From positions 1 through 43,050 of IMG/VR virus record IMGVR_UViG_3300013772_000026: a stretch of 43,050 bases of DNA; one strand, written 5' to 3'. Under the pieces are notes generated by a model. The model saw nothing but the letters and a program-made list of their open reading frames with translations. It ran no database searches and was not told where the DNA came from. The stretch comes from a virus. The position numbers and the translations under genes were made by a program. Below are positions 1 through 43,050 of the stretch, in pieces (position 1 is the first letter of the stretch; each line of letters begins with the position of its first letter).

Positions 1-174
1 TTTATTGCGATTAAATTGTAAATCTCTAAGCCATCCACTCAATCCCGCCTTTTCTGATTGTGACGCATTATCTGCCTTATCCGACAGACGGGCGTTGGTT
101 TCTGCTGTTAAATCAATTTGGTTGGCTTTTGTGGCTATATCAATTTTATTCTGTCTTATTTGTGGTATACTCAT
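1..174 (-). CDS. Tail fibre-like protein, 5' part only (runs off window)
   Basis: The gene starts with ATG at 174 behind a strong AAGGAGG site and stays open to the window edge, giving 58 visible residues that begin MSIPQIRQNKIDI. The visible part is hydrophilic and probably helical, with repeated Asn, Lys and Ala like the thin N-terminal stalk of phage tail fibres or fibre-anchored depolymerases. It is the last gene of a run of small tail-end proteins on the same strand. The catalytic or receptor-binding part, if any, lies outside the window, so no enzyme is assigned. Confidence 0.75.
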   Translation of the reverse strand, partial: MSIPQIRQNKIDIATKANQIDLTAETNARLSDKADNASQSEKAGLSGWLRDLQFNRNK

Positions 175-200
175 AATTAAAACCTCCTTATATTATAAAA

Positions 201-467
201 TTATTTAACATTTTTCGTAAGACGGAAACTAATCTTCTCACCGATATTTAAAGTCCATCCAATTAAATCAATGGAGATTAAATTAGCATTTTCTGTGTAG
301 CTATCCCCCACTGATAATTGTTGACCATAAGTTAAATCTGTTACATTCAAATCATCTGTAACAGGATTATAATTTAAATTATAAACCACGTTTGATATCC
401 CATTTGAAATTGCAGTATATGTAATTATTTTTATTTTATTTGGTAGTGATTCATGGAAAAACCCCAT
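201..467 (-). CDS. Small tail-tip/fibre accessory protein
   Basis: This 88-residue protein starts with ATG after AGGAGGATATTAAAT. That site overlaps the last codons of the upstream gene, which suggests coupled translation. No known domain is certain. Its C-terminal half (Y-N-x-V-T-D-D ... IDLIGWTLNIGEKISFRL) matches in pattern the C-terminus of the 214-residue protein at 5810-6454 (YTINNTDKTIVLNGWTL...GE). I infer a shared small beta-rich domain used in phage fibres or decoration proteins. It lies among virion tail-end genes and is probably structural. Confidence 0.7.
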   Translation of the reverse strand: MGFFHESLPNKIKIITYTAISNGISNVVYNLNYNPVTDDLNVTDLTYGQQLSVGDSYTENANLISIDLIGWTLNIGEKISFRLTKNVK

Positions 468-469
468 AT

Positions 470-763
470 TTAATATCCTCCTACATAATAGTAAGAAATT
501 CCTGCTTCAATAATAATGAAAGACCACAACTCTGCATCATACATATCAGTTTCAAAACCTTGATTTGCTGACAAATATATTTGATTATCTGAACCGTTTA
601 GCTTAATGTGGCATGTTTGGTTATTCATAAAGTTAAAACGGTATGCTTTTAATTTAGGAGCAGGATATGCTATTGGTTTATTAGGTTGTATAATCTCTAT
701 ATCGCTCGTAGAAACTTGTGGGTCTGGACTACCAAAGAATGAACTTCCTACTCTACTTCCCAT
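470..763 (-). CDS. Small virion-associated protein, function unknown
   Basis: The start is placed at ATG 763 because AAGGAAG lies 8 nt upstream; an in-frame GTG at 772 overlaps that site. The product has 97 residues. It is Gly/Ser-rich at the N-terminus and then beta-rich, with aromatic residues near the end (SYYYVGGY). The central segment (YRFNFMNNQTCHIKLNG) resembles short phage neck or tail decoration proteins that carry a compact beta domain, but I recognise no family securely. It is packed between other small tail-end genes in one operon. Confidence 0.65.
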   Translation of the reverse strand: MGSRVGSSFFGSPDPQVSTSDIEIIQPNKPIAYPAPKLKAYRFNFMNNQTCHIKLNGSDNQIYLSANQGFETDMYDAELWSFIIIEAGISYYYVGGY

Positions 764-787
764 TATATTCACTTCCTTATAAATTAT

Positions 788-1210
788 TTATACCATATTC
801 ATGTAGGAAAATGTAATTACTTGGTCTAGATTATCAGCACTCAGCAAAACATTTTGAATTGCATTTCCTACAAGAGAATAACCACTAAAGGATTTAGCGT
901 TATAATAATAATTTCCCAATGGTAAATTTGTAAGTGGCAATTCAGATTCAAGAGCAATATTATCTTGGTCTAAATATTTAATAGTTATTGTCCCAGTTAA
1001 AATAGGAACAATAGGGTTAAGTCGCAGAGAAATGGCAGTTAGAATTATGTTGTTAGCAGAAATTAACGCCTCATCACTAGGCAACAATATAAAACTTTCT
1101 TGAATGTTTGCTTTTGTAATTACTCCTGTTGTATCAATGGAATTATATGCATATGTAATAGTAGCACTATTATTTCTAATTATTGAGTTATATCCTATAA
1201 CTTGATTCAT
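788..1210 (-). CDS. MucBP-like domain protein of the tail tip
   Basis: This 140-residue protein has a good AAGGAGG site. Residues about 70-138 (TGTITIKYLDQDNIALESEL ... GNYYYNAKSFSGYSLVG ... VITFSYM) fit the MucBP pattern: a V-x-Y-x-D-x-x-G-like strand, then a G-x-Y turn, a G-Y-x-L motif and a closing F-x-Y strand. MucBP repeats are known from mucin- and surface-binding proteins of Firmicutes. In a phage tail operon this suggests a surface-attachment module. The N-terminal half has no recognisable domain and there is no signal peptide or LPXTG, so it is a virion protein rather than a cell-surface one. Confidence 0.7.
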   Translation of the reverse strand: MNQVIGYNSIIRNNSATITYAYNSIDTTGVITKANIQESFILLPSDEALISANNIILTAISLRLNPIVPILTGTITIKYLDQDNIALESELPLTNLPLGNYYYNAKSFSGYSLVGNAIQNVLLSADNLDQVITFSYMNMV

Positions 1211-1227
1211 TAATTAATTCCTCCTTT

Positions 1228-2481
1228 TTACAATTGAAATAATGACTTGTTTAATAAGTCTGTGTTCTCATTACCCAAATTATCTAATAATATATTTCGT
1301 TCATTAGGTTGCAATAAAGAATTTTTAATTCCATTTGCATATTCTAGCCTATCATTTTCATATCCTCTTCTTCTGCCCGTTAATTCCCATCCAAACTCAA
1401 TATTTTTTGAAGCCGTTATTACAAAATAATTAGATTCTTTTGTAATCTTATAATCACAATTTTCATCTGGATAAAATTTAACAATATATGAATTATCAAC
1501 ATTTAAACTTTCTTTAATAATTGGATTAATTGCAATTACGCATTCTCCGTTATTAATTTTCCCATAACCTATATCCCCTAATAGGCTATCTCCTAATTCA
1601 TAGGAATAAAATAATCTATCTCCAAAATTTTTAGTAGACTGTATACAGTTTTTAGTTCCAGTAACGCTTAAATTAGTGCAATCTAATGTACCAATTGCAG
1701 TTACATTTCCATTTTCAAAATTACTATTACCATATATATTTGTACCAGTTGGTGTAACCTCTAAACCGACACTTGATATTCCAGTAGGATATATATTAAG
1801 AGGTAAATTTATATTGCAATTTTGAACTGATCCGTGAGCATTATTATTTATTTCTAATCCCTGAATAAAAGTTGAACTTCCGATATCCCTTAACCCTAAA
1901 ATAGCTGAACAGCCTTGTTCTGCGATCATAGATAAAGTAGGACTTCCTGTTTTATTGCCATTTATATCAATATTTCTATCAGTGGCTACAGTTCCTATTT
2001 GTAGCCCAGTTTGCAGGAAGTCATAGAAATCAATTGAATATCCTCCAATTTCCATAGCTACTCTATCTTCAGAGTTATCCATAATACGAAGTAAACCTGA
2101 TGTATTTGCATTACCACCAAGTGTTAATATACCTACTGCATGTTCCATGTTTACTAGAACATTTTTATTAGAGTTTTTATCTATATAAATATCTGAAATA
2201 TCACCAAATGGTGCAGTTAGTAATACCACATCATTAATTTGTAGAACTACCCCAGATTTATTTGATAAATGAGTTAATACTGAAGTACTTTTCCCGTAGT
2301 TTATTAATACATCAGCGTAAGCATCATTATAGACTTTAGTAATTGTACCGTAATAATGCTTTGCCGTATCTTGGTTATCAATTGCCTGTTTAATCCACTT
2401 TTTTATTTCTTCCATGAATTGATTTTGTTGTTTAAAATTTAAAATTTGTTTTGATTGTGCCATTGTAATTTTAGTTGCCAT
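1228..2481 (-). CDS. Baseplate/tail spike protein with OB-fold-like N-terminal domain
   Basis: This 417-residue protein starts with ATG after AAGAAGGTG. Residues 1-35 are helical (QSKQILNFKQQNQFMEEIKK). Residues about 43-105 (YYGTITKVYNDAYADVLINY ... LTAPFGDISDIYID) look like the short beta-barrel at the base of many phage spike or hub proteins. The middle is rich in Gly, Asn and Thr (GLEVTPTGTNIYGNSNFENG), typical of a beta-helical or intertwined spike. The C-terminal part (IVKFYPDENCDYKITKESNYFVITASKN) looks like the end domain of phage fibre proteins. It follows the hub-like gene and precedes small fibre genes. Role by position and fold type only. Confidence 0.65.
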   Translation of the reverse strand: MATKITMAQSKQILNFKQQNQFMEEIKKWIKQAIDNQDTAKHYYGTITKVYNDAYADVLINYGKSTSVLTHLSNKSGVVLQINDVVLLTAPFGDISDIYIDKNSNKNVLVNMEHAVGILTLGGNANTSGLLRIMDNSEDRVAMEIGGYSIDFYDFLQTGLQIGTVATDRNIDINGNKTGSPTLSMIAEQGCSAILGLRDIGSSTFIQGLEINNNAHGSVQNCNINLPLNIYPTGISSVGLEVTPTGTNIYGNSNFENGNVTAIGTLDCTNLSVTGTKNCIQSTKNFGDRLFYSYELGDSLLGDIGYGKINNGECVIAINPIIKESLNVDNSYIVKFYPDENCDYKITKESNYFVITASKNIEFGWELTGRRRGYENDRLEYANGIKNSLLQPNERNILLDNLGNENTDLLNKSLFQL

Positions 2482-2499
2482 TTTCTTTTTTCACCTTCT

Positions 2500-3663
2500 T
2501 TACATTGTAGACATACTCATTCTGTCTGCAAAGTCAGATGAGTCAGAGAATAAGAATCCAGTTATTGTCATTGGAGACTTAGCATTTAAACTTAGCTGAA
2601 ATTGTTGAATCACATATTTTTTTACATAGCATCCAATACTATCATCTGATATAGTAATAGCTTTATTTACTTCTAAATGAAGTAATGTTATACAGTTGAT
2701 TGATATATTTTCTTGTACCCGTTTTGCTTTAATACCCTCCATTTTTGCTCTCTGATTGCATAATTCATTTGAAGTTATTTTAGAGTCGTTAATCACAGGC
2801 ATAGGTTTATTACCAATTAATTGAACTCGTGTGTTTGAAGTTAAATCATCGTTAACATATTCACCTGTATAAGTTATTCCACTCGCCATATTCGCACCCG
2901 TAACGTAGACCCTGTTGAAGACTTGTGAGTATTTTAGAATCCTATTAGAACCCATATATGCTACTTGGTCTGTAGAAAATGCGTATATAGTTTCCACTGA
3001 ACTAGCATCGTCAAACTCTTTAAATACAAAATGTCCTGTTACATCATAATAGCATTCTCTACTATAAAGATTTGCAAGACTTTTTAAAACATCTCCATAG
3101 GTTGAACTTTCTCCCCATCTAAGATCAAATGGAGGCATATCAGATAAGTCCTGTAGTATAGGAGCTTTTTTATCTCCTACTAGTTCTAAGATGCTTCTTA
3201 TAGCTGAAACTATAGAAGAACCAGAGGGGATTACATAAATATGCCCAATAGGTATATTAAGTAGACTCCATTTATCTTGGCAAGCTAAAGTGACTTGTTT
3301 ATCACTAAAATTGCTGGATATTGAAGGATCTGAATTAAAAACGCAAAAAACACCTTGGGGGAACCAGATTTCTCTATTTTGACCATCTTTATATCCTAAG
3401 TACAATTGGAATTTAAACCCTATCCATAAGGATTCTATTGAAGGAAGAAAATCTTTATTGCTGTTGTCTAATACTAAAGATAAACTCCTCCTAGTTCCAT
3501 TTGTAATATCACATGTTAATGATGAGGAATCTAAAGGAAGTTTAATGATTGATGATTGTACAGACTCATCTTCATTTCTTAGGAACTCAAGGCGACATAG
3601 TGGTAGAATTATACCTGAGGAAATAAGATCAAGGTATTGTTGAAAATTCATTTGAGTTGCCAA
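2500..3663 (-). CDS. Tail hub / distal tail baseplate protein
   Basis: This 387-residue protein begins with TTG at 3663, 8-9 nt after AAGAAGGTG. The N-terminal third (LPLCRLEFLRNEDESV ... LSLVLDNSNKDFLPS ... FKFQLYLGYKDGQNREIWFP) follows the pattern of Firmicute tail-hub proteins, where a description of axes (IWFPQGVFCV) is followed by a Walker-free beta domain. The C-terminal part resembles the gpD/gp27-type hub fold, with a long helix (NELCNQRAKMEGIKAKRVQE) typical of these proteins. It lies between a distal tail-like gene and the spike gene. Family assignment is from pattern and position. Confidence 0.65.
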   Translation of the reverse strand: MATQMNFQQYLDLISSGIILPLCRLEFLRNEDESVQSSIIKLPLDSSSLTCDITNGTRRSLSLVLDNSNKDFLPSIESLWIGFKFQLYLGYKDGQNREIWFPQGVFCVFNSDPSISSNFSDKQVTLACQDKWSLLNIPIGHIYVIPSGSSIVSAIRSILELVGDKKAPILQDLSDMPPFDLRWGESSTYGDVLKSLANLYSRECYYDVTGHFVFKEFDDASSVETIYAFSTDQVAYMGSNRILKYSQVFNRVYVTGANMASGITYTGEYVNDDLTSNTRVQLIGNKPMPVINDSKITSNELCNQRAKMEGIKAKRVQENISINCITLLHLEVNKAITISDDSIGCYVKKYVIQQFQLSLNAKSPMTITGFLFSDSSDFADRMSMSTM

Positions 3664-3693
3664 ATAATATCACCTTCTTGCTATTATGTATTT

Positions 3694-4620
3694 CTATACT
3701 TCTTTAACCTCGTTCCAAGGGATAGTAACATCTATTAGGGATTGACTATCTTTACCTACTGAAATTTCATCATTAAGTTTATAATCAAATGTGCTGCCTG
3801 AACCCTCTGTAATCACGCGAATTAATTGTCCATTTTTTAGCTTGAGGTATTTATATTTTTTATCGTGCAAGAATGCACCTAAACTTTCTAAAAAATTATT
3901 CCACCTCTGAATTCCCTCGAAGTCATATGTCCCTTCTATTGTAGGAATAATTTTTGAGGCAATGCTACCAGACCTAAAGTTTCTATCTCCTATGACATAA
4001 GAATCAAATTTAGTATAATTCTGAAGTTGAGTTAAACTATTATTAATTGTTACTTTTTCACTTGTTGCATCAATGTCAAATTTATATGTTTCTACATTAG
4101 AGTTGATATCAACATCCGTAGAATCAGCATCCGACCCTATAAGGAAATACCCATAAAACGTTGTTTTTATTTTATTAGTCACTATTGGTTCACTTATTTG
4201 AGTAGCAGAATTGGCAAACAATAAATATTCATATGTCTGATTACCTTCACATTTATAATCAATCCAACTCGTCACACCAGTATCTACAGTAGCAACTAAA
4301 GTAAGCACATCGCCTTGATAAATTCGTCTATATAATGACCAACTCACAGGGCTATCTACCATTCCAAATACATTACTGCCATCTAAAGTATTATTAAAAC
4401 TTGCTAAGAATTTCATATCTGGAGTCCAAGAAGGTAATGTGCTTACACTCGTATCTAAAACTTGTTGATCTGTCTTTTCATAGTTTTGAACTGCTATTGA
4501 ATCTAATGTGCAATTACCATTAAAAGTAAAACCAGTATAAGTCATATTATGTAGGCTCACAACAGAATTTTCAGAAATGATCGTACTGCTACCAATTAAA
4601 AATCCATTATTGTTGGACAC
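3694..4620 (-). CDS. Distal tail / baseplate protein with Fn3-like segment
   Basis: This 308-residue protein starts with GTG at 4620, downstream of GGATGGTGATG. It contains a fibronectin-III-like stretch (VSWSLYRRIYQGDVLTLVAT ... YKCEGNQTYEYLLFANS). A C-terminal domain (FEGIQRWNNFLESLGAFLHD ... YLKLKNGQLIRVI) resembles phage baseplate proteins that dock on the tail tube end. It lies just upstream of the hub-like gene in the same operon, 6 nt after the preceding gene. A role in joining tube and tip is inferred. Confidence 0.6.
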   Translation of the reverse strand: MSNNNGFLIGSSTIISENSVVSLHNMTYTGFTFNGNCTLDSIAVQNYEKTDQQVLDTSVSTLPSWTPDMKFLASFNNTLDGSNVFGMVDSPVSWSLYRRIYQGDVLTLVATVDTGVTSWIDYKCEGNQTYEYLLFANSATQISEPIVTNKIKTTFYGYFLIGSDADSTDVDINSNVETYKFDIDATSEKVTINNSLTQLQNYTKFDSYVIGDRNFRSGSIASKIIPTIEGTYDFEGIQRWNNFLESLGAFLHDKKYKYLKLKNGQLIRVITEGSGSTFDYKLNDEISVGKDSQSLIDVTIPWNEVKEV

Positions 4621-4626
4621 AATTCA

Positions 4627-5067
4627 TCACCATCCAAATGCTATATAACTAGGCGCATACCATTTTCCAGCTTGCCCAAGACCTTCAGCCGTACACCATG
4701 TGCATCCAGAATTTGTAATATTATAAAAACCAAAAGACATTCCTGCACCACCTGCATCACTTCCAATTACTTTTAAACAAACATGGGGGAAACTTGTTGG
4801 GAAATCAATATGTCCAGTTACAGGTACTCCTGCTGTAACTACAGCTACCCCTGTTGGATATCCCCATGCTATTGTAAATCCATCAGTAGATTTCCACCAT
4901 CCTTGTGTAAAATCACTTTGAATTTTATCTAAAATGCCTTTTGTTGTAAACATAGAATCAGAAGCATTTGCATTAGCTATTACTGCTCCTACTATTGAAG
5001 CAAAACTATCTGTACTTGCAGGATTTGCTATGTCTGGTATTTGTATTCCATTATCCGTAGTTCTCAT
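4627..5067 (-). CDS. Tail fibre receptor-binding-type C-terminal domain protein
   Basis: This 146-residue protein starts with ATG behind AAAGGAGG. It is rich in Gly, Ser, Thr and Trp and ends in WYAPSYIAFGW. The second half (GYPTGVAVVTAGVPVTGHID ... FGFYNITNSGCTWCTAEG) matches the pattern of the beta-barrel tip of many tail fibres, in which a strand with I-x-W-G-Y is followed by PTSFP and a terminal [FI]-[AG]-x-G-[WY]. A short helical N-terminus (SFASIVGAVIANANASD) could trimerise. Receptor binding is inferred from this pattern and the position in the tail module. Confidence 0.65.
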   Translation of the reverse strand: MRTTDNGIQIPDIANPASTDSFASIVGAVIANANASDSMFTTKGILDKIQSDFTQGWWKSTDGFTIAWGYPTGVAVVTAGVPVTGHIDFPTSFPHVCLKVIGSDAGGAGMSFGFYNITNSGCTWCTAEGLGQAGKWYAPSYIAFGW

Positions 5068-5096
5068 AAAATGGTGTGACCTCCTTTATAAGTTAT

Positions 5097-5795
5097 TTAG
5101 TTATTAATTTGTATCATAAAAGCAACAGGCATATTATATATATCAGAGACATTTAAATCAGCTACATTTTTTACTTGATTATATATATTATATTGTCTGA
5201 TTATTGCTTTACTTGGAAGACAAGTTATATAGAATGGATTTTCTGTAATTACAATTAATTCACTATAATTTGTAATACTATTAATTATTGTATAGAATTT
5301 ATTTTGACTAAGATTATAACCAATTTGATATTTACCATCATTTGTTGTTCGAATGATTCCGTCAAACGTTTTAGGAATTTTAATCATAAATGAACATGTT
5401 GATTTCGATGGAATAACTGATGTGGAATAATTTAAAGTTGTTCCGATGTTTAATGATAATGCTGTATTACTATAATTAATAAAATTGTTTATATAACTAG
5501 ACACACCAGATAATGTTCCTGGATTCGTACATATATTAGCCCAATTTATTTGAACTGCTGATTTATCCAATATTTCAGTAATTAGTGGTTTATTTAATAC
5601 TTTTAAAGATGGGTAGGATACATTGAATGTCACTTGCTTGTCTAAGATCATCCCTAATCCACCATTAGGATTTTGCGTTTCAATTGATAAATCAATTAAA
5701 TAACCATTTGTATTATTTAATCCATCTACAAGATAGCTTAAGTAAGAAGAATATATGTCTCCAGAACTTGAAATTAATGTTTGAGTAGTTTGCAT
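5097..5795 (-). CDS. Tail-associated structural protein, function unknown
   Basis: This 232-residue protein has a GGTGGTGATA ribosome site. It is beta-rich with many Asn, Tyr, Ile and Ser residues, has no membrane segment or signal peptide, and shows no enzyme motif. It lies between two fibre-like genes with short spacing and should be a virion component. I do not recognise the family. Confidence 0.6.
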   Translation of the reverse strand: MQTTQTLISSSGDIYSSYLSYLVDGLNNTNGYLIDLSIETQNPNGGLGMILDKQVTFNVSYPSLKVLNKPLITEILDKSAVQINWANICTNPGTLSGVSSYINNFINYSNTALSLNIGTTLNYSTSVIPSKSTCSFMIKIPKTFDGIIRTTNDGKYQIGYNLSQNKFYTIINSITNYSELIVITENPFYITCLPSKAIIRQYNIYNQVKNVADLNVSDIYNMPVAFMIQINN

Positions 5796-5809
5796 TTTAT
5801 ATCACCACC

Positions 5810-6454
5810 CTACTTATAAACTCTGTATTTAAGGACTTCTCCTGTAGCTAAAGTCCAACCATTCAGGACAATTGTCTTATCAGTATTATTAATTGTATAA
5901 TGCTCTGGATTATTTATTAATTGTCCTAAATCATAAACATCTATTGCAATTTTTGTAATATCTACTTGACTAAGAATTGATGGATCAATTGGAATTATCG
6001 ATGTGTTATTTACAGTTGCAGTAAAAACCTGAATAGTTTTTAAAATAACACCAATTTTATCTAAATTTCTTACATGATCTCCTGCACTAGTCCATACAAC
6101 ACTAGATGAATCTGTTCTAACATCAACAAGTTCTGTGTCTTTGCCAGTTCCATTACTTGTTATAATATTTGCCACTTGAACCATAGCGCCATCTGCTGTA
6201 GATTTAGCTAGATTAGCAGTTGTGAGTGCTTGTGCAATATTAGTTGTTGCTGTATTGGCTGTATTTATTGCACCATTTACAGAAGTAGTTATAATTGCTA
6301 AATCGAGTTGATTAGGTACATCGACATTTGAATTTACTGTCCCAATGACAAGCCTACCTTCGTCTTCCACAATAGCTATCTGTCCATCTGAAAGGACAGG
6401 AATTGAACTTCTAATACCACGATAGTGCTTCATAAGATCCACTTGAATAGCCAA
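5810..6454 (-). CDS. Tail fibre protein with hyaluronidase/BppU-type N-terminal motif
   Basis: This 214-residue protein starts with ATG after AAAGGAGG. Residues 12-42 (RGIRSSIPVLSDGQIAIVED, then GRLVIGT) fit the short motif found at the N-terminus of many Gram-positive tail fibre and hyaluronidase-like proteins (NPVLxxGExGxExDTxRxKxG), which binds the baseplate. A central Ala/Thr/Asn-rich region (AINTANTATTNIAQALTTAN) is probably a trimeric coiled coil. The C-terminal domain ends YTINNTDKTIVLNGWTLATG and is paralogous in pattern to the 88-residue protein at 201-467. It is most likely a fibre or fibre adaptor. Confidence 0.65.
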   Translation of the reverse strand: MAIQVDLMKHYRGIRSSIPVLSDGQIAIVEDEGRLVIGTVNSNVDVPNQLDLAIITTSVNGAINTANTATTNIAQALTTANLAKSTADGAMVQVANIITSNGTGKDTELVDVRTDSSSVVWTSAGDHVRNLDKIGVILKTIQVFTATVNNTSIIPIDPSILSQVDITKIAIDVYDLGQLINNPEHYTINNTDKTIVLNGWTLATGEVLKYRVYK

Positions 6455-6475
6455 TATATTTAACCTCCTTTGTAA

Positions 6476-7810
6476 TTAATATATTCCTTCATCTATTGCT
6501 AATCCATTATTAACTGCACCAAAGTTACCCTCATCAACAACAGTACCAGTAACAGGTTGCCCAAAATATCCCTCGTCTACAGTGTAATTTATAGCATATA
6601 AACTATAATTATATTTCTTTATTGGTATATTTTCTGCCTGTGCATAAGCAGAAGCAAATGTAAATGATTTACCTGTAATTGTAGCTGGTGCATTTAAGGT
6701 AGCAGTAGGTGTGCTCTCATTGGTGAAGATCATTTCACCTGATGACACGTTCTCTCCATTACTTACTGAGTTCCAAATGGTCAACTGCCACTTCATTGCT
6801 CCTTTTTGTACAATAGTATTCGCAGGCAACGTAAAACTGAACAATTGCTTGTCATAAAGCATCGTTGTTAAGTTTGTTTTATTTGTTGTTTTTAAACTTT
6901 CAAAATAAACAAATGAGTTACTAGATTGAGCATTTTTGTTCCCAGTAACCATAATTTTAATAATATGGCTAGCATATGTTAAATTAGTATTTGAATATGC
7001 TAAGTAACTCATATTATAAGTAGGAGAATATAAATCAATTGTTCCTTGATCTATACCATCAATTAGAATTTGCACTGTGCCAGAATCTGGTGTCATATCC
7101 ATATAAACATCTATTCCATTACTTGTAAATGTATATTGAACATACGATCCTGCACTACTACAATTTTTAGAGCCATTAGTATTTAATATATTTACATAAT
7201 CAATTTCAATTCTGGTATTTGCTGAAGAGCTATTTTTAGTACCAAGCACTAAAATTTTTATTGTATGGCTTCCATAACTTAAATTAGAAACAGAATATGC
7301 TTTAACTTTAAAAATATTTCCGGTTGCATCAACACCAATTGATGTATATGTATCAACAGTACCTTTATCTACTCCATCTATATATACCTGAAATATTCCT
7401 TTATCTATTCCTTCAGTGAAAAAACATTCTATGCCAGTGCCTGTGAATGTAAGTTGTGAATAATCATTTGCAGTAGATGAGTTATGTATAGAACCATTAT
7501 AATAACCAATAGTAGTAGACGTTAATGTAGCCCATCCGTTACCGTAGTATTGAATGAGTTGATTTGTATCATCTATGATTTTATTTGTTGCGGTTGTCCA
7601 TGTGCCAGAATATGTGATACCTATGTCTGAATTTGGAATAGATATAGAAGAGCCTGAATTATAAAGGACTAAATTATCAAGGTCTTTTATCACTAAATTA
7701 TATGCATCCACGCTAATTCCATTTATTTGTGCTGAAAACAAGCAGGGAAGGGATAAATCTTGGCAGACGTTATAAGGACTCATTCCGCTAGGTTGATATA
7801 TAGTTTGCAA
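6476..7810 (-). CDS. Tail protein with two tandem carbohydrate-binding-like repeats
   Basis: This 444-residue protein starts with TTG at 7810 behind AAGGTGGTG. Residues about 105-210 and 213-315 form two homologous repeats. Each begins with N-G-S and continues with x-F-T-x-x-G-I-x-x, then a V-x-I-D-G-x-D-x-G-T-[VI]-D-x-Y core, then LxYxSHxIKIxVxGxKN. This pattern is typical of galactose-binding or carbohydrate-binding beta-sandwich modules. The C-terminus has three short Asp-Glu-Gly repeats (VDEGYFG, VDEGNFG, IDEGIY). The gene follows the tape measure gene, so a tail-tip protein that touches the cell wall is likely. Confidence 0.65.
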   Translation of the reverse strand: MQTIYQPSGMSPYNVCQDLSLPCLFSAQINGISVDAYNLVIKDLDNLVLYNSGSSISIPNSDIGITYSGTWTTATNKIIDDTNQLIQYYGNGWATLTSTTIGYYNGSIHNSSTANDYSQLTFTGTGIECFFTEGIDKGIFQVYIDGVDKGTVDTYTSIGVDATGNIFKVKAYSVSNLSYGSHTIKILVLGTKNSSSANTRIEIDYVNILNTNGSKNCSSAGSYVQYTFTSNGIDVYMDMTPDSGTVQILIDGIDQGTIDLYSPTYNMSYLAYSNTNLTYASHIIKIMVTGNKNAQSSNSFVYFESLKTTNKTNLTTMLYDKQLFSFTLPANTIVQKGAMKWQLTIWNSVSNGENVSSGEMIFTNESTPTATLNAPATITGKSFTFASAYAQAENIPIKKYNYSLYAINYTVDEGYFGQPVTGTVVDEGNFGAVNNGLAIDEGIY

Positions 7811-7830
7811 TTATTTCACCACCTTATATT

Positions 7831-7871
7831 ATAGATGGGCATACTATCTTAAAGATAAATTACCCATCTAT
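7831..7871 (-). terminator. Long hairpin after the tape measure gene
   Basis: ATAGATGGG at 7831-7839 pairs with CCCATCTAT at 7863-7871, and an inner stem (TATCT with AGATA, about 7845-7857) closes the loop. It begins 4 bases after the tape measure stop codon. There is no U-run on the minus strand, so it may be an mRNA-stabilising or partial stop hairpin rather than a full terminator. Confidence 0.55.
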
Positions 7872-7874
7872 TAT

Positions 7875-10800
7875 CTATGCTGTTACATGTCCCAACTGCA
7901 TAATAGAATTAATGAATCCTTCTGAATCTGATACATTTGGCAATTCAACATTTTGTACAGTTATATATGTATCTGATTTTTGAGCTGTTTGATTTTGATT
8001 ATTAAATTTCAATTCAGGCATTTTAAAAGTAGGTAAAATACTCTTCAAAAAATTGTTTGGATTAAACTTTCCCCAATCCATAAGATTTTTAGTAAGACTA
8101 TTTTTTATTACCCCTGCTCCTTGTGGTAGTGTTACAATTTCACTTTTGTTGTCTTCATTGATTCTGTAAACCCCATCTTTAGGAACGTATTCAGTACCAC
8201 TAGCATAACCTACATAATTTTTACCTCTTGTTAATGCTTTAACTCCAGGGACATTATTTACACTCCCATACCTTGCAATCATGTAATTGATAGCTGCAAT
8301 TGCATTGTCAATTGGATTCAATATGTCTCCATGACCTTCCATTTTATAAGCATTGAATGTACTTGGTATTGTCTGCATCAACCCTTGAGATGGATGACCT
8401 GTCATTGCATTACTATCCCAATTATTAATAGCACCTGGATCTCCACTACTTTCATGCATAGCCATTTGTTCAAGTGCTCCTGCATTACTAGGGTCAATTC
8501 CAGTTGCCTTTATTGCCTCTGCAATCCAATCCTGCACATTTCCACTTACTGCTCCACCAATAGCACTTTTACCTGATGTTGCCATTTCTGTGAATTTACT
8601 TTGAATAAATGAATTAACGTCACTAGATGAGATACCATTTGTAAGTCCTTGCATTAAAAATTCACCAATTTTATACATTACTACTGAAGGTGAATGGATT
8701 CCGAATGATGTTTGAAATTGTTCTACTACTTTATCAGTAAGAGTTTTCACAATGTCTACAATATTAGCAGTAGAATCAGTTACACCTTTGCCTAACTCAT
8801 CAACTATTCCAGTACCACTATTATAAGATTCTGCTACAAATTTATTAATACCAGTTCTGACAGCATCAACTAAAATAGTAATTGGAGTTATTAATAATGC
8901 ATTATTTGCTGTTACAGAATCACCAATATTTTTATCAATATCTTTCCCAAATTGAGGTGATATATCTACAAAATGTTGTATAGAATTTGTTATATCAGCT
9001 ATTAACATATCAAGTGGTCTTTTAATTAATATGTCATTATCTGTTATTGATTTACCTATATTGTTATCGCTATCGCGAGCATATTTAGGGGTAGCATCAA
9101 CAAATTTTTGTACACTGGCATTAACCTCAAATAATAAAGCATTTAATGGTGCAGTTACTAAATTTGCATTAGATGAAACTGATTGTGCCATATTATTTAA
9201 TGGAGCAATTACTGGATTTGCACTTCCATTTAATATTTTACTAGTATCACTAGCATTTATAACTTGTTCTCCACCTTGGAACTCTGCTTTGTTACCGACG
9301 ATTATTTCTATGCCTTCTTCATTGATTTTCTTAACCCCTGATCTGGCATAGCTAGTTCCTGAAGCATAACCACTCATTGATGCTGAAGCTGATTTTTCTC
9401 TCAGAGCTTGTGCATCTTGTTCTGTTTTAATAGAAAGATTTAGAGCAGTTACAAGATCAGCTATTGCATTATCAGCATTGAATTTAGTAGATTCCTTTTG
9501 AGTTGTGCTCATGGTATCTCTTGCAGATTGAACTGCTGTTTGGTCTGCTTGCCATTGCCATTTGCCATCTTGAAATATACGAACATTCTTTTGATTTTGA
9601 GCATTTGTTAAATCATTTTGCTGTTTGATGAGGTCGTTTTGATATTGCAATTGTTGTGTCGCTCTGGTTTCAGTTGCTACTTTAGTATTAATAGCATCAA
9701 TTTGTTTTTGATAACCTGCAATGATTGCATCTGAAGTTGCTTTTTGTACTCTAGCTATTTCTGCTATGGCATTAGTTGATGCTTTTGATGCGTCTGCATT
9801 TATTGCTGCCGTTCTAGCTTGTGCAATTGATTCTGCTGTTGCTCCTGCTTTATTAACTGCTTCAAGATTTGCATTAGCTACATTAAGAGCATCTAGAGCA
9901 GATTCTTTTTGAGAAATTGTTTTAGCATCATTTAATCTTTTTGTTGCTATTGCTACTTTTTCTTGTGCTTTTGCTACTGCATCAGCTTGTTTTTGTGCAT
10001 CGGCTAGTGCTTTTTTGTCTGCTGATGCTTTAGCCTTTGCTTCTTTATCAGCGAGAGCTTTATCTGCTTTGGACTTTTTAGCATCTGCTGTTGCTTGAGC
10101 TGTATTACTAGCAGTCATCCCTATTTTGGAAAAATCAATCCCAGATGTACCTTTTAAAGCAATTCCGTTCATAGCAGTTTCTAATGCAGTCATTTGATCT
10201 GAATATTCTTTTAGACCTGCATATTGAGCCTTCATCTCAGGAGTAATAAATTGCTCTTTCCCATCTGCACCAACAACGGTTCTACCTCCATCAAGAGGTT
10301 TTGCTACCAATTTTCCAGCCCTGTAGTAATTACCCCATAATGATGCTAGATGCATTATTAATTCTTGGTCTACTTTAGACTTTGCTTCAGCTAATGATTT
10401 ATATTGAGTTAAATCACCATTGTATAATTTAGATAAAGCATCCATAGTTTGAGCATTTCCGAGAACCTTTGCGGTATAAAAATCTTCGCTACCCATAAGC
10501 ATTTGAGCGTATGCCTGCCTAGACGCTTCTTCTTCTGTTGCAATAATATCAATTAATGCTTGATGAGTAGCTTTTTCATTGCCCAAAATAGGAATTAATT
10601 CTTGATGTTTCTCGCCAAGTTTTATAAGAGTATCAACATTAAAAGACCCTGTTTTATCAAATTCATCTAAAGCACCTTTAGCATCAGCTATTTTTGTTGC
10701 AGATGTTGCCATTGTTTTTTGAAGATTTGAAACAGACAAAGCAAATCCATCTGTAGCATTTTTTGCAATTCCGATTTTATTTACAATTGGTGGCAAAGAA

Positions 10801-13800
10801 GAATCTACCTTATTTAGACTAGCATTTAAGTCATCAATATTTTTGCCGTCCCATTTTAATAGAATATCTTTGACTGCATTCAAATTGTTTTTATATTGGT
10901 CTGCATTTGTAAATGTCATTTTACCTTGTATATCAGTAAATGTAGTCCTCTGCTGTTCAGATAGCTTATCAAGTCCCTCTATCGAATTTTGTACTATTTC
11001 TTTATTTGAAGTGTTAACCATTGCTGATAGGTTATCTGCATTTGTTTTTAAAGTTTTAAGTCTCTCTAATTCATCAGTTAGGGTTTGAAGAAATTCCTTA
11101 CCCTGGCCTGTTTTACCGATATTGTCCATTGCAGAGCGAATAGCATTAATTTCTTCTTGAACATTATATTCACCTTTTGCTTGAACTACGCTTTTATCTG
11201 CATAATCAGAAATTACCCCTGAAACATCACTGCCCATTAAAAATTGCTTTTTATTTAATCCATCTTGACCCTGTTGTGCTTTTAAAGAATTTTCTCTAAT
11301 AAAGTCTTTTTGTTTTTCATCCCCAAGTTCTCTAATCTTTTTGATATTGTCGTCAATACTACCACTTTGTAAATTTAAAGCGTTTGCACTTTCTCCAAAA
11401 ATATCTTTTAATTTTTTCTCAGTCTCAATTAATTGTATCTTTGCATTATCATCCGTTTTTGCTAATTCTGCGTTCTGTTTATAGGTTGCAATTAAAGAAG
11501 TTATTTCTGTTTGTTGTTGCTTAAACGCGTCTGCTGATTCCTTAGATTTTTGTGCTGCCTCTTCTTGCTTTTGGTTATACATATCCATTGCCATCACAGC
11601 AGACGTAACACCTATTGCAATCCATCCCAAAGGATTTGAAAGAAACGCTGATTTAATTGCTATCCCTAATGAGTTAAATGACAAAGATAAACCTTGCAAT
11701 GCGGTGATTTCCCCAGATGCAACCATTGTATTTGCTATGGAAATATCTTTAAATAATTGTAAATTCATAATAGCAGTCTGAATTTTTAAAGGTAATGTTT
11801 GGAAAAAGCTTAATATTGCAGTACCCTTCCACGCTAATAGCACAGTACCCACTACAGATAAAATCGTTTGTAAATTACCAAATGATGAGATTAAGTATGT
11901 TAAGGAGTCTATCATTCCTTTTATCACATTAGAACTGGCAATAGCACTAAAAAATCCTTGGACTGTTGACGTTAATCTTTCTACTTTTGCACCAGTTGAT
12001 TCTGTCCAAATATCGAATTTTTGATTTGCTATTCCAGTTTGATCTAATGACTTATTGTATAAATCAACACTGTCAGCATAACCATTCATTAATGCCCTAA
12101 GTCTGTTCATTTGATATGTCCCACCAAGGGTAGTCATTACATAGTTCTGAGTTTTAGCATCTAAACCACCAAATTTACCGCCTAAGTCATCTACAACTTC
12201 TCCAAAATTTCTTAATTGCCCGTCTGCTGTTGTAGCTACGACTCCTGCTTTAGTCAATGCTTGAACAACTTGGTTCATATTTGTGGCATCTTCAGAATTA
12301 AATCCCTTTTCTTTTATAGAACTGTAGCGACTCTCGATTGATTTTAAGGACGTTCCGATCTGGCTTGCGCCCTCTCTGGTTTTACTGGAAATTTCTGCCA
12401 CCCAGCTAGCTGCCTTCTGCATAGAAACCCCAATTCCATCATTCATACTTGCAACTTTCTGCATTGCGACACCGATTTCGTCGGCGCCAGAAGCAGTTGC
12501 GTCACCTAAATATGAAAAAGTGTCTATGACTTTCTGGGCAGATTCTCCTGTGGCATTCATGGTGGCTGTAATAATCTTATTACTATCTGCCATTGAAATC
12601 GCAGAAATCTTTGAGTATTTTACAATAGCTTGCATTCGTTCTTCAACTTCTGGTCCCTGTAAACCTTGTCTATATAAATCAACAGAAGTATTTGCTACAT
12701 CTACAGTTGAAACAGACATTGCTTTCCCTAATGCATTATAAGACTCTGCAAGTTTTTGTACTTCTGGTTGAGACTGCCCTGTTACAATGCGGATCTGATT
12801 TAATGCATTATCTAAATCATTTACATATGTCACAGCTGACTGCATCATCCTAAGAGGAGCGTATATAGCCGTAGCTGCCATTCCCCACATAAGCATTTTT
12901 CCAAGATTTCCCAATATTGAGTTACCTAGAGTATTAGAAGCAGATACAGTTTCAGATAAACCAGTTCTTACTGTGCTAAGTTGGGTATTAATTGCAGTCG
13001 TTTGCGTCCTAAGTTCTGCCATAGTTGTAGCAGATGTGCTTAATCCACTGGTAGAAGCATTAATCGCACCTAATGATTGTTGTACGGAAGGAGTTTGAGC
13101 AGTAGATCCAAATTGCGCCTGAAGATTTCTTACAGCGAGTGCATTGCGTTCAACAAAAAGCGCAATTTGCTTTTGCAATTCGGCATTTTCTAACCTGGTA
13201 TTTTCTAAATTTCTGTCTGTCACAAATTGTATGTTCGATTCAGACCTCATACTAGCCATTAGAGAATCTATTTCTGTTAATTGCGTGAGTGCTCTTGGGT
13301 TAACAGAAATAGCATTTAACTTTTGTTGAAGTAAAGTCATTTGCTCTTCGGTTAATTTTACCGAAGTTGCCCCTGCTCTAATTTCTGCAAATAATTGATT
13401 ATATTTGGCAGTGGCTTGTGAAATAGCTTGAGTCTGGTCTCCTTCTAGTCTTTGTACTGCCAATAATTCTTTATGAGCATTAACTAGTGAAAGAACTGCC
13501 AACTTTGCTTTTTCTAGTTCTGCTGGTGATGACCCTACATTTAATCCAGTCACTAAACTTTCTGCATTCTGTGCTAATGGTTTCGCAGATATTGGCATAC
13601 TACCCAAATTAGCCATTGATGCTCTTAATTTATCTTGAGTGAGTATTAATTTCTCAGCTTTTATTCTAGTAGCTTCTAAATTATTGCCATATGTAATAAT
13701 AGGTGTAGATGTTATCTTCTCAAATCCAGTTCCAGTTCCGTTCATTACAGTTTTAAATTTTTCTGCTACTGTTACTGTCTGACCAAGTGCATCTGTATAC

Positions 13801-14102
13801 TGTCTAGTTGTACCAATAAGTTTTTCTACCTTTTGTCCTGCTATATCAAATATTTTAAAAGAATCGGTAGTTTTATTCATTGCGCTAGAATCAATATTTA
13901 ACTTTATTGGTTTTTCAACTGAATTGGTAAGAGTTCGTATTTTAGAAGTTAAAGAATTTAAAGCAGAACTATCTGTAGTAACTTTTAGAATAATTGGATC
14001 ACCATTTATTTTGCTTCTAATAGCATTTATGCTACTTAATATCATTGCTTCTGAACTTTTATCTAGAATTGCTTGAACATTAATTTGAATCATACTTGAC
14101 AT
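7875..14102 (-). CDS. Tail tape measure protein with lytic transglycosylase domain
   Basis: The ATG at 14102 is preferred because the in-frame TTG at 14114 directly abuts GAGGAG. This gives about 2075 residues. The protein has long Gln/Ala/Lys/Asn-rich coiled coils (for example KADKALADKEAKAKASADKK). Hydrophobic segments lie around residues 400-420 and 730-830 (LLAWKGTAIL, IGVTSAVMAMDMY), as in tape measure proteins. Near the C-terminus an SLT domain is present (LEQMAMHESSGDPGAINNWD, then GLMQTIPSTFNAY), with the catalytic Glu at about residue 1884. At about 1.5 angstroms per residue the tail should be near 310 nm. The SLT domain would locally open peptidoglycan during injection. Assembly genes lie just upstream and tail-tip genes downstream, as expected. 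Confidence 0.95.
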   Translation of the reverse strand: MSSMIQINVQAILDKSSEAMILSSINAIRSKINGDPIILKVTTDSSALNSLTSKIRTLTNSVEKPIKLNIDSSAMNKTTDSFKIFDIAGQKVEKLIGTTRQYTDALGQTVTVAEKFKTVMNGTGTGFEKITSTPIITYGNNLEATRIKAEKLILTQDKLRASMANLGSMPISAKPLAQNAESLVTGLNVGSSPAELEKAKLAVLSLVNAHKELLAVQRLEGDQTQAISQATAKYNQLFAEIRAGATSVKLTEEQMTLLQQKLNAISVNPRALTQLTEIDSLMASMRSESNIQFVTDRNLENTRLENAELQKQIALFVERNALAVRNLQAQFGSTAQTPSVQQSLGAINASTSGLSTSATTMAELRTQTTAINTQLSTVRTGLSETVSASNTLGNSILGNLGKMLMWGMAATAIYAPLRMMQSAVTYVNDLDNALNQIRIVTGQSQPEVQKLAESYNALGKAMSVSTVDVANTSVDLYRQGLQGPEVEERMQAIVKYSKISAISMADSNKIITATMNATGESAQKVIDTFSYLGDATASGADEIGVAMQKVASMNDGIGVSMQKAASWVAEISSKTREGASQIGTSLKSIESRYSSIKEKGFNSEDATNMNQVVQALTKAGVVATTADGQLRNFGEVVDDLGGKFGGLDAKTQNYVMTTLGGTYQMNRLRALMNGYADSVDLYNKSLDQTGIANQKFDIWTESTGAKVERLTSTVQGFFSAIASSNVIKGMIDSLTYLISSFGNLQTILSVVGTVLLAWKGTAILSFFQTLPLKIQTAIMNLQLFKDISIANTMVASGEITALQGLSLSFNSLGIAIKSAFLSNPLGWIAIGVTSAVMAMDMYNQKQEEAAQKSKESADAFKQQQTEITSLIATYKQNAELAKTDDNAKIQLIETEKKLKDIFGESANALNLQSGSIDDNIKKIRELGDEKQKDFIRENSLKAQQGQDGLNKKQFLMGSDVSGVISDYADKSVVQAKGEYNVQEEINAIRSAMDNIGKTGQGKEFLQTLTDELERLKTLKTNADNLSAMVNTSNKEIVQNSIEGLDKLSEQQRTTFTDIQGKMTFTNADQYKNNLNAVKDILLKWDGKNIDDLNASLNKVDSSLPPIVNKIGIAKNATDGFALSVSNLQKTMATSATKIADAKGALDEFDKTGSFNVDTLIKLGEKHQELIPILGNEKATHQALIDIIATEEEASRQAYAQMLMGSEDFYTAKVLGNAQTMDALSKLYNGDLTQYKSLAEAKSKVDQELIMHLASLWGNYYRAGKLVAKPLDGGRTVVGADGKEQFITPEMKAQYAGLKEYSDQMTALETAMNGIALKGTSGIDFSKIGMTASNTAQATADAKKSKADKALADKEAKAKASADKKALADAQKQADAVAKAQEKVAIATKRLNDAKTISQKESALDALNVANANLEAVNKAGATAESIAQARTAAINADASKASTNAIAEIARVQKATSDAIIAGYQKQIDAINTKVATETRATQQLQYQNDLIKQQNDLTNAQNQKNVRIFQDGKWQWQADQTAVQSARDTMSTTQKESTKFNADNAIADLVTALNLSIKTEQDAQALREKSASASMSGYASGTSYARSGVKKINEEGIEIIVGNKAEFQGGEQVINASDTSKILNGSANPVIAPLNNMAQSVSSNANLVTAPLNALLFEVNASVQKFVDATPKYARDSDNNIGKSITDNDILIKRPLDMLIADITNSIQHFVDISPQFGKDIDKNIGDSVTANNALLITPITILVDAVRTGINKFVAESYNSGTGIVDELGKGVTDSTANIVDIVKTLTDKVVEQFQTSFGIHSPSVVMYKIGEFLMQGLTNGISSSDVNSFIQSKFTEMATSGKSAIGGAVSGNVQDWIAEAIKATGIDPSNAGALEQMAMHESSGDPGAINNWDSNAMTGHPSQGLMQTIPSTFNAYKMEGHGDILNPIDNAIAAINYMIARYGSVNNVPGVKALTRGKNYVGYASGTEYVPKDGVYRINEDNKSEIVTLPQGAGVIKNSLTKNLMDWGKFNPNNFLKSILPTFKMPELKFNNQNQTAQKSDTYITVQNVELPNVSDSEGFINSIMQLGHVTA

Positions 14103-14132
14103 TAATTTAATCAACTCCTCTACTTAGACATT

Positions 14133-14155
14133 AAAAATAGAGGGTGATTACCCTC
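14133..14155 (-). terminator. Rho-independent-like terminator between assembly gene and tape measure
   Basis: On the minus strand GAGGG-TAATCA-CCCTC (14155-14140) is followed by TATTTTTAA. It lies 2 nt past the stop codon of the 159-residue gene. The stem is only 5 bp, so it is probably partial and lowers, rather than stops, tape measure transcription. Confidence 0.55.
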
Positions 14156-14156
14156 A

Positions 14157-14636
14157 TTATGTTGTACTTATTCCTTGTTTTATTAATCCTTTAATTAACA
14201 TTGTTCTTGCCAACCCATTATTTAATTCTTGTTTAGTTTTTTCAATGAATGGTCTTGGATCTAAATAATCTGAAGAAGATTTGTAATCGTATTCTCCAAA
14301 TCCATTATTATCTCCATATTCAACCAATCCTGTTATTTCAAATGGCGATTTCCCATTAGGGTTATAATTTGGATTACTCATTGTTTTATTCTCAACATTT
14401 AGAATAACCATATTGCCAGCCTTAAATGTCTCATGTTCCATGTTCCCAACATCAGACAACCCACCGTTGTCTTCTCTTCTTATATACTCCTTAGGAGAAT
14501 AGACATTATATACCGTTTCTTTTACATTCTGAGATTCTAATTGTTTAACTTCTATTGCTACAGTATCTACCATAGCAATTTGTATTTTCTTTAAAATAAA
14601 TGCTTCTAAATCTTGCATACTATTAAATGAAGGCAT
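14157..14636 (-). CDS. Tail completion / HK97 gp10-like protein
   Basis: This 159-residue protein starts with ATG. Its pattern resembles HK97 gp10-type and minor tail completion proteins: an N-terminal helix (MQDLEAFILKKIQIAMVDTV), then VYSPKEYIRRED, a beta part containing IVEYGD-like GLVEYGD, and the terminal DPRPFIEKTKQELNNGLA helix. The 'RPF-x-E-x-T-x-x-E-L' end is characteristic of that group. Proteins of this type sit at the head-proximal end of the tail. Its location next to the tape measure fits a tail assembly role. Family assignment is by eye. Confidence 0.65.
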   Translation of the reverse strand: MPSFNSMQDLEAFILKKIQIAMVDTVAIEVKQLESQNVKETVYNVYSPKEYIRREDNGGLSDVGNMEHETFKAGNMVILNVENKTMSNPNYNPNGKSPFEITGLVEYGDNNGFGEYDYKSSSDYLDPRPFIEKTKQELNNGLARTMLIKGLIKQGISTT

Positions 14637-14650
14637 TAAGATTACCTCCC

Positions 14651-15196
14651 TTACACCTTTTTCTTCCGAGTAGTTGTTGATTTGGGTTTATTAAAACTCG
14701 CAACAATATTTGGGAGTTCTTTCATTAAATCCCCTAATTTTTCTGGGGAAGGAAGTTTAGATACTATATTATTTAATACTTGACTAAAAATAGACGCAAC
14801 ACTATTACTTAGCTCCATTTCTTGTTCCATTTCTTGTTCTAGTATTTGAACAAACTCAGAACAATCAGAATTAAGCTGTACGTGTTCAATTATTTTATGT
14901 TCTTTGCAAAAATCATAGAATTCTAATGCTAGTACAGAATCAATATTGCTCTCTACATCTGTCAATCCTTCAAATTCAATATCTGCAAAGTTAGCTAATA
15001 TATATAGGGTTGTAAATAGTTTTTTTAGAGTATAATCTACTTTCATAAAACCAGATTCATCTTTGTTTAAAGATATTAAGATTATATTGTCAATCATATT
15101 TTGTTGAGAGACGAGAGGGACGTAGTTAAATTTAATGAGTGTTGGTAAGTTGGTATTGCCTAATTCGATTTGTTCTTTTAATTCATTGAATTTCAT
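14651..15196 (-). CDS. Tail assembly chaperone-like protein
   Basis: This 181-residue protein starts with ATG after AAAGGAG. It is largely helical and acidic in the middle (QILEQEMEQEMELS) with a basic C-terminal tail (KPKSTTTRKKKV). No enzyme motif or membrane segment is present. Position two genes upstream of the tape measure is where tail assembly chaperones normally lie. I saw no clear slippery heptamer at its 3' end, and the next gene has its own start, so a programmed frameshift pair is not supported here. Function is inferred from context. Confidence 0.55.
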   Translation of the reverse strand: MKFNELKEQIELGNTNLPTLIKFNYVPLVSQQNMIDNIILISLNKDESGFMKVDYTLKKLFTTLYILANFADIEFEGLTDVESNIDSVLALEFYDFCKEHKIIEHVQLNSDCSEFVQILEQEMEQEMELSNSVASIFSQVLNNIVSKLPSPEKLGDLMKELPNIVASFNKPKSTTTRKKKV

Positions 15197-15221
15197 ATTA
15201 TTAGTCTCCTTTAAATTCTAT

Positions 15222-15239
15222 ATTTTTACGCGTAAAAAT
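15222..15239. promoter_or_regulatory. Perfect 18-bp palindrome, possible operator
   Basis: ATTTTTACGCGTAAAAAT is a perfect 9+9 bp palindrome between the moron terminator and the tail chaperone gene. On the minus strand its left half supplies the T-run of the terminator at 15241-15260. The GC-containing centre (ACGCGT) in such an AT-rich region, and its position just upstream of the next gene's ribosome site, would suit a repressor dimer site. No matching site was noticed elsewhere in the window. Confidence 0.4.
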
Positions 15240-15260
15240 TCCCCTATTTGAAAATAGGGG
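15233..15260 (-). terminator. Rho-independent terminator of the membrane-protein moron
   Basis: On the minus strand CCCCTATTT (15260-15252) pairs with AAATAGGGG (15249-15241) around a very short loop, followed by AATTTTTACG. The stem is 8-9 bp with four G-C pairs at its base. It starts 16 nt after the stop codon of the 124-residue gene. Confidence 0.75.
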
Positions 15261-15276
15261 AGGGTGGTTACTTTGA

Positions 15277-15651
15277 TTATCTAGCGTTAAGCAATCTGCC
15301 AATTTCTTTTTCGCTATCATCTTGATTCATTGAGCAAATCTCATCTAAATGCTTTTCTGTAGTATTTAGATATTCCGCAATTTCTCCATAAGATACTTTT
15401 AATTTATTATAGGTGTCTATATCAGTATCCTTATATAACACCATTTGAGAACGTATAATAACCAAATCTATAGATAAATCAAAGTTGCTCTTTAAAGAAT
15501 TTTTCCAATTCTTTGCAGAATTTAACGCATGTGATTTATTTGAATTAGATTGTTCAACTGCAACTTTTTGAGAATGATTATAGTATAAATATCCACCAGA
15601 TGATATTATAATCAAGGATATGATAATAGCTAGTATTTTATTTCTTTTCAT
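15277..15651 (-). CDS. Membrane-anchored small protein (moron)
   Basis: This 124-residue protein has a basic start (MKRNK), one hydrophobic segment at about residues 5-24 (ILAIIISLIIISSGGYLYY) and a soluble, charged, helical remainder. There is no lipobox Cys. The topology should be N-in with the bulk outside the membrane. It is the only gene here with both a consensus promoter (TTGCAT-18-TATAAT, 15716-15687) and a strong terminator (15260-15233) of its own. That is the pattern of a moron that can be expressed from a prophage. Superinfection exclusion or host modification is possible but unproven. Its ribosome site is part of a perfect inverted repeat. Confidence 0.75.
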   Translation of the reverse strand: MKRNKILAIIISLIIISSGGYLYYNHSQKVAVEQSNSNKSHALNSAKNWKNSLKSNFDLSIDLVIIRSQMVLYKDTDIDTYNKLKVSYGEIAEYLNTTEKHLDEICSMNQDDSEKEIGRLLNAR

Positions 15652-15718
15652 GTTGCATACCTCCTATAATTTTATTTGTTTACTATATTATATTCTAAAA
15701 CATAGGAGGTATGCAACA
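15651..15718 (-). promoter_or_regulatory. 17-bp inverted repeat masking the moron start, with internal promoter
   Basis: TGTTGCATACCTCCTAT (15651-15667) and ATAGGAGGTATGCAACA (15702-15718) are perfect reverse complements, 34 bp apart. In minus-strand RNA the 3' arm contains the gene's AGGAGG and touches its ATG. The 5' arm is an anti-Shine-Dalgarno. A promoter reads TTGCAT (15716-15711), 18 nt, TATAAT (15692-15687), with predicted start near 15680. Transcripts from it lack the 5' arm and are free to be translated, while read-through transcripts contain both arms and should hide the ribosome site. Confidence 0.7.
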
Positions 15719-15741
15719 AATAATTGAAATTATGTTAAGAT

Positions 15742-17112
15742 TTATAATGATTGTGGTCCCAAAACAGGTTCACCCATTATAACTTCATTAATTGATATAC
15801 AACTCATTAAATAACCCTCTAATACTTTATCAATATTTTCAAAGTCCCAATACCAAATTTGTAATAAAAATATATTATTATTTATAGCATATTCTTTTTT
15901 TCTTCTGTCATGTTCTTGTTGGGTTATGAATTGTTCTTTGGTCTGATTTCTAGCCGTTCCGTCATGGTATTCTCCTTGATACTCTATAAGGAGATTATAT
16001 TGTGGTAAATAGAAATCATATGATAAATTACAAGAACCTAAACCTATTAATCCATTAAATTCTTTTTGAGGAACATTATGAATATTATTTAAGTCAAAAT
16101 ACTCTTTACATTTCTTTTCCCCTTTTGACGCACTACAAGCTGGGCAACCAGTTTTATCACCTGCATTTCTATGAAAAATACCAGAGAACCATTCATAGTT
16201 ACATACCTTGCAAATCCAGTGAACATGAAGGTTGCTCCCAGGACAATATTCTTCAGGTGATTTATCGTTCTTATCATAATCCCATTCTTCACAAATAATA
16301 GGGTTTACAACCAGTAGATTGTATTCTTTAGAAGGTAATTTGTGAGAGCAGTAAGGACATTTACTATCCTTATTTCTACTTGCTATAGTAGCGTCCCATT
16401 CATGACCGTTAACACATTTCCACCACGCTTTACTACCGTTACCACAGGTTACATCATATGGAGTCAAATCACCATTCTTAGCTATATGCCATTCTAAAGA
16501 TAATCTAGGATTAAGTGTATCTAGACAATTAGATATACCTACTTGTAAACCATGGCAATATCCGCAACCTCTACCATTATAAATCTCACCCCAACTAGAC
16601 TTAAATATCTCTCCACAACCATCAGCATGACATTTAAATCTAAGTTTATCATCTCTAGATTCATATATATCTGATACTAATTCAAATGGTCTGTTATTTA
16701 ACTTACACCATGTATCTATGTTCTTTATCGTATAAGGATTTCTTTTTTCAAATCTAGATAAAGTTCCAGTTACCATATATCTTAACTTTCCATTATAATA
16801 ATACCCTTCTTGATCCTTGAATATTAATTTCTGTGAAGACCCTTCATATATATCACTGATCAACTCAAATGATTTGTTATTTAATATTATCCATAATTTT
16901 ATATTCTCTATTGTAAAGGGGTTAACTTTATCAAATATCTTTGATGATGGGTTTTTCTTTAATCCTCTATATAATGTTTGAAAACGATACCCTTCTTTAT
17001 CTTTTATTATTAATTTTTGATTACTATTATTATATTCTTTAGTAATTAGTTCAAATCCTATGCTATTAACAAACTCGCTAAGTTCTTTAATATTGGGTAA
17101 TCTCTTTGCCAT
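15742..17112 (-). CDS. Free-standing homing endonuclease, zinc-finger plus Vsr-like nuclease
   Basis: The ATG at 17112 is chosen because GGAGG lies 9 nt upstream; an in-frame TTG at 17121 is too close. The 456 residues contain three N-terminal repeats of about 45 residues, each with N-x-x-F-E-L-[IV]-[ST] followed by KL-x-[IF]-K-x. Cys pairs follow: CGYC near 185, then a DUF4379-like segment (LEWHIAKNGDLTPYDV ... WWKCVNGHEWDATIASRN ... CPYCS) and a second one (WICKVCNYEWFSGIFHRNAG ... CPAC). The C-terminus has YDFYLPQYNLLIEYQGEYHD, the D...E-x-Q-G-x-x-H core of Vsr/EDxHD-type nucleases such as I-Bth0305I. It should cut a specific site and spread its own gene. Confidence 0.8.
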   Translation of the reverse strand: MAKRLPNIKELSEFVNSIGFELITKEYNNSNQKLIIKDKEGYRFQTLYRGLKKNPSSKIFDKVNPFTIENIKLWIILNNKSFELISDIYEGSSQKLIFKDQEGYYYNGKLRYMVTGTLSRFEKRNPYTIKNIDTWCKLNNRPFELVSDIYESRDDKLRFKCHADGCGEIFKSSWGEIYNGRGCGYCHGLQVGISNCLDTLNPRLSLEWHIAKNGDLTPYDVTCGNGSKAWWKCVNGHEWDATIASRNKDSKCPYCSHKLPSKEYNLLVVNPIICEEWDYDKNDKSPEEYCPGSNLHVHWICKVCNYEWFSGIFHRNAGDKTGCPACSASKGEKKCKEYFDLNNIHNVPQKEFNGLIGLGSCNLSYDFYLPQYNLLIEYQGEYHDGTARNQTKEQFITQQEHDRRKKEYAINNNIFLLQIWYWDFENIDKVLEGYLMSCISINEVIMGEPVLGPQSL

Positions 17113-17164
17113 CACTTTCAACCTCCAATTATTTTTACAACCTCCATCTCCGAACTATATTAAA

Positions 17165-17228
17165 TACAAGGGAAAGAACTATGGAGGTAGTTCAATCAGG
17201 GTAATTAATCCTAATCTCTTCCCTTGTA
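17165..17228 (-). ncRNA. Three-way-junction leader element upstream of the homing endonuclease
   Basis: Three helices fit in 64 nt. P1 is TACAAGGGAA (17165-17174) with TTCCCTTGTA (17219-17228). P2 is GAACTA (17176-17181) with TAGTTC (17188-17193). P3 is AATCAGG (17194-17200) with CCTAATC (17210-17216), using wobble pairs in RNA. In minus-strand RNA the P2 loop reads CCUCCA, complementary to two downstream UGGAGG copies; the second is the ribosome site of the endonuclease. A cis-acting translational control element is plausible. No known riboswitch or ribozyme core was recognised. Confidence 0.5.
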
Positions 17229-17256
17229 AAACCAACAAAATTAAACTACTAATCTC

Positions 17257-17547
17257 TCAATGCATAATACTTTTCACGATCATATTCTCACCATGAAACA
17301 ATCTATTATTCCTTATCACGTTGCTCAGATTAACTTCTAAAGCCTTAAAAATAACTTCCTTAACACTTTTACTTCTTATCTTATCCAAAGCCTTTATAAC
17401 CCTTTCATGGCTTAAATATGCTCTACATTCCTCACTAAAATTCCTATAAGAAATATACAAATCATCACCATCAAATCGCTTGAAACAATTTTCATTTACG
17501 AAATTGCCATCTTGATCCTTAACAACCCAAACCATTCTTTCCACCAT
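17257..17547 (-). CDS. Hypothetical protein, 96 residues
   Basis: The gene starts with ATG behind GAGGGGGATTT. The product is charged with no membrane segment. Its N-terminus (VWVVKDQDGNFVNENCFKRF) looks like a short beta hairpin, and the C-terminal half is helical (VKEVIFKALEVNLSNVIRNN). It lies between the XRE regulator and the homing endonuclease leader in the accessory block. I recognise no family. A small regulator or anti-defence protein is possible but not shown. Confidence 0.6.
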   Translation of the reverse strand: MVERMVWVVKDQDGNFVNENCFKRFDGDDLYISYRNFSEECRAYLSHERVIKALDKIRSKSVKEVIFKALEVNLSNVIRNNRLFHGENMIVKSIMH

Positions 17548-17659
17548 AAATCCCCCTCATATTCTATTATGTAAGGTTTTCAATCGCTTACCTTACTTCA
17601 TAGTATATGTTGAAATGTATGATGTGTCAATACAAAATGGTAAATATATATTCAAATAA

Positions 17660-17854
17660 TTAATCTAGATAGAAAATATCATCAAAACTTAAATTAAGTA
17701 CAAATGCAATCTTCAGCCCGACTTCAGCACTTGTGTTATATCTATTTTTAACCAAGTTAGACATAGTTTGTCTTGTAATCCCAACTTGTTCAGCAAGCCA
17801 AATTTGCTTTATTCCACGCTCATCTAGGATCTCTCCTAATCTATTCTTAACCAT
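17660..17854 (-). CDS. XRE-family transcriptional repressor (Cro/CI-like)
   Basis: ATG 17854 is preferred because GGAGTG lies 6 nt upstream; an upstream in-frame ATG at 17941 would add 29 unlikely residues that overlap the promoter. The 64 residues are almost entirely one helix-turn-helix: RLGEILDERGIKQIWLAEQV, then GITRQTMSNLVKNRY, then VGLKIAFVLNLSFDDIFYLD. This is the compact Cro/XRE form common in Gram-positive phages. It has its own extended -10 promoter and a repeat that could be its operator. It may be the immunity or accessory-block repressor. Confidence 0.85.
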   Translation of the reverse strand: MVKNRLGEILDERGIKQIWLAEQVGITRQTMSNLVKNRYNTSAEVGLKIAFVLNLSFDDIFYLD

Positions 17855-17875
17855 ACTATCACTCCATTCATATCT

Positions 17876-17903
17876 ATTATACCAGACATTGATATTGATT
17901 GTC
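17876..17903 (-). promoter_or_regulatory. Extended -10 promoter and putative operator of the XRE gene
   Basis: On the minus strand TGGTATAAT (17884-17876) is an extended -10 element about 20 nt before the start codon. The GACAATCAATATCAATGTC segment (17903-17885) covers the -35/spacer region. It has complementary ends (GACA/TGTC) and a tandem ATCAAT repeat, as expected of an autoregulatory operator. No good -35 hexamer is present, which fits an extended -10 promoter. Confidence 0.5.
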
Positions 17904-17979
17904 TTTATATAGTATATCACAAATGGAGTTATAATATGCAATAAATTATATATTTATTATACTTAATATAAAAACTAGC

Positions 17980-18390
17980 TTACTTAATAAATTTAACTCT
18001 CAATAACTCTGCAATCCTTCTAATATAATCCCTAATATCATCCTGTCTATATTCAGATTTAGCAACATCTAAAGTAAAATCATACCAATCATATTCTACA
18101 TCAGTTTCTAAATAACCATTTATTTCAAACATATAAAACATGGTACTTGCTCCAACCCTTTTATTCCCATCAAGAAAACAATGTCCTTTTGTAAAGAAAT
18201 ATAATAGCATTGCTGATTTATCATACACAGATGGATATTCATCATGTCCAAAATATCCATATTGCTGTGCTAATACGCCTTCTACTTTATTCTCTGTATC
18301 AAGATTATAATCTGGATCTCCACCATTATGTTCAATATTAAATTTGTGAATTGATTTAATATCTTCAGCAAACACATATTTAATATCCAT
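17980..18390 (-). CDS. doc: Doc-family toxin (Fic fold)
   Basis: This 136-residue protein has the Fic/Doc core GHCFLDGNKRVGAS with H70, D74, N76, K77 and R78 in the order H-x-F-x-D-G-N-K-R. It lacks the extra residues of AMP-transferring Fic proteins. Known Doc toxins phosphorylate EF-Tu and block translation. Its start codon follows the stop codon of the preceding gene directly (TAA-ATG), so the two are translationally coupled as a toxin-antitoxin pair. In a phage this usually serves as a plasmid- or prophage-maintenance or anti-phage module. Toxicity itself is not shown by sequence. Confidence 0.88.
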   Translation of the reverse strand: MDIKYVFAEDIKSIHKFNIEHNGGDPDYNLDTENKVEGVLAQQYGYFGHDEYPSVYDKSAMLLYFFTKGHCFLDGNKRVGASTMFYMFEINGYLETDVEYDWYDFTLDVAKSEYRQDDIRDYIRRIAELLRVKFIK

Positions 18391-18630
18391 TTATTCAGCC
18401 AACCTTTTTAGTAATTTTGAATGTCTTTTTAAAAGATTTTGAATAATTTTATCATTTGCTTCTCTATCTAATATGTGAGGGGTGGAATATGTTACTACAT
18501 CTTTCTTCTCAAGAGTATTAATCACTTTGACACCTCCTGTATTAATTTTTGCTTTAATAAGTTTGACTCTGACTCTTTTATTGAGTTTTGCGTTTTGATT
18601 TCTGACGGTTGTTTTTCTAATTCTTGGCAT
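18391..18630 (-). CDS. Putative antitoxin of the Doc pair
   Basis: ATG 18630 is chosen: AAGGGGTG lies 6 nt upstream, while the in-frame GTG at 18639 is inside that site. The 79-residue product has a very basic N-terminal half (MPRIRKTTVRNQNAKLNKRV) that could bind DNA and a C-terminal helix (ILDREANDKIIQNLLKRHSK) that could fill the toxin cleft, as Phd does. It does not match the classical Phd N-terminus. Assignment rests on its place directly before doc, its size and its autoregulation-like promoter. An unrelated antitoxin type is possible. Confidence 0.6.
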   Translation of the reverse strand: MPRIRKTTVRNQNAKLNKRVRVKLIKAKINTGGVKVINTLEKKDVVTYSTPHILDREANDKIIQNLLKRHSKLLKRLAE

Positions 18631-18632
18631 AG

Positions 18633-18679
18633 TAATCACCCCTTAATTACATTATATAATATTGAGGTGATTAAGTCAA
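18633..18679 (-). promoter_or_regulatory. Consensus promoter with overlapping inverted-repeat operator for the toxin-antitoxin operon
   Basis: On the minus strand TTGACT (18679-18674), a 17-nt spacer and TATAAT (18656-18651) form a near-perfect housekeeping promoter. An inverted repeat overlaps it: GGTGATTA (18666-18673) and TAATCACC (18633-18640), in minus orientation TAATCACC within the spacer and GGTGATTA at the ribosome site. A dimeric repressor bound here would block the promoter, as in other autoregulated toxin-antitoxin operons. The same repeat could also fold in a read-through RNA to cover GGGGTG. Confidence 0.75.
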
Positions 18680-18712
18680 GGGTTGATGTAATATTATATA
18701 TACCTTACAATA

Positions 18713-19735
18713 TTAAATAAAAGCTTCTTCTACATCCTCTGACCCATCTCTAATAATATATATTTCAGTAGTTGTGGATGATTTGTGTCCCAATAGAGCT
18801 TGTGCCGATTTTATATCTTTACCCTCATTAACCACTAGCCAAGTCGCCCGTTGCTCCCGAAGTTGGTGAGGATGGACTCTTCTATTAATCACTTTACTAA
18901 AGTCATCCTTACACCAATCATTAAATAAACCTTCTCCTGCTTGACGATATTCACCTTGAGATTTTGTAACAAATACATAAGGGCAATCATCTTCTCCTCG
19001 AACTTCTAACCATTTGCTAATAGCATCCATAGCAGACTGATCAAATTTAAGTTTTCTTACCTCACCAATAACCCCTTTACCTTTGCAACGAGTATCCTGA
19101 GTAGCATAGAATGTAATTGTTTTAATTTCCTCTATCCCATCATCATTCTTGATTTTCTTTTCCTTAATAATAGGAGGATAATCTACAACTTCTTTAAGGA
19201 GTTGTCTGGACTCTGCTCTCCTACAAGCTGTTGAATATGTAAATTTTAAGTAAGCTAATTTTTGCCATTGTTTGCGAGTTTCAAGATCTTTTAAGAGTAG
19301 TTCCCATTCTTCTGCATTCATTGGTTGCTTTATATGCAAATCATTAATAGGTGGAGCAGAAATCTTCTTAGTTATGAAGTTCTTAAAAGTAGGGTACTCC
19401 TCTTCATAAAATGTAATAATATACCCATTTAAGGAACTTATTGCAGCACGTTTCAATCTTACTCCTGAACTAGACATGCCTCTTCTCACGAGGAAGTTTT
19501 GATATTTTAAAAAGTCTCTACTTTTTATTTCTAATAATGATTTATCATCGCAATGTTCATAAACCCAAAAAAAGAAAATGTGCAATGCCGATAAATATTG
19601 TCTTAGTGTCTTGGGACTAAGGTTTGTCGATTCTAATAAAAACTCTTCTGTAATATTACGATTGAATTTATTTAGTTTATTCCATTGTTCGTCTGTGACT
19701 GTCGGGAGCTTTTCCGCTATAGATATCTCTGCCAT
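18713..19735 (-). CDS. Tyrosine recombinase (integrase or YomM-like)
   Basis: This 340-residue protein has an N-terminal core-binding SAM-like domain (about 20-110, including LSPKTLRQYLSALHIFFFWV) and a catalytic domain. The active-site set is complete: Arg in TACRRAES (about R172), Lys in the beta-hairpin TRCKGKGVIGEVRKLKF, H290 and R293 in HPHQLREQ, H317 in LLGHKSS and nucleophile Y326. An intact set argues for strand exchange. From memory, SPbeta has a tyrosine recombinase (YomM) at an equivalent place and a catalytically dead relative (YopR/MrpR) as master repressor. The active site sets this protein apart from the latter. No att site could be recognised from this sequence alone. Confidence 0.88.
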   Translation of the reverse strand: MAEISIAEKLPTVTDEQWNKLNKFNRNITEEFLLESTNLSPKTLRQYLSALHIFFFWVYEHCDDKSLLEIKSRDFLKYQNFLVRRGMSSSGVRLKRAAISSLNGYIITFYEEEYPTFKNFITKKISAPPINDLHIKQPMNAEEWELLLKDLETRKQWQKLAYLKFTYSTACRRAESRQLLKEVVDYPPIIKEKKIKNDDGIEEIKTITFYATQDTRCKGKGVIGEVRKLKFDQSAMDAISKWLEVRGEDDCPYVFVTKSQGEYRQAGEGLFNDWCKDDFSKVINRRVHPHQLREQRATWLVVNEGKDIKSAQALLGHKSSTTTEIYIIRDGSEDVEEAFI

Positions 19736-19760
19736 TTATACGCCATCCTTTTATTCTTAT

Positions 19761-20126
19761 TTAACCTTTAGCTAATTTCTTTGCTTTCTTTCTATCCCTT
19801 TGTCCTTTTTCAATGACATCATATTCTTGCCATCCACCATCTAACGTGCAATGCCCAATCCAACGATAATCAACTTCAGGATATTTATGGTGAAACAGCT
19901 TTTTTTTGAGCTTGGCTATTGGATCGACCATACCTCCCTTGACATCGAAAACTATGACTGATTTATTTATATAAGTTAAAACGTAATCGGCAACATAATT
20001 CACGGCAAGAATAGTTTTATTATTGTATTTATATTTTTCCTGTAGTTCATACTTAACTTGTCGTTGGCAGTCTATAATTGTTCCATCTTCTAATCCTATT
20101 TCTATAACTTCTTTAAAATATCGCAT
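19761..20126 (-). CDS. DUF1064-type endonuclease (5' end uncertain)
   Basis: The first canonical start in this frame is ATG 20126, giving 121 residues. The sequence IDCQRQVKYELQEKYKYNNK ... VNYVADYVLTYINKSVIVFD ... VKGGMVDPIAKLKKKLFHHK matches the DUF1064 pattern (Q-x-x-x-x-L, Y-x-[AP]-D-F/Y, DVKG, KxKLF), a restriction-endonuclease-like fold of phage resolvase-type enzymes. The Asp of YVADY and the Asp and Lys of DVKG are the likely metal-site residues. The family's conserved N-terminal part (YKGVQYDSLLEMRYF) begins in frame upstream of the ATG and continues to about 20225 without a canonical start codon. Confidence 0.75.
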   Translation of the reverse strand: MRYFKEVIEIGLEDGTIIDCQRQVKYELQEKYKYNNKTILAVNYVADYVLTYINKSVIVFDVKGGMVDPIAKLKKKLFHHKYPEVDYRWIGHCTLDGGWQEYDVIEKGQRDRKKAKKLAKG

Positions 20127-20261
20127 TTCTAATAAACTATCGTACTGGACTCCTTTATATGTACGCTTTAATTTACCCTCATCACTAAGGTCAACGTGGA
20201 ATTTACTATACTTTTTCTTAGCGATTTCATTTCACTTCTTTCATTTATATATTTATACAAC

Positions 20262-20294
20262 AAAAAATCCTACTTACTCAAAATAGGATTTTTT
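20262..20294. terminator. Bidirectional terminator hairpin
   Basis: AAAAAATCCTA (20262-20272) pairs with TAGGATTTTTT (20284-20294) around an 11-nt loop. Each strand therefore ends the hairpin with a U-run. It separates the tail-tube transcription unit from the accessory block. It lies about 60-70 bases upstream of the nuclease reading frame. Confidence 0.8.
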
Positions 20295-20326
20295 CTTCTG
20301 TAAATATTAAGTTTTCTAAAAGGGAT

Positions 20327-20368
20327 AAAAAAAGAGAAGGAAGGAGTTTTAATTCCTCTCCTTCTCTT
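20327..20368 (-). terminator. Strong Rho-independent terminator of the head/tail-tube operon
   Basis: On the minus strand AAGAGAAGG (20368-20360) pairs with CCTTCTCTT (20340-20332), with further pairs inside (GGA/TCC), and is followed by seven U. It begins 14 nt past the stop codon of the 80-residue gene. With the next hairpin it makes a double stop, after which the accessory block is set apart from the structural genes. Confidence 0.9.
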
Positions 20369-20381
20369 AATAGGATTTATA

Positions 20382-20624
20382 TTAATCTAGAGTCTTTATC
20401 GGTAGATAACTTAATGTATTTACATCTTCTAAATCCCCAACATATTCTACATTAATATTTCTTCCCTTATATGATGCTTTATTATCTTGATAATATCTCA
20501 ATTCATCAACGGACAAATCAAGAGAAACAGCCATTCTCCATTCATTAACCTTTATTATAATAGAATCATCATATGCGTCAACAATCCCAACATTGAATGA
20601 CTTTATTTCTACATCCTTAGCCAC
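20382..20624 (-). CDS. Hypothetical small protein after the tail tube gene
   Basis: This 80-residue protein starts with ATG behind AAAAGGAGG. It is acidic and beta-rich (VEIKSFNVGIVDAYDDSIII, then VNEWRMAVSLDLSVDELRYY). It could be an OB-like or short sandwich fold. It is the last gene before the double terminator and follows the tail tube, so a tail accessory role is likely. I do not recognise a family. Confidence 0.65.
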   Translation of the reverse strand: MAKDVEIKSFNVGIVDAYDDSIIIKVNEWRMAVSLDLSVDELRYYQDNKASYKGRNINVEYVGDLEDVNTLSYLPIKTLD

Positions 20625-20644
20625 TACTTTTCCTCCTTTTGAAA

Positions 20645-20666
20645 GAGGCAGTAGTTAAACTACCTC
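20645..20666 (-). terminator. Hairpin behind the tail tube gene
   Basis: GTAGT (20651-20655) pairs with ACTAC (20659-20663), and GAG (20645-20647) pairs with CTC (20664-20666) across a 3-nt bulge. Minus-strand RNA continues with UUUC. It sits 22 nt past the tail tube stop and just upstream of the next gene's ribosome site. It is likely weak, protecting or partly ending the abundant tube mRNA. Confidence 0.5.
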
Positions 20667-20688
20667 ATAATATTATATATTACTAAAA

Positions 20689-21477
20689 TCAGACAATTAA
20701 TGTCTCGTCAAAAACGTCCATATACCACATATCTGTAGAAGTTGCACTTTTCAAAATTTCGATAGGCATAGATAGTACGCTTGGGTCTCCCTCAGCTTTA
20801 AAATCCATCTTCCACGTTTCTTCAAATTTTCCGTTCGGGATAACTATTTGTGCAGCAAAGTCAGCTTTGGTAAATTCATCGCGCACAAGAACTTCAACAA
20901 TAATTTTGAAAGAAGCACCAAATTTATCAGATGAAATTTTGATTCTAGAAGCAGTTGCATCCGTAGTCATCTTGTAATAAACACGGAAAAGTGTGCCGTT
21001 AGGTTCTGCCCCTGCAAAGAATGTTATTACTTTAGCAGAAATAGAGAATAATTTTAATCCTGTCGTGGGCGTTCCTAATGTATACTCAATACCATTTGTA
21101 CCGTCTGGATTGATTTTATAGACACTAATAATTGCTCCGGATGGTGTTTTAGAAAGAGTAACCGTATCGGAAGTAACTGCCAAATCATCAATTTGTTGAA
21201 CTGTAACTGCTCCTGTAGAAATAGCATTACCAGTTAGCATTGCCAATGCTTGCTTGTCAAAGATAGCATCCTCAAAAGTGATCTTTGCTGTCTTGTCACT
21301 GGAAAATCCTACCAATTTAGCGTTCCCACGACCGCCTTTTGAATATACAGTAGTACCAGATGTTTCTACACCACTAGTTTTTAAGGTCTTAAGTGTTACA
21401 ATAGCTTTACCCGTAGTCAAATCATAAAAAGTTGCTTCTCCGCAGTCACGGATAGCAAAACGATTAGGTGAACTCAT
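20689..21477 (-). CDS. Major tail tube protein
   Basis: This 262-residue protein starts with ATG. The N-terminal pattern (RDCGEATFYDLTTGKAIVTL, then YSKGGRGNAKLVGFSSDKTA and KITFEDAIFDKQALAMLTGN) is typical of Gram-positive siphophage or SPbeta-like tube proteins, where the SSD-K-x-x-x-x-x-F-x-D-A strand builds the ring. A middle Ig-like part (TLSKTPSGAIISVYKINPDG) and a C-terminal tube strand (FEETWKMDFKAEGDPSVLSM) follow. It stands between tail completion genes and the double terminator, with a hairpin directly behind it, as expected for a highly expressed gene. No sheath gene follows, so the tail is non-contractile. Confidence 0.8.
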   Translation of the reverse strand: MSSPNRFAIRDCGEATFYDLTTGKAIVTLKTLKTSGVETSGTTVYSKGGRGNAKLVGFSSDKTAKITFEDAIFDKQALAMLTGNAISTGAVTVQQIDDLAVTSDTVTLSKTPSGAIISVYKINPDGTNGIEYTLGTPTTGLKLFSISAKVITFFAGAEPNGTLFRVYYKMTTDATASRIKISSDKFGASFKIIVEVLVRDEFTKADFAAQIVIPNGKFEETWKMDFKAEGDPSVLSMPIEILKSATSTDMWYMDVFDETLIV

Positions 21478-21497
21478 TATTAATTCCTCCTCAAATT

Positions 21498-22238
21498 TTA
21501 GTTGTTAGATATGTATTTTTTAATCCAAGAAATTTTCTTGGTATTAAGCGTTTTACCATCTATGTTTCCAGTATATAAACCAGTCATAGTATTATTATAA
21601 TTATCAACTATCTCTAAACGATAATAGGCATCATATAATTGATAAACAGTTAAATCAAAAATATTAAATATATTAGTATTAGTTGATTTCCAAGCAACGC
21701 CACTTATAATACTATTAAAATCTACATCTTCTTCTCTATGAAGTTTTGCGTATGCTTCATTTTTCCTTTTAATCTTTTCTATGATTGCTCTAGCCCTATC
21801 ATTGGCTGGATTATATTCAGGCTCTTTTTCAATTTGCACGTTATACATTTTTCTAAAGATACTAATTAAATTATCTGCATTTTCTCTATTAATATAAACT
21901 AATTCTTTGCCACGACTAAGGGAAATTGTTTTCTTCTCTAAAATATAACGAACATCATCATAATCCAAAAATACCCTTAAAAAATCCATAAAAGAATCCA
22001 TTAAATTTATATACTCTGTGTAAAAATCGAAGTTTGTGACCTGATTATATTCATCTTCTGGTATTTCATTTATAAATTTATTTTTATCAAATCCCAGAAC
22101 ACTCAATATCTTTAAATATTCATCGAACCCTAATTCATCAATGATATAAGATAATGTTAAAGGTTTTATTTTTATGCCATCAACCATGATAACTGAACCC
22201 TTTAATAATTTTAATTCTAACTCTGCACTACTACTCAT
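21498..22238 (-). CDS. Tail assembly/chaperone-like protein
   Basis: ATG 22238 is preferred over GTG 22265; a GAGG is 11 nt upstream and the GTG has no ribosome site. The 246-residue product is helical and charged. Its end (FNIFDLTVYQLYDAYYRLEI ... TGLYTGNIDGKTLNTKKISW) is a pattern I associate with tail assembly proteins of large Firmicute siphophages. The first 40 residues contain IKPLTLSYIIDELGFDEYLK, typical of a small alpha/beta start. It lies directly before the tail tube gene. Function is from context. Confidence 0.6.
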   Translation of the reverse strand: MSSSAELELKLLKGSVIMVDGIKIKPLTLSYIIDELGFDEYLKILSVLGFDKNKFINEIPEDEYNQVTNFDFYTEYINLMDSFMDFLRVFLDYDDVRYILEKKTISLSRGKELVYINRENADNLISIFRKMYNVQIEKEPEYNPANDRARAIIEKIKRKNEAYAKLHREEDVDFNSIISGVAWKSTNTNIFNIFDLTVYQLYDAYYRLEIVDNYNNTMTGLYTGNIDGKTLNTKKISWIKKYISNN

Positions 22239-22251
22239 ATGTACAACATCC

Positions 22252-22728
22252 TCAATTAAAATCACACAACGAATAACTTATTCTATACCCTGAGTAATTG
22301 GCATTTACCCACATTATATTGCTGCTGACGAACTTCATTTTTCCAACGCCCAATCCATTTACAGAATTAAATAATGAGTCAATCTCTTTCATAATAGCAA
22401 ATGGCCTAAGCATACCATTCATTCTCCAAAGCTTACTATGGCAAATAACTACAAATGTTAACTGGTTATTCTTAAAAGCAGGGTTATCTTTACCTAATTG
22501 AAAATTATCAAACATAACATTTATTTGCGTACTTGCAATACTGTCTACATCTGGGGTGAATGGGTATGGATAAATCTTATCAAATAATAGAGAAGAACTA
22601 TCTTCCATGTCAGCCTCAGAAAGTGGGTCATATGAGTTATAGTTTACTAATTTACATAAATTTTTATTATCAATAATTTTTAACAATACTGTCATGATGT
22701 TATTATTCAGTTCATCAAATCTGCTCAT
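22252..22728 (-). CDS. Tail terminator / completion-like protein
   Basis: This 158-residue protein starts with ATG near GAGGGGAAA. It has an N-terminal helix (LNNNIMTVLLKIIDNKNLCK), then Y-x-P-L-S and LLFDKIYPYPFTPDV, and a beta part with INVMFDNFQ and QLTFVVICHSKLWRM. This layout matches head-tail completion/tail terminator proteins that cap the tail tube. The gene lies between the Ig-like connector and the tail assembly gene. The assignment is from topology and position. Confidence 0.6.
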   Translation of the reverse strand: MSRFDELNNNIMTVLLKIIDNKNLCKLVNYNSYDPLSEADMEDSSSLLFDKIYPYPFTPDVDSIASTQINVMFDNFQLGKDNPAFKNNQLTFVVICHSKLWRMNGMLRPFAIMKEIDSLFNSVNGLGVGKMKFVSSNIMWVNANYSGYRISYSLCDFN

Positions 22729-22739
22729 ATTTCCCCTCT

Positions 22740-23969
22740 CTAAAATAAACCAACAATCTTGATTTCTTTCTCTGTGTATTTTGTATTATCTGAAACTAAA
22801 GTAGAGCGTAGCTTAATATACTTACCAACATAACTTGAATTACTGGACGCAGTGACAGTACAATCAAAACCATTAGTAACTAATGTTGCATATACATTAC
22901 TCGTTCCATCTGAATTAGTTAAACCCCAAATGCAATTTTGGTTAAATACTTCTACCCCATTATTCCAGAAATGCGAAGTAGTAATTAAACTTCTACTTAT
23001 TTTTAGTGTAGTATCAGAAGGAGTTATAGAAATACTATAATTATCAATTACGGTCATATCACCATGAATAGCGATGCTAGCACTTACAGTTCCAAAAGTT
23101 GCTACAATAATTGAATCTCCTGTACCAATTGCAGTAATTAATCCAGTTGTGCTAACTGTGGCAACATTCAAATGATCAGAGGTATAAGTAACTCTTGAAT
23201 TATCCACAATTGCGTTATTCTCTTTGCATTGAATGCTTAATTGTAGTGTAGTATTAGAATATAGTAGAGTCGCAGAAGTTCCATTCAAAATGTAAAGTTC
23301 TTGGACTGGTTGATGTGAATAATAATTAGCAATATTTAGTAAAATATTATCATCAACACTATCAATCAAGTCTTCTTTTACTCGAATATCAATCAATCCA
23401 TTTACGCTTATAGTGTCAGTGCCCTCAACTTTGTACGCTCCACCATTAAGTATAAATCTAGTCCCAACAACAATCTTCAAACTATCTACTGTATTAGGGC
23501 ATGAAATGATATATTCATCGCTAGCTAAAGAGATAAATTTATCTATGCTTAGACTTATGTTGCCTTTTCCAACAAAGCAGGGAATAGTAGATAACACTGA
23601 ATTAGAGTAAAATTTCAATGTGTTATTTGACCTAGTAACTAAACAAGAACACGCCACTGTACTTGTAGTTGTTTCTGTACATATCCATATTAAATTATTA
23701 AACTCTAAAATATCACCAATTTTTATTACTTGCTGAATATCCTTGAAAATAACCTTCTGATAAGAATCTGGATTCATTGTCAATGTTTTACGATTAAAGA
23801 AAGCACTAACCCTAAACCTCAAATTAAATCCATTCAATTTACCGTCAACTAAAGTAGGAGAATCTTCAAACCCATTGTTTACAATATCTTGTTGCATGTT
23901 TTTATAATAATCACTTGAAGTTGCACCAATATCATTAATTCTAGCAATATAATCATCTAAATAACTCAT
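22740..23969 (-). CDS. Head-tail connector protein with Big2-like Ig domain
   Basis: This 409-residue protein starts with ATG that overlaps the preceding stop codon (ATGA). Residues 1-215 form a connector-like part (IKIGDILEFNNLIWICTETT; FVGKGNISLSIDKFISLASD). Residues about 230-300 fit bacterial Ig-like group 2: the strand TLQLSIQCKENNAIVDNSRV, then YTSDHLNVATVSTTGLITAI, then GTGDSIIVATF. A second sandwich follows at about 310-405. Ig-like additions on neck or capsid proteins of Firmicute phages are well known and are thought to hold the virion on cell surfaces. Confidence 0.7.
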   Translation of the reverse strand: MSYLDDYIARINDIGATSSDYYKNMQQDIVNNGFEDSPTLVDGKLNGFNLRFRVSAFFNRKTLTMNPDSYQKVIFKDIQQVIKIGDILEFNNLIWICTETTTSTVACSCLVTRSNNTLKFYSNSVLSTIPCFVGKGNISLSIDKFISLASDEYIISCPNTVDSLKIVVGTRFILNGGAYKVEGTDTISVNGLIDIRVKEDLIDSVDDNILLNIANYYSHQPVQELYILNGTSATLLYSNTTLQLSIQCKENNAIVDNSRVTYTSDHLNVATVSTTGLITAIGTGDSIIVATFGTVSASIAIHGDMTVIDNYSISITPSDTTLKISRSLITTSHFWNNGVEVFNQNCIWGLTNSDGTSNVYATLVTNGFDCTVTASSNSSYVGKYIKLRSTLVSDNTKYTEKEIKIVGLF

Positions 23970-24280
23970 GATTTGGTTTCCTCCAAGTCTTTTATTATTT
24001 TTTCACACAAACCAATACATTTGAAAACAGTTGGTTTTAATAATTTCATATCTTTCAGCAAAGATAATCCTTCAATACAAAAAAGTAATTGTAAAAAATG
24101 CTGATTATGTACAATAAACGATTTGCCACCTTGCAATTCAATCTGAAGAGATTGTATATATATTTTTAAGGTAGGGCAACCATCCTCATGCAATGGAAGA
24201 ATTTTAAATATCTTCCCAATTTGCTCTTTAAAATATTGTTGTAAATCAACATTACTAAAATATGATTCATAATCATTCAT
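23966..24280 (-). CDS. Neck/connector accessory protein
   Basis: This 104-residue protein starts with ATG. Its central part (GCPTLKIYIQSLQIELQGGK, then SFIVHNQHFLQLLFCIEGLS) looks like the short beta-helix layout of phage neck proteins, with a C-terminal helix (KCIGLCEKIIKDLEETKS). Its stop overlaps the next start (ATGA), which ties its translation to the connector gene. No family is recognised with confidence. Confidence 0.6.
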   Translation of the reverse strand: MNDYESYFSNVDLQQYFKEQIGKIFKILPLHEDGCPTLKIYIQSLQIELQGGKSFIVHNQHFLQLLFCIEGLSLLKDMKLLKPTVFKCIGLCEKIIKDLEETKS

Positions 24281-24284
24281 ATAA

Positions 24285-24722
24285 TCATCCCAATCCTTTA
24301 ATATTGGTTGGGGTATAAGAATAATTAGTAATCAAATTATCTGCTATTTGAATCATTTGATTTAATCTATCACTTTTTTCTTTCATCAAGTTTGCTGAAC
24401 TGTATTGTTTGAAATCGCTATCTGAGAGGCTGTTTTGCATTGCTAAGACATCATTAATCATAGGCTCAAACCATTCAATTAACATCTTAATAGCAATAAT
24501 TTCTTGTGCTTTAGGAGTAAGTGTTTGGTTAAATTGTTGAGAAATTAAATCAATATCAATTAGATCAACTTCACATTCATCAAATTTAGTTGTAGCACTT
24601 TCTAACCAACCATATAATCTTCCGTCTGCTATTGTTGGCACAGTTACAATAAGATTAGCAAGTTTAAGGTCTGTGATTTTTCTTAAAAATCTAGAGTAAA
24701 TAGAGGAGAAGGGGGTACTCAT
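24285..24722 (-). CDS. Head-tail adaptor-like protein
   Basis: This 145-residue, fully helical protein starts with ATG behind AGGGAAAAT. Helices such as FSSIYSRFLRKITDLKLANL and EIIAIKMLIEWFEPMINDVL separated by Asp-rich turns are the usual layout of gp6/gp15-type head completion adaptors that bind the portal. It lies two genes after the capsid gene, where adaptors are found. Assignment is by fold type and position. Confidence 0.6.
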   Translation of the reverse strand: MSTPFSSIYSRFLRKITDLKLANLIVTVPTIADGRLYGWLESATTKFDECEVDLIDIDLISQQFNQTLTPKAQEIIAIKMLIEWFEPMINDVLAMQNSLSDSDFKQYSSANLMKEKSDRLNQMIQIADNLITNYSYTPTNIKGLG

Positions 24723-24734
24723 AATTTTCCCTCC

Positions 24735-25280
24735 TTAATAAGTGTTTGAAGAATCAAATTTTACGCCAAGAAGATTTTCAAGAAATCTTTGCTTAGTTAT
24801 AGAGTCAAATTCTCCATTTTCAATTTTTATTTTTGCCATTTCAGCAAGTAAATCTTTAGTTCCCTTTGGTTGTTTAGAAACTATTTCTTGCATTTTAGAT
24901 TCAGATGATTTGAAGAATACATCAATATTATCAGGTTTAATTAAATATTTATATAACTCAGTTAACCTCAAATGATTTACGACATCCTCATCATCAATTA
25001 CCAGCCATCCCTCTAGAAGAAGTTTGGATTGATTAGATTTCATTGTTACTAAGTCTGAAACTTGCATTACATCCCTAGCACCATATCCACCCTCAATCAT
25101 CCATTCCCCAGTTGTCCTAGAATTTACGAATGATAATATATGTGTAGTGTTATTTACTACATCAACATAATCATCTTTATCCACTTTTTTAGGAACAACT
25201 TTCTTAATGGGAGGTTCAGAGACTTTTACTTCTTTAACAATAATGTCTTCTTTGGGCATTACTTTTTTTGCTCTTGGCAT
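24735..25280 (-). CDS. Structural protein after the capsid gene, function unknown
   Basis: This 181-residue protein starts with ATG after AAAAGGAGAG. It begins with a Lys/Pro/Val-rich extended tail (MPRAKKVMPKEDIIVKEVKV, then PPIKKVVPKKVDKDD). A compact domain follows with W-x-x-E-G-G-Y-G-A-R-D and LLEGWLVIDDEDVVNHLRL. A C-terminal helical end contains KGTKDLLAEMAKIKIENGEF. It is probably a head or neck component. The family is not recognised. Confidence 0.6.
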   Translation of the reverse strand: MPRAKKVMPKEDIIVKEVKVSEPPIKKVVPKKVDKDDYVDVVNNTTHILSFVNSRTTGEWMIEGGYGARDVMQVSDLVTMKSNQSKLLLEGWLVIDDEDVVNHLRLTELYKYLIKPDNIDVFFKSSESKMQEIVSKQPKGTKDLLAEMAKIKIENGEFDSITKQRFLENLLGVKFDSSNTY

Positions 25281-25305
25281 AATTGTGCTCTCCTTTTATT
25301 CAAGT

Positions 25306-25350
25306 TAATATATTATGAGGGTTATTATTTTCACCCTCATAATATATTAT
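25306..25350 (-). terminator. Long perfect hairpin behind the major capsid gene
   Basis: TAATATATTATGAGGG (25306-25321) and CCCTCATAATATATTA (25334-25349) are perfect 16-bp arms, plus one more inner pair, with a loop of about 10 nt. It begins 8 nt downstream of the capsid stop codon and is not followed by a U-run in minus RNA. It more likely stabilises the capsid mRNA 3' end or marks a processing site than fully terminates. Confidence 0.65.
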
Positions 25351-25357
25351 ATTTATA

Positions 25358-26362
25358 TTAAGACAATTTCATGAAGCCGTATTTTGATGCACTAAGGATC
25401 GCAATCCCATATTGCTTACCAAAACCTTTTTCAATAGACATATCAGCATTTTGGTCAAAAGCGTTATCTGTCATAATAGCTTCTCCCTCAAATACCAATT
25501 TGACAATTTTCTCAGAATTTTGTGGAACAATAAGGATAAAGGAATCGTCAATGACGAAATTATCAGTACCAGGAACATGAGCGTTTGTGAGTTCTACTAA
25601 TGGTGTTCCTTGAAGATTACCCAAGTAACCTTGTGAATTTACTACTCCCAACATTTCTTGGTTCATAAGACCAGGATATGCAGTAAAACCAGCGGTTGGA
25701 GTTACTTTTGCTAATGCTAATTTGGTTCCGAAGCATACCACATCTGGGGTATTAGCAGCAGCTTGAACATGCGCTACCATTGTGTTGAATGCAGTAAGAG
25801 AGAACGTTCCAGTTACTCCGTATGTAGCACTCAATGTACTGTAAGAACTATAAATACCAGCATAAATATCACTCTTGATTTGTAATGCAAACGAAGTAGC
25901 AATACGATTTACCATAAGAGGCCAGTCGATTCTGCCACTGGCAAAACGAATGAATTCCTCATAGATTTTCACGAATCTCATTTTCGTAGGAACAGTCAAC
26001 GAACCTCTGTCTAAACGTTGTGCTCTGATGTTCGTAGTACCATTAGCAATTGTAGCAACATTAAACAAGCTAATATCCGATACTTCAAAAACTGCTTGAT
26101 CTCCCCACGACATATTGCGTGTTTCGACAAATTGGTCAAATTGTCCTTCTAAAGTACGTGGAATAATTTGGTCAATTGTTTCAGTAATAAGATTAAATAC
26201 TGCATAACGAGTTACAGGGTTTTGCATTGATTTATAATCTACTTTACCGCCACACATTTCAACGATAGATTTTCTGAGTGCTCCATTTGCGTCCTCCGCA
26301 GAAAACTTGTCTGTTTTACCATAATAAATATCTAAACCTAATTGAACTAGTTCATTCATCAT
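25358..26362 (-). CDS. Major capsid protein (HK97 type)
   Basis: This 334-residue protein starts with ATG behind AAGAGGAATTA. Features of the HK97 fold are an N-terminal arm, a spine helix region (MVNRIATSFALQIKSDIYAG), a strand-rich P domain (KMRFVKIYEEFIRFASGRID) and an A-domain end with FVIDDSFILIVPQNSEKIVK, then EGEAIMTDNAFDQNADMSIE and FGKQYGIAILSASKYGFMKL. The gene follows the protease/scaffold and decoration genes, as usual. A very stable hairpin directly downstream fits the need for a large amount of product. Confidence 0.9.
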   Translation of the reverse strand: MMNELVQLGLDIYYGKTDKFSAEDANGALRKSIVEMCGGKVDYKSMQNPVTRYAVFNLITETIDQIIPRTLEGQFDQFVETRNMSWGDQAVFEVSDISLFNVATIANGTTNIRAQRLDRGSLTVPTKMRFVKIYEEFIRFASGRIDWPLMVNRIATSFALQIKSDIYAGIYSSYSTLSATYGVTGTFSLTAFNTMVAHVQAAANTPDVVCFGTKLALAKVTPTAGFTAYPGLMNQEMLGVVNSQGYLGNLQGTPLVELTNAHVPGTDNFVIDDSFILIVPQNSEKIVKLVFEGEAIMTDNAFDQNADMSIEKGFGKQYGIAILSASKYGFMKLS

Positions 26363-26397
26363 TAATTCCTCTTTTCATTTAATTTATTTATTAGTTA

Positions 26398-26886
26398 TTA
26401 TGCTTTTAATACTTGAATAGTTGTGCAAGCTACTTTGTTAAAACCAGTAGTTCCTTTTTCAATTACTTGACCAATGAAACGTGTAACAGGAAGAGTAGCA
26501 GAGAAAGTGAGTTTATAAGATGCATTTGCTACTCCAATCCATTGATTAAGAACAGTAGTGCCTGTGATGTTGGCATCAGCTACCGTGAAAATATCTCCTG
26601 CGACTAAATGATAAGCACGTGCTGGTAATCCAGATACATTGTAAAAATCTTGCAAAGTTGTTCCAGGGAGATAGTTAATTTCAGGACTAGAAACTAATAC
26701 GATTTCATCAGTTCCAAGAGTTGCTGTTGCAGGTGCAACAAGATTCTTTAATTCTCTTTCACCAGTAACGACACCAGCGAGAACCCCGATTGAACCATTA
26801 TCCAAATCTACAGTAGCTACTACGGATTCGATATTACCATCATATTTGGCTTGAATTTTTTCTAATTGACAAATTGCGTGAATCAT
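26398..26886 (-). CDS. Capsid decoration / head-stabilising protein
   Basis: This 162-residue protein starts with ATG that shares a base with the stop codon of the homing endonuclease (TAATG). It is beta-rich with few charged residues (NGSIGVLAGVVTGEREL; PGTTLQDFYNVSGLPARAYH; ITGTTVLNQWIGVANASYKL) and resembles short proteins encoded just before the capsid gene in Firmicute siphophages. Its location suggests a cement or vertex protein. The function is inferred. Confidence 0.65.
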   Translation of the reverse strand: MIHAICQLEKIQAKYDGNIESVVATVDLDNGSIGVLAGVVTGERELKNLVAPATATLGTDEIVLVSSPEINYLPGTTLQDFYNVSGLPARAYHLVAGDIFTVADANITGTTVLNQWIGVANASYKLTFSATLPVTRFIGQVIEKGTTGFNKVACTTIQVLKA

Positions 26887-27782
26887 TATTTATTCCTCAT
26901 TTCTTTTATTTTTTTGATATTATGTTTATAATGCCAAATGAACCCTTTATGTTTGTTTACTCTACCACTACAACAATCATAAATTACATTCGGATTAAAA
27001 CCATACTCTCTAGTTTGTTCTGGACAATCCCATACTCTAAGAACTTCTCCTTCAAGTGAAGATTGAACCACACTGTAATCTATTTTTGATTTGATTACTT
27101 TATCTTTCTTACCGTCTTTTCTCACGTATTCCATTGCGTTTCTATTTATTTTTGGTAATTGATCAACGTAAAAGATAAAATTAAAACCAATGTTATTATA
27201 TTCACTTTCAAATAACCACATAAATCCTCCAGAGGTTCTTGCCTTCTTATTACAACATAATCCTATAGCACCTCTAGAAGCACCAGTTTCTTTTGAAGCG
27301 ATTACAATACCATCAAATCTACTTATATATTTACCATCTTGACTTAGCTGAACAACTGATTTCCTAAAGGAAGGATGAGGTGCACCAATTTGATTAGACT
27401 TGTTCTCTGCTTCCCTTGAATATGTATCAAGTTTCATATTATATCCGTATAGTTTTAATCTAGAGTCAAGCAACTTTATATAATATAATTCAAGACCATT
27501 TAAATCATTTTCATTCTCAACTTTTTCTACAACATATCCTTCAAAATTAGATATCCCATATTTGTTAGCACTCTTTTGTAGATGTCGATTGGGATGGTGA
27601 TTTGTATTCAAGTTAGACATATGCCCTCTAAACCTGTCCCAAAGATTATTGGTTTGTCCGATATAACATTTCTTGTTAATTTTATTATATAAAACATAAA
27701 TACCTTTAACTTTTTTATATTCTATATTCATTTCCTTAACATTTAAAGATATATCATTAGCCAAATTTATTAATACGTCCAA
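26886..27782 (-). CDS. Free-standing GIY-YIG homing endonuclease with NUMOD1 repeats
   Basis: The TTG at 27782 is chosen since GGAGG lies 8 nt upstream; the next in-frame TTG (27797) is inside that site. The 298-residue protein has the GIY-YIG core at about residues 26-95 (KGIYVLYNKINKKCYIGQTN, then LWDRFRGHMS, with Glu in ELYYIKLLDS). Two DNA-binding NUMOD1-type repeats follow: VVQLSQDGKYISRFDGIVIA and VVQSSLEGEVLRVWDCPEQT, each ending in G-F-[MI]-W. It sits between the scaffold and decoration genes with no intron visible around it, so it is an intron-less mobile gene. It is translationally linked to the decoration gene. Confidence 0.9.
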   Translation of the reverse strand: MDVLINLANDISLNVKEMNIEYKKVKGIYVLYNKINKKCYIGQTNNLWDRFRGHMSNLNTNHHPNRHLQKSANKYGISNFEGYVVEKVENENDLNGLELYYIKLLDSRLKLYGYNMKLDTYSREAENKSNQIGAPHPSFRKSVVQLSQDGKYISRFDGIVIASKETGASRGAIGLCCNKKARTSGGFMWLFESEYNNIGFNFIFYVDQLPKINRNAMEYVRKDGKKDKVIKSKIDYSVVQSSLEGEVLRVWDCPEQTREYGFNPNVIYDCCSGRVNKHKGFIWHYKHNIKKIKEMRNK

Positions 27783-27818
27783 AATATCACCCTCCAAAAT
27801 ATAAGGGGATTTAATATA

Positions 27819-27986
27819 TCAGACGCTTCTCCATTGTTGTAATAGACAATTTAATTTATCAGTACCAATAAAAACATAAAAAGTTTTCAATGTTTTACGA
27901 TGTGTTCCACTATGTAGATACCTAACTCCATTTCCAACTAAAAATCTTTTTAAAGGTAATGAGTAACAATAAAAAAGCTTTTCCAA
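27819..27986 (-). CDS. Small protein paralogous to the 62-residue protein upstream
   Basis: This 55-residue frame starts with TTG at 27986, 8 nt after CAGGAGG. It reads MEKLFYCYSLPLKRFLVGNG ... FYVFIGTDKLNCLLQQW. The start (M-x-K-x-x-Y-C-x-S-x-x-L-K) and the F-x-V-F end match the 62-residue protein at 29280-29468 and resemble DUF5659-type phage proteins. Two copies flank the protease/scaffold gene. The role is unknown. Confidence 0.7.
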   Translation of the reverse strand: MEKLFYCYSLPLKRFLVGNGVRYLHSGTHRKTLKTFYVFIGTDKLNCLLQQWRSV

Positions 27987-28007
27987 AATATAAATCCTCC
28001 TGAAAAA

Positions 28008-29267
28008 TTATTTTTGTTTACTATATTTCTTTATAATACCAGCATAAGATTTTGAACTAACTTCATCCTCATGCGTAATACCCATATCAAGGGACATTTT
28101 AATTACATCTGAACTTCCATCTTCATTTTTTATTAATGAAAATTTAGAAGCTAGTTTCATTCCAACTAAAGCATATAAATCCTTTTCAACAGACGCTAGA
28201 TCCATTTCAAAAGCCTTTACTTTTAATTCACTGACTTCTTCCTCAGTTAAAACTGCAAATTCTTTCTTCGCAAAAAGAGCATTAACTTCAATTTCTTTAG
28301 CCGTATATTCATCAGTAGCAATCTTTTCAGACTTATATTGACGCAGTTCTACAGCTTCAGATTCTAATTCTGAATATTTAATTTGTAAGTCCGTATTATC
28401 AGATTCAAGTGCAGAAATTTTATCCATATATATTTTTACTTCTGCTTCAAAATCCCTTTTTTCTTCAGAATCAATTATAATTTCAACTTCTTCAGTCTTT
28501 TCAAATTCCTCAACGACTGGTTCTGTTGAAACTACTTCATCTAAAATTACTTCCTCGATTACAATATCTTCATTCATGCCTAAACCTCCTTCTTCAATAT
28601 TTTCTATATCAACTTCGTTAGAAGTGTGATTAGTATTATTTTTGTCTAGTGAAAAATTTAGTTCAGTCATCATTTCTGTAAAATCCTGCATGAACTTTTC
28701 CTTATCTAGACTAAAATGTTCAATATCAGCAGAGGCGAAACATGGTTCAACATCTGAACCAAGAATACAAAGTGCAGAAAAATGACCATCATTAATTTCG
28801 TAATAATTTTTTTCTGTATTAAATTGACCATCTGTTATTGATAATTCCATTGACTGATTTGCACCATCATCAAGAATTTTCTCGATTTCAGGATATCTGC
28901 CCAACCATAGGTATGCAGTTGTAGTAAGGTATTCATGCTCAGTAATACCATCTTTTTCACGAATTGTTTCCCATGTAACTTCTGCATCAGAGGGGATAAC
29001 TCCATATGGCTTTGTAGTGTCTGTGAATTTCACACCATCATCGGATAATTCAACTTTACCACCATGCGTACCAAAATCATCAGACTTCCATTCACCCACC
29101 ACAGGAATATTTTTCAAGGAATAAAGCATTTTGTCAACAGTTTCACGACTTATAAAGCTTCCATTTCTATTCTCTCCACAGTACATTACATGAATTTTAA
29201 CTTTTGCAAATTCTGGGTTAATTTTTTCAAAACTATCATATGTAGATTGAAACCCTATTCTCTTCAA
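28008..29267 (-). CDS. Capsid maturation protease fused to scaffold
   Basis: This 419-residue protein starts with ATG behind GAGGTGAG. Residues 1-195 fit Firmicute prohead proteases of the XkdF type: VKIHVMYCGENRNGSFISRE, VVGEWKSDDFGTHGG, QSMELSITDGQF and HFSALCILGSDVEPCFASAD, the last near the expected Ser/Asp active site. Residues 235-345 are acidic and coiled coil (VEEFEKTEEVEIIIDSEEKR; ALESDNTDLQIKYSELESEA), as in a scaffold. A C-terminal soluble piece ends SSKSYAGIIKKYSKQK. It lies between portal and capsid genes, as usual for scaffold/protease fusions. Confidence 0.75.
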   Translation of the reverse strand: MKRIGFQSTYDSFEKINPEFAKVKIHVMYCGENRNGSFISRETVDKMLYSLKNIPVVGEWKSDDFGTHGGKVELSDDGVKFTDTTKPYGVIPSDAEVTWETIREKDGITEHEYLTTTAYLWLGRYPEIEKILDDGANQSMELSITDGQFNTEKNYYEINDGHFSALCILGSDVEPCFASADIEHFSLDKEKFMQDFTEMMTELNFSLDKNNTNHTSNEVDIENIEEGGLGMNEDIVIEEVILDEVVSTEPVVEEFEKTEEVEIIIDSEEKRDFEAEVKIYMDKISALESDNTDLQIKYSELESEAVELRQYKSEKIATDEYTAKEIEVNALFAKKEFAVLTEEEVSELKVKAFEMDLASVEKDLYALVGMKLASKFSLIKNEDGSSDVIKMSLDMGITHEDEVSSKSYAGIIKKYSKQK

Positions 29268-29279
29268 ATTCTCACCTCC

Positions 29280-29468
29280 TTAAAAGTACAAACGATTAGA
29301 ATATGTAATGTTTGTATTATTAAAACTAACATATTTATTTATATCAATTGAATTTTCAAAGACCCAAACTATTATGTTATTAGATTCATAGGTTTGGATT
29401 ACTTTAAAATTCTTAGATAATAAATCATCCTTTAACTGTTCACTAGAACAATATATGAATTTCTTCAT
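29280..29468 (-). CDS. Small protein of a DUF5659-like type
   Basis: This 62-residue protein starts with ATG. It reads MKKFIYCSSEQLKDDLLSKN, then FKVIQTYESNNIIVWVFENS: short strand, helix, strand and a V-F-x-N motif, like small DUF5659 phage proteins. A paralogue of 55 residues lies at 27819-27986. It stands between portal and protease/scaffold genes. The function is unknown. Confidence 0.65.
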   Translation of the reverse strand: MKKFIYCSSEQLKDDLLSKNFKVIQTYESNNIIVWVFENSIDINKYVSFNNTNITYSNRLYF

Positions 29469-29480
29469 TATTACACCTTC

Positions 29481-31043
29481 TTACTTGCCTCTATTATCGT
29501 TAGCCCCTGAAGATTTAGTTTCTAATCCTTTGTCGGTCAAGTCTTTGGTCTTTTTACCTGGATTACCACCTTCACTCAATCCACCTGTATAGGCACTTGC
29601 AAGAGGTTTTAATGCCGAAACAATATCTTCTCCATTTTCAAATGCCATCATTGAATCAAAATCTTGTGGATTAATTCCTTGTAAACATGCAACTAAACGC
29701 TTACTATATCCAAGAGTTGCAGAATTTAAAGCAGATGTATATAATTCGTCTCTATTAAAAACACTCACATCTGGGAATATAACCTTGAATTTGTACTTTC
29801 CACCTAGTTTACTAAGTTGAAAATTAATCCATTTCTCAAATTGCTTTACACAATGTTTTACAAATTCATAATCTGTTTGAACACTTAGATTTAATCCAAT
29901 ATTTCCTCCATCGCTAGAGAATAATACTTCACTAATTCCCCCTGCTTTGAAGAAGTTTGACTCACCTAATCCAATCAAACTATCTTTTGTTTGTGCTTGT
30001 TTATCAAAAGATATAGATGCCATTTCCATAGGAGTCGTTACTATCCCTACATTTGCTGGCATATTAGCTTTGGCGTTATTATGAAACTCTTTAGCATCAG
30101 GCAGAGAAATTAAAAATTCACCTTTTTTCTCTTTACCCATTGGGATTCTTTGATAAACTAATTTTTGAATATCTAAAGTTAATTTATCTTTAATTAAATC
30201 CTTGTATGTATCAATTTCTAAACAATCACCAAATATACCCATGAGTGGAGGAGCAATAATTCCTGTACTACTATCAAATTTAAAAGCAACCGCATTTTCA
30301 TCAAGTACAACCCAATAATAACTTCCACTGTTTACAGGTGATCCATTAATGTCAGTTCGTTTACCAGATATGACTGCGTCATAGTATTTCTTAAACTCTG
30401 GAGGAAATGTATCAATATTGACGAGGGGATTTAGGAAATACATAAAATTAAACGCATATTGAAATCCTATGTCTGTTTTAGAAACAAGTCTACACCATGC
30501 AGAAGGTAACCTTTGTAATGTAGTTGATGTATTAGAGGTTCTTTTATATCCGAAAAATATGTCTTCAAGAATAATTACTTGCATTATAGATAAAAATTCC
30601 TTTTTAATATCAAAGGAATCAAGCCAGTTATAAGCTTTTGTTTTAGCTTTTTTAAATACAGTAGATTTTACATCTGATTCAGAAATATTATAAGGAATAA
30701 TCATATGGTCTAATGTACAAATGGAAGATAGATAATACACAATTCTTTTAAAGAATGAGCTTGTATTATACAAATACATTGCAACTTCTCTTAATTGTTT
30801 CTCACTATTCGCAGGGTTTTCTGTCCATTTAATGATATCTGACTTCTTATATTTGTAACTTGATGTAGATTGTTGTTTTAGAAGCTCATTCATCCATAAG
30901 GGATTATTATTTATGCTATTACCAACAGCTAAACTAAATTTTCTTAACTCTTCTGGATCTAAGGTTGAAACAATATCTTGAGATGTTGAATTATTAGATG
31001 GTGGAGATGCGAATGTCCTGTTTTTATTTCTGCGTCTTGACAA
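29481..31043 (-). CDS. Portal protein
   Basis: TTG 31043 is chosen because AAAGGAGG lies 7 nt upstream, while the ATG at 31061 lies 5' of the site. The 520-residue product has a basic Arg/Asn N-terminus (SRRRNKNRTFASPPSN). A long clip/wing region includes RRLPSAWCRLVSK-type segments and YAFNFMYFLNPLVNIDTFP. The C-terminal helical crown is VQTDYEFVKHCVKQFEKWIN followed by a Ser/Gly-rich tail. It follows the large terminase directly and precedes the protease/scaffold, which is the normal portal position. The clip helix near 400-425 would hold the packaging motor. Confidence 0.85.
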   Translation of the reverse strand: MSRRRNKNRTFASPPSNNSTSQDIVSTLDPEELRKFSLAVGNSINNNPLWMNELLKQQSTSSYKYKKSDIIKWTENPANSEKQLREVAMYLYNTSSFFKRIVYYLSSICTLDHMIIPYNISESDVKSTVFKKAKTKAYNWLDSFDIKKEFLSIMQVIILEDIFFGYKRTSNTSTTLQRLPSAWCRLVSKTDIGFQYAFNFMYFLNPLVNIDTFPPEFKKYYDAVISGKRTDINGSPVNSGSYYWVVLDENAVAFKFDSSTGIIAPPLMGIFGDCLEIDTYKDLIKDKLTLDIQKLVYQRIPMGKEKKGEFLISLPDAKEFHNNAKANMPANVGIVTTPMEMASISFDKQAQTKDSLIGLGESNFFKAGGISEVLFSSDGGNIGLNLSVQTDYEFVKHCVKQFEKWINFQLSKLGGKYKFKVIFPDVSVFNRDELYTSALNSATLGYSKRLVACLQGINPQDFDSMMAFENGEDIVSALKPLASAYTGGLSEGGNPGKKTKDLTDKGLETKSSGANDNRGK

Positions 31044-31070
31044 TTTGTAACCTCCTTTCATTGAGGGATG

Positions 31071-32816
31071 TTAATTGAAGAATAGGTATTGAAGAGAATC
31101 TTCCTCCTCTTCGCCAAACATATTTTTTCGGTTATATTCTTCCATTTCATTTACCACAGATAATCCATATGCTAAACTTGTAGCCCTATCTCTTTTATGA
31201 GTTTTTACAATTCTGTCATATATAACGTTATTATTGGCACTCATAATTTGCTTAATATTAGATAATTCTTGGATTAATAAGTCTGTTTGTACAAACATAG
31301 AAAACTCTTCAACAGTTAATTGTGCTGTTTTATATGACTCATTCATTTCAGTTGAATGTTTTAATAATCTCAAAGATTTATTTTCAAAAGAAGCTTTAAG
31401 ATAAGTGTACATAGTGTTATTGCTACTTTGTGTAGCAGTTATCCCTCTAATAATAGGTACGGAATTTTTAATGTCTCTACCTTTTTCATCATCATCTAAA
31501 ACTAAGGGGGGGAATTCAATTGTTTCCTTTGTTTTTTCATCTCTATATTCCCAGCTTTCATAGAACAACGATGGGAGTGGTTCTCCGTTGCCACGCATAT
31601 CAATAATTATTTTGATTGCATTGGGGAATTTAAGATGATACAATTCTCTCAAGAAATCTCTCTGCTCTGGAAGTGTTGCCCCATTATGTGTTTTCGTATA
31701 AACAACATCTTTAAAATATGTGCCATTCGATTTTTCTTTCAACTTAATTACGTGAGTACATGCGTTATCAGAGTTTTTAGCACTAGATAATGCAACGTCA
31801 TGAACAATAATATATATACTCTTACTTTTCTTAGGTTGAATTACCTCGCACTGATCTAATATTCTACAAGGATTAGTGATTTCATAAGGGTAATAACTTT
31901 CACCACTAGAACCTACAAACTGTCCACAATACTCATATAGAAAAATTTCTTCAGTAGTATCTGGTTTATTTTTCTCTTCATCAATATCTTCTGCATCAAA
32001 AATCATAGACTCAATTCCAACTTTATAGTCCAAAGCACATACAAAGAAGTTTTTATTTCCATCCTTCATTTTACCATAGAAGTATATAAACCTTTTATAT
32101 AAGTCACTTGTTTTTAAGAAGGCAGAAGAGATAAAAATTACCTTGCCTTTTTCTGGCATCATATGTTCGATAGCAACTGGCCTTTTAGTTTTTGTCATTG
32201 GAATTAGGATAGTGGATATGACGGAATCTGGTACCAAACGTGCCTCGTCAATTAGTAGATAATTAAATCTCCAACTTCTTGCTCCATCTCCTTGATTTCT
32301 TCCTAAAACAATAGCTCTAATTTCACTGCCATTTCTAAAGTTTACAACACAGTTATCAGATGACACACTTATTGGGAATATTATTTCTCGTGCTATATTA
32401 GGGTTATTAGCAAGTTCACCTTTAATCTTTTGTATAATCACGTTCCTAGCCTGTTGCCCCTGACCTGAAGCTATGCCACATTTTAGGCCCTTATATAGTA
32501 TAGCTGAACAGACAAAAAATACTGCACTTATCCAAGACTTTCCTATTCCTCTACAACATATGAGCATTACATATTGGTATCTAGCCATAGCTCTAAGTAA
32601 TAAGCGTTGGAACATATGGAGCTTGAGTCCAAGAACTTCAATGGCAAACTTGTCTATATGTACCCTATAATATGCTATAAACTTAATCCACTCTTCATTA
32701 CTTAAATCATCGCCTTCGCCAACTATTGGGTCATGGCTAAAACTACTATCTAAGTTATTAAAATCTCCATCTTTTATATGTCTACTTTTTTTACTAAAAT
32801 TCTTATGTACTGCCAT
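31071..32816 (-). CDS. terL: Terminase large subunit
   Basis: This 581-residue protein starts with ATG. The ATPase domain has a Walker A in LICCRGIGKSW (K93) and a Walker B in LLIDEARLVP (D190, E191), with the motif III-like coupling region FISSAF. The nuclease domain includes the acidic VHDVALS and IIDMRGNGEP, with the C-terminal end KTHKRDRATSLAYGLSVVNE, which fits a RuvC-like nuclease. It cleaves and packages concatemeric DNA with the small subunit encoded just upstream. The gene order terS-terL-portal is conserved. Confidence 0.95.
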   Translation of the reverse strand: MAVHKNFSKKSRHIKDGDFNNLDSSFSHDPIVGEGDDLSNEEWIKFIAYYRVHIDKFAIEVLGLKLHMFQRLLLRAMARYQYVMLICCRGIGKSWISAVFFVCSAILYKGLKCGIASGQGQQARNVIIQKIKGELANNPNIAREIIFPISVSSDNCVVNFRNGSEIRAIVLGRNQGDGARSWRFNYLLIDEARLVPDSVISTILIPMTKTKRPVAIEHMMPEKGKVIFISSAFLKTSDLYKRFIYFYGKMKDGNKNFFVCALDYKVGIESMIFDAEDIDEEKNKPDTTEEIFLYEYCGQFVGSSGESYYPYEITNPCRILDQCEVIQPKKSKSIYIIVHDVALSSAKNSDNACTHVIKLKEKSNGTYFKDVVYTKTHNGATLPEQRDFLRELYHLKFPNAIKIIIDMRGNGEPLPSLFYESWEYRDEKTKETIEFPPLVLDDDEKGRDIKNSVPIIRGITATQSSNNTMYTYLKASFENKSLRLLKHSTEMNESYKTAQLTVEEFSMFVQTDLLIQELSNIKQIMSANNNVIYDRIVKTHKRDRATSLAYGLSVVNEMEEYNRKNMFGEEEEDSLQYLFFN

Positions 32817-32824
32817 GTTATCAC

Positions 32825-33637
32825 CTACAATGATTTCTGGATATTATTAAACTGATCTAATAAATGTTCAATAGCATCCTTTTCATAATCTTCTGCTACA
32901 TAAATCCAGTCTTTACTTTCTATTTTATCTACTACTTGGCAAATACTATTTATACCAGCACTTATACTTGATCTAGAGTTTTCAGTGAACTGAGCAGACT
33001 TTGATAGTGTATCAAAAGTAGCTTGCAAGTCTTTATATTTCTTATCAGCTCCATTTGTTCCATCTAACATTTCTTGATATGCTTTATTAACAGCTAAACT
33101 AGCACAACAAATCTTTTTCGCATAGTCTTTGTAACTTGTTGTATTAATCTTGAAGTCTGAATGCAATCCTGTAAGATATTTGTCAAGATATTTAATATCT
33201 ACCTGAGTATATCTTCCATTCCATTCTTCACTATATATTCTTGTTTGATCTTCAAACACTGATTGTTGCCCTTGCGAGGAACTGTTTGCAAATATACTAT
33301 CTTTATATCTTACAAGACCTTGCTTGCGATATTGGGGCATTGCTGAATTTTTAAAATATATTCCTAAAAGATTAGGATTTATCTTTTCTTTTTCAAAGGT
33401 ATTGTAAAATACTTCTTCAAGAAATGGTTTATCAAGCAACTCACAAACTTTTATTACTGAATCTCTAATGTTTGAACCAGACTGTATATAAGAATTGTAT
33501 AGATCATATACGCAACTCTTGCATGTTGGGAAAAATTCATTATATAAAGGATTATCAGTTTTGAAATAGTTGGTTATATTAGCTGATTTAATCAATCCAC
33601 AACTACTACATGTAATTTGTTCTCGTTTAATTTTCAC
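32825..33637 (-). CDS. Terminase small subunit-like zinc-finger protein
   Basis: The GTG at 33637 is preferred because GGAAGGG lies 6 nt upstream; the open frame upstream (to 33706) overlaps a terminator hairpin. The product has 270 residues. It begins with a CX2C...CX2C zinc site (TCSSCGLI ... FPTCKSCVYD) and then has helices and a middle part (SSQGQQSVFEDQTRIYSEEW) before a coiled C-terminal half (KKYKDLQATFDTLSKSAQFT). It lies directly before the large terminase. It may recognise the packaging site. This is inferred from order and the DNA-binding-like zinc head. Confidence 0.7.
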   Translation of the reverse strand: MKIKREQITCSSCGLIKSANITNYFKTDNPLYNEFFPTCKSCVYDLYNSYIQSGSNIRDSVIKVCELLDKPFLEEVFYNTFEKEKINPNLLGIYFKNSAMPQYRKQGLVRYKDSIFANSSSQGQQSVFEDQTRIYSEEWNGRYTQVDIKYLDKYLTGLHSDFKINTTSYKDYAKKICCASLAVNKAYQEMLDGTNGADKKYKDLQATFDTLSKSAQFTENSRSSISAGINSICQVVDKIESKDWIYVAEDYEKDAIEHLLDQFNNIQKSL

Positions 33638-33676
33638 AAATTTCCCTTCCTTTAATTCATGTTTATAGACATAAGT

Positions 33677-33708
33677 AAATGCTCTATCTAAACAAAGATA
33701 GAGCATTT
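33677..33708 (-). terminator. 13-bp perfect hairpin upstream of the terminase operon
   Basis: AAATGCTCTATCT (33677-33689) and AGATAGAGCATTT (33696-33708) form perfect 13-bp arms with a 6-nt loop, 15 nt past the stop codon of the 114-residue gene. In minus RNA the stem ends GCAUUUACUU. It is terminator-like and may attenuate entry into the terminase-portal-capsid genes. Confidence 0.7.
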
Positions 33709-33722
33709 TAAATACCTATAAA

Positions 33723-34067
33723 TTAATCTTCTAAAAAGTCCTGCATTACAATTTTCATCTCCTGCATTCCTTCTTCAAAGCCATCACCATAACCTTCATT
33801 AAAAATATCTTGAAGCATTTCATAAATATGTTGAGGGCACATACCTTCCATAATCATATTAACTGCTTCTGTAAGGTAATCCTCTTTATCTGATTCAACG
33901 CAATCTGGGCACTGACATTCAAAAACTTCTTTTGGGATTTCTGTTTGCTCAACCTCTAATTCCATACAATAAGTTTCCATATCAACAATATCACCATCAA
34001 TTTCAAAAGACTGATACCATTGTTGTTCTATTTTATCCCATGCTGTTTCTGATTTAAATACACGCAT
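33723..34067 (-). CDS. Acidic hypothetical protein with CX2C pair
   Basis: This 114-residue protein starts with ATG. It is very acidic (VDMETYCMELEVEQTEIPKE) and has a Cys set CQCPDCVES. The second half is a helix with regularly spaced Met, Glu and Phe (EGYGDGFEEGMQEMKIVMQD). It may be a small regulator or DNA mimic, but nothing in it is diagnostic. It lies between the head protease genes and the terminase genes. Confidence 0.6.
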   Translation of the reverse strand: MRVFKSETAWDKIEQQWYQSFEIDGDIVDMETYCMELEVEQTEIPKEVFECQCPDCVESDKEDYLTEAVNMIMEGMCPQHIYEMLQDIFNEGYGDGFEEGMQEMKIVMQDFLED

Positions 34068-34119
34068 TAATATTTATCCACCTTTATTATTTATTTTAAA
34101 GTTGACATTGCTGTTAAAT

Positions 34120-34449
34120 TTATAGTTCTGAATTATCCTTTGCATTAGAATTATGCTTAGAAGCTTCTGCCGAAATTTTACTGATTGCAATATTATTCTC
34201 GATATTCATTTTATTAAAAATATAAGCAACAGCATCTTCCATACTCCAACCACAATTTATTAATGCAGTATACATACCACAAGCACAACTTGCTTCTTTA
34301 ATACCCCTAATAAACTCTTCTTTATCAAGTTGCTTAGGTACACTTAACTCCATAGGTTCAAAGAACATAATTATATCTGAATCTGGTTTATTTAATTCTA
34401 CAGGTAGAATAGTATCTTCTGTTTTTGTTTCCTTTTCTTCTAGCGACAT
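34120..34449 (-). CDS. Hypothetical protein, 109 residues
   Basis: The gene starts with ATG after TAGGAGAAT. The product has an acidic N-terminus (SLEEKETKTEDTILPVELNK) and a helical middle (LDKEEFIRGIKEASCACGMY, then TALINCGWSMEDAVAYIFNK). No family is recognised. It lies directly downstream of the ClpP-like gene in the operon leading to the terminase. Confidence 0.6.
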   Translation of the reverse strand: MSLEEKETKTEDTILPVELNKPDSDIIMFFEPMELSVPKQLDKEEFIRGIKEASCACGMYTALINCGWSMEDAVAYIFNKMNIENNIAISKISAEASKHNSNAKDNSEL

Positions 34450-34466
34450 ATTAATTCTCCTATTTC

Positions 34467-35054
34467 CTACAAAATTTTATCTACAATATTGAACTCATCT
34501 GTAACTGCCTCAGAACCCCAAAAATACCAATCATATTTCATTTTTTTGATTTCTTCTAATCTTACATCTGAAATATTAGTAGTATCAGTTATAATTGTTT
34601 TAAGTTTATTCCATATAGTTGCTGTTTCTTCCATATCATCAATCATATCTTGATGTTTTCCAGAAGTTCCAGATATAGCACTATGAACCATAATTCTAGA
34701 ATCGGGCAAAGCTCTACGTTCACTTCCACATATTAATATCCAGAACCCACCTGAAAAAGCTATTGTATGAACAGTAGTAATTATTCTATATCCGTCATTT
34801 ACAACCATACTTCTGATTTTAGAGCAGAGTGCAATTGTTGAATATGCGTCTCCACCGTATGTGTCCAAAACAATTTCAATAGGTTTTTTAGTTCCTGACT
34901 TTTTATCAATAGCTTGAAGTCTATCTAAGTAGTAAATTACTTTGAAGATCGACTCTCTATCAATCTCCTCACAAATGAAGATTCTGCGATCACGAATTGC
35001 AGAATTTATTTTCATTTCTTCAATTACTCTGTCTGGTTGAATCATAATTTCCAT
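34467..35054 (-). CDS. ClpP-like serine protease
   Basis: This 195-residue protein starts with ATG behind AAAGGTAAT. The ClpP layout is clear: IVLDTYGGDAYSTIALCSKI, a nucleophile Ser in IAFSGGFWILICGS (about S101), His in RIMVHSAISG (about H124) and an acidic third member near MKYDWYFWGSEAVTDEFNIV (about D175), with the final IVDK. In phages ClpP-like proteases can process heads. Here a separate XkdF-like protease is encoded too, so this enzyme may have another target, or regulate. It shows no ATPase domain. Confidence 0.85.
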   Translation of the reverse strand: MEIMIQPDRVIEEMKINSAIRDRRIFICEEIDRESIFKVIYYLDRLQAIDKKSGTKKPIEIVLDTYGGDAYSTIALCSKIRSMVVNDGYRIITTVHTIAFSGGFWILICGSERRALPDSRIMVHSAISGTSGKHQDMIDDMEETATIWNKLKTIITDTTNISDVRLEEIKKMKYDWYFWGSEAVTDEFNIVDKIL

Positions 35055-35080
35055 ATCTATATTACCTTTCGGCTTAAATT

Positions 35081-36298
35081 TTATTGTAAAATTACATCCT
35101 TAATCAATTCAATTTTCCCATTATCATCAACAATACAAATGGTTTGTGACGCAAAAGTAGTAGCACCAAATTTAACACTATAATCGTTGTAACCACTCAA
35201 ACAACCAGTATAAACAATATACCTACCGTTATTCTCAGACTCAATATTGAAGTTATGTAAATGTCCCTTAAACAAAACGTCATAAAACTGATCATCTACA
35301 GAAATTTCATTCCTCATAGCTCTTTTACCGTCCTTGGTAGAATCTTCACCATGAATGAATTTACATTTAAGACCATTAACATCCTTAACTATCTCTTTAT
35401 CTGTATGTTTCCTGTCAATAATATTTACACGTTTATTATTAGTTATTTCTACATAAGTTTTAAGTTGTTCTCTAATAATAACTTCAGCATTATCACCATC
35501 AAGATTAACTTTCTTATCGCCATTTATTCTATCATGATTTCCGTAAATGCTATCATATTCAACTTTTGTATATTTGCTTAACGCACACAGAAATCTATAA
35601 ATTAGTTTAATAGCTTTATTTATTTGCTCTGATTGTGTAAACTCACAGAATTGACTTTGATTTGCTCTCATGTAAGTATGTTCTATTATATCTCCTGTGT
35701 TGACAACAGAAATATTACTAATTCCATACAATTCTATGTATTTATAGCATTCAGAAATAAGTTTATCTACTCTTTTATTAGCAATTTCCCAATTATAGTA
35801 ATTACCCTTACAATTATCAATCACATACCCGATATGCCAGTCTGTCATATGGACTATCATTTTATATTTGCTATTATTTACATTTAATGTTTCATGACAA
35901 TATTCAGGAATAATAATCGTACAATTTTCTGATAGATAATCTTTAATATCTTCCGCAACACTAACAGACTTAATGAAGTCTTTTTTTAGAGCATTAAGTT
36001 GTCTGTTTTGGTCTCTAATTTGTTGTTTCTTAATATCAAGTTCTCCGACAATTTCTCTAACTTGATCTAATTTCTTTTCTACAATAATATCTCTGATTAC
36101 TTCTTGTTTTTTGAGAGTACCATCTTTACCTTGGCGTTTTTTAATAAATTGTCTATATGCTTCTCCAGTTGGAAACGGTAGTTCATAAAAATTGTTCAAG
36201 TCTGACCAAGAAGGTTTATTAGTATTAAGTAGAGTCTTATATTTATTTCTATTATTTTTGAAGTCTACGCCTATAGTATATAATTCGTTTTTAGACAT
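35081..36298 (-). CDS. Calcineurin-like metallophosphoesterase
   Basis: ATG 36298 is selected since GAGG lies 6 nt upstream; an in-frame GTG and ATG 12-15 nt earlier overlap the site. The 405-residue product has a basic coiled N-terminal half (YRQFIKKRQGKDGTLKKQEV). All phosphoesterase motifs follow: D-x-H in HMTDWHIGYV, GD in VVNTGDIIEH, GNHD in SIYGNHDRI, H in CKFIHGED and GHxH in FKGHLHNF. These bind two metals and would act on DNA or nucleotides, as in SbcD/Mre11-type or phage nucleases. From memory SPbeta has a similar gene (yonJ) in this place. It has a conserved-loop hairpin directly upstream. Confidence 0.88.
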   Translation of the reverse strand: MSKNELYTIGVDFKNNRNKYKTLLNTNKPSWSDLNNFYELPFPTGEAYRQFIKKRQGKDGTLKKQEVIRDIIVEKKLDQVREIVGELDIKKQQIRDQNRQLNALKKDFIKSVSVAEDIKDYLSENCTIIIPEYCHETLNVNNSKYKMIVHMTDWHIGYVIDNCKGNYYNWEIANKRVDKLISECYKYIELYGISNISVVNTGDIIEHTYMRANQSQFCEFTQSEQINKAIKLIYRFLCALSKYTKVEYDSIYGNHDRINGDKKVNLDGDNAEVIIREQLKTYVEITNNKRVNIIDRKHTDKEIVKDVNGLKCKFIHGEDSTKDGKRAMRNEISVDDQFYDVLFKGHLHNFNIESENNGRYIVYTGCLSGYNDYSVKFGATTFASQTICIVDDNGKIELIKDVILQ

Positions 36299-36333
36299 TC
36301 TCAACCTCATCACAATTTATTTTCATTATTAAT

Positions 36334-36353
36334 ATCATAATCGACCATATGAT
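36334..36353 (-). promoter_or_regulatory. Conserved-loop hairpin H2 upstream of the head operon
   Basis: ATCATA (36334-36339) pairs with TATGAT (36348-36353) around the loop ATCGACCA on the plus strand (TGGTCGAT on minus). The same 8-nt loop lies in the longer hairpin H1 at 39121-39148, with unrelated stems. H2 is 35 nt upstream of the phosphoesterase start. Confidence 0.55.
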
Positions 36354-36362
36354 TTATCTTAA

Positions 36363-36488
36363 TTAAATCTCATTCCAAAAGGAACAATCTTGACAATACA
36401 GAATAGTTTTTTCACAATAAAATTTTAGGAAATACCTATGCTTACCGCAACAGGGGCATGTTGTATCTTCAATATTTAGTTTTTCCAT
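36363..36488 (-). CDS. Small zinc-ribbon protein, 41 residues
   Basis: This short frame starts with ATG at 36488 behind a strong AAGGAGG. The product, MEKLNIEDTTCPCCGKHRYF followed by LKFYCEKTILYCQDCSFWNE, has CX2C-type pairs (CPCC and CQDC) spaced as a zinc ribbon. Such small proteins of phages can bind host RNA polymerase or other regulators, but here the target is unknown. It follows the tRNA genes. Confidence 0.75.
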   Translation of the reverse strand: MEKLNIEDTTCPCCGKHRYFLKFYCEKTILYCQDCSFWNEI

Positions 36489-36525
36489 TAGTTTAATCCT
36501 CCTTGTAAGAGAATATATTATTTTA

Positions 36526-36599
36526 TGGAGCCGAAACACAGAATCAAACTGTGAATCTCTGATTACAAAACAGAAGTTTTATCATTAAACTATTTCGGC
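36526..36599 (-). tRNA. tRNA-Thr (TGT) with encoded CCA
   Basis: The acceptor GCCGAAA pairs fully with TTTCGGC; the D-stem is GTTT/AAAC, the T-stem CACAG/CTGTG. The anticodon loop reads TTTGTAA with anticodon TGT (ACA codons). The bottom anticodon-stem pair is U-U. CCA is encoded after discriminator T. The two neighbouring tRNAs are 3 nt apart. Confidence 0.9.
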
Positions 36600-36602
36600 A
36601 TT

Positions 36603-36678
36603 TGGCTGCGAGAGCAAGGTTCGAACTTGCGACATTCTGATTAACAGTCAGACGCTCTACCAACTGAGCTATCACGCA
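36603..36678 (-). tRNA. tRNA-Asn (GTT) with encoded CCA
   Basis: The structure is standard: D-stem GCTC/GAGC, anticodon loop CTGTTAA with anticodon GTT, T-arm GCAAG-TTCGAAC-CTTGC, discriminator G and encoded CCA. The acceptor stem has one U-U mismatch (TGCGTGA with TCTCGCA). It is upstream of tRNA-Thr, and the two are probably one transcript. Confidence 0.95.
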
Positions 36679-36960
36679 ATATAGTGCAACAATCTAAAAA
36701 CATTAAGTAAGTATTAATACTCCCCTAAGAAAAACTCATGTTGCAAAGTTTTTGTTCTGTGCTAGTTTTTATCTAAGATATCACTAGCAAACCTATTTAG
36801 TATAGTATATTTAGTATTAATAAGCTGACCTAACCCAACCAACGACAGCACGTGCAATCCCCACACTAAAACACCAGAGCGTTTAATGGACTTTATTGCA
36901 CTTCCCAAATATAGAGAGGAGAGAGAATAGATTAAATTATAGATTTATCTCCCCATAAGA
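36679..36960. other. Gene-free stretch between tRNA-Asn and the 65-residue gene
   Basis: I see no protein gene here. It holds inverted repeats: GCTAGT/ACTAGC (about 36758-36785), the palindrome AGTATTAATACT (36712-36723), and GTGCAAT/ATTGCAC (about 36851-36901). A G-rich minus-strand segment flanked by GCTG and CAGC (about 36823-36848) loosely resembles elements around the RNA polymerase block. It may carry a leader RNA for the tRNA unit, but this is not established. Confidence 0.4.
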
Positions 36961-37158
36961 TTAATCGTCTACTTCTTCTTTGTTAGCGAACGCAATAGTT
37001 ACTGATTTGCCAACAAGAGTTCTAATATCTTCTAGTGTTAAAACTTCAATATCTCCAGTTTTCTCATCTTCAATATGAAAACCTTCTTCGCTAATTGAAT
37101 TCAAAATACCCTTAGCACTAAATTTAACACTTTCTAATTTCTCAGTTTTTACTGACAT
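36961..37158 (-). CDS. Small acidic hypothetical protein
   Basis: This 65-residue protein starts with ATG behind AAGGTGG. It looks like a compact beta domain: KFSAKGILNSISEEGFHIED, then VLTLEDIRTLVGKSVTIAFA. Such a layout could be an OB or Sm-like fold, but nothing in it is diagnostic. It stands between the HU gene and the tRNAs. Confidence 0.65.
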   Translation of the reverse strand: MSVKTEKLESVKFSAKGILNSISEEGFHIEDEKTGDIEVLTLEDIRTLVGKSVTIAFANKEEVDD

Positions 37159-37241
37159 TTATTATATTCCACCTTATTATTCTATTTTACTTGTTACACA
37201 AATACAATTTAGTATTCATGTTTCTATATGGTAATGGTGTA

Positions 37242-37260
37242 ATGTGGGATTGTTCCACAT
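37242..37260 (-). terminator. Hairpin behind the HU gene
   Basis: ATGTGG (37242-37247) and CCACAT (37255-37260) close a 7-nt loop, 10 nt past the HU stop codon. There is no U-run in minus RNA, so termination is uncertain. It may protect the 3' end. Confidence 0.4.
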
Positions 37261-37269
37261 ATACCTCTC

Positions 37270-37554
37270 TTATGCCTTAACTTTATCAGAAAATGCCTTA
37301 CCAGGATTAAAATATGGTTTGAAAGAATCTTCCGTAGTCCATGTTTCGCCTTTACGATCACCGAATTGAATTGTGCCAGATGTTCCTTTGGTTGCCTTCT
37401 TTTCAAAAGTACCTGTACCAACCAACTGTACTTTTTCTCCACTAGCAACTGTATCTGTAATTACTGTAAATAAATCTACAATGAATCTTTCTGCATCTTT
37501 TTTTGTAATATCAGACTTCAAAGCTACAGCGTTCACGAGTTCTTGCTTATTCAA
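37270..37554 (-). CDS. HU-family DNA-binding protein
   Basis: This 94-residue protein starts with TTG at 37554, with AAAGGAG nearby. It has the complete HU fold: MNKQELVNAVALKSDITKKD, FIVDLFTVITDTVASGEKVQ, LVGTGTFEKK, and the C-terminal KPYFNPGKAFSDKV, where the Pro of the DNA-intercalating arm normally lies. It is close to the usual 90 residues. SPbeta encodes a similar HU (YonN) beside its RNA polymerase gene. It probably shapes phage DNA or protects it during replication. Confidence 0.92.
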   Translation of the reverse strand: MNKQELVNAVALKSDITKKDAERFIVDLFTVITDTVASGEKVQLVGTGTFEKKATKGTSGTIQFGDRKGETWTTEDSFKPYFNPGKAFSDKVKA

Positions 37555-37582
37555 TATATTTATCTCCTTTTATTCAATATAT

Positions 37583-38797
37583 TTAATCTAACAAATCTGC
37601 TAATCGTGCTGTTATACTACGCTCAGTAATATTTAATTCAACACAACCAAATAATTGTTGTCCTTTAAGTTTACTAATTGTTTGCTTTAACCCATTATTC
37701 CTTTCAAACAAACTATCATCAATTTGTTTAAAATCCCCATTTAACCATAATGCACTACCTTCAGCTAATCTACTAATGAGCAATTGTATGTGTTCCTTAG
37801 TCATATTTTCTGCTTCCGTGACATAAATTAAGGATTTTGAAATATTTCTGCCACGTATAAATCCTAAATGCTGTAATACAACTACGCCATCATCAATTAA
37901 CTTAACTAATCCATCTACGCCCCCTACATGGTCTGCTAGAGGCATTACATAAGGCAAGAGTTTATCATCCTGAGATCCAGGTAAGAAACCAATTGGGTTA
38001 CTTCCTGCTACCTCGTAGTTATTTCTCACAAATATTAACTTGTCATAAACACCTTGCTTAATCATAGATAGTGCATGAGTAGCCATAATCAAGTCTTTAC
38101 CAGAACCATGTTTACCAAAGATTATTTTTATATTAATATCTCTGTTTTGAAATAAATCAAATGCTATTTCTTGTTGAACATTTCTTGGTTTGATTTTTTC
38201 AGTATATGTAAAATCAAGCTTATCCTTTTTACCAATAGTTAAAGGAGAGAACTTTTTACCATCCCATCTTTGTTTATCAACAATTTGACCACTTTTGTCT
38301 CTAATGATTAAGTATTCATTAGTAAGTAAATCGAATTTATTAATGGGAGTTTCATAAAAAGACGCTAATTCAAAATCACCCAAAGTTACTTCTTTATACC
38401 CTTTGTATGTATTCTCATCCATCTCTTTATATTGGAACAAGTCACAATCAAGTCCAATGGCATATGCTTTGATATATAGATTATAGTCATCTGTTAAAAA
38501 CACTACTTCACTATCTTCTGTATGTACCTGCCATCCGAAACCTAAAATGTAGTTGTCTGCCTTATGTTCAAGGAATCTGTTTTCAAATGAAAAATCATAA
38601 TCTATTTTTATAACTACATTAGTAGCACTTTTAATTCTTTTAGTTGCTGATCTTGCTTTATATCCTACTTCTAGACTCTTTTTAAGCCCGTCAATTTCTT
38701 CTAAGCTTATAATACTGATAAAAACCTTTTCATAATCTTCAAACTTAAAGTTTTGATTCAACAAAATATTCGTGTCTACAAATACTTTAGTTGGCAA
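37583..38797 (-). CDS. PhoH-like ATPase with N-terminal PIN nuclease domain
   Basis: The 404-residue frame starts with TTG at 38797, 11 nt after AGAGG. Residues 1-135 are a PIN domain: VFVDTNILLNQ, SLEEIDGLKKS, and the acidic VVFLTDDYNLYIKA, giving the Asp/Glu cluster of RNases. Residues about 215-400 are PhoH: QEIAFDLF, a Walker A GKHGSGKD (G228 on), FVRNNYEVAGSNPIGFLPGS, a Q-x-G-like LQHLGFIRGRN and Walker B-like IYVTEAENM. PhoH-PIN proteins are ATP-dependent RNA helicase-nucleases. Phages often carry them. It is in the block just downstream of the RNA polymerase. Confidence 0.9.
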   Translation of the reverse strand: MPTKVFVDTNILLNQNFKFEDYEKVFISIISLEEIDGLKKSLEVGYKARSATKRIKSATNVVIKIDYDFSFENRFLEHKADNYILGFGWQVHTEDSEVVFLTDDYNLYIKAYAIGLDCDLFQYKEMDENTYKGYKEVTLGDFELASFYETPINKFDLLTNEYLIIRDKSGQIVDKQRWDGKKFSPLTIGKKDKLDFTYTEKIKPRNVQQEIAFDLFQNRDINIKIIFGKHGSGKDLIMATHALSMIKQGVYDKLIFVRNNYEVAGSNPIGFLPGSQDDKLLPYVMPLADHVGGVDGLVKLIDDGVVVLQHLGFIRGRNISKSLIYVTEAENMTKEHIQLLISRLAEGSALWLNGDFKQIDDSLFERNNGLKQTISKLKGQQLFGCVELNITERSITARLADLLD

Positions 38798-38836
38798 AAT
38801 AGAATCATTCCTCTACTCTTTATTTTTGCTACCGTG

Positions 38837-39067
38837 CTACATGACTAGGTACTTCTGGTTATGTTTTACTTGTTCAGGATTAATTTTTTCTTGCGATTTT
38901 AGTCTGAGTAGGAAACTATATAGAGGATCTGTAACGAACCTGTTTTTTTCTCTACCAGAACCTTGTTTATTAACTACTACTAATTGATCTCTAAATTGCC
39001 CTTTAGATTGCTTTAAGATTTTTTTCTCGATCATGAAGTCCATTTCTTCTTTACTAATAGGTTTCAA
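38837..39067 (-). CDS. Basic hypothetical protein, 76 residues
   Basis: TTG at 39067 is the first start, but AAAGGAG lies 13 nt away, which is long, so the start is uncertain. The protein is basic (KGQFRDQLVVVNKQGSGREK) with an N-terminal helix (ISKEEMDFMIEKKILKQSKG). No family is recognised. It is the first gene after the long structured leader and shares an operon with the PhoH-like gene. Confidence 0.55.
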   Translation of the reverse strand: MKPISKEEMDFMIEKKILKQSKGQFRDQLVVVNKQGSGREKNRFVTDPLYSFLLRLKSQEKINPEQVKHNQKYLVM

Positions 39068-39120
39068 AATATATCAGATACTCCTTTTAGGGTTATTTTT
39101 TTGATAAATACTTTATATAG

Positions 39121-39148
39121 TTAAATTGTGATCGACCACACAATTTAA
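39121..39148 (-). promoter_or_regulatory. Conserved-loop hairpin H1 upstream of the PhoH operon
   Basis: TTAAATTGTG (39121-39130) is a perfect complement of CACAATTTAA (39139-39148) around the loop ATCGACCA (TGGTCGAT on the minus strand). Minus RNA continues CUAUAUAAAG. The same loop with different stems is at 36334-36353. H1 lies 54 nt before the next gene. Confidence 0.55.
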
Positions 39149-39157
39149 TAAGTTACT

Positions 39158-39205
39158 AAGGGCACAATTTTTTCAATCGTACCCTTCTTCATAAGGGTCA
39201 TACAT
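39158..39205 (-). promoter_or_regulatory. Possible attenuator with a 10-codon leader frame
   Basis: ATG at 39205 opens MYDPYEEGYD, ending with TGA at 39173; an AAAGAG lies just upstream. In minus RNA, AAGGGUAC (39186-39179) can pair either with upstream ACCCUU (39198-39193) or with downstream GUGCCCUU (39165-39158), so the two hairpins exclude each other. A ribosome on the short frame would melt the first. No U-run follows, so termination is not assured. Confidence 0.4.
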
Positions 39206-39268
39206 ATCTCTTTATTTTGTAAATTAGGCTATGTTTCCCTTAGAGACTATTATAAGCAAATCCTAAGA

Positions 39269-39345
39269 CCGTTGCGGGAGTAAGAGTGTAGGATTTATAG
39301 CAATACACAATAATCTCAAACCCTTACCACAGGCGGGCTACAGCG
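39269..39345 (-). ncRNA. Structured element at the 3' end of the RNA polymerase gene
   Basis: In minus RNA the end of the polymerase gene (CGCTGTAGCCC, TGTGG, TAAGGGT; about 39345-39315) can pair with CACTCTTACTCCCGCAACGG (39288-39269). The pairs are TGTGG/CCGCA and TAAGGGT/ACTCTTA with small bulges. A similar sequence order (CGCTGTATCCCTTGTGGGAG, then TAAGG) lies upstream of the polymerase block at about 42964-42940. It may be a control or processing element. No known RNA family was recognised. Confidence 0.4.
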
Positions 39346-41967
39346 TTTCTCTAATAGTCGAGAATTATATCTCATTCGTTGATATTCCCTATCCTGTTGC
39401 TTTTGGAGCGTCTTTAAACAACCCTCACAATACTTTTTTCTATTGCTTATTTGTTCTATTATGTCTCCACAAACCTCACAATAAATTTTACTAGTCTCTA
39501 CGTTTTTTCTTAAATTCTCAACAATGACATTCCCAAAGCATTCCCATAATGTAGTTTTAAAATTTGACTTTTTAAATTCATATAGATATTTAACCAATAC
39601 GTCAGTTACATAATATATGTCTTCATTAACTTCTAATATGCTTTTTACAATTTCTTGATAAAGATAAGTTACGTTGCTTTGTTCATCATCTTCATATGTA
39701 GAGTTCATCATGAAATGCTTCTTCAAGTCCATCTCTTTATACTTTTTAATAACTTCTTCATCTAGCTTTATTCTTTTGTTCTTTAACATCATCTTATAAT
39801 CAAAATTTCCTAAATTCGCTGCAACAAAACTTATCTTAGTATTAGGTATTATTTTCTCCAATCTATTTACTATACTATTATTAACTTCCTCAACTTTATC
39901 CTTTTCTTTATCCTTAGCGTAGATAAAAAAGTGTGGAGTTTTTAACTTTGTATAATCAGTAATCATATTCTTCTTAGATTTTGGTCTTACTGGTTTATAC
40001 AATGTCTTAGCATAATCAATTGTAAAATTATTTTCCATACAAAGTAATTTAACTACTTCAAGGTTTACATTTCCACTATTCCATATCTTTGTAATGTTAT
40101 TACTTACCGTTCCTATGTTCCCTCCTGTATATGCAGTCTTTAGTCCATTATAGATACTATTATTAGTGATAATTTCAGCAGGAGCTTTTCTCATGTTATA
40201 GTATAAGGGAACTATTCCTTCCATATTACGCTCCGCTATAGAAATTAGAGTAGGGCAAGCAACTACCAAAGACTTATCTCCATCAACATCAAATTGTAGG
40301 ATCTTAGATATTAAATCGTGACAACTAGTATATACCCCATTAGTAATAAACCATTTTTTCTTATCATCATCAATAATATTATTTCTGATTGCGTGTTCCC
40401 TGTAAAGATGTGGGCTGCGTAGGCAATCCAGTTTAGGAGAATTAGGATATAGGTTACAATATACATCTCCATCATTGAGCAATCCTTTAGGGTCTGTATC
40501 TCCAAGAATCAAATACTCACAGAAAGCGTAGATGTCAGGAATAATAAAAGTATATACTCCATTTATGTCTAACTTAGCCGATCTACCTTCTTTAACCATA
40601 CTTTTTTTAACTTGTTTCAATATTTCCTTACTATATGTATCATTCAACAACTCAGGATAAATCTCCAATGCTTGTTGAATATTATTCTTATTCTTGTTAG
40701 ACTTCTTTACTCCTAATACTTTCAGCATGGTTTTTCTATCTCTACCAATGTTCAAGATATTATGTTTTGTTGTTTTTGCAATAGTTTCTAATTCTTTATT
40801 ATCCATATCAGTTAATGTCTGAAGCATTTGATAGTTTATTTTTGCATCACTGAAATCTTCTTCCTCTTCATTACACTTTCCAGCTTGGCACTTATATTTT
40901 ATGTAATTATCTTGATACATTTCCCACCCTGACTTGTTTGTATCAGAATTATTCTGGAAATACTTATACATCTTGAACTGGCTACGAGTGAAAATTACTT
41001 GTATTCCTTCTTCTAAAATATTATGGCTCTTCCCATAGATATCTACTACATTTCCATATATCTTTCCTTCACCGTTATTGTTTGCTTCTATAATAAACTT
41101 ATTAAACGCAAATGGAACTAGTAAGCCTTTGATCCAAGGTAATCTCACCATCATGCTTTTATCGCTTAAATTCGGTAGCATCATGCCACAACCATCAGTA
41201 TGAGAAATAGGGATCTTCATTTTTTGTCTGATAATATCATATGTTTCATCATCTATAAAATCTACTATTCCTTCAACATCAGTTTCCATATCTTCTACAA
41301 CTATAGATTTCATAATATTGAATCCGTCCCAATTATCAGTCGCAGAATTTGCAAGTGCTAGGTATGCAAGGTACTTATTAATATTTACCCCACCTAGTAG
41401 ATTAATATCTTCTATAGTTAAGCCACACATTAATGTATTCTTATGTTTTAGTAAAATACTTTCCTTAATAAAAACTGTTTTCTTTGTTCTTATCTGACCA
41501 GCACTGGCAGTCAAGCAAACATATTTTTCATCACCTGACATAAAGTTGTCCAGAATAATATCTTCTATCACATCAAAGAAATATGTTTGAACAATTATAA
41601 TATCTGTAGACAATGTATTTTCTTCAATGTTAATTGTCCTTGTTAGAACTGAATCAAATACAGATATTATATTACGTTTGTTTAAAGACTCTTCTCTAAG
41701 ACTTCTAATTCCACTATGTAAATTAAACTCTTTATATAGCATTTTCTTATAGATTTTAAGTCTTTTATTGGTATTATGGAGGAATTTTACTAACATTTCT
41801 CTATTTATTTCACTTATTTTTCCCTTGTCTATTTTCTTTTGTAACTTATTTCTGAACATATAATTCTTATTCAAACGATTATGTATGACCATTTCATTGC
41901 TATTATAAAAGCTACTAGTATCTACACTATAAATATGAATTTGTTTGTTCAGACTAATAGTAATCAA
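39316..41967 (-). CDS. YonO-like single-chain DNA-directed RNA polymerase with zinc knuckle
   Basis: This 883-residue protein has the double-psi barrel catalytic motif DxDGD: D560-V-D562-G-D564 in ISKILQFDVDGDKSLVV. This is the metal-binding core of the YonO/QDE-1-type polymerases related to cellular RNA polymerase. Upstream is a basic barrel region with IPDIYAFCEYLILGDTDPKG and NGVYTSCHDL. YonO of SPbeta is known to transcribe DNA without other subunits. The C-terminus has C830, C833, C847 and C850 in CEVCG ... CEGC, a zinc knuckle. The start is uncertain: the TTG at 41967 lies only 1 nt after AAAGGAG, so an ATT/CTG codon slightly downstream or ATG 41892 are alternatives. It probably transcribes late genes. 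Confidence 0.88.
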   Translation of the reverse strand: MITISLNKQIHIYSVDTSSFYNSNEMVIHNRLNKNYMFRNKLQKKIDKGKISEINREMLVKFLHNTNKRLKIYKKMLYKEFNLHSGIRSLREESLNKRNIISVFDSVLTRTINIEENTLSTDIIIVQTYFFDVIEDIILDNFMSGDEKYVCLTASAGQIRTKKTVFIKESILLKHKNTLMCGLTIEDINLLGGVNINKYLAYLALANSATDNWDGFNIMKSIVVEDMETDVEGIVDFIDDETYDIIRQKMKIPISHTDGCGMMLPNLSDKSMMVRLPWIKGLLVPFAFNKFIIEANNNGEGKIYGNVVDIYGKSHNILEEGIQVIFTRSQFKMYKYFQNNSDTNKSGWEMYQDNYIKYKCQAGKCNEEEEDFSDAKINYQMLQTLTDMDNKELETIAKTTKHNILNIGRDRKTMLKVLGVKKSNKNKNNIQQALEIYPELLNDTYSKEILKQVKKSMVKEGRSAKLDINGVYTFIIPDIYAFCEYLILGDTDPKGLLNDGDVYCNLYPNSPKLDCLRSPHLYREHAIRNNIIDDDKKKWFITNGVYTSCHDLISKILQFDVDGDKSLVVACPTLISIAERNMEGIVPLYYNMRKAPAEIITNNSIYNGLKTAYTGGNIGTVSNNITKIWNSGNVNLEVVKLLCMENNFTIDYAKTLYKPVRPKSKKNMITDYTKLKTPHFFIYAKDKEKDKVEEVNNSIVNRLEKIIPNTKISFVAANLGNFDYKMMLKNKRIKLDEEVIKKYKEMDLKKHFMMNSTYEDDEQSNVTYLYQEIVKSILEVNEDIYYVTDVLVKYLYEFKKSNFKTTLWECFGNVIVENLRKNVETSKIYCEVCGDIIEQISNRKKYCEGCLKTLQKQQDREYQRMRYNSRLLEKRCSPPVVRV

Positions 41968-41981
41968 TCTCCTTTATTTTT

Positions 41982-42176
41982 CTAATCTTCAAAGAACCAT
42001 GCATCAGCAGGATCATCTGGGTCTAGGTTATTTCTAAATTCTATTTCTTCATCCCATTCTGATTTTGTTTTGCCAAAATGATCTTCTATATCCCATTCTC
42101 TGCAATTGTCATTATAGCAAATTGTATCCTCACAATATTCACATGTTCCATCACAATCTTCTTTATATTTAGTCAT
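41982..42176 (-). CDS. Cys-rich acidic small protein
   Basis: This 64-residue protein starts with ATG and its ribosome site lies in the end of the membrane gene upstream. It begins MTKYKEDCDGTCEYCEDTIC and has five Cys within the first 25 residues, then a strongly acidic end (NNLDPDDPADAWFFED). A zinc-binding head and an acidic, possibly DNA-mimic tail are seen, but no family. It is the gene just before the RNA polymerase and could act with it. Confidence 0.7.
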   Translation of the reverse strand: MTKYKEDCDGTCEYCEDTICYNDNCREWDIEDHFGKTKSEWDEEIEFRNNLDPDDPADAWFFED

Positions 42177-42178
42177 AA

Positions 42179-42292
42179 TTAATTTCCTCCTTTATGTATT
42201 GAATACCCAAAATAAATTCCTAAACCAAAACTTAATGCACCCACAAGCATAATTGTCTCAACTAATGAACTAAATCCCATTCCTATAAACAT
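42179..42292 (-). CDS. Small single-pass membrane protein
   Basis: This 37-residue frame (ATG 42292, stop 42179) begins directly after the preceding stop codon (TAA-ATG) and has AAGGAGTG upstream. It is MFIGMGFSSLVETIMLVGAL, then SFGLGIYFGYSIHKGGN: almost entirely one hydrophobic helix. Its last codons supply the AAAGGAGG of the next gene. It may be a holin-like or regulatory micro-protein, but nothing proves it. Confidence 0.7.
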   Translation of the reverse strand: MFIGMGFSSLVETIMLVGALSFGLGIYFGYSIHKGGN

Positions 42293-42463
42293 TTATAAGC
42301 ACTCCTTACATTTAGAAGTTTTAATGTGGTGGTACTGGGCGCACTCAAGGCAAAGAACAGCGTCCGATTCAATATCAATTAGAATATCTTCTGTATGTAT
42401 TAATTCTACTTGGCACAAACTACAATTTTCTGAAATAAAAGATTCCGTATTATTATGAAACAT
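42293..42463 (-). CDS. Small zinc-finger protein, 56 residues
   Basis: ATG 42463 follows GGAGG by 9 nt, and it overlaps the end of the upstream gene by 11 nt. The product has three CX2C-type pairs: ENCSLCQVEL, VLCLECAQYH and KCKEC. Two pairs could make a zinc ribbon with a third left. Phage micro-proteins of this kind often bind host proteins. The function is unknown. Confidence 0.7.
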   Translation of the reverse strand: MFHNNTESFISENCSLCQVELIHTEDILIDIESDAVLCLECAQYHHIKTSKCKECL

Positions 42464-42827
42464 ATGCCTCTACCTCCGAAACCGAAGTTACAATGAAGTC
42501 TTCAATAAATATCTCAATATCGACAGAACCATTTATGCTCAATTCATCTAATTCTTGATCTAATGGATAAGAATTAATAAACCATGATTTAACTCCATAC
42601 TTATCTAAGCCAATTCTTAATGCACCCATTCTATTAATTACATGATTGCTGTTAAAGATTCTTACAGCTACACGAACTAGATTTAAACTTGAATTATGTA
42701 TTCTCTCTAACTCATCAGTTATACTGTGAAATTCTCCGTCTATTAAATCGACTACCCCATAATCCATACGATTCATATTATTATCTGATAATGTTAATGT
42801 ACCCATGAAACATTTTAACTCTGCCAT
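42453..42827 (-). CDS. Hypothetical protein, 124 residues
   Basis: The gene starts with ATG after AGAAAGAGGTAAAATAA. It is a soluble mixed alpha/beta protein (CFMGTLTLSDNNMNRMDYGV; LVRVAVRIFNSNHVINRMGA; WFINSYPLDQELDELSINGS) without enzyme motif. It is the first gene of the block leading to the RNA polymerase. No family is recognised. Confidence 0.65.
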   Translation of the reverse strand: MAELKCFMGTLTLSDNNMNRMDYGVVDLIDGEFHSITDELERIHNSSLNLVRVAVRIFNSNHVINRMGALRIGLDKYGVKSWFINSYPLDQELDELSINGSVDIEIFIEDFIVTSVSEVEAYVS

Positions 42828-43050
42828 TTATTTTACCTCTTTCTTATATTTATTTATTTTTTACAATTACGATGTAAATGCTTACCTTGAGTGCCCTATT
42901 TAAGGACTTTTGAAACTACAATTTAAAACATGCTCTCAGCCTTACTCCCACAAGGGATACAGCGATTATCCACAATTAATTTTGTGCCATCAAAACGTAC
43001 CTAGTTTAATAGCAAATACTGTACCCCTCATAATCTTACCATGCTGAAAT
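42828..43050 (-). promoter_or_regulatory. Structured leader and possible promoter of the RNA polymerase block
   Basis: No gene was seen here. In minus orientation TTGATG, 17 nt, GATAAT (about 42991-42963) could be a housekeeping promoter. Downstream, CCTTG and TAAGG (about 42955-42940) can pair with CAAGG and CCTTA (about 42905-42884) as nested stems. CGCTGTATCCC with TGTGGGAGTAAGG resembles the element at the end of the polymerase gene. Confidence 0.4.

Follow-up and report, generated by a model that had tools for sequence, protein, structure and literature searches.

In the virus record analyzed here, a 43-kb stretch of 43,050 nucleotides that we call the window, a cargo ('moron') gene is, with a probability of roughly 0.7, isolated from its surrounding operon by a cis-acting translational lock, as judged from sequence. 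RNA starting upstream of ~15706 would carry an anti-SD arm and fold into a 17-bp stem that hides the SD of the cargo gene; RNA from the gene's own promoter could not form this stem, the -35 being built into the upstream arm. The cargo would be translated mainly from this host-type (sigma-A-like) promoter and would stay nearly silent on transcripts coming from the upstream endonuclease gene or from the late operon; the late-operon RNA would probably be a product of the phage's YonO-type RNA polymerase. Promoter and lock appear to make up a portable 5' cassette, with a varying membrane-protein or lipoprotein gene behind it in one and the same slot of related phages. Mistimed expression is something that a cargo gene within a phage late operon has to avoid, and related phages use one slot in two arrangements: the cargo is either encoded opposite the operon, or shares its strand and follows the conserved lock.

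Predicted promoter and inverted repeat ahead of the cargo gene

The structural genes of the window lie on the minus strand, and its relatives are SPbeta-type. The features of the locus are:

14651-15196, minus strand: tail-region gene, the downstream marker of the slot
15240-15261, minus strand: strong terminator-like hairpin after the cargo gene
15277-15651, minus strand: cargo (moron) gene, 124 aa, one N-terminal membrane segment, without known family
15651-15667, minus strand: downstream arm, ATAGGAGGTATGCAACA, which includes the SD AGGAGG and the A of the start codon
15687-15692, minus strand: predicted -10, TATAAT, a perfect match, invariant in 6/6 members, spacer 18 nt
15702-15718, minus strand: upstream (anti-SD) arm, TGTTGCATACCTCCTAT, which holds CCTCCT and the -35 and is kept in relatives
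15711-15716, minus strand: predicted -35, TTGCAT, 3/6 consensus positions; TTG(C/T)AT in 6/6 members
15714-15729, minus strand: conserved upstream element TTTCAATTATTTGTTG, before and overlapping the -35, a candidate operator or promoter element
15742-17121, minus strand: HNH/homing-endonuclease-like gene (DUF4379), upstream

The two arms form a perfect 17-bp inverted repeat on the minus strand (15718-15702 / 15667-15651) with a loop of 34 nt. The SD (15665-15660) precedes the ATG (15651-15649) by 8 nt; a second ATG, at 15658-15656 within the downstream arm, is 1 nt from the SD and in another frame. In 100 Markov sequences matching the window in composition and size, the longest arm found within 100 nt was 10-15 bp. 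The hairpin RNA fold reached -28 kcal/mol (z = -7.25), a value matched by 0 of 200 shuffles, and on the long RNA the SD and start region of the cargo gene are paired in a stable predicted stem. Reading the stem as an intrinsic terminator was rejected: ATGAAAAG follows it, there is no T run, and it is missing from the terminator list. Between the endonuclease-like gene and the cargo gene, the minus strand showed no terminator. A second perfect 17-bp inverted repeat, with a 10-nt loop and no T run, lies at 25306-25349, just after a capsid-region gene (25358-26362) and before the gene at 24735-25280. An Rfam scan of the window returned tRNAs only; two adjacent tRNA genes (36529-36678, minus strand) are located between the structural genes and a PhoH-like gene.

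TATAAT lies in the hairpin loop and the -35 within the upstream arm; promoter and SD lock, as both are predicted, share the same bases. Six phage sequences retain the arrangement TTG(C/T)AT, 17-18 nt, TATAAT, which occurs once in the window against 0.03 occurrences expected; a generic scan missed this promoter because its -35 matches the consensus at only three of six positions. The -35 TTG begins 25 nt after the stop of the endonuclease-like gene. Transcription would start near 15680 and, since the -35 is in the upstream arm, own-promoter transcripts would lack that arm. The original prediction had placed the -35 inside this arm, with which the predicted TTGCAT at 15716-15711 agrees, retained as TTG(C/T)AT in six sequences, albeit as a hexamer of only 3/6 consensus. 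It had also claimed that the repeat pairs both AGGAGG and the ATG: the perfect 17-bp stem does contain the SD, but takes in only the A of the real ATG.

The module in related phages

Besides the window, at least five divergent phage sequences carry the promoter/hairpin module; in them, an endonuclease-like gene is followed by the module and then by the same tail-region gene, and the cargo behind the module differs, being other membrane proteins or lipoproteins. Similarity to the window module was 78% identity (E 7e-12) in L129, which lies on a 153-kb contig, and 83% (E 6e-18) in L040; in both, the module comes after a large endonuclease-like gene and before different membrane-protein genes. 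Pattern scans, one of which asked for promoter and SD without requiring an anti-SD, added L154/L151, L036/L039/L044 and L179/L200; in every case where the locus extends to the marker gene, the module is in the slot. The cargo of L036 and L200 is a lipoprotein with an LSGC lipobox. In L154 (2636-3255, minus strand) a two-gene cargo operon with overlapping genes (ATGA) stands behind one lock; its first gene encodes a 68-aa membrane protein and its second a protein homologous to the window cargo (36%, E 7e-18). A motif scan with TTGTTGCATACCTCCT returned two real modules only, the remaining matches looking like chance, and searches of phage and plasmid collections with the module DNA gave short weak matches only.

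The upstream endonuclease-like genes belong to differing families across the window, L036, L040, L129, L154 and L200, and recombine independently of the cargo, as L036 and L200 share the cargo and not the endonuclease. In L008/L009, L010 and L011 the membrane-protein gene of the slot lies on the opposite strand without a comparable lock, which is a different way of avoiding sense read-through; this gene has its own promoter-like sequence. In L007 the slot is empty.

The window cargo protein recurs unchanged once, in a near-identical contig. Searches of genomes and named phages with the cargo protein and with the slot protein gave no match, nor did the slot gene against the phage collection, and no defence families were found among the cargo proteins. 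The membrane anchors and the lipobox allow no more than a guess at an envelope role, superinfection exclusion for example. Also inserted in the tail region of the window (17660-18639, minus strand) are an Xre-type regulator, a Doc-like toxin and a small antitoxin-resembling gene, accompanied by promoter-like sequences at 17630 and 18679.

Apparently selected pairing, predicted opening costs and rival explanations

Six members keep the hairpin through compensatory change, a count that overstates independence because they share ancestry. Two-sided pair changes occur at registers -2 to -7 relative to the SD; at register -4, for instance, the pair is C-G, U-A or A-U, and at -5 it is G-C, A-U or U-A. 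The number of contiguous pairs varies from about 9 to 17 per member, with the conserved part centred on the SD. In L129 and L154 the SD core is held by G-U pairs. The L200 arm is 3 bases longer than that of the window between the -35 and the anti-SD, and 3 matching bases follow its SD. This G-U tolerance, together with the length compensation, favours RNA pairing over an operator in DNA. Arm duplexes of the slot members were predicted at -15.8 to -32.1 kcal/mol, versus -2.0 to -14.7 kcal/mol for 25 unrelated matches to the pattern (p = 0.0003). When only the spacer was shuffled, the native pairing was reached in 0-10 of 2000 trials per member. Swapping arms between members weakened pairing: two of 720 assignments were as stable, the second being a tie produced by the L036/L200 exchange. 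The promoter within the upstream arm accounts for part of that arm's conservation.

We computed the cost of opening the region from SD to AUG on read-through (long) and own-promoter (short) RNA:

Window: long 23.4, short 4.7 kcal/mol
L200: long 19.8, short 4.7 kcal/mol
L036: long 18.1, short 2.5 kcal/mol
L154: long 15.0, short 7.0 kcal/mol
L129: long 11.6, short 8.4 kcal/mol
L040: long 9.5, short 4.1 kcal/mol

All six members fold, and in each the long RNA is the costlier to open; the locks of L040 and L129 are modest. Among 46 genes of the window, the cargo start is the most buried (24.6 kcal/mol; next 15.2, median 5.75). A scan of 5' ends indicated that the window lock would be lost once the RNA begins at ~15706 or downstream, and no opening is predicted from a ribosome that terminates at the upstream stop. 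From the opening costs and the 5'-end scan, translation is predicted to proceed mainly from the local promoter. The original prediction of a logic like that of T4 gene e is well supported by these values, high on long and lower on short RNA, and by the compensatory changes in six members. A dependence on the 5' end is predicted as well, with a limit at ~15706 rather than 15718. The claim that the cargo is never made from read-through RNA was too strong: the long-RNA cost is high, but zero expression is not borne out, and L040 and L129 would leak more. Its presumption that the gene is lysogenic did not gain support, as five larger relatives have no resolvase-type recombinase and a tyrosine recombinase is patchy.

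The same arms could instead act on DNA, with a regulator binding both of them (centres 51 bp apart) and controlling the promoter, perhaps by looping. In favour of this, the arms lie on both sides of the promoter and partly within it, conservation continues past the -35 with an element TTTCAA..TTTGTTG, the neighbourhood encodes regulators (one of Xre type at 17660-17941), and SPbeta has a repeated 15-bp MrpR operator (PMC10516654). We nevertheless consider an operator unlikely, since L129 and L154 have G-U in the SD core where Watson-Crick pairs would stand, arm sequence and length co-vary in a manner that suits RNA pairing better than fixed half-sites, and the arm sequence is a single site, absent elsewhere in the window. 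A long, perfectly paired stem between two genes of a polycistronic region would also suit an RNA processing or stability element, such as an RNase III-type site, that separates the endonuclease and cargo messages. Cleavage of the stem would, however, destroy the SD within it, and conservation follows the SD and not a fixed duplex length, which makes this explanation quite improbable.

Could the arms match merely as a by-product, through two divergent ribosome sites or by chance pairing of AT-rich promoter and SD sequence? Such patterns do arise elsewhere from divergent RBS pairs, several of which turned up in a generic SD-hairpin scan. At this locus there is no divergent gene (the plus-strand ATG is separated from its SD by 1 nt and begins a frame of 23 codons within the endonuclease gene), and both the spacer shuffles and the weak pairing of unrelated promoter and SD matches speak against it; we regard such an origin as very improbable. 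Inverted repeats that flank a promoter core also recall a phase switch, in which a recombinase would flip the 34-bp spacer. In 6/6 members and duplicate contigs, however, the -10 faces the cargo and the opposite orientation was not found, the repeats are imperfect in four members, and a 34-bp spacer is very short compared with known invertons, so that an invertible promoter seems scarcely credible.

Possible late read-through and comparison with known systems

The window encodes a candidate enzyme for making long transcripts across the slot:

39316-41967, minus strand: YonO-like single-chain RNA polymerase, 883 aa, ~50% identity to SPbeta YonO, DVDGD motif

Pfam does not annotate this homolog, by which the phage can be assigned to the YonO-type group. 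YonO is the late RNA polymerase of SPbeta (PMC5467207). Late read-through is plausible because the window encodes this relative, and the YonO-like polymerase, as context and not as part of the lock, is its probable source; its transcript would cross the slot and ignore the surrounding terminators. A YonO relative is also encoded by the L036 and L179 phages and was not detected in the L129 phage. A search of PDB sequences did not confirm a YonK homolog at the start of the late operon. We tentatively suggest, with considerable doubt, that the cassette could be host-polymerase-only, whatever membrane-protein cargo occupies the late-operon slot being made from transcripts of host RNA polymerase and silent on the long late transcript of the YonO-type enzyme. 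At its catalytic DxDGD codons, the yonO homolog of L208 (G008:C1:3280-7040) is split by an out-of-frame insertion of ~1.1 kb; the same pattern, which looks intron-type, recurs in G009-G011. An intein was suspected in these relatives and rejected; Rfam intron models gave no match to the ~1.1-kb insertion.

As in SPbeta, the window has a YonO-type enzyme and structural genes downstream on the same strand; unlike there, where the available part of PMC5467207 describes no such lock for YonO late transcription, a lock is predicted here. The closest parallels in logic are T4 e, soc and 49, whose RBS-sequestering hairpins have a promoter inside, the lock of gene e having an effect of about 100-fold (PMC3014915, PMC2988022). 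As with these genes, the SD would be buried on long transcripts, and the transcript of the local promoter, here a predicted one, would lack the 5' arm. T4 guards late genes, which have T4 late promoters, against early RNA, whereas here a predicted host-type promoter is used and a non-late cargo gene is probably guarded against late RNA; unlike in T4, one module precedes unrelated genes. A T4 late-type promoter (TATAAATA) is absent as driver, the promoter being TTG(C/T)AT-17/18-TATAAT, and because of this we describe the lock as working like the T4 type and not as a member of it. I-TevI, I-TevII, I-TevIII, segB and Aeh1 mobE likewise combine a hairpin lock with an internal promoter (PMC2988022) and, as here, are mobile genes inserted in another transcription unit. 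In that group the homing endonuclease itself is locked, whereas here the endonuclease-like gene lies upstream and the membrane-protein cargo is locked.

Insertion elements offer a further comparison. In IS10/Tn10 and IS200, folding reportedly hides the start, and the inserted gene is silent on read-through RNA. Unlike these elements, what we describe here is a cargo cassette occupying a phage slot, with no transposase or element ends seen and a cargo without family match. Protection of transposase genes from outside promoters is attributed to Davis 1985 and Beuzon 1999 in PMC2965389. New here are the Gram-positive-type phage setting, a cassette independent of its cargo and, probably, the late-operon context. 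If the lock works as predicted, cargo genes expressed independently of the late programme could be recognised from sequence by a simple rule, T4 lock logic would extend to YonO-type phages, and a compact natural insulator part would be at hand.

A generic scan for SD hairpins with TATAAT in the loop returned 84 stretches, which we treat as a side observation only, because divergent RBS pairs are mixed among them. Repeats of 13-20 bp that bury an SD, have TATAAT in the loop and sit upstream of a start codon occur in L047/L061, L064, L087, L058, L062/L068, L088, L037 and L066, and may be independent locks of the same kind.
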